A DNA stretch of 64,000 bases, from positions 1,488,001 through 1,552,000 of the forward strand of contig NZ_AP021861.1 in NCBI RefSeq assembly GCF_009177095.1. Direction: 5' to 3'. The notes under the pieces are model-generated. The model was not told where the DNA came from and did not search any database. It saw only the letters and a program-made list of their open reading frames with translations. This stretch comes from Lacipirellula parvula. GTDB taxonomy: Bacteria > Planctomycetota > Planctomycetia > Pirellulales > Lacipirellulaceae. Made by a program: the position numbers and the translations under genes. Each line of letters begins with the position of its first letter. Within the stretch, counting starts at the first letter, position 1. Shown piece after piece: positions 1-64,000 of the stretch.

Positions 1-716
1 TCCGCAACGGCCAGCCGTTCGTCGGCGCCAGTGCGTTCGCCCACAAGGGAGGCATGCACGTCCACGCGGTGGCGAAGGCGGCCCACAGCTACGAGCACAT
101 CGACCCCGCCGCCGTCGGCAACGAACGCCGCATCTTGGTGAGCGAACTCTCTGGCCGGTCAAACATCATCGCTCTGGCGACGAAGCATAACCTCGCTCAA
201 GACAAAGAACTAATGACCCGCGTGCTCGACGAGATCGTCGACCGCGAAAACCGTGGCTATCAATACGAAGCGGCCGAGGCGTCGTTCGAACTGTTGGTTC
301 GCCAACTTGCGGGCGACTTCCATCCGCACTTCAAGCTCGATCGCTATCGCGTCTCGGTCGGTAGCCAGTCGAATGAAACTGTCACGGAAGCGACGGTGAA
401 GCTCGCAATCGGCGACGATGTGTTCCTCGAAGTCGCCGAGGGCGACGGCCCGGTGAACGCTCTCGATGCCGCCTTACGCGGAGCATTGGTAAAGCGGTTC
501 CCATCGGTGGCGACGATGCACCTCAGCGACTACAAGGTCCGCGTCATCAACGGCGAAGCGGGCACCGCCGCCCGCGTGCGGGTGATCATCGAAAGCCAGG
601 ACGACGAGGATAGCTGGACCACCGTCGGCGTCCACGAAAACGTCATCGAAGCGAGCTGGGGCGCCCTCGTCGACAGCATCGAGTACAAGCTGTGCAAGGA
701 CGACGGCGGTAAATAG
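1..716 (+). CDS. cimA: Citramalate synthase-like protein, C-terminal part (5' truncated)
   Basis: The reading frame enters from the left edge (first whole codon at base 3) and ends with TAG at 714-716. The visible start of the protein (FVGASAFAHKGGMHVHAV, then VGNERRILVSELSGRSNI) is typical of the alpha-isopropylmalate/homocitrate/citramalate synthase family, after the TIM-barrel HMGL domain. The rest has the shape of the LeuA-type C-terminal regulatory domain. The SELSGRSN motif and the length of the tail favour the CimA type, which condenses acetyl-CoA and pyruvate for isoleucine synthesis, over LeuA. The catalytic barrel lies outside the window, so the exact substrate is inferred. The Met codon at 54 is internal and not a start. 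Confidence 0.8.
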   Translation, partial: RNGQPFVGASAFAHKGGMHVHAVAKAAHSYEHIDPAAVGNERRILVSELSGRSNIIALATKHNLAQDKELMTRVLDEIVDRENRGYQYEAAEASFELLVRQLAGDFHPHFKLDRYRVSVGSQSNETVTEATVKLAIGDDVFLEVAEGDGPVNALDAALRGALVKRFPSVATMHLSDYKVRVINGEAGTAARVRVIIESQDDEDSWTTVGVHENVIEASWGALVDSIEYKLCKDDGGK

Positions 717-786
717 CTGTCTGTAAACGCTGAAGCGACTCGGCCGGCGACCAGCTTTCGCTAAATTCTGGGCCAATTTGGGCCCC

Positions 787-850
787 CTTTGCGCCTTTGC
801 GCCTTTGCGTGAGAATCTTCTAGATCACATCTCACGCAAAGGCGCAAAGA
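787..850. repeat. Inverted-repeat element, CTTTGCGCC family, upstream of valS
   Basis: The left arm CTTTGCGCCTTTGCGTGAGA (795-814) is the exact reverse complement of the right arm at 830-849, with a 15-base spacer. An extra CTTTGCGC unit precedes the left arm. The same arms recur around 26070-26149, 27272-27300 and 28140-28209, so this is a dispersed family. The valS frame happens to be open through it, which creates a false upstream start at 778. Confidence 0.85.
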
Positions 851-876
851 ATACATCCACAAGTAGATACGACGAT

Positions 877-3800
877 ATGAGCGACGATTCCCTCTCCGCC
901 GCCGGCGAACTCCCCTCGCAGTACGACCACGAAGGCGCCCAGCGGCGTTGGTATAAGGTTTGGGAACAGCGCGGCTATTTTCATGCTGAGCCCGGCGCCA
1001 AAGATAAGGACGGCAAAGTAAAACCGCCATACACGATCGTCATCCCGCCGCCGAACGTCACGGGCGCCCTCCACCTCGGCCACGCCCTCAACAACACGCT
1101 GCAAGACATCCTCATTCGCATGAAGCGGATGCAAGGGTTCAACGCCCTCTGGATGCCGGGGACCGACCACGCGGGGATCGCCACCCAGGCGGTCGTCGAG
1201 CGGCGGTTGCTCGAAGAGCAAAAGCTGTCGCGGCACGACCTCGGCCGCGAAGGGCTCATCGAAAAAATCTGGGAATGGAAGGCCCAGTACGAAAAGCGGA
1301 TCATCGGCCAGCTGAAGCAGATCGGCTGCAGCTGCGACTGGGAGCGGCTGCGGTTCACGCTCGACGAGACGTGCGCGCGGGCGGTCCGCGAGACGTTCTT
1401 CCGTCTGTTCCAAGATGGAAAAATCTACCGCGGCAAGCGGCTCGTCAATTGGGATACCTATCTGCAAACGGCCGTCAGCGACGATGAGGTCTTCAAGGAA
1501 CCGGTGAAGGGCCACTTCTGGCATTTCAAGTACCCGGTGGTGAAGGATGCGAAGTGGAAAAAGGGCGAGCCCGAGTTCGTCACGATCGCCACGACGCGGC
1601 CCGAGACGATGCTCGGCGACACGGCGGTGGCAGTGCACCCCGACCCGGCGGCGGCGTTCGATAAGGTCGGCGCCGAATTGCGCGAGCGGATGCTCGCCGC
1701 GCCGGCCAAAGAAAAAGGTGCCCTCGAAGAGGAGGCGACGCTGCTGCTCGAACGCCGCGCGCGGATGCTCCCGCATCTCGAAACGCTGCGCGACATGGCG
1801 CAGCGGGGCGTGATGCTGGAACTCCCCCTCACCGGTCGCCAGATTCCGCTCATCGCCGACGAATGGGCGAAGCCGGAGCTTGGTTCGGGCTGCGTGAAGA
1901 TCACGCCGGCCCACGACGAGAACGACTACGCGGTTTGGCAGCGGAATCTCGAAATCGGCGCGATCAATATCATGACGCCTGATGGAAAGCTTAACGAAAA
2001 TGCGCCGAAGCATTTTCGAGGTATGAGTATGAAACAAGGCCGCCAGCAAGTGCTTGATGAACTTGAGATGGCGGGGCTCTACAATCCAGAGACCGATTGC
2101 GAAGATCGGGAAATCGAACTCCCGCACAGCGATCGCTCAAAGACGCCGATTGAGCCATACCTAGCGGATCAGTGGTTCGTGAAGATGGACGAGCTCGCTC
2201 AATCAGCGATGGATGCCGTTACTGATGGGCGTGTGAAGATCACGCCCGAGAGGTATGGGAAAACGTATCTCGATTGGCTCGGCGAGAAACGCGACTGGCC
2301 AATCGGTCGTCAGCTTTGGTGGGGCCATCGAATTCCGGTATGGCATATTCGTTGGTGTGATCGGAGTGTTCTTGAAAAGGCTTTCGATGGGCGGAATGAC
2401 ATCTTTTGGAATGAGGGTTATGAGAAGGGGTGGTGGTTCCTCAGTTCATCCACCGATCTAACGCATCTCGACGAAACTCGATTGGAAGCGCTGGCAGAGG
2501 AATCTAAGCCAGGTGGTAAGTTCGCAATTACTAGAGAAGAGGACGTTCTCGACACCTGGTTTTCCTCCGCCCTCTGGCCCCACTCCACCCTCGGCTGGCC
2601 AGACGAAACGCCCGAACTGAAGGCCTTCTACCCCACGACCGCGCTGGTCACTAGCCGCGACATCATCACCCTCTGGGTCGCGCGGATGGTGCTGACCGGC
2701 CGCTACAACATGGGCGAGGTGCCGTTCTCCAGCGTCTACATTCACCCCAAGATTCTCGACGGCTACGGCGAGACGATGTCGAAGTCGAAGGGGAACGGCG
2801 TCGATCCGCTCGACGTGGTCGAGAAGTTCGGCGCCGACGCCCTGCGGTTCGGGCTGGCGTATCTTGCCACCGAAACGCAAGACGTGCGGATGCCGGTGGA
2901 GTTCGAATGCCCCCACTGCCAGACGCTGATCGCGCAGACGAAAAAGAATCGCACTCTCGTGCGGATCGAGTGCGACAAGTGCGGCAAGCCCTTCCGCACG
3001 CAATGGGCCGAATCGCACGGCACGGACGAGGACAAAGCCCTCGCCCGCGGCGCCGTGGTCAGCGACCGCTTCGAACTCGGCCGCCGCTTCTGCAATAAAC
3101 TGTGGAACGCGAGCCGCTTCTCGTTAATGAATTTGCAAAAAGCCGCGACCGGCGGTCGCGGTGCGGCGCCCGAAGATGCGACGACCGTTGGCGGTTCGAA
3201 TGCGAATGCGGGGACCGCGACCACCGGTCGCGGCTTTATTGAATTGACGTTGGAGGATCGTTGGTTGTTGTCGCGGTTGGCGACGGTGACCAATGAGGTG
3301 ACCGCGGCGATTGAATCCTATCAATTCGCAGACGCGGCGCGGTTGCTCTATGCCTTCGCTTGGAATGACTTCTGCGACTACTACGTCGAGATGACCAAGG
3401 CCCGGTTCGGCGTGCCGGAACAGCAGGAGACTGCGCAGCGGGTGCTCGCGCATGTCCTTGATGCGTTGTTGCGGTTGTTGCACCCGATGATTCCGTTTTT
3501 GACGGAAGAGGTTTGGCAGTTGCTCGGGCAGGTTGTGGAAGACCGGGGGCTTGAAGCCCCCGGCTCGCTGGGGAGCAAGGCTGCGGTTAGCGTTTGTATT
3601 GCGGATTGGCCGGTGGCGGATGCGTCGCGGATCGATGCGACGATTGAAACGCAATTCGCGGACTTTCAAGCCGTGCTCGGCGCCGTGCGCGAGTTGCGGA
3701 TGGGGCAGAATATCGCCCCGCGCGAAGCGGTTGAGTTCTCTGTCCGCTGCGACGAGGCGACGGCGAAACTGCTCGAACCGATGTCGCCCTACTTCCTGCA

Positions 3801-4125
3801 GATGGCGAAGGCGACCGCGCTCGCGTGGGGCCCGAAGGCTACAGCCCCGGAGACGGCCGCATCGAGCCAGGTGAACGGCGCCCGCGGCCCGATCGACGTT
3901 CATCTCGACGTCAGCCGCTTTATCGACGTCGAGGCCGAGAAGAAGCGGCTCACCAAGCAAATCGAGCAGTGGCAAGGTTTCGTGAAGTCGATGGAAGCAA
4001 AGCTCAACAATGAGAGCTTCGTCAGCCGCGCGCCGGCCGAGGTGGTGCAGCAGCAGAGGGACAAACTCGTCGAAACGAAGGGCCTCATCGAATCGGCCCA
4101 GGCGTCGCTGAAGAAGCTTGGGTAG
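877..4125 (+). CDS. valS: Valine--tRNA ligase
   Basis: Charges tRNA-Val in the cytoplasm. About 1082 residues, longer than the roughly 950 of E. coli ValRS. Class I signatures are present: PPPNVTGALHLGH (HIGH-type) near residue 60 and MSKSKGNG (KMSKS-type) near residue 634, followed by the anticodon-binding region (FCNKLWNASRF) and a C-terminal coiled-coil arm ending in SRAPAEVVQQQRDKL. ATG 877 is chosen over 778 because the longer version would translate a repeat element. Three insertions are notable: a CPHC...CDKC zinc ribbon (about residues 677-706), a 33-residue in-frame palindromic element (755-787), and a hairpin-encoded GLEAP stretch near residue 889. The catalytic motifs are intact, so the enzyme should work. 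Confidence 0.97.
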   Translation: MSDDSLSAAGELPSQYDHEGAQRRWYKVWEQRGYFHAEPGAKDKDGKVKPPYTIVIPPPNVTGALHLGHALNNTLQDILIRMKRMQGFNALWMPGTDHAGIATQAVVERRLLEEQKLSRHDLGREGLIEKIWEWKAQYEKRIIGQLKQIGCSCDWERLRFTLDETCARAVRETFFRLFQDGKIYRGKRLVNWDTYLQTAVSDDEVFKEPVKGHFWHFKYPVVKDAKWKKGEPEFVTIATTRPETMLGDTAVAVHPDPAAAFDKVGAELRERMLAAPAKEKGALEEEATLLLERRARMLPHLETLRDMAQRGVMLELPLTGRQIPLIADEWAKPELGSGCVKITPAHDENDYAVWQRNLEIGAINIMTPDGKLNENAPKHFRGMSMKQGRQQVLDELEMAGLYNPETDCEDREIELPHSDRSKTPIEPYLADQWFVKMDELAQSAMDAVTDGRVKITPERYGKTYLDWLGEKRDWPIGRQLWWGHRIPVWHIRWCDRSVLEKAFDGRNDIFWNEGYEKGWWFLSSSTDLTHLDETRLEALAEESKPGGKFAITREEDVLDTWFSSALWPHSTLGWPDETPELKAFYPTTALVTSRDIITLWVARMVLTGRYNMGEVPFSSVYIHPKILDGYGETMSKSKGNGVDPLDVVEKFGADALRFGLAYLATETQDVRMPVEFECPHCQTLIAQTKKNRTLVRIECDKCGKPFRTQWAESHGTDEDKALARGAVVSDRFELGRRFCNKLWNASRFSLMNLQKAATGGRGAAPEDATTVGGSNANAGTATTGRGFIELTLEDRWLLSRLATVTNEVTAAIESYQFADAARLLYAFAWNDFCDYYVEMTKARFGVPEQQETAQRVLAHVLDALLRLLHPMIPFLTEEVWQLLGQVVEDRGLEAPGSLGSKAAVSVCIADWPVADASRIDATIETQFADFQAVLGAVRELRMGQNIAPREAVEFSVRCDEATAKLLEPMSPYFLQMAKATALAWGPKATAPETAASSQVNGARGPIDVHLDVSRFIDVEAEKKRLTKQIEQWQGFVKSMEAKLNNESFVSRAPAEVVQQQRDKLVETKGLIESAQASLKKLG
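3139..3237. repeat. 99-bp palindromic element in frame inside valS
   Basis: A 23-base arm at 3139-3161 (core GCCGCGACCGGCGGTCGCGG) is mirrored at 3215-3237 with one mismatch, around a 53-base spacer. The total is 99 bases, exactly 33 codons, and starts on a codon boundary. It encodes a low-complexity Ala/Thr/Gly-rich stretch between the conserved NASRF and LEDRW blocks of ValRS, where the E. coli protein has a much shorter linker (from memory). Confidence 0.8.
3543..3563. repeat. 21-bp perfect hairpin inside valS
   Basis: CCGGGGGCTT-G-AAGCCCCCGG is a perfect palindrome with 10-base arms. It matches the core of the intergenic hairpin at 19471-19490 (CCGGGGGCTT, then CCCCCGG). In valS it encodes part of DRGLEAPGSLG, in the linker after FLTEEVWQLL. 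Confidence 0.75.
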
Positions 4126-4323
4126 GCAGGCGATTCCGCTCGGCTTCCGCGATGCTGGCCGCCGCGTGAGCCGCGATCGGCAATACCAGGGATCAGAGCA
4201 AGTAATCTGCTCGTTTGGCTATACTGTAACGGCCGCGATTTCCGGGCGTTCGCATTTTAATGAAAGCAAGCGACTGGCTGGCATATTTCCTCTCAGAATT
4301 CCGCCGTTTCAATAGTTCTCGCC

Positions 4324-6405
4324 ATGTCTTCTCGATCGTTATTGGCCGCGCTGGCCCTGGTTTTCGCGCTTTGTTCTGCTGCCGCCCGGCCTGCTCAGGC
4401 CGAGACGCGCACCTGGACCGACAGCACTGGCAAACACAAGATCGAGGCCGAGTTCGTCGAGATCTTCGAAGGCAAAGTGAAGCTCAAGCTTCCGGATGGG
4501 AAGATGGTGTCGCTCTCGCTGGCGAAGCTTAGCCGCGAAGACCAGCTGCACTTGAAGCAGGTGCTGAAGGAGCGCCGTGAGGGGGCGGCTGGCGGCGGTG
4601 GCGGTGCATCGGGACCGGCGAGCGCGATGCGAGCCAATGCGAAAGCAGCGCCGTTCAAGAAGGGAGATCGGATTGTTCAGGAGTGGGGGGGCGAAATCAC
4701 CCTGGGAACCGTCGTCGGCATCGATCCTTCTAGCGGTTGGGTGCAGGTTGTGATGGATGGCGCCGCGCCAGGAGCGAAGCCAAAGATGAGCCCTGCCAGC
4801 AGCTTCAAGCTCTACGACGCGAAGATGGAAGCGATCCTTCCGCAAGCCGGCTGGAGTTGGACTCCGCCGGCGATGAAGCCGGCCGTGGCGGCTGATTACG
4901 CGTCGGTTCGTCGTCCCGCCGCGGTGGCGACCGCAGCGAGCGTCACGCCCGATCCCGCGCCAACTTCCGCTTCGGTAACTGGCGCCAAGACGGTCGTGCT
5001 GCCGTTGCCGATGGGCTACTACGACAAACGCATGGCGCTGGCGATTACTGGCGGCGCGCAGCCGCGTGCGCTCGCGCTGCACCGCGGCGGCAAGGAGATG
5101 AACGCGGTCGATAGTCGCATCGAGGTGCTCGATCTCGTCACAGGCGAGCGGCTGCCGACGCTCTCCGCAGCGGCCAAAAGCGGCGCCTTGTGGGCGGCGC
5201 CTAGCGGCAAACTCCTCCTGACGGGCGAAGGCTTCGGGGCCTGGAACGACAGCTCGCACCTGCATCTCTGGGAACTCGGAGACAAAAATCTCGTCCACCT
5301 CCTCAGCTTCCAACCATACGGAAACGCCGAAGCGAAGAAGGTGAAGTGGGTTCGCTGGCTCGACGACCAGCGGTTCATCACCCGCAGCGAAAAAGATGTC
5401 TTCGTCATCTGGAACGCCGCCGATGCGAAGGCGATCGCCGAGTTTACGCGCGAGTGGTCTGGCGAGCCGGCGGTCAGCCCCGGCGGGAAACAGATCGCGT
5501 TCGCAACGTCGAAGGGAATCGAGATCTTCTCGACGACCAACGGCGATCACCTCGCAACGATCCCTGCGAGCGACGATTGGCGAGATGCACTCGCGTTTTC
5601 GCCGGGGGGCGAGCGTTTGGCCGTGGTTGGCGAGCGCGGCATTAAGATCATCGATCTCACGACGGGGAAGCCCTACTCGGAATTCTTCGTTGGCGGCGTT
5701 CGCGGGGGAACCTGGCTCGACAATCGGTACCTTATGGCTAACGACGGTTTGGTGATCGATACGCAATCGATGTGCGTGCTGTGGAAATACTTCGGCGCAG
5801 AGCTTTTGGGGGCGCCCGGAGGCCAGCGATGGGCCCTCATCGCGCCCGCGACCGGGCAGGGGAAGAGCGAGACAATTGCGCCAGTGAGCTTGCCGCACCC
5901 AGCGGCGATCGCCGCGACCCCGACAGCGGCGGAAGCCTTGGCGCTGAAGCCGGGCGATGCAGTGGCGATTGACGTGACGGCAGTTGATTCCACGATTGCC
6001 GCCGAAGCTCGCCTGGCGATCGAGAAGCAGTTGAACGCGGCCGGGTTCAAGGCTGCTGACAGTGCGCCGGTGAAGATCGTGGCGACCAACCGACCAGGCG
6101 AAGCGCAAGAAATGAATTACCGCACCTTCGGCATCGGGGGCCAGGTTGAGAAGTTCAGCGTGAACACGTTGTACTACGAATTGGCCCTAGTGGCGGGAGG
6201 CGAGGAACTCTGGAAGTATTCCAATCTGCATCGTCCGCCGTCCATGGTGAGCCTCAAGGAAGGCGAGTCGATGCAACAGATCGTGGCGCAGGAGATGGCG
6301 CTGAAAGCAGCACATTTCGACGTGCCGATTCCGACGAACATCGTGGGGCGTGCCGGACGCGAGTCGCGGGGAGTCTCAGAGATCACCGCCAGCGGCGTGA
6401 AGTAG
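4324..6405 (+). CDS. Secreted SHD1-domain protein with beta-propeller-like repeats
   Basis: 693 residues. The N-terminus is a signal peptide (LLAALALVFALCSAAARPAQAE). Residues about 28-80 (TWTDSTGKHKIEAEFVEIFEGKVKLKLPDG, split by GKM and then LSLAKLSREDQ) match the SHD1 (Sla1 homology 1) domain that is expanded in planctomycete exported proteins. Residues about 220-520 contain WD40/YVTN-like blades (LTGEGFGAWNDSSHLHLWEL, SPGGKQIAFATSKGIEIF, SPGGERLAVVGERGIKIIDL). The last about 170 residues form another folded domain I do not recognise. The product is probably periplasmic; its ligand is unknown. A TATACT hexamer at 4220-4225 could be a -10 element, but no good -35 is seen. Confidence 0.85.
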   Translation: MSSRSLLAALALVFALCSAAARPAQAETRTWTDSTGKHKIEAEFVEIFEGKVKLKLPDGKMVSLSLAKLSREDQLHLKQVLKERREGAAGGGGGASGPASAMRANAKAAPFKKGDRIVQEWGGEITLGTVVGIDPSSGWVQVVMDGAAPGAKPKMSPASSFKLYDAKMEAILPQAGWSWTPPAMKPAVAADYASVRRPAAVATAASVTPDPAPTSASVTGAKTVVLPLPMGYYDKRMALAITGGAQPRALALHRGGKEMNAVDSRIEVLDLVTGERLPTLSAAAKSGALWAAPSGKLLLTGEGFGAWNDSSHLHLWELGDKNLVHLLSFQPYGNAEAKKVKWVRWLDDQRFITRSEKDVFVIWNAADAKAIAEFTREWSGEPAVSPGGKQIAFATSKGIEIFSTTNGDHLATIPASDDWRDALAFSPGGERLAVVGERGIKIIDLTTGKPYSEFFVGGVRGGTWLDNRYLMANDGLVIDTQSMCVLWKYFGAELLGAPGGQRWALIAPATGQGKSETIAPVSLPHPAAIAATPTAAEALALKPGDAVAIDVTAVDSTIAAEARLAIEKQLNAAGFKAADSAPVKIVATNRPGEAQEMNYRTFGIGGQVEKFSVNTLYYELALVAGGEELWKYSNLHRPPSMVSLKEGESMQQIVAQEMALKAAHFDVPIPTNIVGRAGRESRGVSEITASGVK

Positions 6406-6580
6406 GCTTTCTCATATTCTGTACTGAAACTCCAAATCGCCGTCGACGGGCGATGGCCACGGCGATTCGGTGTTGCGCGGCGATAAATTTGTAGGATCCG
6501 AGTCGGGAAGTTATCATTGCGATGCTTCGGCCGGCCGTTCGGGCTGGTCGAGCTTTCTTACGCACTCCTCGACCCACGCG

Positions 6581-8206
6581 ATGCGGACTATGGCCACGCG
6601 CACAATTCTGCCGCCGTTACTTGCAATGCTGATGCTTCTTGTCGGATGCGCGCAGAACGAAGGCGTCAAAACGGCGAACGAGCTGCTCAGTTCAATGCAG
6701 GCGGTGACTGCGCTCTTGAAGTCGGTGCAAGACCCTGCCAGCGCGCAGGTCGCAGCGCCGAAATTAGGGCCTGCGTATCAGCAGATGATCGACGCCCTCA
6801 ACAAGATGGTGGCGTACGAGCAGAAGCACGGCCAAGTACGCGCCCTCAAGGGAACGATCAATAACCTTGAGAAGAATGTGGCGACTAGCCGAGCTGAATT
6901 CACCGCGGAGTGCGAGCGCATTGATAGCATGAAAGGGCTGCCAGCAGAGTTCTGGGAGCCGATGCGACTCTACAACACGAAGATCCTATTCGCGGGTTTG
7001 CAGGCCGCCGGGGAAGTCGAGGCGGCGGCGACGGAGCTGATTAGCCAGATGCTCGCGATGTACGACTCGATCGGCGTGAAGAACGTCGTCGAGTGCGGCG
7101 TTACGAACGTCTTTCCGGAGGACCGTGCGGAGACGATCGAGAAGTTGCGTAAGCTTTGCGGCGAGGGGGCGCAACTCATTGAATTCGACGACCCCGACCG
7201 CCCGAACGCGATCATGGTGATGATGGGACCGGTGAGCGACTTCGACGGTATGGTCAAGAAGATCGACTTCGGCCAAGTGACCGAGCAGGAGAAGAATCGC
7301 GGCGAGTTCGAACTTGAAGTGCGCTTTGATCCTGACCCGCAGCAGTACCCTGCAGCGCCGCTGGTTGATGACGCCTCGCAGCCGATGTCGCCGCCGCCAA
7401 TCGCCGCTGAAGCTCATGCCCACGCTGAAGCAGCTCACGCCGAGGCGATGAAACAGCACGACGAAGCGATCGCGCGGATGCGCGGCGAGGTCGCTAGGAT
7501 GGGCGGCGATACCAGCCACTTTGACAACATGCCGGACTTGCGTCCTCACCTAAGCGGCGGCGCGCTCGACGAACCAGACGAATCGGATCCCGACTACCAC
7601 AAGAAGTTGGCCGAAGCCCTCGACGGCGGCGACGAGTTCCAGAAGCGGCGAGCCATGGAAAAGCTGCTCGACGTCGAGCCGTCCAGCGTTGCCGATAAGG
7701 AGGTCCGCGCGAAGATCGCCCGCGGGTTCCGCGAGGTTGCATTTGAGTCTCCAGTTCATCAGAAGGTGGCGGTGGAAGGGCTCATCCTTTGGGGCGGGAA
7801 GCACAGCGTGCCGCTGCTGATCGAACTGATGCAAAAGAACAGTGAGATGAGCGTCGACGATTCGGTCTACGACGGGCTCGCGAAGCATCCGACGCCAGAA
7901 GGCGCCGAGGCAGTGGCGAATCGATTGACGAGCTTCTTCGACAAGGCGAAGGCCTACGCCTGCCTGAAGAAAATGGGACCGGAAGCCGAAGAGGCGGTCA
8001 TCGAAGTCGCCCCGATCGACGACCTCGAGGTGAATATGTTCGCCCTTGAGTTTTTTAAGGATCACGGCACGAAGAAGTGCTACGCCATTTTGCAGCGAGC
8101 GCGGAAAAGCCCCAACCCGCAGATCCAGCAGGCCGCCATGGACGCGATTCGCGAGGTGCGGCAGCGGGAGAAGGAAGGGAAGGGGCAGGCGAAGCCGGCG
8201 GCGTGA
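6581..8206 (+). CDS. Lipoprotein with HEAT-like C-terminal repeats
   Basis: 541 residues from ATG 6581; ATG 6590 is an alternative. The N-terminal signal ends in a lipobox, LMLLVGC, so the protein should be lipidated at that Cys. A helical region follows (about residues 20-200), then a middle segment rich in His/Ala/Glu (AEAHAHAEAAHAEAMKQHDEA), then C-terminal alpha-helical repeats (EGAEAVANRLTSFF, CYAILQRARKS, QIQQAAMDAIREV) resembling HEAT/armadillo repeats. The family is not recognised. It follows the SHD1 protein on the same strand after 175 bases and may be co-expressed. The open frame extends upstream to 6470, but the lipoprotein signal fixes the start at 6581/6590. Confidence 0.85.
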   Translation: MRTMATRTILPPLLAMLMLLVGCAQNEGVKTANELLSSMQAVTALLKSVQDPASAQVAAPKLGPAYQQMIDALNKMVAYEQKHGQVRALKGTINNLEKNVATSRAEFTAECERIDSMKGLPAEFWEPMRLYNTKILFAGLQAAGEVEAAATELISQMLAMYDSIGVKNVVECGVTNVFPEDRAETIEKLRKLCGEGAQLIEFDDPDRPNAIMVMMGPVSDFDGMVKKIDFGQVTEQEKNRGEFELEVRFDPDPQQYPAAPLVDDASQPMSPPPIAAEAHAHAEAAHAEAMKQHDEAIARMRGEVARMGGDTSHFDNMPDLRPHLSGGALDEPDESDPDYHKKLAEALDGGDEFQKRRAMEKLLDVEPSSVADKEVRAKIARGFREVAFESPVHQKVAVEGLILWGGKHSVPLLIELMQKNSEMSVDDSVYDGLAKHPTPEGAEAVANRLTSFFDKAKAYACLKKMGPEAEEAVIEVAPIDDLEVNMFALEFFKDHGTKKCYAILQRARKSPNPQIQQAAMDAIREVRQREKEGKGQAKPAA

Positions 8207-8541
8207 GAAATCGCGTTGCTGGCGTGCCGTGCCGGCGCCCGCCGCTCGTTGGTTACGTCGCTAGAGTTCCTTGATCCCGCAGATTTCGGCGTAAATCGGC
8301 CGACTTCGGTCCCGAACGCGAACGGCGTTAGAGTAGACTTGTGGGCGGGATTGTCGCCAAGACCCCTCCGCGGCCGGCGAATAGGCTGTCAACTCGCCGC
8401 GACGTCATCGCTTCGCGAGAACTGCCGTAGATTCGCAGCACTTCGGCGTCCTGAAGTTCGGTGAGATGGTGAGCCGGGCTGCAGGAACCGGCTTAAGGAA
8501 TTGGGAGAAGAGCCCCGCGCTTCACGGCGAGGAATATCACG
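8207..8541. other. Intergenic stretch without a recognisable gene
   Basis: 335 bases between the lipoprotein gene and the NfeD-like gene. It is GC-rich. The only open frame (8216-8464) has no family resemblance, no clear ribosome binding site and an Arg-rich composition typical of shadow frames. No terminator or convincing promoter was identified. Confidence 0.5.
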
Positions 8542-9201
8542 ATGTTAGATTTGTTGTTCGTTCTCGCGGCAGTCGTCGGCGGCACGGTGATGGTCTTCCA
8601 GTTCGGTTTGACCGTGCTAGGGCTCAGTGATCACGGCGATGTCGGTGATCTGGGTGACGTTGATGCTGGACACGGCCTCGACGGAGAGGCCGGCGTCCTG
8701 GATGGCGATATTTCAGGCGATCACCACACGTCGATCGGAGCCGCGGCTGACGGACAATTGCACCCCGACAGCAGTTGGCTGTTTGGCGTCGTGACGTTTC
8801 GGACGTTCGTCGCTGCTCTGGCGTTTTTCGGGCTTGCCGGCATGGCTGCATTGCGGATGGAACTGTCTCGTCCCGTCGCGCTGATTCTGGCCCTCGGGGG
8901 AGGGTTTGCCGCAATGTACGGAATGTACTGGTCGATGCGCGCCGTCGCCGGCCTGGCATCGTCCGGGAATGAGCGAATTAGCAATGCGGTGGGACGCCGG
9001 GGAACCGTTTATATCCCGATTCCGGCCGAGAATGCCGGAGCAGGGAAAGTCCAGCTTTCAATGCAGAACCGCATTGTAGAGTTTCTAGCGGTCACCGACG
9101 AAGTCGATCGTTTGCCCACCGGGGCTAAGGTGGAAGTCATTGCGGTCGCGAGCAGCGATACGCTTCATGTGCGACGGGTAGTTGAACCTGCACACGCATA
9201 A
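8542..9201 (+). CDS. NfeD-like membrane protein (OB-fold), flotillin partner
   Basis: 219 residues. One N-terminal membrane helix (LLFVLAAVVGGTVMVFQFGLTVLGL) is followed by an Asp/Gly/His-rich loop, two or three more helices (VVTFRTFVAALAFFGLAGM, VALILALGGGFAAMYGMYW) and a C-terminal beta-rich domain (about 145-215: GRRGTVYIPIPAENAGAGKV, GAKVEVIAVASSDTLHVRRV) typical of the NfeD/YqiJ/YuaF OB-fold. It lies 68 bases upstream of a flotillin gene on the same strand, the usual NfeD-SPFH operon arrangement. By family knowledge, such pairs organise membrane microdomains. No serine-protease domain (long NfeD form) is present. Confidence 0.85.
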   Translation: MLDLLFVLAAVVGGTVMVFQFGLTVLGLSDHGDVGDLGDVDAGHGLDGEAGVLDGDISGDHHTSIGAAADGQLHPDSSWLFGVVTFRTFVAALAFFGLAGMAALRMELSRPVALILALGGGFAAMYGMYWSMRAVAGLASSGNERISNAVGRRGTVYIPIPAENAGAGKVQLSMQNRIVEFLAVTDEVDRLPTGAKVEVIAVASSDTLHVRRVVEPAHA

Positions 9202-9269
9202 GATTCAGCCCATCGCATCGCTTCAAAATTAAGCCAAGAGTCATCACCGTTTAGGTTGAGGTTACTGAC

Positions 9270-10889
9270 ATGTCGCAAGTGTTGCTGCTGGCCTTTGAGA
9301 TGCCTCCTTTGAACGTCATCCTGGCGTTTGCTGGCGGTCTGACTCTAATGTGCATGATCGGCATGGTCATCTTGCTGAAGACCAACTACAAGCGCTGCTC
9401 CAGCAATCAGGTCTTAGTAATTTTCGGCAAGACCCTGCAAGGTCAGGCCGCGAAGACGGTTCACGGTGGCGCCGCGTTCGTCATTCCGCTCATTCAGGAC
9501 TACCGTTACCTCAGCCTTGAGCCGATTCAGATTGAAATCCCGCTCCGTGGAGCGTTGTCGATCGAGAACATTCGCGTCAACGTGCCAAGCGTTTTCACCG
9601 TCGCCATCGGCACGCAGCCCGACGTGATGACGAATGCGGCGATCCGCTTGCTCGATCTATCGGTGCAGGATATCCGCAAGCAAGCTGAGGAAATCATCTT
9701 CGGCCAGCTCCGGCAGGTGATCGCTTCGATGGGGATCGAGGACATCAATCGCAATCGCGATACGTTCCTTGAGCACATTCAGAACTCGGTCGAACCGGAG
9801 CTGAAGAAGATCGGCCTCGTGCTGATCAACGTCAACATCACCGACATCACCGACGAGAGCGGCTACATCGACGCGATCGGCAAGAAGGCGGCGTCGCAAG
9901 CGATTCAACAAGCCCGCGGCGACGTGGCTGATCAGGAGAAGCTCGGCGAGGTTCGCGTTGCCGACGCCGATCGCGAGAAGGCGATTCAAGTGGCGAGCGC
10001 GACGAAGCTCAAGGAAATCGGCACTCGCGAAGCCCAACGCGAGCAGGCCGTTCGCTTGGCGGAACTGGTCAAGGAACAAACGATCGGCGAGCAGACGGCC
10101 GCATATCAACGCGATATGCAGGTGAAAGAAGCCGAGCAGCTGATGCGTATTTCGGTCGCCGACGCGAACGCGAAGGCGGTCGACGGCGAAAATCAATCGG
10201 AAGCTAAAATCGCCGCTTCGCAGGCGACGCTCCTCGTGCAAAAGGCCGAGGCTTACCAGAAGGGCGAAGTCCGCAAGCGCGAAGCCGAGGCCGCGGTGGC
10301 GGAAGCGCAGCACCGGGCCATGGCCAAGGCGGCCATTGCCAATGCCGAACGCGTCGAAGCGGAAGAGCGGGCGAAGTTCGAGGCCCCGGCGAAGGCCCAG
10401 AAGGCCCGTATTCTCGTCGACGCCGCGGGCGAGGCCGAACGCGTACGTTTGGAAGCCGAGGGCGAGGCGGCGGCGATTTACGCGAAGCTCGAAGCCGAGG
10501 CTCGCGGCCAGTACGAGATCCTCGCTAAGAAGGGCGAAGGTCTCAAGCAAATCGTCGAAGCGTGCGGCGGCGCCAAGGAGGCGTTCCAACTGATGATGCT
10601 CGAGCATCTCGACAAGCTCGCCGAGTCGAGCGCGAAGGCGATCAGCAACATCAAGTTCGACAAGATCGTCGTCTGGGAAAACGGCGGCGCCAACGGCCGT
10701 TCGAACACGGCCGACTTCCTCCACAAGATGGCCGGCACGCTCCCGCCGATGATGCAAGTAATGCGCGACATCGGCGGCGTCGACATCCCCGAGAGCCTGG
10801 CGCGCCTCGCCGGCGAAGAATCGGAGAAGCCCGCGACTAACGAACGTTTCAAGGTCGAAGAAAACGGCGAGCCGGCACGCAAAGGGTAG
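9270..10889 (+). CDS. floT: Flotillin-like SPFH/band 7 protein
   Basis: 539 residues. The order is: an N-terminal hydrophobic hairpin or helix (VILAFAGGLTLMCMIGMVILLKT), an SPFH/PHB domain (about 45-220: QVLVIFGKTLQGQ, GGAAFVIPLIQDYRYLSLEP, LINVNITDITDESGYIDAIG), then a long Ala/Glu/Lys/Arg-rich coiled coil (about 225-420) with the EA-rich repeats of flotillins, and a C-terminal tail. It acts at the cytoplasmic membrane as an oligomeric scaffold. Pairing with the upstream NfeD-like gene supports the YuaF-YuaG type of operon. The gene symbol is by family, since FloT and FloA types differ. No frameshift or truncation. Confidence 0.93.
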   Translation: MSQVLLLAFEMPPLNVILAFAGGLTLMCMIGMVILLKTNYKRCSSNQVLVIFGKTLQGQAAKTVHGGAAFVIPLIQDYRYLSLEPIQIEIPLRGALSIENIRVNVPSVFTVAIGTQPDVMTNAAIRLLDLSVQDIRKQAEEIIFGQLRQVIASMGIEDINRNRDTFLEHIQNSVEPELKKIGLVLINVNITDITDESGYIDAIGKKAASQAIQQARGDVADQEKLGEVRVADADREKAIQVASATKLKEIGTREAQREQAVRLAELVKEQTIGEQTAAYQRDMQVKEAEQLMRISVADANAKAVDGENQSEAKIAASQATLLVQKAEAYQKGEVRKREAEAAVAEAQHRAMAKAAIANAERVEAEERAKFEAPAKAQKARILVDAAGEAERVRLEAEGEAAAIYAKLEAEARGQYEILAKKGEGLKQIVEACGGAKEAFQLMMLEHLDKLAESSAKAISNIKFDKIVVWENGGANGRSNTADFLHKMAGTLPPMMQVMRDIGGVDIPESLARLAGEESEKPATNERFKVEENGEPARKG

Positions 10890-10910
10890 TCGCACCGCAG
10901 TAGCCGCGGG

Positions 10911-12776
10911 TTAACGATCTGCCAGAGCGACCTCCGCTGCGGCTGCCTCCTCGCGATCCGCCCCAAACGTCTGCTCCGTCAACGACTGCGGCGTCAGCAA
11001 CACGTAAAAGAACTCGTCCTGGTCGGCTGCCGGCAAGCAGCCGACCAGGAGCGAGTCGCCGTCGGCAATCTCCTCGGCCACGGTGACGTCGCGACGCTTG
11101 ACGCGTGGGTTTTGAATCGTGATTGTTTTGCCGCGATGCATTGCGGACGTTTCCGAGACATGCTCCACGTCGGCTGTATGAATGTGGGCTTTAAGTTCCA
11201 CTCGCTTTCGATCCGTACTGTGGGTTGCGCGAAAGCGAACTCGTGAACCGACTTCCACGACTTCGATCTTCGGCTGATAGGCGCCCGAGTATCCGTCGGT
11301 GCCCTCGATGTAGCTGACGCCGATGACGAACGGACGTTGCGAGCAGTCAGCGAGACTCGCCGTTTGGCCGTTGAAGACAGTTGGCTTCGGCAGTTGGAAA
11401 ACGCTTGCCCTCGGATTGCCTTGCGCAGACTCGATGAACGCCGTCGCTTGCGCTTTACCGAGCTTCGAGACGACGATCGGCAAATGTTCGTCAGTCGTCG
11501 TGGCGACGTGTGAGAGCGTTCCGTTCGAGACGTTCGTCAGGGGCAAATCAGCGCCACGGTCGTCGTGAAAGGCTTCGAAACGCTCCCACGACAAGCCCAT
11601 CTCGGCTGCGAGGTCGCGATTCGAGCTGATCAGTCGCGTCTCGACGCAGATTTGAGTGAGTCCAGCGTCGCTCCACGCTTCAATTATTGCGCGAAGCTCT
11701 TCCTGAATTGTTTCCGGCGCGTGGACGCGGAGTCGGTCACCGGCAATGAAGAAACCTCTGCCCTCCTTAAATGACATCGTTACCGGGCGGGGCTTGTACG
11801 ATTCGCGTACTGGCAGGTTGAGCACGAGCGAGACCAGGGAGCCGAGCGAGACCTCCGGGCTGACCGACGGTTCGTCCACGGCGAGGCGTTCAAGCACCTT
11901 CGAAATGTTGTACGATTTCGAGACCGCAGTCCCTGTGTGCAGCCGTTCCCACCCATAATCGAGGGCGTTTGGGTTCTCAGCAGCTTTGGAACTATCAGCC
12001 GCTGCTGCTTCGCCTACTCTGGATTGCGCCATCCACTCTGCCACCGATGCCGGGCCTTGATTGGCTCGCGCTTCGAGGATGGGAGCGTCGGTGAGCCCGC
12101 TCCATGCGAGCAGTAAAACGAGGAGCGTGGCGACGATGACCTGCTTCCGAGTGCGCCGCCCTCGCCACTGCTTCAGCGCCGCCAGTCGGCCGCGCATCGA
12201 GCGGTGAACGGGGGATGAAAGAAACCCGAGTAGCGAGGCGTGGACGTGGATTCGCCAATGGGAGACGTAGGGCTCTCGGCCCGCCATCGAGATTAACAGC
12301 TCGCCGTAGCTGCGGCGCTCCGATTCGTTTAGTCGCGAGGCGACGAAGGCGTCGCACGCTTGTTCGCGGAGCGAGGAGTATCGACGCGCCGCAAGCCAGA
12401 AGACGGGGTTCCACCAGTGGATCGTGCGAATGACGGCGAGCAGCCAGTTCGCTGCGAGATCGTACCGACGGAGGTGGGCCGCCTCGTGCAGCATGATCAT
12501 TCGCAGTTGCTCGTCGCTCAGTTCGCTGGTCTCGTCGGGTAGCAGGAGCTGCGGACGGAAGAGCCCGACGAGCGCGGGTTGCTGCACGCCGTTGAAGATG
12601 ACGATTTCCGGGACGCGCCGTCTGTCGGCCGCGTGACAAACGTCGGCCCAAAGTTGCAGCAGCCGATGATCATCGCAGCGCGTGGCCTGTTTTAACTCGC
12701 GCCGTACATGCCAGTGCGCGAGAAGCGTTGTGGCGCCTGCGGCGATCGCTCCGCTCAGCCATAGCATCGGCAACAC
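10911..12776 (-). CDS. BlaR1-like M56 peptidase domain with secretin-like C-terminus (3' part of a stop-interrupted gene)
   Basis: 621 residues if initiated at GTG 12776. The order is a membrane helix (LSGAIAAGATTLLAHW), the M56 metallopeptidase domain with HEAAH zinc motif at residues 97-101 and a downstream EQACDAFVASRL helix, another membrane helix (KQVIVATLLVLLLAWSGLT), and an exported C-terminal domain resembling a secretin core (CVETRLISSNRDLAAEMGLSW; FNGQTASLADCSQRPFVIG; VEVGSRVRFRATH). BlaR1 relatives sense envelope stress and cleave the BlaI repressor. The frame is continuous with the 12858-13181 segment except for one TGA at 12858-12860. It may be a pseudogene, a split gene, or affected by a sequencing error. 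A fresh start at GTG 12776 is possible. Confidence 0.75.
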   Translation of the reverse strand: MLPMLWLSGAIAAGATTLLAHWHVRRELKQATRCDDHRLLQLWADVCHAADRRRVPEIVIFNGVQQPALVGLFRPQLLLPDETSELSDEQLRMIMLHEAAHLRRYDLAANWLLAVIRTIHWWNPVFWLAARRYSSLREQACDAFVASRLNESERRSYGELLISMAGREPYVSHWRIHVHASLLGFLSSPVHRSMRGRLAALKQWRGRRTRKQVIVATLLVLLLAWSGLTDAPILEARANQGPASVAEWMAQSRVGEAAAADSSKAAENPNALDYGWERLHTGTAVSKSYNISKVLERLAVDEPSVSPEVSLGSLVSLVLNLPVRESYKPRPVTMSFKEGRGFFIAGDRLRVHAPETIQEELRAIIEAWSDAGLTQICVETRLISSNRDLAAEMGLSWERFEAFHDDRGADLPLTNVSNGTLSHVATTTDEHLPIVVSKLGKAQATAFIESAQGNPRASVFQLPKPTVFNGQTASLADCSQRPFVIGVSYIEGTDGYSGAYQPKIEVVEVGSRVRFRATHSTDRKRVELKAHIHTADVEHVSETSAMHRGKTITIQNPRVKRRDVTVAEEIADGDSLLVGCLPAADQDEFFYVLLTPQSLTEQTFGADREEAAAAEVALADR

Positions 12777-12857
12777 GGTTTCGATTTGAAGGTGCTGCGT
12801 GGAGGCTGATTGAACATTCGTAGAGTAATAGGCCGTTGGAACGGCGGCTTCGGCTAC

Positions 12858-13181
12858 TCAATGTGCACGCGGCAAAGTCACAACCGTCGCGTCTCTTGTC
12901 AGTGGGCTGAGATCTAGTGGAGTCCTTGCTTCCGCGGCAAACGGAGCGAATCGCTGCAGGCTCCAGGAGCTGCCGGGAGCTGATGGAATGACGAGACGCA
13001 GCAGCACGAGCGCCCACAGGAAGGCGAGTTGGCCGGCCGTGAGCCAGCGGCGGCAGGCGAGGTTGATCGTTAGCACCACCGCCGCAAGTAGCGCTGCCGG
13101 CAGCGTCGCTTGGGCAGCGAGTCGCATTCCTATTCCGGCAACAGACGCTGCTATTTCGATCCACGACTGAGGACTGTTCAT
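12858..13181 (-). CDS. N-terminal membrane segment of the BlaR1-like protein, ending at an in-frame TGA
   Basis: 107 residues. It contains at least two membrane helices (AAQATLPAALLAAVVLTINLA and LAFLWALVLLRLVIP), matching the first two helices of M56/BlaR1 proteins, where a W-L-V-L-L-R/K-L-x-x-P segment is usual. It ends PRAH followed by TGA. The same frame then stays open into the M56 domain (VAEAAVPTAYYSTNVQ and so on), so this looks like the 5' part of one 756-codon gene. Its ATG overlaps the end of the blaI-like gene by 4 bases (13178-13181), showing translational coupling. Confidence 0.7.
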   Translation of the reverse strand: MNSPQSWIEIAASVAGIGMRLAAQATLPAALLAAVVLTINLACRRWLTAGQLAFLWALVLLRLVIPSAPGSSWSLQRFAPFAAEARTPLDLSPLTRDATVVTLPRAH

Positions 13182-13555
13182 CGCTTCTTCTCCTGCTGAT
13201 CGAGCAATTGGCGAAGCTGTGTGATTTCAGCGGACGTTAGTTTCGAGCCGCTAATGAAATGGGCGAGCAACTGGCCGCGGGCCCCGGCGAAGACCCGCTC
13301 GAGAAACGAGCTACTGGCCTGCTTGATGCAATCCTTACGCTTGGCCCGCGCTCGGTAGACGTACCGATTCCCGTCGGCCTCATAGGCGAGCACCTGCTTT
13401 TTGACGAGTCGGTGGAGCATCGTCCGCACGGTAGCGGGGGCCCACGCGCAGCGGTCTTCAAGCTGGCCGATGATTTCCTGCGAAGTGATCGGCTCGTCGT
13501 CCCAGACGACGTTCATCACTTGCCACTCGGCGTCGGAGATAGAAACTTCAGGCAT
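13178..13555 (-). CDS. blaI: BlaI/MecI/CopY-family transcriptional repressor
   Basis: 125 residues, the usual family length. The N-terminal winged helix (about 1-75) has the family markers ISDAEWQVMNVVW, TSQEIIGQL, WAPATVRTMLHRLVKKQVL and NRYVYRA. The C-terminal dimerisation helices follow (SFLERVFAGARGQLLAHF, LTSAEITQLRQLLDQQ). By analogy it represses its own operon until the co-encoded BlaR1-type protease triggers its removal. A strong palindrome starts 19 bases upstream. No beta-lactamase gene is nearby, so the regulon is probably envelope-related rather than resistance-related. If the adjacent blaR1 gene is dead, the repressor may be locked on. Confidence 0.92.
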   Translation of the reverse strand: MPEVSISDAEWQVMNVVWDDEPITSQEIIGQLEDRCAWAPATVRTMLHRLVKKQVLAYEADGNRYVYRARAKRKDCIKQASSSFLERVFAGARGQLLAHFISGSKLTSAEITQLRQLLDQQEKKR

Positions 13556-13573
13556 TGAGCGGCTCCGCGGTTT

Positions 13574-13605
13574 GTTTACGAATGTAAATAACTACATTTG
13601 TAAAC
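13574..13605 (-). promoter_or_regulatory. Probable BlaI operator: near-perfect 13-bp dyad
   Basis: GTTTACGAATGTA (13574-13586) and TACATTTGTAAAC (13593-13605) are reverse complements with one mismatch, around a 6-base spacer. Each arm also resembles the TACAnnTGTA core of BlaI/MecI operators. On the minus strand a possible -35 TTGACG (plus-strand 13608-13613) lies just upstream, so the operator would cover the spacer and -10 region. No strong -10 is visible. Confidence 0.75.
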
Positions 13606-13637
13606 AACGTCAACGCGAGCTTTCGGCGCGTGCATGC

Positions 13638-13782
13638 AGTAGCCGCGGCTAAACGAGCCGCCGGAGCGCACCAGAAGAGAGGCTCCCTCATCGGATGGCG
13701 TGACGAAGGGTGCAGGGGCAGCGCAGGGGGAGAGGCTGCGTTGAGCGGGAATCGCTCCGGTCGGTCGTTGACCGGCGGCTAC
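13638..13782. repeat. Diverged inverted-repeat element (TAGCCGCGG / GCGGCTAC family)
   Basis: Left arm 13638-13666 (GTAGCCGCGGCTAAACGAGC, then CGCCGGAGC) and right arm 13754-13782 (GCTCCGGTCGGTCGTTGACC, then GGCGGCTAC) are opposite orientations of the unit found at 25057, 31929 and 38169. A single diverged copy also follows the flotillin gene at about 10900-10928. Confidence 0.65.
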
Positions 13783-13806
13783 TCGCTTGGAGCGGATGAG
13801 CGCGGC

Positions 13807-14148
13807 TTAGTGCCGGTGCTGGCTCATCATGCGGCTGCGCTCCATCGCCTCTTCGGCGAGGCGGATGTAGCCTATTTCGTTCGTACCTGCGTACGCGCGC
13901 TGATAGGTGACGCTGAGCGCCGTGTAGCTAAACGGATCGGTTGGTTCGATCTCCGTGACGCGGACCGCGTGCTTGATCGCCTCTTCATGGCGGCCGAGCC
14001 GTTGGAGGACGACTGCCAGGGCCGAGTGGGCGAGGGCGTAATTGTCGTCGAGCGCGGTCGCTTGCTCGAGTTTTGCGACGGCTTCGTCAAGATTGCCGGC
14101 GGACTTCAGCTTGTCAGCTTCGTCATAGAGTTTTACTACGTCAGACAT
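13807..14148 (-). CDS. Small tetratricopeptide (TPR) protein
   Basis: 113 residues, made almost wholly of TPR-type helices: KLYDEADKLKSAGNLDEAVAK, then ATALDDNYALAHSALAVVLQ and RLGRHEEAIKHAVRVTEIEP. It has no signal peptide or membrane helix, so it is probably a cytoplasmic adaptor. It lies upstream of the blaI-blaR unit on the same strand, separated by 251 bases including a repeat element, so co-regulation is not obvious. The C-terminus ends with Met/His/Arg residues (MMSQHRH). Specific partner unknown. Confidence 0.8.
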   Translation of the reverse strand: MSDVVKLYDEADKLKSAGNLDEAVAKLEQATALDDNYALAHSALAVVLQRLGRHEEAIKHAVRVTEIEPTDPFSYTALSVTYQRAYAGTNEIGYIRLAEEAMERSRMMSQHRH

Positions 14149-14574
14149 GGCCGCTTACTTCTATCGGGGACTTGGGGGCGGACGGTTGCGGTCGACCGCA
14201 ATGATATACGGAGAAGCCGTAATAAGCAGCTACCGTATTCGATAGAAAGTTTACCGCGCGGCGGACGAAATAGCACGGGGTGATTTGCTCTTAGTTGTTT
14301 TAGGCTAAGAACTTAAGTGCAATTCCACGCTCCCTTGGCGGGATGAGTGGGGTAAACCACAGGCTTCTTCCGGGCGGGGAGTCGAATTATTCGACAGCGA
14401 CGAATCCGGCTTCAATCGCTAAGCCCGCACAAACGGAAAGACCGATACAAGCGATACCGGCGTGGAGACGATGGATTCCGCCGTACCGACGCCGAGCTAA
14501 TTAAACCCTGCACTGGCTCGTTGGGCGCCGCGCTAAACGACAAAAATCGGCACAAATCGAGGACCCGACCCGTG
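14149..14574. other. Divergent intergenic region between the TPR gene and lpxA
   Basis: 426 bases. It should hold the promoters of both divergent genes. It has an AT-richer patch near 14280-14325 but I could not assign -35/-10 pairs. No ORF with family resemblance and no structured RNA was recognised. Confidence 0.45.
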
Positions 14575-15438
14575 ATGATTCACCCAACCGCCGTCGTCAG
14601 CCCACGGGCTGTCGTCCACTCCAGCGTGGAAATTGGTCCGTTCTCGATCATCGAAGCGGACGCGGTGATTGGGCAAGGGTGCAAGCTCGCGGGGCGGACG
14701 ACGATTAAGTCGCACACGATCCTAGGTCGCGACGTGGTGGTCGGCGAAGGCGCGGTGCTGGGCGGGCTGCCGCAACACATCAGCCCGCCGGAGAATCCCG
14801 GCCGCGTTATCGTCGGCGAGCGGACCGTTATCCGCGAGAACGTCACGATCCATCGGGCGATGATCACCGACGGCGAGACTCGCATCGGCAGCGATTGCCT
14901 GATGATGGTCGGCAGCCACGCGGCGCACGACGTTCGCGTCGGCAATCGCGTGATTATTACGAACAACGTCCTCCTCGGAGGCCACGTGCAGATCGGCGAC
15001 CGGGCGGTGCTCGGCGGCGCCGCGGCGGTTCATCAGCACTGCCGCGTTGGTCGCCTGGCGATGGTCGGCGCCTGTGCGAAGATCGTTCAAGACGTGCCGC
15101 CGTTCGTGTTGACGGACGGCGAGATGGGCATGATCGTCGGCCTCAACCGCGTTGGGCTGCGTCGCTCGGGCATGACTCGCGAAGAAGTCGATTCGCTCAA
15201 AGAGGCTTATCGCTTGATTTATCGTCGCGGTTACCTGTTCGATGAGATGGTTGCGACGCTCGCCAAAGAACATCCGACGGGCCCGGCGACCGAGCTCAGC
15301 GAATTCTTCACCGGCGGCAAGCGCGGCTTCGCCCAAGAACGCCGCAGCCCGCCCAAGGCGACGATTCGGATTCATGCCGCAGCGGACGATCTCGAAGACG
15401 AAGATTCGGCCGGCGAACTCAAGCGCAAGGCTGGTTAG
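14575..15438 (+). CDS. lpxA: Acyl-[ACP]--UDP-N-acetylglucosamine O-acyltransferase
   Basis: 287 residues from ATG 14575; a longer TTG-started frame from 14521 has no conserved extension. It is a left-handed beta-helix with hexapeptide repeats from residue 1 to about 190 (MIHPTAVVSPRAVVHSSVEI, GPFSIIEADAVIGQGCKLAG). The catalytic His region is MVGSHAAHDVRVGNRVIITN, and the C-terminal helical domain (GLNRVGLRRSGMTREEVDSL) is typical of LpxA. It catalyses the first step of lipid A synthesis, which implies an LPS-bearing outer membrane. The C-terminus has an extra charged tail (about 35 residues). Other lpx genes are not in the window. Confidence 0.95.
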   Translation: MIHPTAVVSPRAVVHSSVEIGPFSIIEADAVIGQGCKLAGRTTIKSHTILGRDVVVGEGAVLGGLPQHISPPENPGRVIVGERTVIRENVTIHRAMITDGETRIGSDCLMMVGSHAAHDVRVGNRVIITNNVLLGGHVQIGDRAVLGGAAAVHQHCRVGRLAMVGACAKIVQDVPPFVLTDGEMGMIVGLNRVGLRRSGMTREEVDSLKEAYRLIYRRGYLFDEMVATLAKEHPTGPATELSEFFTGGKRGFAQERRSPPKATIRIHAAADDLEDEDSAGELKRKAG

Positions 15439-15466
15439 AACAAAGCAGAACACGTTGTCGCGTTTT

Positions 15467-15552
15467 TAGCCCCGGGCTCCGCCCGGGGGTGGCGCAACGC
15501 GCGACGATGCGTACAGAAGTGGATGCCGACCCCCGGGCGGAGCCCGGGGCTA
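15467..15552. repeat. 86-bp inverted-repeat element, CCCCGGGCTCCGCCCGGGG family
   Basis: Perfect 24-base arms at 15467-15490 and 15529-15552 (cores TAGCCCCGGGCTCCGCCCGG and its complement) flank a 38-base spacer. The spacer shares its start (GGTGnCGnAAC) and end (GAAnTGGnTGCCGAC) with the copy at 27116-27206. It lies between the convergent lpxA and ppdK genes. Confidence 0.85.
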
Positions 15553-15584
15553 GAGCGCGGCGAACGCCATCCGCTCAACCCAAC

Positions 15585-15622
15585 AAAAAAGCGTCGTGCG
15601 AAGCAGGGGCTTCGCACGACGC
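15585..15622 (-). terminator. Rho-independent terminator of ppdK
   Basis: On the minus strand a perfect 14-bp stem (GCGTCGTGCGAAGC and its complement, 15591-15622) with a 4-base loop is followed by six T residues (plus-strand A-run 15585-15590). It sits 33 bases past the ppdK stop. Confidence 0.88.
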
Positions 15623-15654
15623 TGTTGTTGTTATTCGACGTGAGCCGTCGATGC

Positions 15655-18324
<2,670 letters not shown>

Positions 18325-18677
18325 CGTTGTTAGTTACCTTGTGAGATCGATGAAAACGTTGAATCGTGAGCCGAGGCGCGACGGGCGCCGGCGACGGACC
18401 TGCTGCGAGAGCTAGGTTAAACGTCGCCAAGTTCGGCACTGCTGTTGTTCGGTGGCGTCGGCCGTGACGGCGACGCGGCATGTGGGCGTGAGGCTGGTTT
18501 TCCAGGGATTCCCGCCGGCTGAAAACAAGCCCTACAGGCTAGCCATGGGGGTGGAGAGCGTCAAGGCGGCGAGGGGGCGGGCGGCGGCTGTGTGGCCGGG
18601 GAGATGGCTGCGGGGCAGGGCGTTCGATTCGCGTGGAGCGGCGAGAGGCAAGGATTGGCTGCGGGGCGAGGTGGTTG
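18325..18677. other. Divergent intergenic region, ppdK / CPBP protease
   Basis: 353 bases, GC-rich. It must contain the ppdK promoter (minus strand) and probably one for the CPBP gene. I could not assign either with confidence. Open frames here are low-complexity Arg/Gly/Ala and look like shadows. Confidence 0.4.
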
Positions 18678-19268
18678 ATGAAGATTCAGCGAAACGTGGC
18701 GGGGATGGCGACGGCCTTCGAGGCAGGGCTTGGAGTGCTCGGCATTCTGCTCTGTTGGTGGTTCGAGATTCCGTTGCGGGAGCGGCTCGCCGTTTCGTGG
18801 AACGCGGCTGGCCGCAGCGTCGTCGCGGTGATTCCAATGGCCGTGCTGCTGGTGGTGGCGATGCGTTCGTCGTGGCGGCCGCTGGCCGAGTTGCGGCGGC
18901 AGGTGGCGGCGATGGTGGGAGTGTGCTTCAGCGGCGCCGCGGTGTGGGAGCTTGCGCTGTTGTCGTTGGCGGCGGGGTTGGGGGAGGAGTTGTTGTTCCG
19001 CGGGGCGCTGCAGCCGCTGGCGGCGCGGTGGTGGGGACCTGCCATTGGGTTAGTCGTGGCGAGTCTTTTGTTCGGAGCCGTGCACGCGGCGTCGGTGACT
19101 TACTTCGTGTTGGCGACTGGCGTGGGGGCATACCTCGGTTGGCTGGCGCAGGCGTCGGAGGAGTTGGTGACGCCGATTGTCGTCCATGCGGTTTATGATT
19201 TTGCGGCGCTTGTGTGGCTGCTGCGGGTGGTGCGCGATGATGCTGGCCGGGATGAGGCCGTGGATTGA
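18678..19268 (+). CDS. CPBP-family intramembrane metalloprotease
   Basis: 196 residues from ATG 18678. Several membrane helices carry the three CPBP/Abi motifs: GLGEELLFRGALQPL (EExxxR), LLFGAVHAASV (FxxxH) and TPIVVHAVYDFAALVW (HxxxN/D-type; here the third motif ends in D). The family includes CAAX prenyl proteases and bacteriocin self-immunity proteins; the substrate is unknown. An upstream in-frame start at 18633 is less likely because the hydrophobic N-terminus begins after 18678. Confidence 0.85.
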   Translation: MKIQRNVAGMATAFEAGLGVLGILLCWWFEIPLRERLAVSWNAAGRSVVAVIPMAVLLVVAMRSSWRPLAELRRQVAAMVGVCFSGAAVWELALLSLAAGLGEELLFRGALQPLAARWWGPAIGLVVASLLFGAVHAASVTYFVLATGVGAYLGWLAQASEELVTPIVVHAVYDFAALVWLLRVVRDDAGRDEAVD

Positions 19269-19822
19269 GGGTGGTTGATGTCGTGTCGCATGGCGTCGTG
19301 TCGTGAATGCGATTTTAGGCGACACTAAGGAACTGCATTCAAGTCGTTTGGTCCGTTGAAGTTAGTGCGTTGATGTCGCGTTTTGATGTCGTGTTTGAGG
19401 CGACATTCGTTTGTGCCATGGGGGGAGCAGTGTCGCCCCTCCGGGGCTCTGAGGCCTAGCGGTGTGCTAACCGGGGGCTTACGCCCCCGGCTACATCATG
19501 TCGCCCCTTAGGGGCTGGGGCGGGTTCCGCCTCGTCGTTTCAGCGCTTTAGCTACAAGCGACGGCGATCCTAGTTTTTGTGGAACGCTGCGATTCTGTTT
19601 CTGCAGCAACATCGAACCTACTCCATCTGATTGCTCTGCTCCACGGGCGATTTTCGGCCACTCCGCGGAGTTTTCTTGGGAATGTCTTGTTTTCTAGTTG
19701 CTTTTCGGCGTGGCGTCGCTGTAGTGGACTAATGTTCATTTTCAAGTGGCGGGCAAACGGTCTGCTTCTTGGCGGGAGTTTGGTCTGAATCTGATCGGCG
19801 ACGTGGTAGAATTGAGTCGGTA
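19269..19822. repeat. Gene-free stretch with palindromic elements
   Basis: 554 bases. The clearest item is a hairpin at 19471-19490 (CCGGGGGCTT-ACG-CCCCCGG) followed by CTAC, matching the hairpin core inside valS. It is flanked by two copies of TGTCGCCCCT (from about 19430 and 19499) next to GGGGCT palindromes. Before that, 19281-19405 contains several TGTCG(T/C) repeats. A 69-codon frame at 19579-19788 has no family resemblance. A possible -10 (TAGAAT, 19807-19812) precedes the Uma2 gene. Confidence 0.6.
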
Positions 19823-20422
19823 ATGTTCTCACCCGCCTCCGGATACCGAGAGATGTCGATCGCCCGCACCCATCATCGATTTTCGCTCGCGGATTACGAG
19901 CAGATGATCGACCAGGGCATTCTGACCGAGAGTGACCGGGTGGAGCTGATTCGCGGCGAGATCATCGAGAAGATGTCGATCGGCGAGTTGCATGCGGCGT
20001 GCGTCAAGAGATTGAACCGCATCTTCAACGTGCGCTTGGTCGGCAAGACCTGCGTCGGCGTGCAGGATCCCGTGCGGCTGGGGAACAGTGAACCGGAGCC
20101 CGACGTCACGCTCCTAACGCCTCGCGATGACGACTACGCGGATGGGCATCCCGAAGCCGAGGACGTCCTGCTGATCGTGGAAGTGGCGGATTCGTCGCTG
20201 GAGTTTGATCGCGTGGTGAAACGCGAAATCTACGCTGAGAACGGCGTCGTCGAGTTTTGGATTCTGAATCTGCTCGACCGCACGCTGGAGGTCTATCGCC
20301 AGCCGCAGGCGGATGGGCGTTATGACGAAGTTCGCGTCTTGTCATCGACAGAGAAGACGGACCTCGTGCGCTTGCCGGGCGAGGAGTTTGTGGTCGCGGA
20401 TTTCTTTCCGCCGCTGGGGTAG
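19823..20422 (+). CDS. Uma2-family PD-(D/E)XK nuclease-like protein
   Basis: 199 residues from ATG 19823; ATG 19853 (MSIARTHHRFSLADYEQM) is equally possible. The family pattern is clear: FSLADYEQMIDQGILTESDR, VELIRGEIIEKMSIGELHA, SEPEPDVTLLTP (catalytic Asp), LLIVEVADSSLEFDRVVKRE (ExV motif), and YAENGVVEFWILNLLDRTLE. Uma2 (DUF820) proteins are abundant in planctomycetes and cyanobacteria; their biological role is unsettled. It stands alone between an element-rich gap and the YTV gene, convergent with the latter. Confidence 0.9.
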   Translation: MFSPASGYREMSIARTHHRFSLADYEQMIDQGILTESDRVELIRGEIIEKMSIGELHAACVKRLNRIFNVRLVGKTCVGVQDPVRLGNSEPEPDVTLLTPRDDDYADGHPEAEDVLLIVEVADSSLEFDRVVKREIYAENGVVEFWILNLLDRTLEVYRQPQADGRYDEVRVLSSTEKTDLVRLPGEEFVVADFFPPLG

Positions 20423-20603
20423 GTGTGGGTAGGCCTAGCTGCTTGCGGAGCGGCTTGCTTCGATTTGTGATCGGTGGTGGCCACAGAAGAGCCCGAGCGC
20501 ATTTGCTAGCGCCTGCTAAATGCGTCGGGGGCGAGGACGCTCCGGCTCGCTTTGAAGAGTTGCTTGCAGTTGGGGATTCTTTGTTCCTGGCAGGCAGCGC
20601 AAC

Positions 20604-20643
20604 AAAAAAGGCGGCCCGACTCGCAGTTGCGAATCGGGCCGCC
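20604..20643 (-). terminator. Rho-independent terminator of the YTV-protein gene
   Basis: On the minus strand a 15-bp stem (20610-20624 with 20629-20643, one mismatch) with a 4-base loop is followed by six T residues (plus-strand A-run 20604-20609). It lies 68 bases past the stop codon of the gene at 20712. Confidence 0.85.
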
Positions 20644-20711
20644 CCGAACCGTCATTGACCAAGCCTCACTATCGACTCAGGGTTTCCCCTCTGAGTCTTC
20701 CATTACTCAGC

Positions 20712-22442
20712 TCAGTTGCAGCAGCTATCGGCAGCACCGCAGCTGGGCTCTTCAGCACAACCGCAGCTGGGCTCGCAAGCCACGCAGACCGGAACTTGCT
20801 TGCAGATGATCTTCGGGCAGCAGATCGTCTTGGTGTAGCACTCGGTGCGGGGGACGCACTTCATGACCTTGATCGTCTTCTGCTCGCAGACCGGCTTGCA
20901 CACCGTGTAGCAGACGGTCTTCGAGCGTTGCTCAGGGACCATCTTGCAAACTTGGTAGGTGCAGGTCTTCTGCTCAGGAACCATGTGGCAGACCTTGTAG
21001 CAGCAGGTCTTCTGTTCCGGAACCATCGTGCAGACCTTGTAGCAGACGGTCTTCGAGCGTTGCTCAGGGACCATCTTGCAGACTTGGTAGTTGCAGGTCT
21101 TGGTTTCAGGAACCATCTTGCAGACTTGGTAGTTGCAGACGCGTTGTTCCGGAACCATGTGGCAGACCTTGTACTCGCAGGTCCGTTGTTCCGGCACCAT
21201 CTTGCAGACCTGGTAGTTGCAGGTCTTGGTCTCGGCTACCATCTTGCAGACCTTGTAGCAGACGGTCTTCGAGCGTTGCTCGGGGACCATCTTGCAAACT
21301 TGGTAGTTGCAAGTCTTGGTTTCCGGAACCATGTGGCAGACCTTGTAGGTGCAGGTCTTCGTCTCAGGAACCATCGTGCAGACCTTGTAGCACTCGGTGC
21401 GGCTGCGGGTTTCGCAGACGGTCTTGCAGCAGTTGATGGTCTTCTCGATGCAGCAAGGAACCCAAACACGCTTGCAGCACTTGATCGGCGGGCCTTGGCA
21501 GGTCAGCGTTACGCACGGACCTGGCTTGTAGACGCACTTGCAGAGGCAAGCGTCCCATTCGAAGGTACCGACGCTGGCGACCGTCTTCTTGCAGACAGGG
21601 CGTTGGACTTCGTAGGTTTGCGTCGTCCAGTTGCCGCTCTTTACCTGGATCGTCTTGGTGTAGGGAACCTGCACCGCGACCTGGTATTGAACTTCACGCT
21701 GACGGGTTTCCCAAACCGGCTTGCAAACCGTGTAGCAGCGGGTCTTGGTTTCCCAAACCGGCTTGCAGACGGTGTAGCAGCGGGTCTTGGTTTCCCACAC
21801 TGGCTTGCAGACCGTGTAGCAAACTTCCTTCTGGTGCGTTTCCCAAACCGGCTTGCAAACCGTGTAGCAGCGGGTCTTGGTTTCCCAAACCGGCTTGCAG
21901 ACGGTGTAGCAACGGGTCTTGGTTTCCCACACTGGCTTGCAGACCGTGTAGGTGCGTTGGTGCGTCTCGTACACCGGCTTGCAGACGGTGTAGCAGCGGG
22001 TCTTGGTTTCCCACACCGGCTTGCAGACCGTGTAGCAAACTTCCTTCGACCGCGTTTCCCACACTGGCTTGCAGACCGTGTAGGTGCGGGTCTTGGTTTC
22101 CCACACCGGCTTGCAGACCGTGTAGGAGCGTTCGCGGGTCTCGTACACCGGCTTGCAGACCGTGTAGCAGACTTCCTTTTGGCACGTCTCGGGTACCATC
22201 CGAGTGACGTTGATCACTTTGTCTTCGCAGACGCGGTCATAGACCGTCCGCGTGCAGGTGATCTCTTTTTGTTCGTAGACCTTGCAGCGCACCGTTTTGT
22301 AAACGGTGTGGCAGTCTTGTTGGTGGCTACACGGGACAACCCCGCTGTAGCGAGCAACACCGCAGTACCCAGCCCAAGCCGGCGACGCCAGCATAGCCAT
22401 GGCGAAGACTGCGAGCGTCGCTTTACGCAATTGCGCTCTCAT
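20712..22442 (-). CDS. Secreted Cys-rich YTV-repeat surface protein
   Basis: 576 residues. A signal peptide ends near AMLASPAWAGYCG. Residues about 95-260 hold 11 tandem units of the type YTVCKPVWETKTRC. A non-repetitive Cys-rich linker follows (VQVPYTKTIQVKSGNW; CCKRVWVPCCIEKTINCC). A second block has 11 units of the type YKVCHMVPETKTC or YQVCKMVPEQRSKTVC, then one more YTVCKPVCE, and the tail is Cys-rich (CEPSCGCAEEPSCG). This matches the planctomycete YTV domain, thought to form disulfide-linked cell-surface layers. The regular Cys in each unit suggests a cross-linked fibre. GGGAGGCAAAGGA precedes the ATG, and a strong terminator follows, so it is a single-gene, probably highly expressed unit. 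Confidence 0.93.
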   Translation of the reverse strand: MRAQLRKATLAVFAMAMLASPAWAGYCGVARYSGVVPCSHQQDCHTVYKTVRCKVYEQKEITCTRTVYDRVCEDKVINVTRMVPETCQKEVCYTVCKPVYETRERSYTVCKPVWETKTRTYTVCKPVWETRSKEVCYTVCKPVWETKTRCYTVCKPVYETHQRTYTVCKPVWETKTRCYTVCKPVWETKTRCYTVCKPVWETHQKEVCYTVCKPVWETKTRCYTVCKPVWETKTRCYTVCKPVWETRQREVQYQVAVQVPYTKTIQVKSGNWTTQTYEVQRPVCKKTVASVGTFEWDACLCKCVYKPGPCVTLTCQGPPIKCCKRVWVPCCIEKTINCCKTVCETRSRTECYKVCTMVPETKTCTYKVCHMVPETKTCNYQVCKMVPEQRSKTVCYKVCKMVAETKTCNYQVCKMVPEQRTCEYKVCHMVPEQRVCNYQVCKMVPETKTCNYQVCKMVPEQRSKTVCYKVCTMVPEQKTCCYKVCHMVPEQKTCTYQVCKMVPEQRSKTVCYTVCKPVCEQKTIKVMKCVPRTECYTKTICCPKIICKQVPVCVACEPSCGCAEEPSCGAADSCCN

Positions 22443-23045
22443 TCCTTTGCCTCCCTTACCTGTGAGTCGACAGAGACTCGTGTGTAAAACTAGACGGTTT
22501 GGTCAAGACGGAACGTTTTCCCGTCCCCAATAGATTCGGAAGTTACAGCCTTCGCCCCTTAGCCAGATCGCGTCAATTTCGCATGACACGCAGGTCACGC
22601 AGGCCTTCCAACCCCTACCACCTGCCTTGTCGGGTTTGCGCTGTCAGAAAAGTCGACTTCCGAACGTGCAGATGCGCGAAAAGGACGGGTTACGGCGAAC
22701 TCTAGCGATCGATTGAAGTTGCTCGATCGAACGGCCGGTGAGTGTTGTGAGGAGGCGCTGGATCGCGCGAAACGACGCATCTGCCGTAGGGGTAAAGATC
22801 CGCGAAATGGAGCGCCCCGTCGGCGTCGGAGACGCCTCCCACAAATCCGTTTGCGCACGGCTTTCGCACCAGGGCGAATGTCGCAAGTCGTTCCCAGGGT
22901 TGACGATGGGCCATCGCGGTCGGTTTACGGTTCGCTTGCTGGCATCCTGAAGTTGGTCTAGAGTGAGTGGCGAAGGGGCTGGCCGCCAGCGTGGTGCCCG
23001 GTTCCCCCTCCCCTGCTCCCACCTTCCCGCCGTGAGCCGCCTGGC
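22443..23045. other. Divergent gene-free stretch between the YTV gene and rex
   Basis: 603 bases. On the minus strand a TTGACC hexamer (plus-strand 22500-22505) could be the -35 of the YTV gene, but the spacing to a -10 is poor. Open frames on both strands (for example minus 22702-23022) are Arg/Pro-rich without family likeness. No repeat family member was recognised. Confidence 0.45.
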
Positions 23046-23720
23046 ATGAGCTCGTCGAAGCCGCCGAATTCCCGCTCGGAATCGGGCTCCGTCCCCGCCG
23101 CGGTTGTCAACCGGCTCAGCCTCTACTTGCGAGAGCTGCAGCACCTGGTGGCGGAGGGAACCCAGACCACTAGCAGCAGCCAACTCGGCGAGCGGTTGGG
23201 GTTCAGCGATGCTCAGGTGCGGAAGGACCTCGCCCACTTTGGGGCGTTCGGGCATCCAGGCGTGGGGTATCGCTGCGATGAGCTGATCAGCGAGATCCGC
23301 CGGATCCTTGGCACCGACCGGATTTGGACGGTGGCGCTGGTGGGCGTTGGTAACCTCGGGCGGGCGTTGCTGGGGTACAAGGGATTTGAGTCGCAGGGCT
23401 TCCGCGTGGCGGCGGCGTTTGATTCCGACCCCGCCAAAGTCGGTTGGGAGGTCGAAGGAATCAAGATTCGGGCGATCGAGGAGATCAGCCAAGTGGTGAT
23501 CGAGCGGGCGATCGACCTGGGGATGGTCGCCGTGCCGGCGCCGTTTGCCCAGGCAGCTGCCGATGTGCTGGTGGCGGCGGGGGTTCGCGGGATTGTGAAC
23601 TTCGCGCCGGTCTCGCTGACGCTGCCCGAAGGGGTGAGCCAGGTGAGCGTCGATCTGGCCCGCGAACTAGAGCAAGTGTCGTTCGCGGTGGCGAGCCGGC
23701 TGCGGGCGGAGGGGGCTTAG
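23046..23720 (+). CDS. rex: Redox-sensing transcriptional repressor Rex
   Basis: 224 residues. The N-terminal winged-helix domain (about 15-85: VVNRLSLYLRELQHL, TTSSSQLGERLGFSDAQVRK, then DLAHFGAFGHPGVGY) precedes an NADH-binding Rossmann domain with VALVGVGNLGRALL (GxGxxG) and FRVAAAFDSDPAKVG, ending in a swapped helix LARELEQVSFAVASRL. Rex senses the NADH/NAD ratio and represses fermentation and respiration genes. No obvious Rex box is seen next to it. The first 14 residues are low complexity; ATG 23046 is the only good start. Confidence 0.95.
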   Translation: MSSSKPPNSRSESGSVPAAVVNRLSLYLRELQHLVAEGTQTTSSSQLGERLGFSDAQVRKDLAHFGAFGHPGVGYRCDELISEIRRILGTDRIWTVALVGVGNLGRALLGYKGFESQGFRVAAAFDSDPAKVGWEVEGIKIRAIEEISQVVIERAIDLGMVAVPAPFAQAAADVLVAAGVRGIVNFAPVSLTLPEGVSQVSVDLARELEQVSFAVASRLRAEGA

Positions 23721-23724
23721 ATAG

Positions 23725-23805
23725 AAGCCACCGGCTCTGCCGGTGGACGCGTTGCGGCGGGCGCTGCGTTCTTCGAAGTTCGTCCACCAGCGGAGCCGGT
23801 GGCTT
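23725..23805. repeat. Inverted-repeat element after rex (GCCACCGGCTCTGCCGGTGG)
   Basis: Left arm 23725-23748 and right arm 23782-23805 are reverse complements with few mismatches, and each contains its own smaller palindrome (CCGGCTCTGCCGG; CAGCGGAGCCGGTGG). The right arm is followed by TTTT, so it could also terminate rex transcription. Confidence 0.7.
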
Positions 23806-23862
23806 TTAAATGAACGCGGTAGCGGAGCGCGGCGTCAGTCTGTAGATTAGCGGCTTAGGCGT

Positions 23863-23933
23863 TACCCCGTAGTGTAATGGTAACACTAGGGATTTTGATT
23901 CCCTCATTCAAGGTTCGAATCCTTGCGGGGTAG
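23863..23933 (+). tRNA. tRNA-Gln (anticodon TTG)
   Basis: 71 bases without an encoded CCA. The acceptor arm TACCCCG pairs with CGGGGTA over 7 bp, with discriminator G. The D arm is AGTGTAATGGTAACACT. The anticodon arm is AGGGA-TTTTGAT-TCCCT with anticodon TTG, and the T arm contains GGTTCGAATCC. The short D loop and discriminator G are usual for tRNA-Gln. Confidence 0.95.
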
Positions 23934-23941
23934 TTTGCGAC

Positions 23942-24007
23942 GGGAGTCAGGCGCCAGGATGCGTGAGTCGGTAGTTTCCGACTCTTGTGCCCTGGCTCCT
24001 GGCTCCC
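23942..24007. repeat. Inverted-repeat element directly after tRNA-Gln
   Basis: GGGAGTCAGGCGCCAGGATG at the left and CCCTGGCTCCTGGCTCCC at the right are imperfect complements. Inside is the hairpin GAGTCGG-TAGTTT-CCGACTC. It starts 8 bases past the tRNA and ends in a T-run (24005 onward), so it may act as the tRNA terminator. Confidence 0.6.
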
Positions 24008-24036
24008 TTTTTTTGTTTCCAGCCGTGGGGTGAAGC

Positions 24037-25035
24037 GTGGCCGAGTTTTTTGATTCCGACGTTGCCAAGTTCGCCGTCGCCGCCGTTCGCGAGGCGTCGA
24101 TCCTCGTGCGGCGCGTGCAAGCGGAGATGATTGGCGAGGCGATCACCAAGGGCGACAAGTCCCCGGTGACCGTCGCCGATTTTGCGGCCCAGGCCATCGT
24201 TGCCCGGCGCTTGGCTGAGCGGTTTCCCGACGCAGTGCTCGTGGGGGAAGAGAGCTCCGGCGCCTTGCAGGCCGAAGAATCGCGGGCGACGCTTGAGCAG
24301 ATCACGCGATTCGTCCAATCGGTGGAGCCGACCGCCACGGCCGAATCAGTATGCGAGTGGATCGACCGCGGCTCGAACGAAGCGCCGGCGACTTTTTGGA
24401 CGCTCGACCCCGTTGACGGGACCAAGGGGTTCCTCCGGAAGGATCAGTATGCGGTGGCGTTGGCGCTCGTGGAAAACGGCAAGGTCGTGCTCGGCGTGCT
24501 GGGGTGCCCGGAACTCGAAGGCGGCGCTCGCGCCGCTAAGGGTGGGGCCGGCTCGGTGCTATTGGCTGGACGCGGGCAGGGGACGTGGGTGCAATCGCTC
24601 GCCGAGCCGAACGGCAAGTGGACCCGGCTGACGGCGTCGAAAATCAGCGATCCGGCCGAGGCTCGGCTACTGCGGTCGGTCGAAAAATCGCACACCGACG
24701 CCGACAGCATTGGCGACCTGGCGACGAAGCTCGGCGTCACGGCCGATCCGGTGCCGATGGACAGCCAAGCCAAGTACGCCGTCCTCGCCGCGGGCGGCGG
24801 CGACGTCATCTTGCGGCTCCTCTCGCCGAGCCGGCCCGATTACCGCGAAATGATTTGGGATCAGGCGGCCGGTTCGATCGTCGTCGAAGAGGCAGGCGGC
24901 CGGGTGAGCGACCTCGACGGCAAGCCGCTCGATTTCTCGCATGGGCGGACTTTAGCGACGAATCGCGGGGTGCTGGTGACGAATGGGCCGCTGCATGAGG
25001 CGTTTTTGGCTGGGTTGAAAGAGATTGGGGCCTAG
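24037..25035 (+). CDS. cysQ: 3'(2'),5'-bisphosphate nucleotidase (CysQ/HAL2 family)
   Basis: 332 residues from GTG 24037. It is a lithium-sensitive phosphatase fold: LVGEESSGALQ (metal-binding Glu), TFWTLDPVDGTKGFLRKDQYA (DPxDGT motif), and IWDQAAGSIVVEEAGGRVSDLDGKPLDF split here as IWDQAAGSIVVEEAGG and VSDLDGKPLDF (W-D-x-A-x-G). It dephosphorylates PAP made during sulfate assimilation and sulfotransfer. The HAL2-type insert (residues about 85-115) makes it closer to eukaryote/plant SAL1-type enzymes than to E. coli CysQ, so the symbol is by function. No sulfur-assimilation genes adjoin it. Confidence 0.9.
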   Translation: MAEFFDSDVAKFAVAAVREASILVRRVQAEMIGEAITKGDKSPVTVADFAAQAIVARRLAERFPDAVLVGEESSGALQAEESRATLEQITRFVQSVEPTATAESVCEWIDRGSNEAPATFWTLDPVDGTKGFLRKDQYAVALALVENGKVVLGVLGCPELEGGARAAKGGAGSVLLAGRGQGTWVQSLAEPNGKWTRLTASKISDPAEARLLRSVEKSHTDADSIGDLATKLGVTADPVPMDSQAKYAVLAAGGGDVILRLLSPSRPDYREMIWDQAAGSIVVEEAGGRVSDLDGKPLDFSHGRTLATNRGVLVTNGPLHEAFLAGLKEIGA

Positions 25036-25056
25036 GGGGAGGCGTGCGGTTGTGCC

Positions 25057-25085
25057 GCTCCGGCGGGTCGTTGACCCGCGGCTAC
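25057..25085. repeat. Copy of the GCTCCGGCGGGTCGTTGACC repeat
   Basis: A 29-base unit with an internal hairpin (GCGGGTCG-TTGA-CCCGC), identical to those at 31929-31957 and 38169-38197. It lies between the cysQ-like gene and rpsB. Confidence 0.8.
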
Positions 25086-25276
25086 CGGTGGTAGCCTATC
25101 TGGACGATTCCTGGGGGAACCGTTAAATTGCAGGGCTCCACTTGGCTCGCGCGGCCTCGGGTAAGTGGACTATCGAAGGCCGAGAATGTTCCTTTGCTAA
25201 CGCCGGACGCCCGCGATCGCCCTGTCGGTCGCATTCACGGGACTTAGCCGGCGTGCCACTGTCAGGAGTTTGCACT

Positions 25277-26017
25277 GTGTCGACGACCCTCGTCAAAGAG
25301 TTGGTAGAGTCTGGCGTTCACTTCGGCCACCGTTCGAGCCGTTGGAACCCGAAGATGCGGCCGTACATTTATGCTCGCCGCAACCTGATCCACATTATCG
25401 ACGTCCGCGAAACGATCCGCGGTCTGCTGCGGGCCAAGAAGTACCTGTCGGACGTCGCCTCGCACGGCAGCCTGATTTTGTTCGTGGGCACCAAGCGTCA
25501 GGCCCGCGAAACGATCCAACGCGAAGCCGAGCGTTGCGGCATGCCTTACGTCGCTGACCGTTGGTTGGGCGGCACGCTGACGAACTTCCGCACGATTCGC
25601 GACCGTCTCGGCCGCCTCGAGCAACTCGAGAAGATTCTCAACAGCGAAGAGATCAACTCGTACTCGAAGAAGATGCAGTCGACGCTCACTCGCGAGTACC
25701 GCAAGATTTACCACAACTTGCACGGCATGCGGACGATGACCCGTCTGCCGGAGTGCATGGTCGTGGTCGATCCTCGCAAAGAGAAGAACGCGATCAAGGA
25801 AGCCCGCAAGCTGGGCATTGCCACCGTGGCCCTGATCGACACCGACTGCGATCCCGACCTGGTCGACCTGCCGATCCCCGGCAACGACGACAGCATGCGG
25901 TCGATCGAGCTGATCGTGAAGATCCTGGCCGACGCGATCGCCCAGGGGAAGATTCAGCAATCGGTTCAGCAAGCCCACGCCCAACGTGCGGCGATGGTCG
26001 AACCGGCGAAGGACTAG
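25277..26017 (+). CDS. rpsB: 30S ribosomal protein S2
   Basis: 246 residues. Start GTG 25277 is set by an AGGAG Shine-Dalgarno at 25264-25268 and by family alignment ([29 protein letters not shown] split: [14 protein letters not shown], then [20 protein letters not shown]). The frame continues upstream to 25142 but without conservation. Other S2 markers are [21 protein letters not shown] (as GTKRQARE and CGMPYV), [11 protein letters not shown] and [15 protein letters not shown]. It heads the rpsB-tsf-pyrH-frr block, the standard bacterial order. The C-terminal tail is short. Confidence 0.98.
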
Positions 26018-26069
26018 TTTCCGGCTGTTTCCGATCGATTCTGTAAATCTTAAAGCACAGGCAATAAGA

Positions 26070-26149
26070 TCTCACGCAAAGGCGCGAAGGCGCAAAGAAA
26101 TGCGTGGGTCAGTTGTCTTTACTTTGCGTCTTTGCGCCTTTGCGTGAGA
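26070..26149. repeat. Inverted-repeat element between rpsB and tsf (CTTTGCGCC family)
   Basis: Left arm 26070-26097 begins TCTCACGCAAAGGCGCGAAG; right arm 26122-26149 ends TTTGCGCCTTTGCGTGAGA. They are complements with about two mismatches over 28 bases, around a 24-base spacer. The transcript could form a stable hairpin within the operon. Confidence 0.85.
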
Positions 26150-26178
26150 TGTAAAAGAAGCATAGAGGAGTAAACGTT

Positions 26179-27021
26179 ATGGCCGAGATTACTGCGGCAT
26201 TGGTGAAGCAGCTGCGTGACGAAACGTCGCTTCCCATGATGGATTGCAAGAAGGCGCTGACCGAAGCTGGCGGCGACATTGAAGCCGCGAAGCGCAAGCT
26301 TCGCGAAGACGGCGTCAAGACGATGGCTGCGCGGGCTGATCGCGCTACCGAAGAAGGTCGCATTGGCGTTTACGCCAGCGTCGACAAGAAGGTCGGCGCC
26401 ATGGTCGAGCTGCAATGCGAGTCGGCTCCGGTTTCGACGAACGAAGACTTCGTCAAGCTGGCTAACGACCTTGCCCTGCAATTGGCGACCGGTCCGGGCG
26501 CCAAGACGGCCGACGAACTGTGGGCTCAACCGTCGCCAAGCCGGAAGGGGCTGACCCTGAAGGATCAGAAGGACGAGCTGGAAAACAAGATCCGCGAAGT
26601 CTTCCGCCTCGCGCGTCTCCACCGCGTCGATAACTCGGCTGGCGCCTTCGTCCACATGGCGAAGATCGGCGTGCTGGTCGAGGTCGAGGGTGGCAGCGAC
26701 GAACTGGCGAAGGACGTCGCGCTGCATGTCGCCGCGATGAACCCGAAGGCCGCGACGAAGGATTCGCTTGACCCGAAGCTGGTCGCCCAAGAGCAGGAAA
26801 TCCAGAAGGAACGTGCTCGCCAGGAAGGCAAGCCGGAAGCGATCATCGAGAAGATGATCGAAGGCCGGATGCGGAACTTCTACGCCGAGAACGTCCTGGA
26901 AGAACAGCCGTTCGTTCGCGACGAAACGCAAACGGTCGGCGCCCTGGCGAAGGCGGGCGGCATGAAGCTGAAGAAGTTCCACCGCTGGACGCTGGGCGAA
27001 AGCGCCGGCACGGCGAGCTAA
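26179..27021 (+). CDS. tsf: Elongation factor Ts
   Basis: 280 residues. It is the nucleotide exchange factor for EF-Tu. The N-terminal UBA-like domain carries the signature LRDETSLPMMDCKKALTEAGGDIEAAKR (seen as LRDETSLPMMDCKKAL and GDIEAAKRKLRE), followed by the core motif EGRIGVYASVDKKVGAMVEL, then NEDFVKLANDLALQ, and the C-terminal subdomain KFFHRWTLGE-like (KLKKFHRWTLGE). Start ATG 26179 has an AGAGGAG Shine-Dalgarno about 8 bases upstream. The TDFVA-type motif reads NEDFVKLA. It follows rpsB after a repeat element and is followed by a strong terminator. Confidence 0.98.
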   Translation: MAEITAALVKQLRDETSLPMMDCKKALTEAGGDIEAAKRKLREDGVKTMAARADRATEEGRIGVYASVDKKVGAMVELQCESAPVSTNEDFVKLANDLALQLATGPGAKTADELWAQPSPSRKGLTLKDQKDELENKIREVFRLARLHRVDNSAGAFVHMAKIGVLVEVEGGSDELAKDVALHVAAMNPKAATKDSLDPKLVAQEQEIQKERARQEGKPEAIIEKMIEGRMRNFYAENVLEEQPFVRDETQTVGALAKAGGMKLKKFHRWTLGESAGTAS

Positions 27022-27050
27022 GCGGCCGCCTCTAGCGTTGAAAATAGCGA

Positions 27051-27083
27051 TAGCCCCGACCAAGCTTGGTCGGGGCTATTTTT
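27051..27083 (+). terminator. Rho-independent terminator after tsf
   Basis: A perfect 28-base palindrome at 27051-27078 (TAGCCCCGACCAAG and its complement) is followed by TTTTT at 27079-27083, 29 bases past the tsf stop. It suggests that rpsB-tsf and pyrH-frr are separate transcripts or that read-through is tuned here. Confidence 0.9.
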
Positions 27084-27115
27084 ATGCGCGGCGTCGGTTG
27101 GGTGCGTCGTATTTC

Positions 27116-27206
27116 TAGCCCCGGGCTCCGCCCGGGGGTGACGTAACCTCACGAGCGACAACGTCTACCGAAATGGTTGCCGACCCCCGGGCGGAGCCCG
27201 GGGCTA
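27116..27206. repeat. 91-bp inverted-repeat element, CCCCGGGCTCCGCCCGGGG family
   Basis: Second full copy of the element at 15467-15552. The 24-base arms (27116-27139 and 27183-27206) are identical to those of the first copy, and the spacer keeps the same ends (GGTGACGTAAC and GAAATGGTTGCCGAC), while its middle has diverged. Confidence 0.85.
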
Positions 27207-27229
27207 GGTCGCGGCGATGCGCTTTAATA

Positions 27230-27300
27230 CGCGAAGCGATCGCAAAGAAATGCAATTTTCTTCTTGGCGGTTCTTTGCGCCTTCGCGCCTTTGCGAGAGA
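27230..27300. repeat. Degenerate inverted-repeat element upstream of pyrH
   Basis: The right arm at 27272-27300 (TCTTTGCGCCTTCGCGCCTT, then TGCGAGAGA) belongs to the CTTTGCGCC family. The left arm at about 27230-27250 (GCGAAGCGATCGCAAAGAAA) is decayed. It abuts the 27116-27206 element, so two families are nested in one gap. Confidence 0.6.
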
Positions 27301-27331
27301 ATGCTGTCCTCGCCCCACCCCAGGTGACCCG

Positions 27332-28099
27332 ATGAAAACCGCCGTTATGTCTCAACCTGCGCCCAAGATCACTTCCGGCCCCTACAAGCGGATCATTCTC
27401 AAGCTCTCGGGCGAGAGCTTTGCCGCGGCGGGCGAGCGGGGGATCAGCATGGAGGAGGTGGTGCACATCTCCGCGCAGACGTACCGGGCGAAGCAACAAG
27501 GGGTCGAGATTGCCATCGTCATCGGCGGCGGCAACATTTTGCGAGGCGCCCAGTTCATCGCGGGCAACTCGAGCGTTCACGAAGCGACCGCTCACTACAT
27601 GGGCATGCTGGCGACGGTCATCAACGGCCTCGCGCTGCAGGACGCGCTCGAGTCGCTCGGCTGCGAGACGCGGTTGCTCAGCACGCTTAAGTGTGACGGC
27701 GTTGCGGAGCCGTTCATTCGCCGCCGCGCTCGCCGCCATTTGGAGAAGGGCCGCGTGATCATCCTGGCCGGCGGCACTGGGGCTCCGTTCGTTACCACCG
27801 ACACGGCCGCCGCGCAGAAGGCGCTCGAGCTTGAAGCCGACATCTTGATGAAGGCGACCCGCGTCGACGGCGTCTATAGCGACGATCCGGAGAAGAATCC
27901 GCACGCGGTTTTCTATCGCGATCTGACGTTCGAGCAAGTCCGCAATCAGAACCTACGGGTGATGGACCCGACGGCGATCGCCCACTGTATGGAACACAAC
28001 CTGCCGATTTTGGTGTTCAACTACCGCACCGACGGCAACATCGAAAAGGCCGTCCGCGGCGAGCAAATTGGCACCCGCGTGACGAGCGGAAAGAACTAG
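27332..28099 (+). CDS. pyrH: Uridylate kinase
   Basis: 255 residues from ATG 27332; ATG 27347 (MSQPAPK) is an alternative. It phosphorylates UMP to UDP in the cytoplasm. Amino acid kinase fold: [62 protein letters not shown] and [19 protein letters not shown]. The frame is open further upstream to 27173, but that part translates repeat elements. It sits between tsf and frr, the canonical order; a repeat element separates it from each. Confidence 0.97.
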
Positions 28100-28139
28100 G
28101 AACCAACGAGTAACGAATAAGCTAAATTCTCTACGTCCT

Positions 28140-28209
28140 CTTTGCGCCTTCGCGCTTTTGCGTGAGATCATTCGAACTAAGTCTCACGCAAAGGCGCGAA
28201 GGCGCAAAG
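28140..28209. repeat. Inverted-repeat element between pyrH and frr (CTTTGCGCC family)
   Basis: Left arm 28140-28167 (CTTTGCGCCTTCGCGCTTTT, then GCGTGAGA) and right arm 28182-28209 (TCTCACGCAAAGGCGCGAAG, then GCGCAAAG) pair over 28 bases with one mismatch and a 14-base loop. Confidence 0.85.
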
Positions 28210-28239
28210 AACTCGAAGGGAACAGCAGGAGAAAGAGCG

Positions 28240-28800
28240 ATGGGTTCGGATGAGATCTTGATGGACGCCGAAGAGCGAATGGAGAAGGCGATCAACAAGT
28301 TGAAGAGCGACTTGACCGGCATTCGCACCGGACGTGCCAATCCGGGCCTCGTCGATTCGCTCCGCGTCGAAGCGTACGGTTCGCAGACGCCGATCAAGCA
28401 GATCGCTTCGGTGAGCGCTCCCGAGCCGCAGCAACTCGTCATCCGCCCGTTTGATCCGTCGATCATCAAGGATATCGAACGCGGGATCATCAACAGCGAC
28501 CTGGGCCTCGCGCCGAATAGCGACGGCAAGGTGATTCGCCTGAACATTCCGCCGCTCTCGGGCGACGTCCGCAAGAAGATGGTCGCCCGCACCAAAGAGC
28601 TTTCCGAAGAAGCGAAGATCGCGATCCGCAACGTCCGCCGCGACGGTAACAAGCACGCCGACACCGCGGAGAGCGACGGCGAACTTTCGGAAGACGATTG
28701 CAAGGGGCTCAAGGACGAGATCCAAGAGCTGACCAAGAAGTACGAGAACGCCGCCAACGACTTGGCGAAAGCGAAAGAGACGGAAGTGAGCGCCGGCTGA
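28240..28800 (+). CDS. frr: Ribosome recycling factor
   Basis: 186 residues. It splits the post-termination ribosome together with EF-G. ATG 28240 follows AGGAGAAAGAGCG and matches the usual N-terminus; the open frame upstream to 28162 translates the repeat element. The family pattern is complete: AEERMEKAINKLKSDLTGIR, TGRANPGLVDSLRVEAYGSQ, TPIKQIASVSAPEPQQLVIR, PFDPSIIKDIERGI, LNIPPLSGDVRKKMV and EEAKIAIRNVRRDGN. It ends the rpsB-tsf-pyrH-frr block. Confidence 0.98.
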   Translation: MGSDEILMDAEERMEKAINKLKSDLTGIRTGRANPGLVDSLRVEAYGSQTPIKQIASVSAPEPQQLVIRPFDPSIIKDIERGIINSDLGLAPNSDGKVIRLNIPPLSGDVRKKMVARTKELSEEAKIAIRNVRRDGNKHADTAESDGELSEDDCKGLKDEIQELTKKYENAANDLAKAKETEVSAG

Positions 28801-28832
28801 ACGGTAAATTCTTTCTGAGGTGAAGCGAAGTC

Positions 28833-29132
28833 ATGCTCGAAAACCTTACTCACGATGAGCAGGCGATCAGGACTTACTACCTCACGGAAGATTTCAGCAG
28901 CGGCCGGAATCTCTTTAACGAACTGCCGTACTTGGCGCCGGTGGTGATTCTCACGTTGATGCCCAAACGCATCGAGGGCGACGTGAGCTTATATTTGGCG
29001 CTGGCGTACCTGGCGGTCGTCTTTCTGTGGCGAACGGCGGGGACGCGCTGGATGCGGGCGACGGCGGGGTTGGTGAAGAAGTACGAAGCGAAGCTCGCCG
29101 AACCGCCGCAGCCGGCGGTGAAGCCGCGGTGA
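28833..29132 (+). CDS. Small membrane protein of unknown function
   Basis: 99 residues, 32 bases after frr on the same strand, so possibly co-transcribed. The N-terminal 28 residues are soluble and acidic (LENLTHDEQAIRTYYLTEDF). They are followed by two hydrophobic stretches (LPYLAPVVILTLM and VSLYLALAYLAVVFLWRTAG) and a basic tail ending in PPQPAVKPR. A weak Shine-Dalgarno (TGAGGTGA) precedes the ATG. No family is recognised. Confidence 0.7.
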   Translation: MLENLTHDEQAIRTYYLTEDFSSGRNLFNELPYLAPVVILTLMPKRIEGDVSLYLALAYLAVVFLWRTAGTRWMRATAGLVKKYEAKLAEPPQPAVKPR

Positions 29133-29572
29133 GCTTGTCCTCGTTCCCACGCTCCGCGTGGGAACGCTCTCTTCGACGCTCTGCGTCATTCGTTCATGCA
29201 TGTGTTGGTTGCTGGAATGCCGCGGAGCGGCGAGGAGTGCGTCACGACGCGGAGCGTCGGACGAGCGGTTGCTAGCAACCGCTCGAACCTCTATTGGCGG
29301 TTCTGTTCGCTGCGGTTTATACTCCCGCCGGAACCACCCGACGTTCTGGCTGCGCTGGTCAACGATTGGCTGCGCGGCGACCCAGTTTTTATCGCGTGAT
29401 TCGCACTCCCCGCGCGAATCGAGCGACGACGAGCACTGCCCCCTTAGCCGGAGGACCACGTCCCCCGGGCGACCGGACCGCGTGGCGGTCCGGCTATTGG
29501 GCCGGCAAGTGCGAAGCTTCGTCGCTTTTGATTCACTGCAGGTGCATCACGCCGGTTTATGGAGAAACCGCC
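29133..29572. repeat. Gene-free stretch with palindromic elements
   Basis: 440 bases. At 29140-29250 an inverted-repeat element starts with the hairpin GTTCCCACGCTCCGCGTGGGAAC. It contains CGACGCTCTGCGTC and near its end ACGACGCGGAGCGTCGG, so its outer parts are complementary. At 29473-29493 is the palindrome CGGACCGCGTGGCGGTCCGG, which recurs at 36180-36200. The SurA-like frame is open through part of this region (from 29294) without conserved sequence. Confidence 0.65.
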
Positions 29573-31486
29573 ATGTCTAGCACGGATGCTGAAGCTGCGA
29601 TGCGCGCGGCTGAATGGAAACATCGCTTTGTCTGGTTTGGCATTGCCGCCACGGTGCTGGCGATCGCCGTTCTGATTCGCATGTCGCAGGGCGACGTCGC
29701 CGTCCAAGCAGCGGCTCCGCAAGCCGCGGCCGCTTCGGCGCCGCGCTCGGCGGAAGAATCGCAGCCGCTGCCCCGTCCCGGTCGTCCGACGCATGACGTC
29801 ATGGCGCTGATCAACGGCAAAGACATCAGCCGGAAGGATCTGACCGACGCCTGCGTCCAGCGTTACGGCGAAGACGTGCTCGAGAGCATCGTCAACAAGC
29901 GGCTCATCACGAACCACTGCACGAATCACAACATCACGGTCACGCAGGCGGAAATCGACGCCGAGATCGACCGAATGGCCAAGCGTTTCCAACTCGGCCG
30001 CGAGCAATGGCTCGAGATGCTGCAGAAGGAGCGGGGCGTCACGGCGGCGGAATATGCCCGCGACATCGTGTGGCCGACCCTGGCGCTGCGGAAGTTGGCT
30101 GACAAGCAGCTGCAAGTGAGCCAGGAAGAACTGCAGAAGGCCTACGAGCAAGAGTTCGGTCCGATGGTCCGTGCTCGGCTGATTGCCGTGGGCAATGCCG
30201 AGAAGGCGAAGCAGATTCATGCTCAAGTTTCGGCCCATCCTGACTCGTTCGCCAAGGTGGCGATCGAGCAATCGGAAGACGTCAACAGCGCGAGCATCGG
30301 CGGCATGATTCAGCCGATCCGCCGCCATGTGGGCGACCCCAAGATCGAGGCCGAGGCGTTTCGCCTGCAGCCAGGCCAAGTTTCGGCGATCATCCCGGCC
30401 GCTCAGCAGTTCATCATTCTGAAGTGCGACGAGCACATTGCGGCCCAACCGATGCCGATGGCCCAAGTGCAGGATCGGCTCGTCGAGCGGATCAAGGAAG
30501 AGAAGCTGCGTGACGCCGCGACCGGCATCTTCGAGAAGGTGCAGCAAACGGCCGTCGTGCAAAACGTTTACAACAATCCCGAGTTGAGCAAGACGATGCC
30601 GGGCGTCGTCGCGACGGTGAACGGCGATCGCATCACGATGCAAGAGTTGGGCGCCGAGTGCTTGCTGCGTCACGGCGAGGAAGTGCTTGAGGGCGAGATC
30701 TCGCGGACGCTGCTGGAGCAAGAGCTCAAGGCGACTGGCGTCACGGTGACGCAAGCCGACATCGACGCCGAGATGGTGCACGCTGCTGAATTGGCGGGCG
30801 TCGTCGACGCGAAGGGAGACGCCGACCTGCCGAAGTGGATTGAAACGGTCACCGCCGAGCAGGGCGTCTCGAAAGAGCGTTATCTGCGTGATTCGGTGTG
30901 GCCGTCGGCGGCGCTCAAGAAGCTGTCCGCGAAGGGCGTGCAGGTGACTGAAGAAGATATCGCCAAGGGTTTCGATGCGAACTACGGCGAGCGGGTCCGT
31001 TGCCGGGCGATTGTGCTGAGCAATCAACGCCAGGCGCAAGACGTGTGGAACAAGGCTCGCCAGAATCCTTCGCTGGAATACTTCGGCGACCTGGCGGCCG
31101 AATACTCGGTTGAGCCGACGAGCAAGGCGTTGCGGGGCGAAGTGCCGCCGCTGGGCCGTTACGGCGGTCAGGACACGCTGGAGAACGAGGCCTTCAAGCT
31201 GCAGAACGGCGAGCTGTCGCAGATCATCCAGTTGGGCGACAAGTTCATCATTCTCCGCTGCGAAGGTCGCACGGAACGGATGGACATCGAGCTGAAGGAC
31301 GTCCGCGAAATTCTCCGCCGCGACATTTTCGAGAAGAAGTTGCGGATGACGATGGGCCAGAAGTTCGAGGAAATCAACTCGCGGGCTCGCGTCGACAACT
31401 ACTTGGCGGGAACGACGCAAGATCCGGCGCCGAAGCCGGGGGCGGTTCGCGAGGATACGGCGGTACTGCCGACGGCGACTCGTTGA
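29573..31486 (+). CDS. Membrane-anchored SurA/PrsA-like foldase with tandem duplicated modules
   Basis: 637 residues from ATG 29573. An N-terminal membrane anchor (FVWFGIAATVLAIAVLIRM) and Ala/Pro linker precede two similar modules. Module 1 (about 75-340) runs MALINGKDISRKDLTDACVQ, YGEDVLESIVNKRLITNHC, VTQAEIDAEIDRMAKRF and a parvulin-like part (ASIGGMIQPIRRHVGDPKIE, then EAFRLQPGQVSAII). Module 2 (about 345-610) repeats this order: VVATVNGDRITMQELGAECL, HGEEVLEGEISRTLLEQELK, VTQADIDAEMVHAAEL and LENEAFKLQNGELSQIIQLG. It is probably a periplasmic chaperone or peptidyl-prolyl isomerase for exported proteins. A strong terminator follows. Confidence 0.88.
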   Translation: MSSTDAEAAMRAAEWKHRFVWFGIAATVLAIAVLIRMSQGDVAVQAAAPQAAAASAPRSAEESQPLPRPGRPTHDVMALINGKDISRKDLTDACVQRYGEDVLESIVNKRLITNHCTNHNITVTQAEIDAEIDRMAKRFQLGREQWLEMLQKERGVTAAEYARDIVWPTLALRKLADKQLQVSQEELQKAYEQEFGPMVRARLIAVGNAEKAKQIHAQVSAHPDSFAKVAIEQSEDVNSASIGGMIQPIRRHVGDPKIEAEAFRLQPGQVSAIIPAAQQFIILKCDEHIAAQPMPMAQVQDRLVERIKEEKLRDAATGIFEKVQQTAVVQNVYNNPELSKTMPGVVATVNGDRITMQELGAECLLRHGEEVLEGEISRTLLEQELKATGVTVTQADIDAEMVHAAELAGVVDAKGDADLPKWIETVTAEQGVSKERYLRDSVWPSAALKKLSAKGVQVTEEDIAKGFDANYGERVRCRAIVLSNQRQAQDVWNKARQNPSLEYFGDLAAEYSVEPTSKALRGEVPPLGRYGGQDTLENEAFKLQNGELSQIIQLGDKFIILRCEGRTERMDIELKDVREILRRDIFEKKLRMTMGQKFEEINSRARVDNYLAGTTQDPAPKPGAVREDTAVLPTATR

Positions 31487-31523
31487 GCGATTTGCCGGGT
31501 CGAATCGAGCTAGATATGCTGAA

Positions 31524-31558
31524 ACGAGCGGCGCCTTCGCTGGCGCCGCTCGTTTTCT
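31524..31558 (+). terminator. Rho-independent terminator after the foldase gene
   Basis: A 12-bp perfect stem (ACGAGCGGCGCC with GGCGCCGCTCGT) around a TTCGCT loop at 31524-31553 is followed by TTTCTTG. It lies 38 bases past the stop codon. Confidence 0.88.
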
Positions 31559-31577
31559 TGTTTAAGGAGTGGGGGCG

Positions 31578-31817
31578 ATGCAGTTGGAAATCTCGCCCGA
31601 GAACGCGGCATTCTTGCAATCGCAAGTTGCCGCCGGACGTTTCCAGTCGCCAGATGCTGCATTGGAGGCTGCGATTGCATTGCTGAAACGCCGGGTAGAA
31701 CTTCGCGAGCATGTCCTAAAAGGTTGCGATCAGCTTGATCGCGGCGAATACATCGAGTTAGATGACGAGGGCCTTGAGAAGTTCTTTAATGAGCTGTTCA
31801 ACATCGCCGGCGTCTAG
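31578..31817 (+). CDS. ParD-like antitoxin / CopG-type protein, without an adjacent toxin
   Basis: 79 residues from ATG 31578, with an AAGGAG Shine-Dalgarno just upstream (31564-31569). The N-terminal part (LEISPENAAFLQSQVAAGRF, QSPDAALEAAIALLKRR) has the pattern of ParD-type ribbon-helix-helix antitoxins. The C-terminal part is acidic (LDRGEYIELDDEGLEKFFNE), as in toxin-neutralising tails. No ParE/RelE-like frame follows or precedes it, so it is an orphan or a regulator with another role. Confidence 0.72.
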   Translation: MQLEISPENAAFLQSQVAAGRFQSPDAALEAAIALLKRRVELREHVLKGCDQLDRGEYIELDDEGLEKFFNELFNIAGV

Positions 31818-31928
31818 GTTCCGCCGTCCCGCCGACTAGGCGCTTCGCGTAGGCTCGCGAACCTGAAGCCGGTATACTTGTGTCTGCTGAGACCGGCTAC
31901 GAGACATTCGTCGCGTTTGTTGCCGGTT

Positions 31929-31957
31929 GCTCCGGCGGGTCGTTGACCCGCGGCTAC
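31929..31957. repeat. Copy of the GCTCCGGCGGGTCGTTGACC repeat
   Basis: Identical 29-base unit to those at 25057 and 38169. It lies upstream of the aminotransferase gene. A TATACT hexamer at 31872-31877, further upstream, could be a -10 element. Confidence 0.8.
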
Positions 31958-31988
31958 CTATTCCTTGTGTCACTTCTAGTTGCCGTCC

Positions 31989-33254
31989 ATGTCGAACTCC
32001 GCTGACGAAACTTACCCTCCGTTCAAGGTTCAAATTGCCGAGCGGGTGACGCGGCTGCCGCCGTATCTATTTGGCCGCATCAACGGGATGCTCCATACCA
32101 AGCGGCGGGCAGGGGACGACGTCATCGACCTGGGGATGGGCAACCCGAGCGATCCGCCGCATCAGTCGGTGATCGACAAGCTCTCCGAGGCCGCGCAAGA
32201 CGAGGGGAACCACGGCTACTCGAAGAACATCGGGATCGTGAACCTTCGCCGTGAGGTGGCGAGCAAGTACCACCGCAAGTATGGCGCGCGGCTCGATCCC
32301 GAGAGCGAGGTGATTGTGTGCCTCGGTTCGAAGGAAGGGTTCAGCCACATGTGCTTGGCCCTCATGGGGCCGGGCGACACGGCGATCGTGCCGGCGCCGT
32401 ATTTTCCGATTCACGTCTACTCGGTAGCGCTGGCGTCGGCGAACGTCATTTCGCTGGAGGTCGCCAACAGCGAAAAGTTCCTCGCCAACATTGCGTACAC
32501 CTGCGAGCATCTTTACCCGAAGCCGAAGCTGCTCGTGCTGAACTACCCCCACAACCCGTCGAGCGTGGTGGTGGAGCAGTGGTTCTTCGACGAGGTGGTG
32601 AAACTCGCCCGCAAGTATGGGTTCATGGTGCTGAGTGATTTCGCCTACGCCGACGTGGCTTACGACGGATACCAGCCGCCGAGCTTCCTCGCGTCGAAGG
32701 GCGCCATCGACGTCGGCGTCGAGTTTACGACGATGAGCAAAGGCTACAACATGGCCGGCTGGCGCGTCGGCTATTGCTGCGGCAACGCCGAGATGATTCG
32801 CGCGCTGGGGACGATCAAAGGGTACTACGACTACGGCATGTTCCAGGCGATTCAGATCGCCGCGATCGTCGCGCTGCGGAACACCGACACGGCGGTTGAA
32901 GAGCAGTCGAAGATTTACCAAGGTCGCCGCAATGCGTTGTGCGACGGGCTGTCGCGGCTGGGCTGGAACATCACGCCGCCGAAGGCGGGGATGTTCGTCT
33001 GGGCGCCGATCCCCGACCTCTGGCGGCAGCGGATGAGCACGATGGACTTCGGCATGATGTTGCTCGAAAAGGGGAACGTCGCCGTCAGCCCCGGCAGCGG
33101 TTTCGGCCCGGCGGGCGAAGGGTATTTGCGGATGTCGCTTGTCGAGAACGAAGAGCGGCTGAAGCAGGCGGTGCGGCAGATCAAGAACTGCCTCCGCGAC
33201 GCCGAAGCGAACTTCTCGACGAAGCCGCCGGCGGCTCAGCCTGCGGCGACTTAA
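31989..33254 (+). CDS. Class I/II PLP-dependent aminotransferase (AlaC-like)
   Basis: 421 residues. ATG 31989 is preferred over TTG 31980. Fold type I aminotransferase: [92 protein letters not shown], and the PLP lysine in [16 protein letters not shown]. The pattern is closest to alanine-forming AlaC/LL-DAP-type enzymes that use glutamate, so transamination of pyruvate is likely but the substrate is inferred. It is a monocistronic gene flanked by a repeat and a hypothetical gene. Confidence 0.9.
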
Positions 33255-33346
33255 GCGGGCGAATTGAACCACGACGGGGTTTTGAGTAAGTGATGCCCAC
33301 GGGCAATTAGGCCATCAAAGCTAGTCACTACTTGGAAGCTATTCTA

Positions 33347-33682
33347 ATGAGCCAGGCTGACGAAACGAAGGAAATCGAGTCGAAGGAAGCGGTTCATGGT
33401 CAGAAGATGATCGAAGTGAAACTTCGCTTTTGGACCAATGACATCGCTGAAGAACCGGGGCATATTCTCCCCAAACACGCTTGGTGTGCCGGCGTCGTGC
33501 GAATGGAGGCTAACGGTTCTCATGGCATCACGCCAAATAATCCTCGCCCATTTCACACCTTGATGGATGTTTCGTCTGTAATTGAGCAGGTCCTTATCGA
33601 TCACGGAATCACATTACATTTAGGTCGTAGGGCTCAGAAGTATCTCGTAGATGCGCCGACGCGTTCAGGTGACGCGCCTTAA
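33347..33682 (+). CDS. Hypothetical protein
   Basis: 111 residues from ATG 33347. The N-terminus is charged (SQADETKEIESKEAVHGQKM). The core MIEVKLRFWTNDIAEEPGHI, LPKHAWCAGVVRMEANGSHG looks like a compact beta-rich cytoplasmic domain, with a C-terminal stretch DVSSVIEQVLIDHGITLHLG. No signal peptide or membrane helix. Family not recognised. It ends 12 bases before the dioxygenase gene on the same strand and may be co-transcribed with it. Confidence 0.7.
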   Translation: MSQADETKEIESKEAVHGQKMIEVKLRFWTNDIAEEPGHILPKHAWCAGVVRMEANGSHGITPNNPRPFHTLMDVSSVIEQVLIDHGITLHLGRRAQKYLVDAPTRSGDAP

Positions 33683-33694
33683 TGCCACGCGAAC

Positions 33695-34513
33695 ATGCTC
33701 ACTGATCAACAGCTCGACGCTTACCGCCGCGACGGCTACTTGGTCGCGCCGGCGCTCTTTGATGCCGCGGAAGTCGACCTGCTGCAGCGAGCGGCGAAGG
33801 AAGACAAGGCCCTCGACGACAACGCCTTTGGCCGCGCCGACGGGGCCGGCGGCAGCGTGCGGTTGTCGCTGTGGAATCATCCGGGCGACGACATCTACGG
33901 GATGTTTGCCCGCAGTCGGCGCGTGGTCGATTCGGTTGGGCAGTTGCTCAGGGACGAGCCGTACCACTACCACTCGAAGATGATCATGAAGCAGGCCGTC
34001 ACCGGCGGGGCCTGGGAGTGGCATCAGGATTACGGCTACTGGTACGAGAACGGCGTGCTGACGCCGAACTTGTGCAGCGTCTTCATTGCGGTCGATCCGG
34101 CGACGCGGGCGAACGGCTGTATGCAGGTGCTCAAGGGTTCGCACCAGATGGGCCGGTTGACCCACGTGAAAATCGGCGATCAAACGGGCGCGGATCCGGA
34201 ACGAGTTGCCGCGGCGTGCGAGCGGATGGAGCTCGTGTACGTCGAGATGTCGCCGGGCGCCGCGCTGTTCTTCCATCCGAATACGCTCCATCGGAGTGAT
34301 CAGAACCGCTCGCCGCACGATCGGTGGGCCCTCATCTGTTGCTACAACGCGCGGAGCAACTCGCCGTACAAGGAAGGCCGGCATCCGAGCTATACGCCGA
34401 TCGACGTTGCCGAGAATGACGCGATCAAGCGCGTGGGCCTGAAGCGATTCGGCAGCGAGGCGGCATTCATGTCGTCGTCGCATCGGGCGACAAGCGACCG
34501 GCTTAGCGGCTAG
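33695..34513 (+). CDS. Phytanoyl-CoA dioxygenase (PhyH) family protein
   Basis: 272 residues. It is an Fe(II)/2-oxoglutarate oxygenase. MLTDQQLDAYRRDGYLVAPA is the typical PhyH N-terminus. The iron site is given by WEWHQDYGYWYENG (HxD) and the distal His in LFFHPNTLHRSDQNRS; the Arg after it (HDRWALICCYNAR) may bind 2-oxoglutarate. PhyH-like enzymes hydroxylate diverse small molecules and are numerous in planctomycetes; the substrate cannot be told. It lies 12 bases after the hypothetical gene and upstream of the GntR cassette. Confidence 0.9.
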   Translation: MLTDQQLDAYRRDGYLVAPALFDAAEVDLLQRAAKEDKALDDNAFGRADGAGGSVRLSLWNHPGDDIYGMFARSRRVVDSVGQLLRDEPYHYHSKMIMKQAVTGGAWEWHQDYGYWYENGVLTPNLCSVFIAVDPATRANGCMQVLKGSHQMGRLTHVKIGDQTGADPERVAAACERMELVYVEMSPGAALFFHPNTLHRSDQNRSPHDRWALICCYNARSNSPYKEGRHPSYTPIDVAENDAIKRVGLKRFGSEAAFMSSSHRATSDRLSG

Positions 34514-34617
34514 TTGTCGCCTGCATCTCCTCGTCACATTCTCTCGCCTTCTGGCGGTCCGCGTGGATTCGCGAGATCTGCGAAAATCCGCGTCCCAATC
34601 TTTGCCTGCAAAAAAGC

Positions 34618-34652
34618 TTGACGCCCCAAAAGAACGGTGTTATACAACTGTA
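34618..34652 (+). promoter_or_regulatory. Sigma70-type promoter with overlapping dyad, GntR-ABC operon
   Basis: -35 TTGACG (34618-34623), 17-base spacer, and -10 TATACA (34641-34646). A dyad TACA-AC-TGTA (34643-34652) overlaps the -10 and is a plausible operator for the GntR/YtrA-type regulator encoded from 34705. This is the best promoter seen in the window. Confidence 0.7.
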
Positions 34653-34704
34653 GTCACCTCGGCATTTCTAGTCTTAAGTCGCCCCGCTCGGCGAGCGTCC
34701 CACG

Positions 34705-35118
34705 ATGTTCCTCCGCATCGAAAAAGGCTCCGCAGCCCCGATCTCGCGGCAAATTGCCCATCAGATCGCCTCGCTCTGCGCCGCCGGCAAGTTGAAGCCG
34801 GGGGAGCGGTTGCCTTCGGTGCGCGAGCTCGCCCGCGACTTAGGCGTCAATCAAAACACGATCCTCCGCGTCTACGAGCGGCTCAGTGGGGACGGCCTGC
34901 TGGAGATGCGGCAAGGGCAGGGGACGTTCGTTGCCGACGGGGCGCGGGCGCAGGCCTCGCCGGGGCAGCGGACGCGGCTGCTCGACGAGCTGCGACAGAT
35001 CGCGCGGCAGGCGCGGTCGCTCGGTCTGAGCAGCGAGCAGATTCACGAACTCTTGTCGATCGCGCTGGGCGAACTCGACGAACAAGCGGCCAACGATTTG
35101 GCGGAGAACCTGTCATGA
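34705..35118 (+). CDS. GntR-family regulator, YtrA subfamily
   Basis: 137 residues. The N-terminal winged helix (FLRIEKGSAAPISRQIAHQI, LKPGERLPSVRELARDLGVN, QNTILRVYERLSGDGLLEMR, QGQGTFVAD) is classic GntR, followed by a short C-terminal helical extension (LLDELRQIARQARSLGLSSE, QIHELLSIALGEL) typical of the YtrA subfamily, which controls adjacent ABC transporter genes. Its stop overlaps the ATG of the ATPase gene (ATGA, 35115-35118), indicating translational coupling. It is probably autoregulated through the dyad at 34643-34652. Confidence 0.93.
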   Translation: MFLRIEKGSAAPISRQIAHQIASLCAAGKLKPGERLPSVRELARDLGVNQNTILRVYERLSGDGLLEMRQGQGTFVADGARAQASPGQRTRLLDELRQIARQARSLGLSSEQIHELLSIALGELDEQAANDLAENLS

Positions 35119-36074
35119 GTGGCAGTGCAACTGAAAGCCGTGGCAACGAAAAGTATGCGATCGAATTGCAGGGCGTCTGCAAGTCGTTTCGCCGCACGCA
35201 GGTGCTGAGCAACCTGTCGCTGCGCGTCGAACGCGGCAAGACGTTCGCGTTTCTCGGACGCAACGGCGCGGGGAAGACGACTTCCATTCGGATGTTGCTC
35301 GGCCTGATGAAATGCGACCAGGGCGAAGTCCGCGTCCTCGGGCTCGATCCGGCGAACGAGCCGCTGGAGGTGCGGGCCCGCGTCGGCTACCTCGCCGAAG
35401 ACCAGCAGATGTACGGCTGGATGCGCGTCGAAGAAATCATTCGCTTCGTGGCGCCCTTCTACGCGACGTGGGACCACGACCTCGCGCTCAAATATGTCCG
35501 CGAGTTCGAACTCCCGCTGCGGACCAAAATCAAGCATCTGTCGAAGGGGCAGAATGTGCGGCTCGGGCTGCTGCTCGCGCTGGCTCATCGGCCGGAACTC
35601 GTGATTCTCGACGATCCAGCGCTCGGCCTCGATCCAGTGATGCGGCGGCAGTTCAACCAGGATCTCATCAGCCATCTTCAAGGCGAGGGGCGGACCGTGT
35701 TTTACAGTTCGCACCTGCTGTACGAAGTCGAGCCGGTGGCCGACGAGGTGGCGATTCTCGATGGCGGCCGGCTCGTGCGGCAGGCCGACACCGAGACGCT
35801 GCGGCGGGACGTGAAGCAGTTCGTCGTCGATCGCACGGCGTACGGTCGAATTCGGGAAGACATGTCGGTGCTGGAGTTGCGGTGCGCGGGCGAGGACGTG
35901 GCCGTGACGGTGCAGAACGCTTCGGCGGTGCGAGCGCTGCTCGATCGCGAAGGGATTGGGTATCGTGTGAATGATCTCAATTTGGATGAGATCTTCGCGG
36001 CGTACGTGGCGGGGAAGGTGGATGACGAGGCGCGAGTGCTAATGCCGCTCGATGAGGTGGTGACGCACCGCTAA
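35115..36074 (+). CDS. ABC transporter ATP-binding protein (YtrB-like)
   Basis: 319 residues. Walker A is GRNGAGKTTS. The signature is LSKGQNVRLGLLLALAHRPE (LSKGQ in place of LSGGQ), followed by Walker B LVILDDPALGLDP, where Asp replaces the usual catalytic Glu position (LDDP; typical is LDEP), then the H-loop FYSSHLLYEVEPVAD. The C-terminal domain of about 90 residues resembles those of YtrB/BcrA-type exporters. It is translationally coupled to the GntR gene and followed by a permease, forming a small exporter unit whose substrate is unknown. Confidence 0.93.
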   Translation: MSGSATESRGNEKYAIELQGVCKSFRRTQVLSNLSLRVERGKTFAFLGRNGAGKTTSIRMLLGLMKCDQGEVRVLGLDPANEPLEVRARVGYLAEDQQMYGWMRVEEIIRFVAPFYATWDHDLALKYVREFELPLRTKIKHLSKGQNVRLGLLLALAHRPELVILDDPALGLDPVMRRQFNQDLISHLQGEGRTVFYSSHLLYEVEPVADEVAILDGGRLVRQADTETLRRDVKQFVVDRTAYGRIREDMSVLELRCAGEDVAVTVQNASAVRALLDREGIGYRVNDLNLDEIFAAYVAGKVDDEARVLMPLDEVVTHR

Positions 36075-36179
36075 GCGGCAAGGTACCAGCCGGAGGCCCA
36101 CGCCCTGCGGGCTGAAGCGGCGGATAGCGTGGCGCTTATGAAAACTGCGTGAGAGAGCGATGTGTTGTGGCGGGTTCGC

Positions 36180-36200
36180 CCGGACCGCGTGGCGGTCCGG
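36180..36200. repeat. Palindrome CGGACCGCGTGGCGGTCCGG
   Basis: 21 bases including one flanking C, identical to 29473-29493. It lies in the 163-base gap between the ATPase and permease genes, just upstream of the permease start. Confidence 0.8.
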
Positions 36201-36237
36201 TTAGTGGGGTGGTGGAGAAATAATCGAGGGCTGACGC

Positions 36238-37725
36238 ATGAACGGCGTATGGCGAAGCTTATTGTGGAAAGAGTGGCGTGAGCAGCGGTTCAAGCTGTTG
36301 GCGATCGTATCGTTCACCATCGCCATCGGGCTCTTGCCGGTGCTATTCAACGGGAAGGAGGACCTCGTCAGATCGCTCGTCGCGATTGGGTTCTTCTGCC
36401 TGCTTGCGTTGGGGCTGTTCGTCGGCGCCTCGCTGGCGGCGAGCGAGCAATCTCAACGCACGGTCGGCTTCCTGCAGTCGCTCCCGCAGTCAACGCGGCG
36501 CACGGCGATCGCTAAGTTACTCGTCGCGGCGCTCACTGTCGCAGCGCCGGGCGTCGTTTTGTTTGGCGTGATTCGGATTTGGGAGTCGGTCGGCTATATC
36601 CCGGCCGATTTTACAATTCCCACAGCCATCTTCGTGGTCCTCGCTTGGGCCACGTACAGTTTCGCGATTTGGGTCGCGGCCATCGCGGTGAATCTCGCCG
36701 ACGAGGTGCGCGCGGGGGCAGTCGGGTTTCTCGCCATCGCACTCTTTTGGGGCGCCTTCGGAACTCTCGCCGACCGCTGGTCGCCCGCCGACGAGCGCGT
36801 TCTGCAGAGCGTTGCCGCTGCGGCGCCTGGCGGGCCGCTGGCGCTTTTCGTCGAGCTAATGGATCGACCAAGCCGCGCCGCTGCCGGTTATCCACCGCGG
36901 CCGATCTGGCATCTGGTCCTACTGGCGGGCGTCTCTTCGATGACGGCGGCAGCTGTTTATGTCTGGCGTTTTGGCCGCGTGGCTGCGTCGCGTCGGCAGC
37001 AGGTTGAATCTGCGGCCAAGAGCATTGTTCCTGCTTGGTTGGCGCCGCCGATGCGAAAGCCGTGGATTGCGATCGTCTGGAAGCAGTGTTGCGAGTCGCT
37101 GCCGCTCGCGCTGTTGGGGGCGGGAGGGATTTTCTGCGTCTCGCTGATCATCGATTTTGTGAGTCGGGAGTATCAGCACGGAATCTTGAATGACGGTTTA
37201 CTCTCGATGTCGATTCCCGTGTGGTTGATGATCGGCGGACTCGTTTCGATCGTCAGCGGCATTGGGTTGTGGCTCGATGACCTGCGGCCAGAACTCAATA
37301 CGTTCTGGCGCTCGCGGCCCATTTCGACGGGGCAGTGGTTCGCGGTGAAGTTTGTCGTCAGTGCGCTCATCACGCTAGCCACGCTCTCCATCCCTTCGTT
37401 GCTGATTTACGGCCTAGTGGCGTGGCTTGGAAATCGGCCGCCGTTCCAGCAGCTCGGACCGACCGACTGGCCGCCTATAATTGCGTTAGGACTGTTGTCT
37501 CAGTTCGGTTTCTTCAGCGCGGCTGCGGCGTTCATGGCAGCAACGCGGCGGCCGATGATCTCAGCGCTGCTGACGATCTTCACCGCGGCGGGCGTTGCGT
37601 TCTGCGTGGTCGGACCCTTCTCGCTGGAAACAGCTGGGAGCATGATCGCGATCGCGGCGATCTCCGCTCTCGCCACGGCGGCGGGCTGGCTCTGCATTCG
37701 TAACGACTGGGCGATTGGCCGGTGA
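36238..37725 (+). CDS. ABC-2 type transporter permease
   Basis: 495 residues with about 12 hydrophobic segments in two halves. The start MNGVWRSLLWKEWREQRFKL is typical of ABC-2 permeases. Helices include LLAIVSFTIAIGLLPVLF, SLVAIGFFCLLALGLFVGAS, FVVLAWATYSFAIWVAAIAV, LALLGAGGIFCVSLIIDFV and WLMIGGLVSIVSGIGLWLDD; a second KFVVSALITLATLSIPSLLI region follows. Together with the upstream ATPase it would form an exporter. The Walker-B-variant ATPase, GntR and permease order matches stress-type Ytr systems. Confidence 0.88.
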   Translation: MNGVWRSLLWKEWREQRFKLLAIVSFTIAIGLLPVLFNGKEDLVRSLVAIGFFCLLALGLFVGASLAASEQSQRTVGFLQSLPQSTRRTAIAKLLVAALTVAAPGVVLFGVIRIWESVGYIPADFTIPTAIFVVLAWATYSFAIWVAAIAVNLADEVRAGAVGFLAIALFWGAFGTLADRWSPADERVLQSVAAAAPGGPLALFVELMDRPSRAAAGYPPRPIWHLVLLAGVSSMTAAAVYVWRFGRVAASRRQQVESAAKSIVPAWLAPPMRKPWIAIVWKQCCESLPLALLGAGGIFCVSLIIDFVSREYQHGILNDGLLSMSIPVWLMIGGLVSIVSGIGLWLDDLRPELNTFWRSRPISTGQWFAVKFVVSALITLATLSIPSLLIYGLVAWLGNRPPFQQLGPTDWPPIIALGLLSQFGFFSAAAAFMAATRRPMISALLTIFTAAGVAFCVVGPFSLETAGSMIAIAAISALATAAGWLCIRNDWAIGR

Positions 37726-37770
37726 GGGGAAAGGTGCTCGCACCCTGACTTTTCCGCAGGAAAAGCCCAA

Positions 37771-37808
37771 AAAAATGAGGGCCCCTGCTCGCCGAAGCAG
37801 GGACCCTC
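37771..37808 (-). terminator. Hairpin with T-tract on the minus strand
   Basis: Arms 37777-37789 (GAGGGCCCCTGCT) and 37796-37808 pair with one mismatch around a 6-base loop. On the minus strand the stem is followed by ATTTTTTTGGG, so it is oriented to stop minus-strand transcription, although both flanking genes are on the plus strand. Confidence 0.6.
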
Positions 37809-38032
37809 TATATTAGGCTGACCGGGATTTCTTGTACGTTGTCGTTTGAAAGCCCGGAGACCCACAGCCTACGCGAGACTATCGACGCGGCTGGCGGCGG
37901 TTGTTCATGACGTTACCCGCGTCGTGCGTCGATCGGCCCCAAGCGAACTTCTTGCTGGCGGGCGCGGTCCGCACAATCGGTACGACTGGCGCCCGCATGC
38001 TGGCGCTGGCGTTGCAGCCGCTTGGAAGATTG

Positions 38033-38154
38033 ACCACGAAGACACGACGGGCACGAAGACGCACTAAGAAGAACGAAAGGAATTGGCGAGCATGCAGTTC
38101 CTTTCGCTGCTGGCATTTCTTTGTGCGTCTTAGTGATCTCCGTGACTTCGTGGT
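38033..38154. repeat. Long inverted-repeat element (ACCACGAAG...CTTCGTGGT)
   Basis: Outer arms (ACCACGAAGACACGACGGGC at left; ACTTCGTGGT at right end) and inner arms (GACGCACTAAGAAGAACGAA with TTCTTTGTGCGTCTTAGT) pair over a 122-base element. A related single arm (GTCTTCGTGG) lies at about 57442-57451. Confidence 0.7.
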
Positions 38155-38168
38155 TTGTATTTCTCGCG

Positions 38169-38197
38169 GCTCCGGCGGGTCGTTGACCCGCGGCTAC
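38169..38197. repeat. Copy of the GCTCCGGCGGGTCGTTGACC repeat
   Basis: Identical 29-base unit to those at 25057 and 31929, 29 bases before the carA start. With 37771-37808 and 38033-38154 it fills most of the 500-base gap between the permease gene and carA, where no gene was recognised. Confidence 0.8.
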
Positions 38198-38225
38198 TAT
38201 CCGATCACCAGTCACCTCTGAAGCG

Positions 38226-39356
38226 ATGTCAAAACCTGCAAAGCTTGCTCTCGAAGATGGCGCCGTCTTTACCGGCGTCTCGATTGGCGCCGATGGCGAG
38301 GTCGACGGCGAAGTCTGCTTCAACACGTCGATGACCGGCTATCAGGAAATCCTCACCGATCCGAGCTATCGCGGCCAGATCGTGACGATGACCTATCCGC
38401 AAATCGGCAACTACGGCGTCAACGACGGCGACCTTGAAAGCGAGCGGCCGCACCTTGCCGGGTTCATCGTGCGGGAGCATTCGCGCACCGACAGCAACTT
38501 CCGTTCGGAAGGTTCGCTCAGCGACTACTTGAAGGAGTGGGGCGTCGTTGCGATCGAGTCGATCGACACGCGAGCGCTCGTGCGGCGGATTCGTTCGCAG
38601 GGAGCGCTCCGTGGCGTGCTATCGACGGTCGACCTCGACGATGCGAGCCTCGTCGCCAAGGCGAAGGCGAGCCCCGGGCTTGTTGGCCGCGACTTGGTGC
38701 GGGAAGTTATGCCTGAGATGGCGTGCGAGTGGCAGGAATCGTGCAGCGATTGGACGCACCTCAATGCCGAGGGGATTCGCAAGTCGACCGGCACGAGCGG
38801 CCCGCATGTCGTGGCGCTCGACTACGGGATGAAGTGGAACATTCCGCGGCATCTATACGACCAGGGCTGCCAAGTGACTGTGCTGCCGGGCACCGCGACC
38901 GCGGAAGACGTGCTCGCGCAGAATCCGGACGGCGTGTTTCTTTCGAACGGCCCCGGCGATCCAGAGCCGCTGGAATACGCGATCAAAACCATCCAGGGCG
39001 TCATGAAGCAGAAGCCGGTCTTCGGCATCTGCTTGGGCCATCAGCTGCTGTCGCTCGCCTGCGGAGCAAAGACCTTTAAGCTGAAGTTCGGCCACCGCGG
39101 GGCGAATCACCCGGTGCAGCGGCTGAGCGACGGGTTGGTGGAAATCACCAGCCAGAACCATGGGTTCGCCGTTGAGGAAGCGTCGCTGCCGGCGGCGCTG
39201 GAGGTGACGCATCGAAGCCTCAACGACAACACGATTGAGGGAGTTCGCCACCGTGAACTGCCGCTGTTTAGCGTGCAGTATCACCCTGAAGCCTCGGCCG
39301 GGCCGCACGATAGCCATTATCTGTTTCAGGACTTCCTGAAGGCGATAGCGAAGTAG
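38226..39356 (+). CDS. carA: Carbamoyl-phosphate synthase, small (glutaminase) subunit
   Basis: 376 residues, normal length. The N-terminal CarA domain (AKLALEDGAVFTGVSIGADG; VCFNTSMTGYQEILTDPSYR; GQIVTMTYPQIGNYGVN) precedes a class I glutamine amidotransferase domain with nucleophile Cys in VFGICLGHQLLSLACG and His/Glu in SVQYHPEASAGPHDS. It supplies ammonia from glutamine for carbamoyl phosphate in arginine and pyrimidine synthesis. carB is not within 24 kb downstream, so the two subunits are unlinked here. The start ATG 38226 (MSKPAKL) is clear. Confidence 0.97.
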   Translation: MSKPAKLALEDGAVFTGVSIGADGEVDGEVCFNTSMTGYQEILTDPSYRGQIVTMTYPQIGNYGVNDGDLESERPHLAGFIVREHSRTDSNFRSEGSLSDYLKEWGVVAIESIDTRALVRRIRSQGALRGVLSTVDLDDASLVAKAKASPGLVGRDLVREVMPEMACEWQESCSDWTHLNAEGIRKSTGTSGPHVVALDYGMKWNIPRHLYDQGCQVTVLPGTATAEDVLAQNPDGVFLSNGPGDPEPLEYAIKTIQGVMKQKPVFGICLGHQLLSLACGAKTFKLKFGHRGANHPVQRLSDGLVEITSQNHGFAVEEASLPAALEVTHRSLNDNTIEGVRHRELPLFSVQYHPEASAGPHDSHYLFQDFLKAIAK

Positions 39357-39540
39357 GCGTCGCTTCGGCGGCGGTTACCTTGCGTGCCGAGCTCGCTCCG
39401 CTGAGGGCGACTGGTTCGTCTTTTTTTCAGAAAGACGACACTTGTCTTGCACTTTCGATGACTGGTAGGCAAGATTGGGGCCGGATCCGCGGTTTCCGAT
39501 CCGATCGACCTATTTTATTGATTGAAAGGCTGATTCGACG

Positions 39541-40071
39541 ATGAGCGATTTGAAAGGCGGCGGCGAATTGGGAAGCCTAGCGCAGGCGGCGCGCGGAAGC
39601 CATTTGAAGTCAGCCCGCTCGATCTTAATTGCGGTGGGCATTCTGACCATTGTCGTGAACATCGGCCTGGGCATTTTTGCCAAGAACCTGGTCGACAGCG
39701 AGATCGAAAAGGAACTCCGGAATGCCTCCGCTCAAGGCATGCAGGTAGATCCGGTGGTGCTGGAGGAGTTCCGCAGCAGCGCCATTAGGTCCGTTTGGGT
39801 GTCGGCCGTCTTGTGGAGCCTTACTGGGGTTGTGTTCATCGGCTTGGGAATCGCGGTTTACAAGTACCCGGTTCCCGCCACAGTCGCTGGCCTGGTGCTC
39901 TACATCGGGTGCTTTGCAGTAGGCGTCATGCTCGACCCGGCGTCGATCGCCAAGGGAATCATTATCAAGGTGATCATCGTCGCGGGCTTGTTCAAAGCGA
40001 TGAAGGCCGCCATCGAGTCAGAGAAGGAGCAGCCTGCTTCTGGCCTCGATGCGTTGCCAGCGTCAGGTTAG
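39541..40071 (+). CDS. Integral membrane protein of unknown function
   Basis: 176 residues. About four membrane helices: SILIAVGILTIVVNIGLGIF, VWVSAVLWSLTGVVFIGLGI, TVAGLVLYIGCFAVGVML and GIIIKVIIVAGLFKAMKAAI. A hydrophilic loop after the first helix (DSEIEKELRNASAQGMQVD) may be periplasmic. The N-terminus is Gly/Ala-rich (SDLKGGGELGSLAQAARGSH). No family recognised. It precedes a CPBP protease on the same strand by 63 bases. Confidence 0.75.
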   Translation: MSDLKGGGELGSLAQAARGSHLKSARSILIAVGILTIVVNIGLGIFAKNLVDSEIEKELRNASAQGMQVDPVVLEEFRSSAIRSVWVSAVLWSLTGVVFIGLGIAVYKYPVPATVAGLVLYIGCFAVGVMLDPASIAKGIIIKVIIVAGLFKAMKAAIESEKEQPASGLDALPASG

Positions 40072-40134
40072 ACGCACGCTTGATTTGTATTTCGCGCGGC
40101 TATTGGCGCGGCGATGGCGACGTGAGTTGGCCAG

Positions 40135-40968
40135 ATGGACAAGATCGACGGCGATGCAGACGCGGTGAGCGAACCGGTCGTCGTCTACGTCGAGTGCTGG
40201 CGCTGTGCGTTGCCGGCGGCGGTCGATTCTCCGGAGTGCCCGCATTGTTTTGCTCGCCCCCAAGCGGCGCGTCGTCGGCCGTTCGCGCGAGTGGAGCCGT
40301 CGCGTGACGAATTCTGGCAGCTAAAAACGCTGTTCATTTCCTACGGGATGATGCTGGCGATTGGCATCCTCCACGCCGTCTTGTTTGAACAACGGTTCGG
40401 CGACGTTGATCATCTCACTGCCGACATGCAGTGGGAGGCGTGGCTCCAGGTGGCGTGCATCGAGCTCGTCGATACGCTCCTCGTTCTCGGGACGTATTTC
40501 ACGCTGCGAAGAAGCGACCAGCCTCCAGCAGCGCCGGAGGCGCTTAGCTTTTGGATCTGGCCTGCTTCGCTGCCGATGCTCGTTGGCATGCTCGTGCTTA
40601 ATCTCGGCTATCACGCTCTGCTGCGCGACGTGATCGGCATCATCTCGATCGAGGATGAGTTGACGCAATCGCCAAGCTGGCTGGCATTCTTCGCGATCTG
40701 CGTGCAGCCGGCGATCGTCGAAGAACTCTACTGCCGCGGGCTAGTGTTCCGTGTATTGCGCCCTGTGGCCGGAACGCACGGCATCGTTTGGATTTCCGCG
40801 CTCATGTTCGGCCTGATGCATGTTGCGGCGATGCTGAGTATTCCGTACCTGATTCTGTTCGGCGCGTTCGTCGGCTACATGCGTCTCAAGAGCGGGGCCG
40901 TTTGGTTGCCGATGGTTCTCCACTTCCTGCACAATTTGGCGGTGATGTTGTACGAATGGAACTTCTAG
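40135..40968 (+). CDS. CPBP-family intramembrane metalloprotease with N-terminal zinc-ribbon-like motif
   Basis: 277 residues. A CWRC...CPHC motif (residues about 21-40) forms a probable zinc ribbon. The multi-helix membrane core carries the CPBP motifs PAIVEELYCRGLVFRVL (EExxxR), LMFGLMHVAAML (FxxxH) and LPMVLHFLHNLAVML (HxxxN). All expected catalytic residues are present. The substrate is unknown. Its last 13 bases overlap the next gene, so the two are probably translated together. Confidence 0.88.
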   Translation: MDKIDGDADAVSEPVVVYVECWRCALPAAVDSPECPHCFARPQAARRRPFARVEPSRDEFWQLKTLFISYGMMLAIGILHAVLFEQRFGDVDHLTADMQWEAWLQVACIELVDTLLVLGTYFTLRRSDQPPAAPEALSFWIWPASLPMLVGMLVLNLGYHALLRDVIGIISIEDELTQSPSWLAFFAICVQPAIVEELYCRGLVFRVLRPVAGTHGIVWISALMFGLMHVAAMLSIPYLILFGAFVGYMRLKSGAVWLPMVLHFLHNLAVMLYEWNF

Positions 40969-41918
40969 GGCAAACGATCGACGCGCGTCCGTTTCCGGCG
41001 ACTTCGACTTGGATTTTCGGGGTCGTGGCCGTCATCATGCTCGCGGCGGCTGCGGCGACGGGCAACGTGAACATCGGAATCGGCGCGATTTTTCCCGCGA
41101 CGTTCGCCGTCGTCGAGTGGTTGCATCGGCCCCGGCGGCAGCTCTTTGTCGTCGACGCGCGGGGACTCGCGTCGCTGGAACGGACGGAGGTAATTCCCTT
41201 CGATTCGATTCATGAACTGACGGTGAACGGCGTCGCTTGGCGTCCTGAAATTAGTCCGAAGCTCGCCGCGCCGATTGTCGTGCACCACGCTGGCGGAATG
41301 TTCCAGATTGCTCCGCGGCTGAGCGTTCCGCCAGCGCAGTTGTACAATTTGCTGCTGGAGAAGATGCCGTCTGCGGATGTGAGAGAGTGCCATCCACTCC
41401 TCGCCACGTTTCACGCTGAAAACTTCGAAAAGTTCGGGGCTGCGAAGGTGACGCTTATTCACGGCCGCCGCAAATTCCATCGTACTTCGCGCTGGCGGTG
41501 GCTCTACTCAGGCGCCATTTCGATGGTCGTCGCCGGCACGGCTTGGTTGCTGCTTTCGAATAGCCTCGGCGAAGGCGTGTTGCTCGAAGATGAACGCGAA
41601 GGGTGGGAGGCTTTCGGCGGGATGATGGCGCTCTTTGGGTTGCTCTTCTCACTCATCATTTTCGCCGCGAGGTCGACGAATTCAAAACTCAAGAAACTTG
41701 CTCCGGACGCTTGCATGGTGATCGCCCCCGCCGGGATGGCGATGAAGCAAGGCGATCTCAAAGGTGCGATGCGGTGGGAGGAAGTTCGCAGCGTCGAGTT
41801 TGTTGCGGGGGGGAGTTCGATAGGAGTCAACGTGCCGGGCGCGAAACTACTGATCCTGGACGTTTACGATCGGTCGCTAGATGAGATCGCGATGCTAATC
41901 CGCCGGAATGCTTCCTAG
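40956..41918 (+). CDS. Membrane protein of unknown function, coupled to the CPBP protease
   Basis: 320 residues from ATG 40956, overlapping the CPBP stop codon. It has two N-terminal helices (FGVVAVIMLAAAAATGNVNI, GIGAIFPATFAVVEWL), then a PH-like beta-rich segment (RRQLFVVDARGLASLERTEV, IPFDSIHELTVNG), a second helix pair (SGAISMVVAGTAWLLLS; MALFGLLFSLIIFAA) and another PH-like part (CMVIAPAGMAMKQGDLKGAM, RWEEVRSVEFVAGG). The frame opens earlier (40788), but that part lies inside the CPBP gene. The layout resembles bacterial PH-domain membrane proteins; function unknown. Confidence 0.78.
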   Translation: MELLGQTIDARPFPATSTWIFGVVAVIMLAAAAATGNVNIGIGAIFPATFAVVEWLHRPRRQLFVVDARGLASLERTEVIPFDSIHELTVNGVAWRPEISPKLAAPIVVHHAGGMFQIAPRLSVPPAQLYNLLLEKMPSADVRECHPLLATFHAENFEKFGAAKVTLIHGRRKFHRTSRWRWLYSGAISMVVAGTAWLLLSNSLGEGVLLEDEREGWEAFGGMMALFGLLFSLIIFAARSTNSKLKKLAPDACMVIAPAGMAMKQGDLKGAMRWEEVRSVEFVAGGSSIGVNVPGAKLLILDVYDRSLDEIAMLIRRNAS

Positions 41919-42814
41919 GGAGCGGGGCTGATTGTCAGCACGCGGTTTAGGAACTTCTGGGCTGCGACCGTTGGCTCGTCTTCTGCCGCGCCGAATTCGC
42001 GGTTGATCGTGGCGTGTGTCTTGTCTGCGTAGCCGATGGCCTCGGACTCTCCGCCAACGGCGCGGAGACGATCGCTCAGGGCCACCGACTGGCTGCTTGA
42101 GTCGCGGCGGCTGGCGACGTAGAGAATGAGTACCGGCGGGTATGTGCCGCCTTCTTCGACGTGATGGAGCGGCGAAGCTGCTTGCCAAACTTCGGGATCG
42201 TCGCCGAAGGCGTCGCGGTACAGTTTCTTTAGCGCTGGGAGCATCGCTTCTTTGATCTGCCGCGGGACGTTGTAGCCGGCGCCGTCGAGAAGAATCACAC
42301 CGCGAAGCACCTTCGGATCGATCTTCGCGGCTTCGAGGTAACTATGGTCGGTGGCGACGAGGGCGGCCAGGTGAGCGCCGGCGCTGTGGCCGAGTAAGAT
42401 GATCCGCTGCGGGTCGCCTCCGTACTCGGCGGCATGATCGACGAGCCAGCGAATGGCGGCGGCGACGTCGGCGGCTTGGCCGCGGTAATCGGTCGCAGGC
42501 TGGAGTCGATAGTTGATGCTCGCCAGGATCATCCCTTGGTCGCAGAAGTACGCCGGTTTGAGGGCGACCATCCGTTTGTCGCCGTGGCGCCAGCCGCCGC
42601 CGTGAATCCAGACGACGATGGGCGCCGACTTGGCGTCGGGGGGGACGTAGAGGTCGAGCGACGTCGAGTTTTTCGCTGCGTCCGCATGCTTGGCGTAGGG
42701 CAAGTCGCGGTGAACCGTCGGCTCGGCTGCGCTCGCGTGCGTTGGAGCGAGTAGGAGCAGGACGATGCTGAGCATTGCAAGCGGGGTAAGCGACGCGACG
42801 TTAAAACGAGCCAC
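41915..42814 (-). CDS. Secreted alpha/beta hydrolase (BD-FAE/esterase type)
   Basis: 299 residues with a signal peptide (LAMLSIVLLLLAPTHASAAE). The oxyanion motif is VVWIHGGGWRHGDKR, the nucleophile elbow is ILLGHSAGAHLAALV, and the C-terminal His lies in ADKTHATINREFG. An acidic residue is expected near ILYVASRRDSSSQS. Such enzymes hydrolyse esters of polysaccharides or small molecules, consistent with an exported planctomycete polymer degrader. Its stop overlaps that of the convergent gene by 4 bases. It is the last gene of a minus-strand pair with the VIT/VWA gene. Confidence 0.9.
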   Translation of the reverse strand: MARFNVASLTPLAMLSIVLLLLAPTHASAAEPTVHRDLPYAKHADAAKNSTSLDLYVPPDAKSAPIVVWIHGGGWRHGDKRMVALKPAYFCDQGMILASINYRLQPATDYRGQAADVAAAIRWLVDHAAEYGGDPQRIILLGHSAGAHLAALVATDHSYLEAAKIDPKVLRGVILLDGAGYNVPRQIKEAMLPALKKLYRDAFGDDPEVWQAASPLHHVEEGGTYPPVLILYVASRRDSSSQSVALSDRLRAVGGESEAIGYADKTHATINREFGAAEDEPTVAAQKFLNRVLTISPAP

Positions 42815-42835
42815 GGCAGGCCTCGGCGAGGTGGT

Positions 42836-42932
42836 GAGCAGGGGCGCTTGAGGCCCCTGCTCAGTTATACCTCACTGATGCGGGCGAGTTTCGCGGGGTG
42901 GCGGCCGACCCCCTGGCGGAGCCAGGGGCTAG
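42836..42932. repeat. Palindromic elements between esterase and VIT/VWA genes
   Basis: A hairpin GAGCAGGGGC / GCCCCTGCTC (42836-42862) and, 45 bases on, a palindrome CCCCCTGGCGGAGCCAGGGG (42909-42928) that resembles one arm of the CCCCGGGCTCCGCCCGGGG family. No T-tract, so a terminator role is unclear. Confidence 0.6.
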
Positions 42933-42938
42933 GGGGGA

Positions 42939-45317
42939 CTACCACTCGTAAATTTGGCCGTCGAGTTCGATCATTACCGGCTCTTCGATCGCCAGGTATG
43001 CGGCGACGTGTTTGCCGTGTTTCGCGACGAGCTCGAAGTATTCGTCGCTGAAGCGTTCGAGTTTCTTCGCCCGCTTCTCCGCCTTCTCGTCGAGCGTCGA
43101 ATCGACCCAGCGGTCGCCGTGGCGGAGGAAGGTTTTGCGGCCGACGCTGATGACGCTGTTCGACACGACCTGTTGGTCATGCTCGGCGTCGTAGAACCGC
43201 GCGCCGCGGCCGCTGGTTTGCAGCGTGTTGTGGAAGGCGTCGGCGGCATACTGGCCGCCGCCCATTCCGCCTCCTGACGCCGTCGCAAGTGCCGGCGTCG
43301 GTTCCGCGGAGGCGGCCGGCGCGGCGGGGGCCATCCGTTCGGCATATTGCAGATCGCCCTTGTTCGATCGCATGCGGAAGCCGTATTCGCCTGACGACTC
43401 GTGAAGCTGCTCGACGTTGATCGCGGCGGCTTGAGCTCGCATGCCAACCTCGCGGCTTTGGCTATTTTCGTCGGCCATGAACGAGGTGTACGGCGTGAGG
43501 ATGCCATGCTTCACGGCGAGGTCGACGAGCTCCTTTACGAGTTCTTCGTTGCGGCCTTTGAGGTCGATCTCGTCGATGATTTCACCGACGCGGCGGGTGG
43601 CCCAGAGCTTGGCGACGAAGGCGTTCGCGTCGTCATCGCTCGCGGCGACGAGTTCGGCCGGGAAGTAGAACTTCTTCGTTTCGCCGCCAATCTTGCCGGC
43701 CAGCGTTGCCTTCGCATCGCCAGCCGATTTGTAACGGCCGACGATTACGGCCTGGTCGCCGGCAAAGAGGTCGAACTTACCTTTGGGGTAGAGGCGGCTC
43801 GCCACGGCGCCATCGGCTTCCTTGGCGTTCTCGACGTCGATGGTGAGTTCCACGTCGGTCATCACCGGCGCGCCGATGCGGCGGTAGAGATTGCTTACCG
43901 CGGTCTCGATGTTCTCGTTTGGCCGCACATACTCGCTGCGGCCATGGTTGTCACGGGCCAGCCGATCGATCAGGCGGCTGTTGACGTCGAACCCGACGCC
44001 GAAGGCGAAGAGCCGGGCGCGGATCTTGTTTGCCTCGGCGGCATGCTTAGCGATGGCGGCTTCGTTCATCTCGCCCACGGTCGGCAGGCCGTCGGTGAGG
44101 AAGATGATGTAGCTGGGACGCTCGGCGTCTTCGAGCATGCCGAGGCCGCGAGCGAGGGCGCCGTCGATGTTCGTGCTGCCGCCGGCGAACAGGCCATTCA
44201 CGAAGCCGGTGGCCGCGGCCCGCGATTCATCGTCAAACTTCTGCAGCTCGGGGCGGAAGGCTTCGACCTCGCTGTCGTAGGCAACGATGTTAAACGTGTC
44301 GCCCTGCTTGAGATTGTTGAGGACGAACTTGAGAGCCTCTTTCGCTTGGTCCATTTTCTCGCCGCTCATACTGCCGGAACGATCGACGACGAAGACGACC
44401 GTCTTGCCGGCAGACTTCGCGGACTCTTTGCCGTCTGTCTTCGCAGCCTCGCTTTTGATCTCGGGCGTCGCGAGCATCAGGAAGTAGCCGTCGTCGTTCT
44501 TGTCGGGGCGGTAGCTCACGATGCTGGCCGCCACGGTTTCGTCGCCCGTATCGTAGAAGAGGCGGAAGTCGTCGGTCGGCGCCGTGTCGGTTGCGGTGAG
44601 CTTCACGATGGCGTGGCGATCGTCGGGGCGTTCGATTTTTACTTCGTGCGAGGGGGAGTAAACGTTCTTGATGTCGGCGGGGCTCTCGACGGCGACCGAG
44701 ATGGCGAGCTTCTTCAGCAGCCCGTCGGTGTACTTCGCGGTGCTGAGCGGGAAGAGAAAATCGACCAGGCCCGACGATTGGCGGCAGAGCTGTGAGTAGC
44801 GGAGCGTTACGGTTCGCGACTGGCCTGCGGGAATCGGGAAGACGCTCGTTTGGAACATCCCCGTGCCGACCCACTCCAGCAGCGCGGGATCGCGGTTCGA
44901 GCGGACGATCTCTTCGTAGCGCCGGCGGGCGTCGTCCTTGGGCAGGAGCTTCGCGGGGTACTCCTTGCCGTCAACGAGGAGCGTCAGTTGATCGATGGCG
45001 CCGTCGTAGGGGAGGGGGAAGAGGAACTGCGCTTCGATCTGGCCGCTGCCGGTATTCTTGAACGTTTGCGATACCTGCACGCGAGCGGTCGAGCCGCTGA
45101 GCTTCGCGTCGACTTCCAGCGATTCGATTTGGTAGCTGCTGGCCACTGGGGTGAGCTGCGGCGTGATGATCGGCCGCGGCAGCCGGAACTGGTGCTCGGG
45201 TCGGGCGTCGACCAGCAGCCCTTGTGCCTGCAGATGGGCGAAATTGCTGCCAACAACGATAACAAAGAGGCTGGCGGCAAGGGCGACGAGCGTGCGGCAA
45301 AACGATAGACGAGTCAT
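42939..45317 (-). CDS. Secreted VIT and von Willebrand factor A domain protein
   Basis: 792 residues from ATG 45317, giving a signal peptide ([20 protein letters not shown]). A longer upstream frame has no conservation. The VIT domain spans about 45-170 ([40 protein letters not shown]). The VWA domain (about 305-480) has the MIDAS motif [20 protein letters not shown], with Thr/Asp later ([27 protein letters not shown]). The C-terminus includes [20 protein letters not shown], as in inter-alpha-trypsin heavy-chain-like bacterial proteins, and a tail of unknown fold. Metal-dependent adhesion or polymer binding is likely; role unknown. Confidence 0.92.
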
Positions 45318-45563
45318 GGCACTCTCCCGATGGGGGCTGCGGGCGACGGAGCGGCGAAGGGTTCGACGCCTGCTCGCCGGGGAGAGTTCCCTGGGCGGTT
45401 CGCGATTTCGGTGAAAACGCCGCTGCCAGCCGGCGGGCGCCTGCAAGTTCGCCCCGTTTTCAGTGGTGTTGGAGCCCCACCGCTTACGGTACAATCGAGC
45501 GGTTGCGCTGTCGCAACTCCTTCACTGCTAGAAGCTTTCGCACCCTTTCAAGGAGCAAACCGA

Positions 45564-46877
45564 GTGTCCGGCACCTGCGTCATTGGACTTCAGTGGGGCG
45601 ACGAAGCCAAAGGGAAAATCGTCGACCTGCTGACCCTGCGGCATGACATCGTGGTCCGCTATCAGGGGGGCGCCAACGCCGGCCATACGGTGAAGGTAGG
45701 CAACGAGGTCTACAAGCTGTCGCTGCTGCCGAGCGGCGTGCTCACCCCCGGCGTCACCTGCGTTATCGCCGGCGGCGTCGTCTTCAACCCTGCGAAGGCG
45801 ATCGAGGAGCTCGACGAACTTTCGACCCGCAACCTCGACGACTACGACAACCTGAAGCTGAGCGACCGCGTGCACGTGATCTTCCCGTGGCACTTCGCCG
45901 AAGATCGGGCGATGGACTCGAGCGTCTCCGATGGCGAGAACATCGGCACGACGCAGCGCGGCATCGGCCCCTGCTACCGCGATAAGGTCGGCCGCGCGTT
46001 TGCGATTCGGCTCGGCGACCTTTATCGGCCCAACTTCCGCGAGCGGGTCGAGCATGTCACCCGTGCGAAGAACGTGTCGCTGGCAGCGATGATGCCGCGC
46101 GATCAGTTCGTGCCGCTTAACGCGGCCGACATCTACGAAGAATACAAAGCCTACGCCGAGCGGCTGAAGCCATACGTCGACGACACGAACGAATATCTGC
46201 TGAGCGCCGCCGAGTCGGGCAAGCGGATTTTGTTCGAAGGCGCCCAGGGGGCGCTGCTCGACGTCGACCACGGCACCTATCCCTACGTGACGAGCAGCAA
46301 CAGCTCGGGCGTTGGCGTGTCGAATGGTTCGGGCGTGCCAGGCAAGCACATCGATCATGTGATCGGCATCGTCAAAGCCTACAGCACCCGCGTGGGCGGC
46401 GGTCCGTTCCCGACGGAGCAGGACAACGCCATTGGCCAGCAGATTCGCGATCAAGGGAACGAGTACGGTACGGTGACCAAGCGTCCCCGCCGTTGCGGTT
46501 GGCTCGATGCGGTGGCGATTCGCTATACGTCGCGGCTGAGCGGCGTCGACTCGATCTGCGTGATGCTGCTCGACGTGCTCAGCGGCCTCGACGAGTTGAA
46601 GATCTGCACCGCCTACGAAATCGACGGCGTGCGGACGAACAAGTTCCCCAGCCACGTCGACGACCTGCGGAAGGCGAAGCCGATCTACGAGACGCTGCCG
46701 AGCTGGTCGGAAGACATCACGGGCGTGCGCGACCTCGAGGATTTGCCGGCGAACGCCCGGGCTTACATCGAGCGGGTCGGCGAGATCGTCGGCGTGCCGG
46801 TGGAGATGGTGTCCGTGGGGCCGGCTCGCGATCAGACGATTCCGGTGGCGGGCGGGGCGCTCGCGGGCGCCCGGTAA
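45564..46877 (+). CDS. purA: Adenylosuccinate synthetase
   Basis: 437 residues from GTG 45564, with an AAGGAG Shine-Dalgarno at 45550-45555. The frame opens earlier (45330) but without conservation. Joins IMP and aspartate in AMP synthesis. Signatures: [19 protein letters not shown] (P-loop-like), [85 protein letters not shown] and [23 protein letters not shown] hexamer at 45489-45494 may be the -10; the -35 is weak. It is divergent from the VIT/VWA gene. Confidence 0.97.
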
Positions 46878-46879
46878 TT

Positions 46880-47010
46880 GTCGGAGATTTCTGATTTAGG
46901 ATTTCTGAGCTAACATTGAAGGCGGGATTTGCAGGGTTGGCAAACGTAGTCTGGCGGCCGCGTTTGCAATCAACCAAGTAATCAACAGATCCGTCAGAAA
47001 TCCTCCGTCG
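46880..47010. repeat. Imperfect inverted repeat spanning the purA-uppS gap
   Basis: CGGAGATTTCTGA (46882-46894) is matched by TCAGAAATCCTCCG (46994-47007) just before the uppS start. A partial internal copy, GGATTTCTGA, lies at 46899-46908. It may be another dispersed element or a transcript hairpin. Confidence 0.45.
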
Positions 47011-47020
47011 TTCCATCGAC

Positions 47021-47773
47021 ATGCCGCTCACCGAGTCGATTCCTGAAGCCCTGGCAGCGATTCCGCGCGAGCGTTGGCCGCGGCACATTGCCGTCATCAT
47101 GGACGGCAACGGGCGGTGGGCGCAGCGGCAAGATTTGCCGCGGATCGAAGGGCATCGCCGCGGCGTCGCCAGCGTCCGACGGACGACCGAAGAGTGTGCG
47201 CGGCTTGGCATCGAGCAACTGACGCTCTACTGCCTGTCGAGCGAGAACTGGAAGCGACCTCAGCCCGAGATCGACTTCCTGATGCATCTGCTCGAGCAGT
47301 ACATGATCGAAGAGCGGACGACGATCATGGAGAACAATCTCCGCGTGCGGATGATCGGCCGCCGGCACGGCATTCCGGATCAGGTGCTGCGGGAGCTCGA
47401 TAAGACGGTCGAGATGAGCTCGACCAACACCGGCACGCGGCTGAATCTTGCGGTGAACTACGGCGGCCGTTCGGAGATCGTCGACGCGGTCCGCGCGATC
47501 GGGCAGGAGATTGCCGCGGGCGACTTGCAACCGGCTGACGTGACCGAAGCGACGATTGCCGATCACCTTTACACGGCCGGCCTCGACGACCCCGACCTAA
47601 TGGTCCGGACCGCCGGCGAAATGCGGATCAGCAACTTTCTGTTGTGGCAGATCAGCTATGCCGAGATTTGGGTGACCGAACGCTGCTGGCCTGAGTTCGA
47701 CGAAGCGACTCTTCATGAAGCGATTGGCGAATACGCGAGGCGGAACCGCAAGTTTGGCGGACTGAACGGCTGA
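47021..47773 (+). CDS. uppS: Isoprenyl transferase (undecaprenyl diphosphate synthase)
   Basis: 250 residues. It makes the C55 lipid carrier for wall and polysaccharide synthesis from FPP and IPP. Signatures: HIAVIMDGNGRWAQRQDLPR (catalytic Asp), GHRRGVASVRRTTEEC, LTLYCLSSENWKRPQPEIDF, LNLAVNYGGRSEIVDAVRAI and DLMVRTAGEMRISNFLLWQI. In the last, Ala and Met replace the usual Ser and Gln of RTSGEQRxSNFLLWQ, while Arg and Glu are kept. It overlaps no gene and is followed 10 bases later by cdsA, the common order. Confidence 0.96.
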   Translation: MPLTESIPEALAAIPRERWPRHIAVIMDGNGRWAQRQDLPRIEGHRRGVASVRRTTEECARLGIEQLTLYCLSSENWKRPQPEIDFLMHLLEQYMIEERTTIMENNLRVRMIGRRHGIPDQVLRELDKTVEMSSTNTGTRLNLAVNYGGRSEIVDAVRAIGQEIAAGDLQPADVTEATIADHLYTAGLDDPDLMVRTAGEMRISNFLLWQISYAEIWVTERCWPEFDEATLHEAIGEYARRNRKFGGLNG

Positions 47774-47783
47774 AGGAGCGGAC

Positions 47784-48680
47784 GTGCTGCGGTGGCGACT
47801 CATTCTCGGCGTGCTCTTAGTCGCCGGGCTGGCTGGACTTTGCTGGCTCGACGCCCATGCGGCGCTGCCGGGCTCTTATCTGGGGCCGCTCGCGATCGTC
47901 GCGGCCGCGCTGGCGGCGGGCGAGATGCTGCGAATGTTCCGAACGCAGGGGCATGATGCGACCGCGTGGACGGTGTACGTCGGCACGTTGCTGCCGGTGG
48001 CGTTGAGCTGCCTCGCCGTAGTGGCGTACGCGAAGCCGCCATCGTTCGTGCTCGGTCGACTCAGCTGGCTTGCCATTGGCTTGGCGGGCGGACTTGGCGT
48101 CGCAATCGTCGGCGAAATGCGCCGCTACGAATCGCCCGGCAAGTCGATCACGCGGCTCGCGCTCGCATCACTCTCCGTGCTCTATGTCGGCGGGCTGATG
48201 GGGATGCTCGTTCAACTGAGGCTGGTGGAGCCGTACGGCTACGGCCTCGGCGCTTGGGGGCGATTGCTGCCGCTCCTGTCGCTGATTGCGACGGTGAAAC
48301 TGAGCGACACGATGCAGTACACGTTCGGCCGGCTGTTCGGCCGGCACAAAGTGGCGCCGACGCTCAGCCCGGGCAAGACCTGGGAGGGGACGATCGGCGG
48401 CATCGGCTCGGCGTCGCTCGCTGCGGCGTTCGGGATTGCTTGGATCCTCAAGGGCTCCGCGGGTTTCACGCCGACGGTGCTGCTGAAGACCGGCGCCTTC
48501 GCCATCGCGGTAACGGTGACCGGCATCATCGGCGATTTGGCGGAATCGATGCTCAAGCGCGACGCTGGCGTGAAAGACTCGAGCGACTGGCTGCCGGGGT
48601 TTGGCGGCGTGCTCGATATTCTCGATTCGCTCCTGCTCGCGGCGCCAGTGGCGTATCTGTTTTGGGCGGTGGTGCTCTAG
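47784..48680 (+). CDS. cdsA: Phosphatidate cytidylyltransferase
   Basis: 298 residues from GTG 47784, preceded by AAGGAG. A membrane enzyme making CDP-diacylglycerol. About eight helices (LILGVLLVAGLAGLCWLDAH, LAIVAAALAAGEMLRMF and more). The C-terminal family signature reads SMLKRDAGVKDSSDWLPGFG, GVLDILDSLLLAAPVAYLF. Compared with the usual PGHGGxxDRxDS pattern, His is replaced by Phe and Arg by Ile. The acidic residues are kept. Position directly after uppS supports the assignment. Confidence 0.92.
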   Translation: MLRWRLILGVLLVAGLAGLCWLDAHAALPGSYLGPLAIVAAALAAGEMLRMFRTQGHDATAWTVYVGTLLPVALSCLAVVAYAKPPSFVLGRLSWLAIGLAGGLGVAIVGEMRRYESPGKSITRLALASLSVLYVGGLMGMLVQLRLVEPYGYGLGAWGRLLPLLSLIATVKLSDTMQYTFGRLFGRHKVAPTLSPGKTWEGTIGGIGSASLAAAFGIAWILKGSAGFTPTVLLKTGAFAIAVTVTGIIGDLAESMLKRDAGVKDSSDWLPGFGGVLDILDSLLLAAPVAYLFWAVVL

Positions 48681-49071
48681 GCTTGCCCCGCTTTCACGGG
48701 CTTGGCGTCGACATGCGAGATTTGGAGTCCTGCGTCGCGCTGGACTGGTCGCTTAAGCGACCAGTCCGCTGGATTTTCCAGGCCGCGGTGAGTCTCAGTC
48801 CGACGCCCGTTTCCGCCCAGCTTGGGCAGTTCGATCCCTATAAACCGTTTCTCAGCAATTGTTTAACGGATCCCCGGGCGATTCGTGCCAGTCGGCGTCT
48901 GGGAGCCGGGTATACTTACGGTAGCAGGCTCGGATGGAGCGACTCTGGCCACAAGCGGCCGGAGCGATAGGATACTTGTTTCCATCAGGGCCTCTCGGGA
49001 CGGGCGTCGTCTCGCGGGCTAAGGGCACCAAGGGGCATTCTGCGATCGCCAGCGTGCGATCGCGACCTTGC
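48681..49071. other. Gap between cdsA and phoH with a perfect palindrome and a possible promoter
   Basis: 391 bases. A 26-base perfect palindrome (48742-48767, half-site GGACTGGTCGCTT) is a strong hairpin and could end the uppS-cdsA transcript, though only a short TTTT follows (48774-48777). An extended -10 type TATACT (48911-48916) may serve phoH; no good -35 was seen. The open frame from 48934 upstream of phoH is not conserved. Confidence 0.5.
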
Positions 49072-50022
49072 ATGACTGAAAAATCGATTTCGGTGGGAAG
49101 TGCCGAAGAGCTTGTGCTTCTTCTAGGAACGAAGGATCAGCATCTCAGGCAAATCCGTGGGATGATTCCGGTGAAGATCTTGACTCGCGGCGACGTTCAA
49201 GTCTTCGTGCAGGGAGACGAGAGCGCCGTCATCCAGGCAATTGCGGTGCTGGAGGAGATGAAGGCGGCGATCGCCAGGCAACACGGGCCGCTCGATTCCG
49301 AGCAGGTCGCCCAGATCGTCCATCGCATCACCGGTAACGGGGCGACGGCTTCGCCGAACGCCCCGCCGATTGATATCCGCGCCGGCCGCAAGATTCGCCC
49401 CCGCACTCAGGGGCAGGGCGACTATGTGAAGGCAATCCGCACGCACGATCTGGTGATCTGCGTCGGCCCCGCCGGTACTGGCAAAACCTACCTCGCCGTG
49501 GCGACGGCGGTGGAGGCGCTGCGCGACCAGTCGATTCGCAAGATCGTCCTCGTGCGCCCCGCGGTTGAAGCGGGCGAAAGCCTCGGGTTCCTCCCGGGCG
49601 ACATGCAGGCGAAGATCAATCCCTACCTCCGTCCGCTGCAGGACGCGTTGCGGGAGATGATCGATCCCGAACAAGTCCGCCGCTACATGGAGGACGACGT
49701 CATCGAGGTGGCGCCGCTGGCCTACATGCGCGGCCGGACGCTCAACAATGCGTTCATCATCATGGACGAAGCGCAAAACACTACCGTCGGCCAGATGAAG
49801 ATGTTTCTCACCCGGTTGGGCGAGGGCTCGAAGATGGTCGTCTCGGGCGATACGTCGCAAGTCGACTTGCCGCATCACGCCCGCAGCGGTCTGGTCGATG
49901 CGCTGCACCGGCTCCAGGGGATCGAGGGCGTCGCTTCGGTGCGGCTCTCTGGTTCCGACATCGTGCGGCATCGTTTGGTGCAGGAGATTGTAAGCGCCTA
50001 CGAGGAGGGCCCGAACGGTTAG
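49072..50022 (+). CDS. phoH: PhoH-family ATPase (YbeZ type)
   Basis: 316 residues from ATG 49072. The N-terminal KH-like part (VEELVLL-type region, IPVKILTRGDVQVFVQGDES) is followed by the PhoH domain with Walker A VGPAGTGKTYLAVATAVEAL, then VLVRPAVEAGESLGFLPGDM, YMRGRTLNNAFIIMDEAQNT (Walker B) and MVVSGDTSQVDLP. YbeZ works with YbeY in ribosome quality control or maturation. It starts the conserved phoH-pgpH-ybeY-corC row, with 39 bases before the pgpH start. Confidence 0.95.
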   Translation: MTEKSISVGSAEELVLLLGTKDQHLRQIRGMIPVKILTRGDVQVFVQGDESAVIQAIAVLEEMKAAIARQHGPLDSEQVAQIVHRITGNGATASPNAPPIDIRAGRKIRPRTQGQGDYVKAIRTHDLVICVGPAGTGKTYLAVATAVEALRDQSIRKIVLVRPAVEAGESLGFLPGDMQAKINPYLRPLQDALREMIDPEQVRRYMEDDVIEVAPLAYMRGRTLNNAFIIMDEAQNTTVGQMKMFLTRLGEGSKMVVSGDTSQVDLPHHARSGLVDALHRLQGIEGVASVRLSGSDIVRHRLVQEIVSAYEEGPNG

Positions 50023-50061
50023 CGTTCGACTCGCACTGAGTTGAACGTTGATCGCGCCGCC

Positions 50062-52329
50062 ATGTCCATCGTCCCTCCAAGACGAACGCGCCAACAGCGT
50101 GTGGCAGCCGTCGAGCTGCCGCCCGGCATGTGGAAGACGCTCTGGACGAACCTCCAGCGCGGCGCCGTCTTGTTGCGCTTGGCGATGTGCGCGGCCGCGG
50201 CGATCTTTCTGTGGGCGTTCACCAAAGCGTGGGATCCGCCGTTTAATCACCGGTTGGGCGAAGTGCCGCACCGGAACGTGATCGCTCGCGTCGATTTCGA
50301 CCAACCAGATCCCGCGGCCACAAATAAAGCCCGCGACGAGGCCCGCCGTTTCGCCATTGGCGAGTACGATCAAAATCCCGAGCCGCTGGTGCAGCTACGC
50401 GGCCAACTGGTGAGCGACATCGGCAAGGTGTTGCAGGCGAAGACGTTGGCCGAGGTTGATCCGGCGCTCTGGAAGCAGTTCCAACCGCCGCTCGCCGCGG
50501 GGACGCCCGACCCGACGCCGGAAGAGCAGGCGGCCCAGTTCGAGCGGTTCCGCGAAGCGTTCGCCGCCGAAGGAGCGATGGATGCTTTTTCAGACAAGCT
50601 GGCCGACGTCATGGCGCCGTACGAGCAGCGTGGCTTGCTCAAAGAGTTGCCGCCGGATGCGCAGGCCAACACCGAACGGATTTTGGTGCGCAGCAAGGGG
50701 ACGAGCGCGTTCGGCGCTGAGGTGAACGTCTCGGAGGTGCGCATCAAGCAGGCGGCCGCGAAACTGCAGCAGTCGCTGAAGGAAGAGCTGCCGTCGGTGG
50801 AAGTGGCGGAACGGGCCTTCGCTTGGCTCGAACCGAAGCTGCCGGAGACGCTGACGCTCAATAAAGCAGCGACGGTGCTGAATCAAGATAAGGCGGCGGC
50901 CGATCAGCCGGAGATTACCAAGCCGTTCGCCAAAGGGAAGGACTTGCTCGCTGAGGCGAACAAGCCGCTCAACGAAGATTCGCTGAAGCTACTGCGGCTC
51001 GAGCACGAGGCGGCGCTTGAGCAGCGGACGGCGAGCGCGCGGCTCCACCGTTCGGTGGCGACGCTCGGGATGTTCGTCGGCTTGTACACGCTCGCGGGCT
51101 TTTATTTGTACCGTCGCGATCGCCGCGTCGTCGACGAGCTGTTGCGGCTGGTCGCCCTGCTGGGGTTGTTCGTCGCCTGCGTGGCGCTCGCAAAGGTGGT
51201 GAGCCAATATGCGTGGGGCGCCGACGTCATTCCGTTACTGCTATTCGCGATGATCATCGCGATCGCCTATCAGCAGGAAATGGCGCTGCTGCTTTCGATT
51301 TGCGCGACGCTCGTGGTGGTCGTCTCGATTGGGCACGGATTTACTGAGGCGTTGTCGCTGGCCGCAACGGTCGCCGGCGCCGTGCTGGTGCTGCGGCAAG
51401 TTCGCACCCGCAGCCGGCTGTTGATGGTCGGCTTTGCCGCGGCGGCGGTCGGGTTCTTCACCACCGTGGGCGTCGGCATTCTCGATGAGCGATCGTGGAC
51501 GACGTTGCTGACCGACGGATTTAAGGTCGCGCTCTGGTCGGTAATCGCCGGCTCGCTGATGACGGTGATGCTGCCGACCGTTGAGAAGATGTTCGGCGTC
51601 GAGACCGACCTTAGCCTCATTGAGCTCGGCGACCCGGCTCATCCGCTGCTGCAGGAGCTAATTCGCCGCGCGCCGGGCACCTATAACCATTCCATTACCG
51701 TCGCGTCGCTTGCCGAAGCGGCGGCCGAGTCAATCGGCGCCCGCGGCTTGCTGGTGCGCGTGGGGGCCTACTTCCACGACATCGGCAAGATGCTCAAGCC
51801 GCAGTATTTCATCGAGAACCAAACGAAGGGCGACAATCGCCACGATTCGCTCGTCCCCGCGATGAGCACCTTGGTGATCATCGCCCACGTGAAGGACGGC
51901 GCCGACTTGGCCCGCCAGAATCGGCTTCCCGAGTCGATCATCGACTTCATCCAGCAACACCATGGCACGACGCTGGTCGAGTACTTCTACCGCCAGGCGA
52001 ACCAGAAGAAGGTGCAGGAAGATCCCGATGGCGGGGCGCTCGACGAAAGCGCGTTCCGCTACCCTGGCCCGAAGCCGCAGACCCGCGAGGCGGGCGTGCT
52101 GATGCTCGCCGACGCCGTCGAAAGTGCCAGCCGCGTACTCAAGGAGCCGACCGCGTCGCGGATCGAGAACCTAGTACATGAGATCTCAATGAAGCGGCTG
52201 CTCGACGGGCAGTTCGATGAAAGCGGGTTGACGCTCGAAGATATCCGCAAAATCGGCGAGAGTTTGGTAAAATCGCTCACCGCCGTGTATCACGGGCGGG
52301 TGAAGTACCCCGACCAAGAAACGGCGTAA
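50062..52329 (+). CDS. pgpH: 7TM-HD domain phosphodiesterase-like membrane protein (PgpH/YqfF family)
   Basis: 755 residues from ATG 50062; a TTG start at 50041 is less likely. One N-terminal helix (LLRLAMCAAAAIFLWAFTKA), a large extracytoplasmic 7TMR-HDED domain (about 65-320), seven membrane helices (about 330-520; LGMFVGLYTLAGFYLYRRDR, VIPLLLFAMIIAIAYQQEMA) and a cytoplasmic HD domain: APGTYNHSITVASLAEAAAE, VGAYFHDIGKMLKPQYFIEN, ILKP-like FIQQHHGTTLVEYFYRQA and LMLADAVESASRVL. In Firmicutes PgpH cleaves c-di-AMP; whether this one does is inferred. Position between phoH and ybeY is conserved. Confidence 0.93.
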   Translation: MSIVPPRRTRQQRVAAVELPPGMWKTLWTNLQRGAVLLRLAMCAAAAIFLWAFTKAWDPPFNHRLGEVPHRNVIARVDFDQPDPAATNKARDEARRFAIGEYDQNPEPLVQLRGQLVSDIGKVLQAKTLAEVDPALWKQFQPPLAAGTPDPTPEEQAAQFERFREAFAAEGAMDAFSDKLADVMAPYEQRGLLKELPPDAQANTERILVRSKGTSAFGAEVNVSEVRIKQAAAKLQQSLKEELPSVEVAERAFAWLEPKLPETLTLNKAATVLNQDKAAADQPEITKPFAKGKDLLAEANKPLNEDSLKLLRLEHEAALEQRTASARLHRSVATLGMFVGLYTLAGFYLYRRDRRVVDELLRLVALLGLFVACVALAKVVSQYAWGADVIPLLLFAMIIAIAYQQEMALLLSICATLVVVVSIGHGFTEALSLAATVAGAVLVLRQVRTRSRLLMVGFAAAAVGFFTTVGVGILDERSWTTLLTDGFKVALWSVIAGSLMTVMLPTVEKMFGVETDLSLIELGDPAHPLLQELIRRAPGTYNHSITVASLAEAAAESIGARGLLVRVGAYFHDIGKMLKPQYFIENQTKGDNRHDSLVPAMSTLVIIAHVKDGADLARQNRLPESIIDFIQQHHGTTLVEYFYRQANQKKVQEDPDGGALDESAFRYPGPKPQTREAGVLMLADAVESASRVLKEPTASRIENLVHEISMKRLLDGQFDESGLTLEDIRKIGESLVKSLTAVYHGRVKYPDQETA

Positions 52330-52350
52330 GCCGCAGACGTTTCCCGCCGC

Positions 52351-52893
52351 ATGAATTCTTCCCGCCCTTCCGAGCAGACCAACGACGACCAGGAGCCTCC
52401 TGAACGTCGGCATCGCATTTCGATTGCCAACGAGACGGAAGTCGCCGTCGACGCCGAGCGAATCGAACGGGCCGTCTGCTGGGCTCTTGACGACACGCCG
52501 TACGATGAGGCGACGGTAAGCATTGCGATCGTCGATGACGAGACGATCCACCAGCTCAATCGCCAATTTCTTGCTCACGACTACCCGACGGATGTGTTGA
52601 GCTTCACGCTCGAAGACGATCCGCAGCAGTTGGAAGGGGAGATTATCGTCAGCGTCGATACGGCCCGGCAGAACGGGGCGGAGGCGGGGTGGTCGGCCGA
52701 TGCCGAACTGCTGCTCTATGTGATCCACGGCACGCTGCACCTAGCGGGATACCTCGATAAGGATCCGGAAGATTACGCCGAGATGCGGGCGGCCGAGGCG
52801 GCGGTGCTCGATCGGCTCGGCGTCGAGCGCTCGCCGACTGACGTGCGCTGGCTGGCGGGCAACGACGACCTCGCGGAGGAGCCAACGTCGTGA
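52351..52893 (+). CDS. ybeY: Endoribonuclease/rRNA maturation factor YbeY
   Basis: 180 residues. Family features: VSIAIVDDETIHQLNRQFLA (usual VDDxEIxxLN), HDYPTDVLSFTLEDD, GEIIVSVDTARQNGAEAGWS and the metal site YVIHGTLHLAGYLDKDPEDY. The canonical motif is HGxLHLxGYDH; here the third metal-binding His is not in its usual place (LDKD instead), so zinc binding may be altered. The N-terminus has a 20-residue extension rich in Glu/Pro/Arg. It overlaps the corC-like start by 4 bases (52890-52893) and lies in the usual phoH-pgpH-ybeY-corC order. Confidence 0.9.
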   Translation: MNSSRPSEQTNDDQEPPERRHRISIANETEVAVDAERIERAVCWALDDTPYDEATVSIAIVDDETIHQLNRQFLAHDYPTDVLSFTLEDDPQQLEGEIIVSVDTARQNGAEAGWSADAELLLYVIHGTLHLAGYLDKDPEDYAEMRAAEAAVLDRLGVERSPTDVRWLAGNDDLAEEPTS

Positions 52894-54188
52894 GCTCCGA
52901 CGCACTCTTGTGGATTGGCATCGGGGCCTTCGCGGCGACGGCGTTCGTCAATCTCGGCGTGCGAACGCTCCGCGAGTTCTCGCGGCACGACCTGGCCGAC
53001 GTCTGCACGCGTCGCGGTCAGCCGGAACGTCTCGGGCAGATCCTGCGGACCCACGAAGAGGTCGCCCTCGGCGTTGAGATGTTTTCGGCGTTCACTGGCG
53101 TGCTGGGTATCATCGCCGCCGCGGCTTGGGCTGCCGACTATTGGCAATATTCTTGGAGCAACTCGCTCGGCAGCTTGATGCTGACGGCGCTGCTGTTGGG
53201 GCTGGTGTTCGTTACCGTACGCACGTGGGCCCCCTGGGTCGGCGCTCGTCTATTCGCCGAAGGGTTTCTCTACCGCACTTGGCCGCTGTGGCGGGCATTG
53301 TCGGCGCTCACGCTGCCGCTGGTGTGGGGCGCGCAGATGGTCGACGCGGTGCTCCACCGCGCCGCAGGGCGCGAGCCGCAGCAAGTCGATGAGCAGGCGA
53401 TCGAAGAGGAGATTCGCACCATCGTCAGCGAGGGGCATCGCGGCGGACTGCTCGAAGACGAAGCCCGCGAAATGATCGAAGGGGTGATGGACCTGGGCGA
53501 CGCGTACGTCTCACAGATCATGACGCCGCGGACCGACATGCACATGGTGCAGGTCGATCTGACGTGGGACGAGTTGATGGCCGAGGTGATCGAGTCGGGC
53601 CACACGCGGATCCCTGTTTACGACAAGTCGCGCGACGACATCGTCGGCATGCTCTACAGCAAAGATTTACTGCCGGAGCTGGCGACGGGCAATGCCGAAT
53701 CGCGGACGCCGATTCGCGACCTGGTGCGCAAACCGCTGTTCGTTCCGGAAACGAAGGCGGTGAACGATTTGCTGCAAATGTTCCAGCAACTGCGGATGCA
53801 CATTGCGATCGTCCTCGATGAATACGGCGGCGTCTCGGGCCTTGTGACGATTGAGGATGTGCTCGAAGAAATCGTCGGCGAGATCGACGATGAGTACGAT
53901 CCCGAGTCGGTGGCAGACATCCGGCGCATCGATCAAGACACAGTCGAAGCGCTGGGGCGGACCCACATCGACGAGATCAACGAAGAGATGGGCCTGGAAC
54001 TTCCCGAGGATGGCGACTTCGATACGATTGGCGGCCTCGTTTTTTCGGAGATGGGGCGAATTCCGCAGACTGGGGAAGAGCTCATTTGGCAGGACAAGGT
54101 ACGGATCGTCGTGCTGGAGGCGACGCGCCGCCGGATCGATCGCGTTCGCATTGAGAAGCTAGCGACTGGCCAGCGCGAAAGTGCGTAG
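52890..54188 (+). CDS. Hemolysin C/CorC family protein (CNNM-CBS-CorC)
   Basis: 432 residues from GTG 52890, overlapping the ybeY stop. Order: N-terminal CNNM/DUF21-like membrane domain (helices about 5-20, 65-85, 95-115, 130-150), then a CBS pair (DAYVSQIMTPRTDMHMVQVD, HTRIPVYDKSRDDIVGMLYS, KDLLPELATG; HIAIVLDEYGGVSGLVTIED, VLEEIVGEIDDEYD) and the C-terminal CorC/HlyC domain (RTHIDEINEEMGLELPEDGD, FDTIGGLVFSEMGRIPQTGE). It is a membrane protein related to magnesium/cobalt efflux factors. It ends the phoH row. Confidence 0.93.
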   Translation: MSSDALLWIGIGAFAATAFVNLGVRTLREFSRHDLADVCTRRGQPERLGQILRTHEEVALGVEMFSAFTGVLGIIAAAAWAADYWQYSWSNSLGSLMLTALLLGLVFVTVRTWAPWVGARLFAEGFLYRTWPLWRALSALTLPLVWGAQMVDAVLHRAAGREPQQVDEQAIEEEIRTIVSEGHRGGLLEDEAREMIEGVMDLGDAYVSQIMTPRTDMHMVQVDLTWDELMAEVIESGHTRIPVYDKSRDDIVGMLYSKDLLPELATGNAESRTPIRDLVRKPLFVPETKAVNDLLQMFQQLRMHIAIVLDEYGGVSGLVTIEDVLEEIVGEIDDEYDPESVADIRRIDQDTVEALGRTHIDEINEEMGLELPEDGDFDTIGGLVFSEMGRIPQTGEELIWQDKVRIVVLEATRRRIDRVRIEKLATGQRESA

Positions 54189-54376
54189 TTTAAAGCGTTC
54201 CATCGGTGCTGCATCGCGTCGCTAGCAGCGGCAACTACTTCGGGCGGCGGTCATTTGCCCGGTCTTTCTGACCTTGACCCCTATCGCCGCGGCGTACTAC
54301 TGTTCGCCGGCGTTTTTCCCGGCTGATCATGCGCAGTGATCGAGCGGGTCCAACCTTGTCTGCACTGAACTAGCCC

Positions 54377-55792
54377 ATGCCTTGCATTCGAACGTTGCTT
54401 TCGGCGTACATGACCGCCGCGCTGCTCCTGGCGAGCGGTTGCGCAGCGCTCAACATGCCTGCACCGCGTTTCCCCGGCACCGGCGACCCGAAGGCGCCCG
54501 TCGGCACCGCCGATTGGTGGAAGGCGAACAAGAAAAAGGCCGTGTTCGAACCAGGCAAGGGGCATACGGTTGCGGGCGTTGACGGTTACTTCGACGATCA
54601 AGGCCGGCCGATCAATTCACGGGTGCAAAAGGTCGTCACGAAGAAAGACGACGGCGCAGGCCTTTTGGGCGACGCGGGTTTCAAAGAGCGAGTCGCGGGC
54701 CTCAAGGAGCAGGTAGGTCTCGGTCCCGATCAAACGGAAGCGCAAAAGAGCTTCACCGAAGCGGAAGAACTCTTCCGTCGCGAGGAATACGCCGACGCCG
54801 CGAAGCTCTACAAGAAGGCCTGGAAAGGCTGGCCTGACTCGCAGCTTGAACAAGATGCGATGTTCAAGCAGGCGGAGGCGCATTTCTTCGCGACGCAGTA
54901 TCCGAAGGCGACCAACGCCTACGAAGCGCTCATTCGCAAGTATCCGAATTCGCCTTACCTCGACAACACGATCACGCGTCAATTCGCCATCGCGCGGTAT
55001 TGGGAGCAATACAACAACTACAACCCAAATTGGCTGACGACGCCCAACTTCATCGACCGCACGCGACCGCTCTTCGACACGATTGGCCGGTCGATGAAGA
55101 ACTACGAAAACATCCGCCTGAACGATCCGACCGGCCCGTTGGCCGACGATGCGATCATGGCGATGGGCAACTCGTACTTCCTTCGCGGCCGCTACGGCGA
55201 CGCCGATTTGCAGTACGAATTGCTGCGCAAAGAATACCCGCGGAGCGATCACCAGTACGATTCGCACATCCTCGGGCTGCAATGCAAGTTGCGCAAGTAT
55301 CAGGGGCCGAGCTACGACGGCACGCCATTGGAAGAAGCGCAGGTGCTGGTGAAGCAATTGAAGGTGCAATTCTCCGGCCAGCTCGACGCCGATCAGCGCG
55401 AGCGACTGGCCGAAGTCGACGGAATGTTGAAAAAGGAACTGGCAACGCGCGACTTCCAGATGGCGAAGCACTTCGACGACCTCGAGGAGTACGGTTCAGC
55501 GCGAATCTACTACGCGCAGGTGATGAAGACGTATCCGAACACGCCGCTTTCCGAGGAATCGAAAGTGCGGTTGGCGGCCATCGGCGGCGAGCCGGAGCGG
55601 CCGACGTCGATGTTTGAGCCGGTGCTCAAGATGCTGCCTGAGAACGAGGAGCGGGCGGCGATTGCGAAAGTGCCGATGATCGAACAGGTTAAGCCGGCGT
55701 CTTACGATGGCGCTCCGACGCCGATGATGGCGACGCAGCCGCAAACCCCGCAGCAGGGGGATGGGGCGAATGCTCCGGCCATCCGCCGCTAA
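54377..55792 (+). CDS. BamD-like outer-membrane assembly lipoprotein with TPR repeats
   Basis: 471 residues. The signal ends in lipobox LLLASGC. After a Gly/Lys-rich linker, TPR repeats begin near residue 118: EAQKSFTEAEELFRREEYAD, AAKLYKKAWKGWPDSQLEQD, AMFKQAEAHFFATQYPKATN, AYEALIRKYPNSPYLDNTIT (strong BamD/YfiO pattern), DDAIMAMGNSYFLRGRYGDA and GSARIYYAQVMKTYPNTPLS. It is longer than E. coli BamD (about 245) owing to N- and C-terminal extensions. It overlaps the LptE-like gene, which supports a shared outer-membrane biogenesis role. Confidence 0.85.
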   Translation: MPCIRTLLSAYMTAALLLASGCAALNMPAPRFPGTGDPKAPVGTADWWKANKKKAVFEPGKGHTVAGVDGYFDDQGRPINSRVQKVVTKKDDGAGLLGDAGFKERVAGLKEQVGLGPDQTEAQKSFTEAEELFRREEYADAAKLYKKAWKGWPDSQLEQDAMFKQAEAHFFATQYPKATNAYEALIRKYPNSPYLDNTITRQFAIARYWEQYNNYNPNWLTTPNFIDRTRPLFDTIGRSMKNYENIRLNDPTGPLADDAIMAMGNSYFLRGRYGDADLQYELLRKEYPRSDHQYDSHILGLQCKLRKYQGPSYDGTPLEEAQVLVKQLKVQFSGQLDADQRERLAEVDGMLKKELATRDFQMAKHFDDLEEYGSARIYYAQVMKTYPNTPLSEESKVRLAAIGGEPERPTSMFEPVLKMLPENEERAAIAKVPMIEQVKPASYDGAPTPMMATQPQTPQQGDGANAPAIRR

Positions 55793-56306
55793 GCTGCTGT
55801 TCGCGCTCGGTCTGCTGGGGCTCGCGACGCCGGGGTGCGCCGCGTATCGCGTCGGCAACGAGACGCTTTACGCTCCCGACGTGACGACAGTGTACGTGCC
55901 GATGATCGAGTCGGACAGCTTCCGTCGCGACCTCGGCGAACGGCTCACCGAAGCGGTGATCAAAGAGATCGAACTGAAGACGCCCTACAAGGTGGTCGGC
56001 ACGCCCGACGCCGACAGCGTGCTGGTGGCGAAGCTTCAAGGCGAGCGGAAGCTGCTCGAATTCGAGAATCAAAACGATGATCCGCGGGCGCTGGAATACG
56101 CCCTCACCGCGAACGTCACGTGGCTGAACCGCCGCCGACAGCCGCTGGCTCCGATGAATGCGATTCCGCTGCCGGCTGACTTGGTTTCGATTACCCAGAC
56201 GGCGACGATGTTGCCGGAACCGGGGCAATCTGATGCGAGCGCACAGCAGCAGGCGATTCAGCGGCTGGCGGAGCAGATCGTGGCGACGATGGAAGAGCCG
56301 TGGTGA
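55770..56306 (+). CDS. lptE: LptE-like LPS assembly lipoprotein
   Basis: 178 residues. ATG 55770 is preferred because a GGGGGATGGGG stretch sits at Shine-Dalgarno distance; ATG 55761 is also possible. The lipobox is LGLATPGC. The body (AYRVGNETLYAPDVTTVYVP, MIESDSFRRDLGERLTEAVI, KEIELKTPYKVVGTPDADSV, LVAKLQGERKLLEF) has the GY-x-VYVP pattern and helix-strand order of LptE/LPS-assembly lipoproteins. It overlaps the BamD-like gene by 23 bases. Together with lpxA it supports an LPS-containing outer membrane. Confidence 0.85.
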   Translation: MLRPSAAKLLFALGLLGLATPGCAAYRVGNETLYAPDVTTVYVPMIESDSFRRDLGERLTEAVIKEIELKTPYKVVGTPDADSVLVAKLQGERKLLEFENQNDDPRALEYALTANVTWLNRRRQPLAPMNAIPLPADLVSITQTATMLPEPGQSDASAQQQAIQRLAEQIVATMEEPW

Positions 56307-56350
56307 GCCGCCGGTAGCATGCCGGCGAGCGGCTTGTTAGGCTCGATGGG

Positions 56351-57265
56351 ATGAGTACGCCCTCGGTTTTCCCGTCGCTCTCTGAACGATTTCCCCACCG
56401 CGCCGCGACTTGGCGACTGCGCACGCGCACGCTGCAATTCGGTCGCCGGCCGCTGTTGATGGGGGTGATCAACGTCACTCCCGACAGTTTTTCGGATGGC
56501 GGGCGGTTCTTGGGCTTGGACGCGGCTGTGGAGCAAGGGCGGCGGCTGGCCGCCGAAGGGGCCGACCTGCTCGATATCGGCGGCGAAAGCACGCGGCCCT
56601 ATGCCGACGTGGTGCCGGCTGACGAAGAGTTGCGGCGCGTCGCTCCTGTGATCGAGCGTTTGGCGCGCGAGGTCGGCGTGCCGATCTCGATCGACACGAG
56701 CAAGGCGGCGGTCGCCCGCGCGGCTCTGGCGGCGGGGGCGGAAGTGATTAACGACGTCACGGGACTCGAGGGTGATCCCGAGATGATTGGCGTCGCGCTC
56801 GAAACGGAGGCGGGCGTCTGTGCGATGCACATGCAGGGGACGCCGCAAACGATGCAAGACGACCCCCGTTATGGGAACGTCGTCGAAGAGATTTTCGACT
56901 ACCTCCGGCAACGCCGCGATGCGTTGCTCGCGGCGGGGATCGAACGCGAGCGGATCTGTTTCGACCCGGGCGTCGGTTTCGGGAAGACGCATCAGCACAA
57001 TCTCACGCTGATGGCCCACTGCTATCGGTTCCACGAGTTGGGCGCCCCGATCTTGGTCGGCCATTCGCGGAAAGGGTTCCTGGCGAAGTTGCTGGGGGAC
57101 AAAGAGGCCGACCGCGACGCGGCGACGGCGGGTTCGGCGCTGGCGCTGGCGGGGCAGGGGGTGCAGATTGTCCGCGTCCACAACGTGCGGATGGTCCGCG
57201 AGGCCCTGGCGGCGTTCGAGGCGTGCGGCGGAATCGACGGGCGGGAAGTCGTGCTGGCGCCCTAA
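56351..57265 (+). CDS. folP: Dihydropteroate synthase
   Basis: 304 residues. It joins 4-aminobenzoate with the dihydropterin diphosphate in folate synthesis. TIM-barrel signatures: LMGVINVTPDSFSDGGRFLG, GADLLDIGGESTRPYADVVP, ISIDTSKAAVARAALAAGAE, VINDVTGLEGDPEM, CAMHMQGTPQTMQDDPRYGN, ICFDPGVGFGKTHQHNLTLM and ILVGHSRKGFLAKLLGDKEA. All catalytic motifs are present. It follows the LptE-like gene by 44 bases on the same strand. A repeat element lies 17 bases after the stop. Confidence 0.97.
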   Translation: MSTPSVFPSLSERFPHRAATWRLRTRTLQFGRRPLLMGVINVTPDSFSDGGRFLGLDAAVEQGRRLAAEGADLLDIGGESTRPYADVVPADEELRRVAPVIERLAREVGVPISIDTSKAAVARAALAAGAEVINDVTGLEGDPEMIGVALETEAGVCAMHMQGTPQTMQDDPRYGNVVEEIFDYLRQRRDALLAAGIERERICFDPGVGFGKTHQHNLTLMAHCYRFHELGAPILVGHSRKGFLAKLLGDKEADRDAATAGSALALAGQGVQIVRVHNVRMVREALAAFEACGGIDGREVVLAP

Positions 57266-57282
57266 TTAGAATCTCTGTGGCT

Positions 57283-57374
57283 CCCTCCCCCTTGAGGGGA
57301 GGGCTGGGGAGGGGGGAGATCGCTGGTACCCGCTTCATTCACCCCTCCCTAACCCTCCCCATCAAGGGGAGGGG
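57283..57374. repeat. 92-bp inverted-repeat element after folP (CCCTCCCC family)
   Basis: Left part CCCTCCCCCTTGAGGGGAGG (57283 on) with GGCTGGGGAGGGG pairs with CCCCTCCCTAACCCTCCCCA, TCAAGGGGAGGGG (57342-57374). The spacer contains GGTACCCGCTTCA (57325-57337), also found inside the unrelated element at 58862-58939. Confidence 0.8.
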
Positions 57375-57556
57375 ACCAGAAAGACGGTGTTGAGCTGAAT
57401 CTCGCCTGTCGACGCACTCTGTTTTCCGTCGTGTCCTCCGGGTCTTCGTGGTTGCTCCCCCAGCCCCCGAACGCCATTATCCGCGTTGACCCAACTTCCC
57501 TATCCAACGATACTTACGGAGGAACATTCCCGCCTCCACCGAACCTCCGCATCGCC

Positions 57557-58846
57557 ATGTCGACCGTCGCCGCCCGTCCCGCTGAACAGACCGATCTCGC
57601 CGGCTACTGCCGCGATGTGGCCCGCCGTGCAAAGGCGGCGAGCGCTGAGATGGCGACGCTCAACTCGGGCGTGAAGATCAAGTGGCTGCATCGCTCGGCG
57701 GAGTTGCTGCGGACGAACATTGCGGCCATCGAAAGCGCGAATGCCGAAGACCTGGCCGCGGCGCCGGGCTACGGATTGACGCCGGCGGAGATCGATCGAC
57801 TCAAGCTGACTCCCCCGCGGATCGAAGCGATCGCCGACGGGCTCATCGAGGTGAGCAACATCCGCGATCCGATTGGTCGCGTCATCGATTCCACGGTGCG
57901 GCCGAACGGACTGCGGATCGATAAGATTCGCGTGCCGCTCGGCGTCGTGTTCTTCATTTACGAATCACGCCCGAACGTCACCGCCGACGCCGCGGCGATT
58001 TGCGCGAAGGCGGGCAACGCCGTCATTTTGCGCGGCGGTAAGGAAGCGATTCACTCGAGCCGCGCCATCGTCGAACTGCTCCAGCAGGCAGCGAAGGAGT
58101 GTGGCGTTCCGGCCGACGCCGTGCAACTGGTAAGCACGACCGATCGCGCTGCGGTCGGCGAGTTCCTCGGCATGGCTGAGTACATCGACGTCGCAATTCC
58201 GCGCGGCGGCGAGGGGCTGATTCGTCGCGTCGCCGCCGAGGCGAAGATGCCGGTCATCAAGCATTTTGACGGCAACTGCCATGTGTACGTCGATGCGGCC
58301 GCGGATCTCGCGATGGCTCGCGACATCATCGTCAACTCGAAGTGCCAACGGATGGGCGTCTGCAACACGGCCGAGTCGCTGCTGATTCACAGCGACGTCG
58401 CGGCGGAGTACTTGCCGACAATCGCTGCCGACCTGGCGAAGCACTCGATCGAAATTCGCGGCGATCAGTGGGTGTGCGAACTGGTCGACGCCGCGAAGCC
58501 GGCCAGCGATGCGGATTACAAAGCAGAGTTCTTAGGACCGATCATTTCAGCCTGCGTCGTCGGTTCGCTCGACGAGGCGATCACGCACATCAACCGCTAC
58601 GGCTCGCACCATACCGACGCGATCGTGACGAACGATTTGGCCGCGTCGGAGCGGTTCGCAGCGGCGGTCGACAGCGCGGCGGTGATGATCAACGCGAGCA
58701 CGCGGTTCAACGACGGCGGCGAATTTGGGCTGGGGGCGGAGATCGGCATTAGCACCGACAAGTTCCACGCCCGCGGACCGTGCGGCGTCGATGAGCTGAC
58801 GAGCTATAAGTACGTGGTCCATGGAACGGGCCAAGTGAGAGGATAG
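57557..58846 (+). CDS. proA: Glutamate-5-semialdehyde dehydrogenase (gamma-glutamyl phosphate reductase)
   Basis: 429 residues from ATG 57557; the open frame upstream to 57431 covers repeat arms. It makes glutamate semialdehyde for proline. Aldehyde-dehydrogenase-like fold: [75 protein letters not shown], and the catalytic Cys in [39 protein letters not shown] and [17 protein letters not shown] are the C-terminal markers. proB is not next to it. Confidence 0.97.
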
Positions 58847-58861
58847 TGCCGGATTTCAGGA

Positions 58862-58939
58862 GTGTGCCACTGGCGTGCCGCCAGTGAGAAGTGTCGAGCG
58901 GGTACCCGCTTCAGCACTGGCAGGATGCCAGTGGCACAC
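58862..58939. repeat. 78-bp inverted-repeat element after proA (GTGTGCCACTGGC family)
   Basis: Left arm 58862-58886 (GTGTGCCACTGGCGTGCCGC, then CAGTG) and right arm 58915-58939 (CACTGGCAGGATGCCAGTGG, then CACAC) pair with few mismatches. The spacer holds GGTACCCGCTTCA (58901-58913), shared with 57325-57337. Confidence 0.85.
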
Positions 58940-58982
58940 GAACAAAACCGAGCAGTGTGAGTAAAACGCAACGGAGTGCGTG

Positions 58983-60026
58983 ATGAGCGACGTCCTAAGC
59001 CAAGCCGAAGTCGAAAACCTGCTCAACGCCATCGACGGCGGCGAGGAAGTGCGCCCCATGCCCGCCGCGGCGCCTGCCGTGCAGCGTCCTCGCGAGAAGG
59101 TGAGCGTCTACGACTTCAAGCGCCCCGAGCGCGTCGGCAAGGAGCAAATGCGCTCGTTGCAGACGATGCACGAAGGGTTTGGCCGAAATTTCGGCGCCGC
59201 GCTTTCCGCCTTGTTGCGGACGATGGTCGAAGTGAAGCTCACGAGCGTCGATCAGCTGACCTTCAGCGAGTTCGTGTTCAGCCTTGAGAATCCGACCTGC
59301 TTCAACCTGATCACGGCGACGCCGCTCGAAGGGCAGCTGATTCTCGACATCAACCCGTCGATTCTGTTCCCGATGATCGACCGCTTGCTCGGCGGCAGCA
59401 TTTCGTCGAATCCGCCCGCACGGCGGCCGCTGACCGAAATCGAACTGCGGCTCGTCTCGCGGATTACGAGTCTGTTCCTCAACGAGATGCAGAACGCCTG
59501 GGAGAACGTGCTTCCGCTACAGCTTTCGGTTGATCGCGTCGAAAGCAATCCGCAACTCGTGCAAATCATTCCGGCGAACGAAGTCATCGTGCTCGTCAGC
59601 TTCGAGCTGACGGTCGGCGAAATGCGCGGGATGATGAACTTGTGCATCCCCTTCAACTCGATCGAACGGGTAAGCGGCAAACTCAGCTCGAACAACTGGG
59701 TCAGCTACGCGAAGAAGCCGGCGACGGCGGAGTCGATGCAGCGGATCGGCACCCGCATCGCCGAGGCCCCAGTCGAGGTGGTCGTCGAACTCGCCTCGAC
59801 GCGGATCTCCACGGCCGACATGCTCGACCTGCGCGTCGGCGACATCATCGCGAGCGAGAAAGACGTGCATGAGCCGTTGGTGGTGTACGTGGAAGGGAAA
59901 CCGAAGTTCGTCGCCTCGCCGGGGCAGCTGAAAGGTCGTAAGGCGATTCAGGTGAAGGGGGCGTTCCAGCCGCACGACATTCGGGTGAACATGCCCACGA
60001 GCGCCCCGCCCGCCAAACCAGCGTAG
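58983..60026 (+). CDS. fliM: Flagellar motor switch protein FliM
   Basis: 347 residues from ATG 58983 (GTG 58980 possible). The N-terminal CheY-binding peptide is clear (VLSQAEVENLLNAIDGG). It is followed by YDFKRPERVGKEQMRSLQTM, the FliM middle domain (HEGFGRNFGAALSALLRTMV, NPTCFNLITATPLEGQLILD, INPSILFPMIDRLLGGSISS) and the C-terminal SpoA-like domain (VELASTRISTADMLDLRVGD, IIASEKDVHEPLVVYVEGKP). It forms part of the C-ring that sets flagellar direction. No other flagellar gene is in the window. The C-terminal tail is short and Pro/Ala-rich. Confidence 0.96.
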   Translation: MSDVLSQAEVENLLNAIDGGEEVRPMPAAAPAVQRPREKVSVYDFKRPERVGKEQMRSLQTMHEGFGRNFGAALSALLRTMVEVKLTSVDQLTFSEFVFSLENPTCFNLITATPLEGQLILDINPSILFPMIDRLLGGSISSNPPARRPLTEIELRLVSRITSLFLNEMQNAWENVLPLQLSVDRVESNPQLVQIIPANEVIVLVSFELTVGEMRGMMNLCIPFNSIERVSGKLSSNNWVSYAKKPATAESMQRIGTRIAEAPVEVVVELASTRISTADMLDLRVGDIIASEKDVHEPLVVYVEGKPKFVASPGQLKGRKAIQVKGAFQPHDIRVNMPTSAPPAKPA

Positions 60027-60339
60027 TTTCGACTTGATTCCCCCGAGATGCCTCTTTCGGGGGGAATGTTTGACAGCGCCTCGCGCAGGATTAAGAATCA
60101 GCAATAGAGGACGCGAGAGATGCTAGTTTGTGGCTACGCAGCGTCTCGGCGACCCAACTCTTAAGAACGATCTCATCGATGAACGCCGTTTGCCCACGGG
60201 AAACGGCGCTGCAAGTACGCTCGCTCGGAACGCGGAAGAGGAGTGCACGACGCCGACGTGGGCCGTCGGCGTCGAACCAGCGTCACCCGCAAGATTGCGG
60301 CATGGCGAAGCTCCACTTGTCTGATGAGGAGACGCTTCG
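60027..60339. other. Gap between fliM and the zinc-ribbon gene
   Basis: 313 bases. It holds a possible hairpin just after the fliM stop (CCCCCGAGATGCCTCTTTCG, then GGGGG, 60041-60065). Frames starting at 60128/60130 have no family resemblance. Nothing else was recognised. Confidence 0.45.
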
Positions 60340-60702
60340 ATGGGTATCCCCGTCAACTGCCCCAATGGGCACCACTTCAGCGTCAAGGATAAGTACGCTG
60401 GCAAGAAGGGGATTTGCCCCTACTGCGAAGGACAGGTCGTCGTCCGTGTTCCCGAGGCGCTCAACACAACGGAGGTGCAAAAAGCGTTCACGCAGGCCTG
60501 CCGCGAGGAGAAAGGACGCGTCCCGCTGAATACCGATTCATCGGTGTTCGATGCGGTTTCCGACGATCACAACCCGAGCGCGAGCGGCAGCCATCTTGGT
60601 TCGTCGGTCGTGCGGCACCACATTCGGTGCAAGTGCGGACAGTCGGTGCCAATGTGGTTCGCGAAGTGCCCGAAGTGCGGGACGTTTATTGAGCACGTTT
60701 GA
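60340..60702 (+). CDS. Small protein with two zinc-ribbon-like Cys motifs
   Basis: 120 residues. The N-terminal motif NCPNGHHFSVKDKYAGKKGI, CPYCEG has the Cys/His spacing of a zinc ribbon, and the C-terminal motif IRCKCGQSVPMWFAKCPKCG forms another. Between them is a charged linker (EVQKAFTQACREEKGRVPLN). It is common in planctomycetes for such short ribbons to sit at protein ends, but no function is known. It follows fliM on the same strand after 313 bases; a link with motility is not shown. Confidence 0.75.
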   Translation: MGIPVNCPNGHHFSVKDKYAGKKGICPYCEGQVVVRVPEALNTTEVQKAFTQACREEKGRVPLNTDSSVFDAVSDDHNPSASGSHLGSSVVRHHIRCKCGQSVPMWFAKCPKCGTFIEHV

Positions 60703-60733
60703 CAGGTGGAGCCTGTTGGCTGTGACGCTGTCA

Positions 60734-60915
60734 ATTGATTGATTGACAGGATAACAGGATTAAGTGGATCGACTGGATTTTTGAATTATCAATTGTCAGT
60801 GGTCCGTTGTCAGTTGCTGTGAAGCGGCAGGCGCTGGGCGGATGAGATCGGTCTAATCAGCCTTCAATCCTGTCGATCTGTGAAATCCTCTGATCCTGTC
60901 CATTTTTTGATCGAT
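60734..60915. repeat. Degenerate dispersed repeat (GACAGGATAACAGGATT / AATCCTGTCGATC)
   Basis: Left side has ATTGATTGACAGGATAACAG and GGATTAAGTGGATCGACTGG. The right side (60862-60915) has CAATCCTGTCGATCTGTGAA and ATCCTCTGATCCTGTCCATT, roughly complementary. In the middle lies TCAGTGGTCCGTTGTCAGTT, a direct-repeat-like unit. No gene is seen. Confidence 0.6.
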
Positions 60916-60921
60916 TCTCTA

Positions 60922-61926
60922 TCAAACGCTAGGTCGACGGCTCGCTGCGAGTAGCCCTAGGGAGCTCGCTGCGAGTAGCGTCACCGTCGAAGGTTCGGGA
61001 ACGCTCGTCGTCGGGCTGACGGCGGAGTTGTCAACTTCTCGTTGCCAAATGAGAAAGTCGGCCCCGTCGACGCGGCCGTCGCGATTGGCGTCGCCTGTGA
61101 GTGGCGTCACGCCGCTTGTCGCGCCGAAGCCGCTCTTCCAAACGACGAGATCCGCAGCGTTCACGATGTGGTTCTGGTCAAAATCGGCTCGCAGCGCCGG
61201 CCCATACAGAAACTGGATGCCGGCGATGTCGTCGGGATCGAGCTCGCGATTGACGTACTGGAAGTATTGCGGGTCGGCCGACATCACAGCAGGTTGGTCA
61301 GAGTGACCAAGACCGAGCGCGTGGCCAATCTCGTGCATCAAAAGGCTTTCGAAATCGTTGTAAATGTCGATCAACTCCCCCTCGGCGCCGTTGTCAAAGT
61401 AAAAGGTGTTGTTTGCGTTGAGCAGCACGTCGCCGTCGAGCGGATTGCCGAACGGTGAGACGCCATAGCCGACGCCGCCGAGGTACGGATCGCTGTTCCA
61501 GAACGCGCCGAGACGAATGTTGCCCGTATTGGGCGGCATCGCTGATGGATCGCAGAAGGGCGCCCCGGAATCGACGACGCGCACGAAGGTGACGTTGGCG
61601 GCCGCCGACCAACGACCGAAGCAGCGCTCGATGGCGGCGAGCGCCTGGTCATAACCGAGGTTGGTCATGATCGCGTTTAAGCTGCTCGTGCCGCTAAACG
61701 TCGGATCGTTGAACGCCGGGTGGATCGTCGTGCCATCGGGCATGATGCTCCAGGTGAGCGTTCCCGCGGTGGAACCGGGGGTGAAGATGTCGCCCCACTT
61801 TTCGTAGTAGACGGTTCCGTCTGTTCCCCAGGGGTAGGGACCGGGAAGCGTGTAGGCGAAGGCGCCAGGCGCGGCGAGCACGGTCGCGATGATCGCGATA
61901 GCGCGAAGAGTGTGGCTACGAAGCAT
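60922..61926 (-). CDS. Secreted matrixin-like metalloprotease with dockerin-like repeats and PEP-CTERM tail
   Basis: 334 residues from ATG 61926. Signal peptide (AIAIIATVLAAPGAFAYTLP). The protease domain has the zinc motif LLMHEIGHALGLGHSDQPAV (HExGHxxGxxH) followed by a Met-turn-like VMSADPQYFQYV. Two calcium-type dockerin-like segments follow (ADFDQNHIVNAADLVVWKSG; GDANRDGRVDGADFLIWQRE). The C-terminus is a PEP-CTERM sorting signal: VPEPSTVTLLAASSLGLLAA, then SRRP. It would be exported, processed by an exosortase-like system, and placed at the surface or in exopolysaccharide. The longer frame upstream to 62118 is rejected. Confidence 0.92.
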   Translation of the reverse strand: MLRSHTLRAIAIIATVLAAPGAFAYTLPGPYPWGTDGTVYYEKWGDIFTPGSTAGTLTWSIMPDGTTIHPAFNDPTFSGTSSLNAIMTNLGYDQALAAIERCFGRWSAAANVTFVRVVDSGAPFCDPSAMPPNTGNIRLGAFWNSDPYLGGVGYGVSPFGNPLDGDVLLNANNTFYFDNGAEGELIDIYNDFESLLMHEIGHALGLGHSDQPAVMSADPQYFQYVNRELDPDDIAGIQFLYGPALRADFDQNHIVNAADLVVWKSGFGATSGVTPLTGDANRDGRVDGADFLIWQREVDNSAVSPTTSVPEPSTVTLLAASSLGLLAASRRPSV

Positions 61927-62059
61927 GACGCTGGTAAACCGGAGTCGGCTGGAAGACGAAATCGTCGGCAGCCCACAGGTTACCACAGCAGGGGAGAAGT
62001 TCGATGCGGCGGCTGATTTTCGAGCGGCCGATGCCGTCGAAGCCGGCTCCACACGGCCG

Positions 62060-62473
62060 CTAGTACTCAGTGGAGGTTGGCAGCAGCCCTTCCACATGGG
62101 GGAAGAGCGGATCTCCATCTGGCCTGTTGTCTTTTCCTTGAATCCACGAGCGCAGGGCCATCTTGGCGTCAGGAAACGTCAGTTGCACCGCATGCCATGC
62201 CGGCGCTTTCGACCGTTGGCAAACGCCGAAGCACTGGTGGACGTAACCAGGGCGGTTGAAGATCGGATCGTGAATGCGCACGATCCGATTGCTCACATCG
62301 ATGTAGTAGACTGCGGCGACGACGCGGCGGGTTGGCTCGACTGGCGTGCCGCTCGCAATCTCGCGGTAACGAAAACCGAGCGTGAAGTCCTCGTCCGTCA
62401 TCTCGCCCAGGTAGGCGAACTCCGGGGGAGGGGACCAGTACCGCGCGGCGCGAGAGTCTTTGAGCTTCAACAT
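62060..62473 (-). CDS. Hypothetical protein
   Basis: 137 residues, upstream of the matrixin gene on the same strand. The sequence (LKLKDSRAARYWSPPPEFAY, LGEMTDEDFTLGFRYREIAS, AVYYIDVSNRIVRIHDPIFN, RPGYVHQCFGVCQRSKAPAW) has a balanced composition and a GGGGG Shine-Dalgarno-like run 4 bases before the ATG, so it looks real. No signal peptide, membrane helix or known family. It is separated from the matrixin start by 133 bases. Confidence 0.6.
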   Translation of the reverse strand: MLKLKDSRAARYWSPPPEFAYLGEMTDEDFTLGFRYREIASGTPVEPTRRVVAAVYYIDVSNRIVRIHDPIFNRPGYVHQCFGVCQRSKAPAWHAVQLTFPDAKMALRSWIQGKDNRPDGDPLFPHVEGLLPTSTEY

Positions 62474-62573
62474 GCCCCCGATGGTACGGGAGGCAGATGA
62501 GCGTCGTGTGAAGAGGGCGTGTAGCGTGCGCGTGTGTTGCCGACCGAGTGCGTTTCCGGCTCGCGAAGAAAAA

Positions 62574-62646
<73 letters not shown>

Positions 62647-62872
62647 GAAGTCCTTTAGCCTATTCGGTTGCGCCGGCGTCGGCAACATGGCGCCGGCGGG
62701 CCGGCGGCGTGAAGGTCTGGTGAAGGCCGGCGACGCCTTTGTCCGCTTCCTGCTCCGCAAACGGTGCTGGTTTGCTGGGCGGCGAGACGCCATGCTGGGC
62801 CGCTCGCGACGCAATATTGAGGTTCGCGCTCGCGAAACTTGCCGCCCGACGATTCTCAACTGGAGACGATGC

Positions 62873-63811
62873 ATGGTTCGGTCGCCCCTTTTGCCCGCTG
62901 TGCTGGGACTGACGTGCGCCGTTGCGATCGTCACGACTCGCAGCGTCGAATCGATCTGTCACGGCGCCGACGCCGTCTCTACCACGAAGTCATTCGACCT
63001 CGGCAAAGGGAAGCGGCTCGGCGACGGCCCCGCCAAGGAGCACTCGGGGATCGTCAAAAGCCGGAACTGGCCCGAGACGTTTTGGATGCACAACGACTCG
63101 GGCGACGAGCCGCGGATTTACCCCGTGCAGCGGAACGGCAAGGTTGCGAAGAGCGAACGCGAGCCGGAGACGCCCGGCGTCGCGATCGCGGGGGCCATCA
63201 ACGTCGATTGGGAGGATATTGCCGTTGATGATCGCGGACGGGTGATCGTCGCCGATACGGGAAACAACCGGAACGATCGCCGCGACCTGGTGCTGTACGT
63301 TATTCCCGAACCAGCGCCACTGGCGGAGCGGACCACGTTTGTGAAAAAGCTCTTCTTCCGTTATCCGGGGCAGAAGGAATTCCCGGCGCCGAAGGACGAC
63401 TTCAACTACGACTGCGAGGCGATCTTCACGATCGGCGGGCAGATTTATCTCTGCTCGAAGCATCGCAGCGATACGCGGACGAACCTCTATCGGCTCGATC
63501 CTGATTCAAACGAAGAGGTGCAAACGGCGCAGCTGATCGACACCTTCGACGTCCTCGGCCAAGCGACCGGCGCCGATGCGACGCCGGATGGCAAGCGGAT
63601 CGTGATCAACACCTACGAAGATCTGTGGCTCTTCGACGTGACCGATCCCGAAAAGCCGCTGAGCGGGCCGGTGAAGCGGCTATCGTTTGAGAATGACGAC
63701 GACGTGGAAGCAGTTTGCTTCGCGGACGACGACACGCTGCTCATCGGCGCCGAGGCGGCGGGGCGGATTTACGAAGTGCCGCTCTCGGAGTTTGTTGAGT
63801 ACGAGCGTTGA
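62873..63811 (+). CDS. Secreted beta-propeller-like protein of unknown function
   Basis: 312 residues from ATG 62873, chosen for its signal peptide (LPAVLGLTCAVAIVTTRSVE). The body shows propeller-type strands: GIVKSRNWPETFWMHNDSGD, EPRIYPVQRNGKV, DWEDIAVDDRGRVIVADTGN, NRNDRRDLVLYVIPEPAP, YDCEAIFTIGGQIYLCSKH and DVEAVCFADDDTLLIGAEAA. The WEDIA...ADTGNN and EA motifs resemble exported propellers of the esterase-like phytase/SdiA-regulated type. It is probably periplasmic or surface; no catalytic site is certain. The open frame begins earlier (62687) without conservation. Confidence 0.85.
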   Translation: MVRSPLLPAVLGLTCAVAIVTTRSVESICHGADAVSTTKSFDLGKGKRLGDGPAKEHSGIVKSRNWPETFWMHNDSGDEPRIYPVQRNGKVAKSEREPETPGVAIAGAINVDWEDIAVDDRGRVIVADTGNNRNDRRDLVLYVIPEPAPLAERTTFVKKLFFRYPGQKEFPAPKDDFNYDCEAIFTIGGQIYLCSKHRSDTRTNLYRLDPDSNEEVQTAQLIDTFDVLGQATGADATPDGKRIVINTYEDLWLFDVTDPEKPLSGPVKRLSFENDDDVEAVCFADDDTLLIGAEAAGRIYEVPLSEFVEYER

Positions 63812-63817
63812 GCAAAC

Positions 63818-64000
63818 TTAGGCCAAGTGCGACTTCGAAGCCGATTCGAGGTTGCTGAACAACCGGCGAAACTGCCGGCCTTGCACAACGGCCGCGGTCG
63901 AAGCGTCGTCGTCTTCGACGATCAGCAGGTCGCTTTCGCTCGCTTTCGGCTTAGCGCCAAGGGATGGCGCGGCGGGTCGGGTTTCGTGGATCCGCACGGG
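63818..64000 (-). CDS. C-terminal end of an unidentified protein (5' truncated by the window)
   Basis: 60 codons are visible on the minus strand, ending with TAA at 63818-63820. The peptide includes AAPSLGAKPKASESDLLIVE, DDDASTAAVVQGRQFRRLFS and NLESASKSHLA. It is a charged, probably disordered linker followed by a short helix, as at the C-terminus of a signalling or ATPase protein. The family cannot be told from this fragment. The gene converges with the propeller gene; the stop codons are 6 bases apart. Confidence 0.65.
   Translation of the reverse strand, partial: PVRIHETRPAAPSLGAKPKASESDLLIVEDDDASTAAVVQGRQFRRLFSNLESASKSHLA

Follow-up and report, generated by a model that had tools for sequence, protein, structure and literature searches.

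A REPIN in frame in the valyl-tRNA synthetase gene of Lacipirellula parvula, and protein loops where selfish DNA seems to land repeatedly

The DNA considered here (the window, meaning the whole analysed stretch of 64,000 nucleotides) carries on its plus strand, at positions 877 to 4125, the gene valS, encoding a valine–tRNA ligase (ValRS) of 1082 amino acids, as identified from the ORF list, NCBIfam and Pfam. The match to NCBIfam PRK05729 reaches 1020 bits, where the cut-off is 704, and the Pfam domains found in the product are tRNA-synt_1, Anticodon_1 and Val_tRNA-synt_C. The gene probably begins at the ATG at 877, which was picked by codon score, the longest open reading frame beginning at a TTG at 778. 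Just 5′ of this ATG lies a perfect palindrome (window 795–849, with 20-nt arms CTTTGCGCCTTTGCGTGAGA and a 15-nt loop), unrelated to the element described below; since the frame from TTG 778 reads through it, the longer start is probably wrong. As far as was found, valS is single-copy in its genome (G000, 6.92 Mb in one contig), the two further matches to it there being a 26%-identical stretch in a 1147-aa frame and another copy of the repeat described below.

The part of ValRS that is of concern here is a loop between two conserved blocks. Before it stands the helix FELGRRFCNKLWNASRFSLMNL (residues 732–753, 3070 to 3135, plus strand), and past it the stretch that begins LTLEDRWLLSRL (residues 790–813, 3244 to 3315, plus strand), both conserved in alignments and appearing as helices 730–753 and 792–813 in a structural model; the Pfam Anticodon_1 match begins at residue 794. 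The model, from AlphaFold2 with 26 sequences, has a mean pLDDT of 69.9 and a pTM of 0.50, such that only its local picture is used. In this picture residues 757–786 have pLDDT values below 50 between two confident helices, and the loop is predicted to be disordered. In the ValRS of T. thermophilus there are about 10 residues at this position. The dN/dS of valS between G000 and its sister species, G004, is 0.05 downstream of the element and 0.15 upstream, and on these ratios the flanks of the element are under purifying selection.

The element itself occupies 3139 to 3237 on the plus strand and was delimited by repeat search, folding and alignment. It is 99 nt long, begins on a codon boundary and, counted from ATG 877, takes up codons 755–787, exactly the 33 in-frame residues that a preliminary description of this DNA had given. 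The near-perfect inverted repeats which that description placed at its ends are indeed near-perfect (96% complementary), but are 24 nt long rather than 23, and stand 51 nt apart. The left arm (3139 to 3162, plus strand) is made of an AAAG tag followed by the palindrome CCGCGACC-GGC-GGTCGCGG and translates as KAATGGRG, while the right arm (3214 to 3237) is inverted, lying on the minus strand, and reads TATTGRGF on the strand of valS. In other words, each arm is itself a 19-nt palindrome of the form CCGCGACC-NNN-GGTCGCGG with AAAG before it. The 51 nt between the arms (3163 to 3213, plus strand) are fast-evolving, differing from G004 by a 24-nt indel and at 7 of 53 aligned positions, and the whole element is devoid of stop codons in all six frames. 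Its RNA fold comes to −65.6 kcal/mol (z −5.3) and its DNA fold has a z of −5.8, none of 200 shuffles being as stable in either case; its single strand folds into one hairpin, as befits an inverted pair of the REPIN type, and its inverted-repeat score is 21, with a maximum of 8 among 60 shuffles. It is a REPIN, in which two REPs with the tag A-N-AAAG stand in inverted orientation to each other.

REPs are by name extragenic, and the family to which the valS arms belong is for the most part just that. The sequence AAAGCCGCGACC occurs 50 times in the G000 genome against 4 times for its reversed control, and a scan of the fetched stretches of that genome gave 50 REP arms at 39 sites, the two sets of 50 being overlapping but non-identical, with some of the tag matches having no palindrome. 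Ten of the 39 sites are paired or clustered and 29 are single. Thirty lie outside called genes, to be set against the roughly 84% of the window that is called coding, the gene calls near the copies coming from a simple codon-score script rather than from curated annotation. A profile of 107 arms from four genomes has the A-N-AAAG tag and both stem halves nearly invariant and two of the three central bases variable; the terminal tetranucleotides GTAG and CGTC are both absent from the family, which is tagged with AAAG and linked to a transposase gene.

This transposase is a RAYT, a 165-aa protein of the Y1_Tnp type encoded at G000:C1:3206010-3206507 between two REPINs, one of which (3205917-3206011) it abuts, the other (3206569-3206672) lying beyond its opposite side. 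It scores just above the Pfam cut-off for Y1_Tnp, and matches the NCBIfam model of the 'REP-associated tyrosine transposase' (NF047646) with an E value of 3e-8 and 33.7 bits, under the cut-off of 80; a PDB search with the protein gave 0 matches. H96-x-H98 and Y155, the presumed catalytic residues of this transposase family, are invariant in the three relatives aligned. A REPIN-flanked RAYT is found also in G004, where the copy is split across two frames, and in G045, from another genus, where the second arm is a variant. G052, which belongs to another family, has a RAYT of 55% identity that lies between REPs of a sister family and not between copies of the G000 REP. These sister REPs (locus L260, 1415-1433 and 2037-2055) have the form AAAG followed by CCGCCGAT-NNN-ATCGGCGG.

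Tag matches were scanned in 59 genomes and the RAYT was sought in 12 of them. In the four with a RAYT of at least 55% identity the exact matches to the tag number 50, 32, 15 and 58 (against 4, 4, 0 and 7 for the reversed control), and the eight with no RAYT match have 1, 1, 6, 27, 5, 4, 9 and 11 (controls 5, 11, 3, 6, 5, 2, 3 and 7). The presence of a RAYT tracks REP number in G000, G004, G045 and G052 (there with the sister palindrome), and G005, whose 82%-complete assembly gave 27 exact matches and no close RAYT, is either an exception or an assembly gap. No close RAYT was found in G003, a member of the same genus as G000. Exact REP cores number 34 of 39 in G004 and 5 of 11 in G003 (P 0.008), while the in-gene arms of G003 differ from those of G000 at 8 of 92 nt and those of G004 at 2 of 92 (P 0.10); that loss of the RAYT lies behind a decay of REPs in G003 is suggestive only.

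The valS gene was compared with that of 28 other genomes, in two of which (G002 and G005) the loop was unreadable. The element is present in G000 and G004 and absent from all 25 other readable relatives, among them G003. Measured between NL and the LxLEDRW motif, the loop has 36 residues in G000 and 41 in G004; in the element-free relatives it has 12 residues in 19 cases (12 of these measured and 7 read off the alignment) and 14, 15, 19, 24, 26 or 32 in the others. The 33-residue segment is thus not one that is conserved in palindrome-free relatives. A look-alike hairpin, short and of the form AAGCCGCGACTT...AAGTCGC, is seen in the ValRS loop of G011 (L103); it might be a decayed REP, and G011 is counted here as element-free. 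The preliminary description had looked for a precise absence of 99 bases with intact flanks, an expectation that the alignments of valS do not bear out: no clean empty site of this kind was found among the 28 other genomes for valS, nor among 13 for uvrA, the loops being too variable for an exact definition. Without an empty site that lacks the element and nothing else, insertion is inferred from presence and absence within a variable loop, and, since the loops of relatives are shorter by varying lengths, the element occupies the place of loop sequence rather than making a clean 99-bp addition. What does stand from the preliminary description is that a dispersed, lineage-specific palindromic element lies in frame in a variable linker of an essential enzyme.

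Could the loop nevertheless be an ordinary Ala/Gly-rich linker, palindromic by chance or by codon bias? Such loops do vary naturally in length and composition, yet this account is hardly credible when the same sequence has 50 matches in the genome against 4 for the control, when no shuffle is as stable, and when the element is missing from 25 readable relatives. A chance palindrome is ruled out by copy number, by fold stability and by the inverted-repeat score relative to shuffles. It might also be asked whether the two arms arrived together, since two single REPs could have been acquired in separate events, one at each end of the native loop, making the middle 51 nt the old ValRS loop. Single REPs do outnumber pairs in the genome, and in G052 this same loop of ValRS contains one REP by itself; against this, only Gln and Ile-Glu are left outside the arms, the middle 51 nt have no evident likeness to other ValRS loops, and the element aligns by BLAST along its length with four other REPINs at 73–75% identity, even if the arms give most of the score. 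Separate entry is therefore judged quite improbable, and arrival as a REPIN is the reading followed below.

A search for copies of the arms elsewhere in the genome, and in other ORFs, had been suggested, and such copies exist. Seven genes of G000 with REPs in frame are relied on here: valS, a UvrA-type gene, a DnaA-like gene (Pfam Bac_DnaA and Bac_DnaA_C), one for an 855-aa, presumably VWA-like membrane protein without a Pfam match, a PQQ-repeat gene, one presumably SbcC-like, this name lacking a supporting Pfam match, and one for a 205-aa protein of no assigned family. Two more of the nine in-gene sites fall outside these seven, L070 (C-terminal, with 2 mismatches) and L071 (3 mismatches and no real palindrome). 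The UvrA-type protein (L065) lies within a giant open frame of 2505 codons that contains repeated UvrA units. Only valS is clearly essential among the seven, because the genome holds other UvrA-like frames (two, of 962 and 974 codons) and another DnaA-like frame (509 codons). In G004, an incomplete genome, six of the seven genes have a REP in the same place, and for the seventh no close UvrA orthologue was found. REPs of the DnaA-like, VWA-like and SbcC-like genes recur in G003 as well, the PQQ-repeat and 205-aa genes being outside the G003 comparison. Ten intergenic REP loci also have REP-bearing counterparts in G004, such that long persistence is not peculiar to the in-gene copies.

Beyond these close relatives, 44 regions were fetched from G052 and 8 each from G045 and G034; of their arms, 9 of 57, 2 of 11 and 2 of 8, respectively, are in genes. 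The two in-gene arms of G045 make up a REPIN, which lies in the UvrA loop that is also occupied in G000, and the single REP in ValRS of G052 has already been mentioned; both are regarded as hits independent of those in G000. Further in-gene REPs occur in G052 in genes for a Glx-tRNA ligase and a ClpB-type protein, and in G034 in PheT. In total, four of 26 in-gene events are in tRNA synthetase genes, and 13 of the 26 are read in the frame that gives KAAT-x-GR (binomial P 9e-5 against an expectation of 1/6), the 26 including L070, L071, L222, L223 and L282. The probability that two genes are shared by chance is between 8e-5 and 0.01 from a crude, post hoc Poisson estimate with guessed expectations of 0.013 to 0.15.

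The same loops are also occupied by palindromes of unrelated sequence. The ValRS loop of G016 contains an inverted repeat of 26 nt, and the UvrA loops of G005 and G001 contain ones of 26 and 25 nt, each of which outscores all 60 of its shuffles. In six other loops that were tested the inverted repeats are of 6–12 nt: those of ValRS in G010 and G011, of UvrA in G003 and of the DnaA-like protein in G002 are within the range of shuffles, and those of ValRS in G003 and the DnaA-like protein in G005 are one point above it. Among the matches listed, the UvrA-loop element of G001 (L173) is found at more than 30 places in each of G001 and G005, and the ValRS-loop element of G016 at five other places in G016. 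The UvrA-loop element of G005 recurs twice in its own genome and has a few matches in G000, G004, G002 and G016. The G016 and G005 elements consist of short repeated words, and some of their matches may reflect a likeness of simple sequence. The palindrome in the G001 UvrA loop is about 75 bp long, dispersed and, by eye, unrelated to the REP family. Protein loops of this kind seem to be places where selfish DNA lands again and again.

A separate question is why the in-gene copies have remained so recognisable. In six genes compared between G000 and G004, the arms show 4 silent differences at 52 sites and 1 replacement difference at 116, the flanking codons 852 at 1759 and 613 at 5411, a comparison that is biased in that the copies were recognised through their REP. 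Halving the rate, approximately, to allow for conditioning on one lineage gives P 5e-4 for the six genes. Restricted to the three of them with orthologues identified from protein alone, where 2 of 32 silent sites differ, the value is 0.004. In the comparison with G003 the arms have 3 differences at 26 silent sites and 3 at 58 replacement sites, and the flanks have 422 at 874 and 242 at 2588. In total, 5 of 184 nt of the in-gene arms differ between G004 and G000, and most of the in-gene changes affect the palindrome's central loop; intergenic arms common to the two genomes are, by eye, similarly conserved. From these sequence comparisons, the pattern points to the arms being maintained at the level of the DNA rather than for their peptide. 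Domestication of the element within the enzyme stays a proposal of the preliminary description; it is the DNA, not the peptide, that appears to be kept.

It could be, then, that the palindrome is retained for a role in DNA or RNA, for example as an mRNA hairpin or as a gyrase or replication-fork site, the peptide being a by-product. The low silent divergence of the in-gene arms relative to their flanks, the near-invariance of stem and tag about variable central bases and the resemblance of the intergenic arms would all accord with such a role. On the other hand, re-copying by the RAYT, or ascertainment on recognisable copies, could yield the same pattern, and the statistical case weakens under the adjusted rate given above; we regard this account as possible, if on the unlikely side. 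The VWA-like gene of G004 (L215 1807-1829) has a second, perfect 23-nt REP at a place where G000 and G003 have other sequence of the same length. Over these 23 bases G004 differs from G000 at 9 and from G003 at 11, compared with 38 and 32 of 193 in the flanks, and there are no gaps. In this one case, which comes from a metagenome assembly, the REP looks as if it arose by overwriting rather than by insertion. A bolder account, and a rather doubtful one, is that in these planctomycetes unrelated mobile palindromes have permanent places of entry in permissive loops of housekeeping proteins, and that REP copies, the in-gene ones among them, are kept intact in their DNA by continual rewriting, in which single-stranded REPs made by the RAYT would anneal to part-matching sites and overwrite them. 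If that were so, the second REP in the VWA-like gene of G004 would show such an overwrite as it happens.

The reading that we favour, and consider probable as a whole, is that an AAAG-tagged REPIN copied by a RAYT took over the ValRS loop in an ancestor common to G000 and G004, permissive loops being recurrent sites of landing or survival. The family would most likely be copied by the RAYT of the genome, acting as a single-strand transposase of the HUH/Tyr kind. A copy would have entered the variable loop that separates a conserved helix from the first helix of the anticodon-binding domain, and would have displaced most of the native loop. Since the valS copy has no stop in any frame, an insertion of fitting length and phase would, once translated, add only a flexible loop rich in Ala, Gly and Thr, which ValRS presumably tolerates without harm. 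The permissive loops of proteins that are hard to lose, ValRS above all and also the UvrA-type and DnaA-like proteins, may then be places where such copies repeatedly land or survive, and this may be why the same loops recur; any benefit to the host would come in addition.

These results find their closest counterparts among known palindromic repeats. In a search of the literature on REPINs and RAYTs, in-frame palindromes, planctomycete REPs and palindromes of valS or uvrA, the nearest precedent was PMC3733652 (Di Nocera 2013), whose list of target genes may include valS. Not found in print were an AAAG-tagged planctomycete REP with its RAYT, the reuse of ValRS and UvrA loops across lineages and by unrelated palindromes, or the near-frozen silent sites of in-gene arms. 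In-frame intragenic REPs as such are already known: the same paper describes REPs and REP dimers which contribute 20–30 residues in frame, many of them to replication and repair genes (uvrA included) and some to tRNA synthetases; its authors propose flexible linkers or loops, and Planctomycetes are among the carriers listed. What is added is a RAYT-linked REP family, in frame in ValRS, UvrA-type, DnaA-like and other proteins, that persists across species with its silent sites conserved. Natural replicates of this kind make testable why replication, repair and translation genes are recurrently hit, a question raised for other phyla in PMC3733652, and whether REPs persist by selection, re-copying or overwriting; and where some relatives have unrelated palindromes in these loops, there is a comparative experiment on protein segments gained from selfish DNA.

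The REPIN/RAYT systems described in PMC3116915 (Bertels and Rainey 2011) and PMC8266576 share with the present family the short palindromes, often in inverted pairs and mostly extragenic, and a tyrosine transposase gene flanked by copies. They differ in that the REP tag is GTAG (PMC3733652, PMC8266576) where here it is A-N-AAAG, in that some copies here are in housekeeping genes, and in the divergence of the present RAYT from the NCBIfam model. The Class 3 TnpA-Y1 proteins of Planctomycetes (PMC6006769), relatives of this transposase, have the foot CnGA and the motifs NHVH and Y----Q, unlike the RAYT here, with its foot AAAG and motifs TH-x-H and YI-x-RHN. With the Rickettsia palindromic elements (RPEs) of about 150 bp (PMC10969869, PMC3733652) the likeness is that of palindromes in frame in unrelated protein genes; those of R. 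conorii treated in PMC3733652 (RPE-4 and RPE-6) end in CGTC, and CGTC repeats are described there as having no dedicated transposase. An affinity to RPEs had been suggested for the valS element, and that identity is rejected on the AAAG tag and the linked RAYT gene, the two being set apart by the published description of RPEs rather than by sequence. Nearest of all are the intragenic GTAG/CGTC REPs of PMC3733652, which likewise have in-frame copies in uvrA and tRNA synthetase genes. That paper reports different REPs at about the same site once (recB, in two Xanthomonas) and otherwise at different sites; here the tag and family are other ones, silent-site conservation is measured, and two loops have been hit more than once, in different genera and families, and by unrelated palindromes as well.
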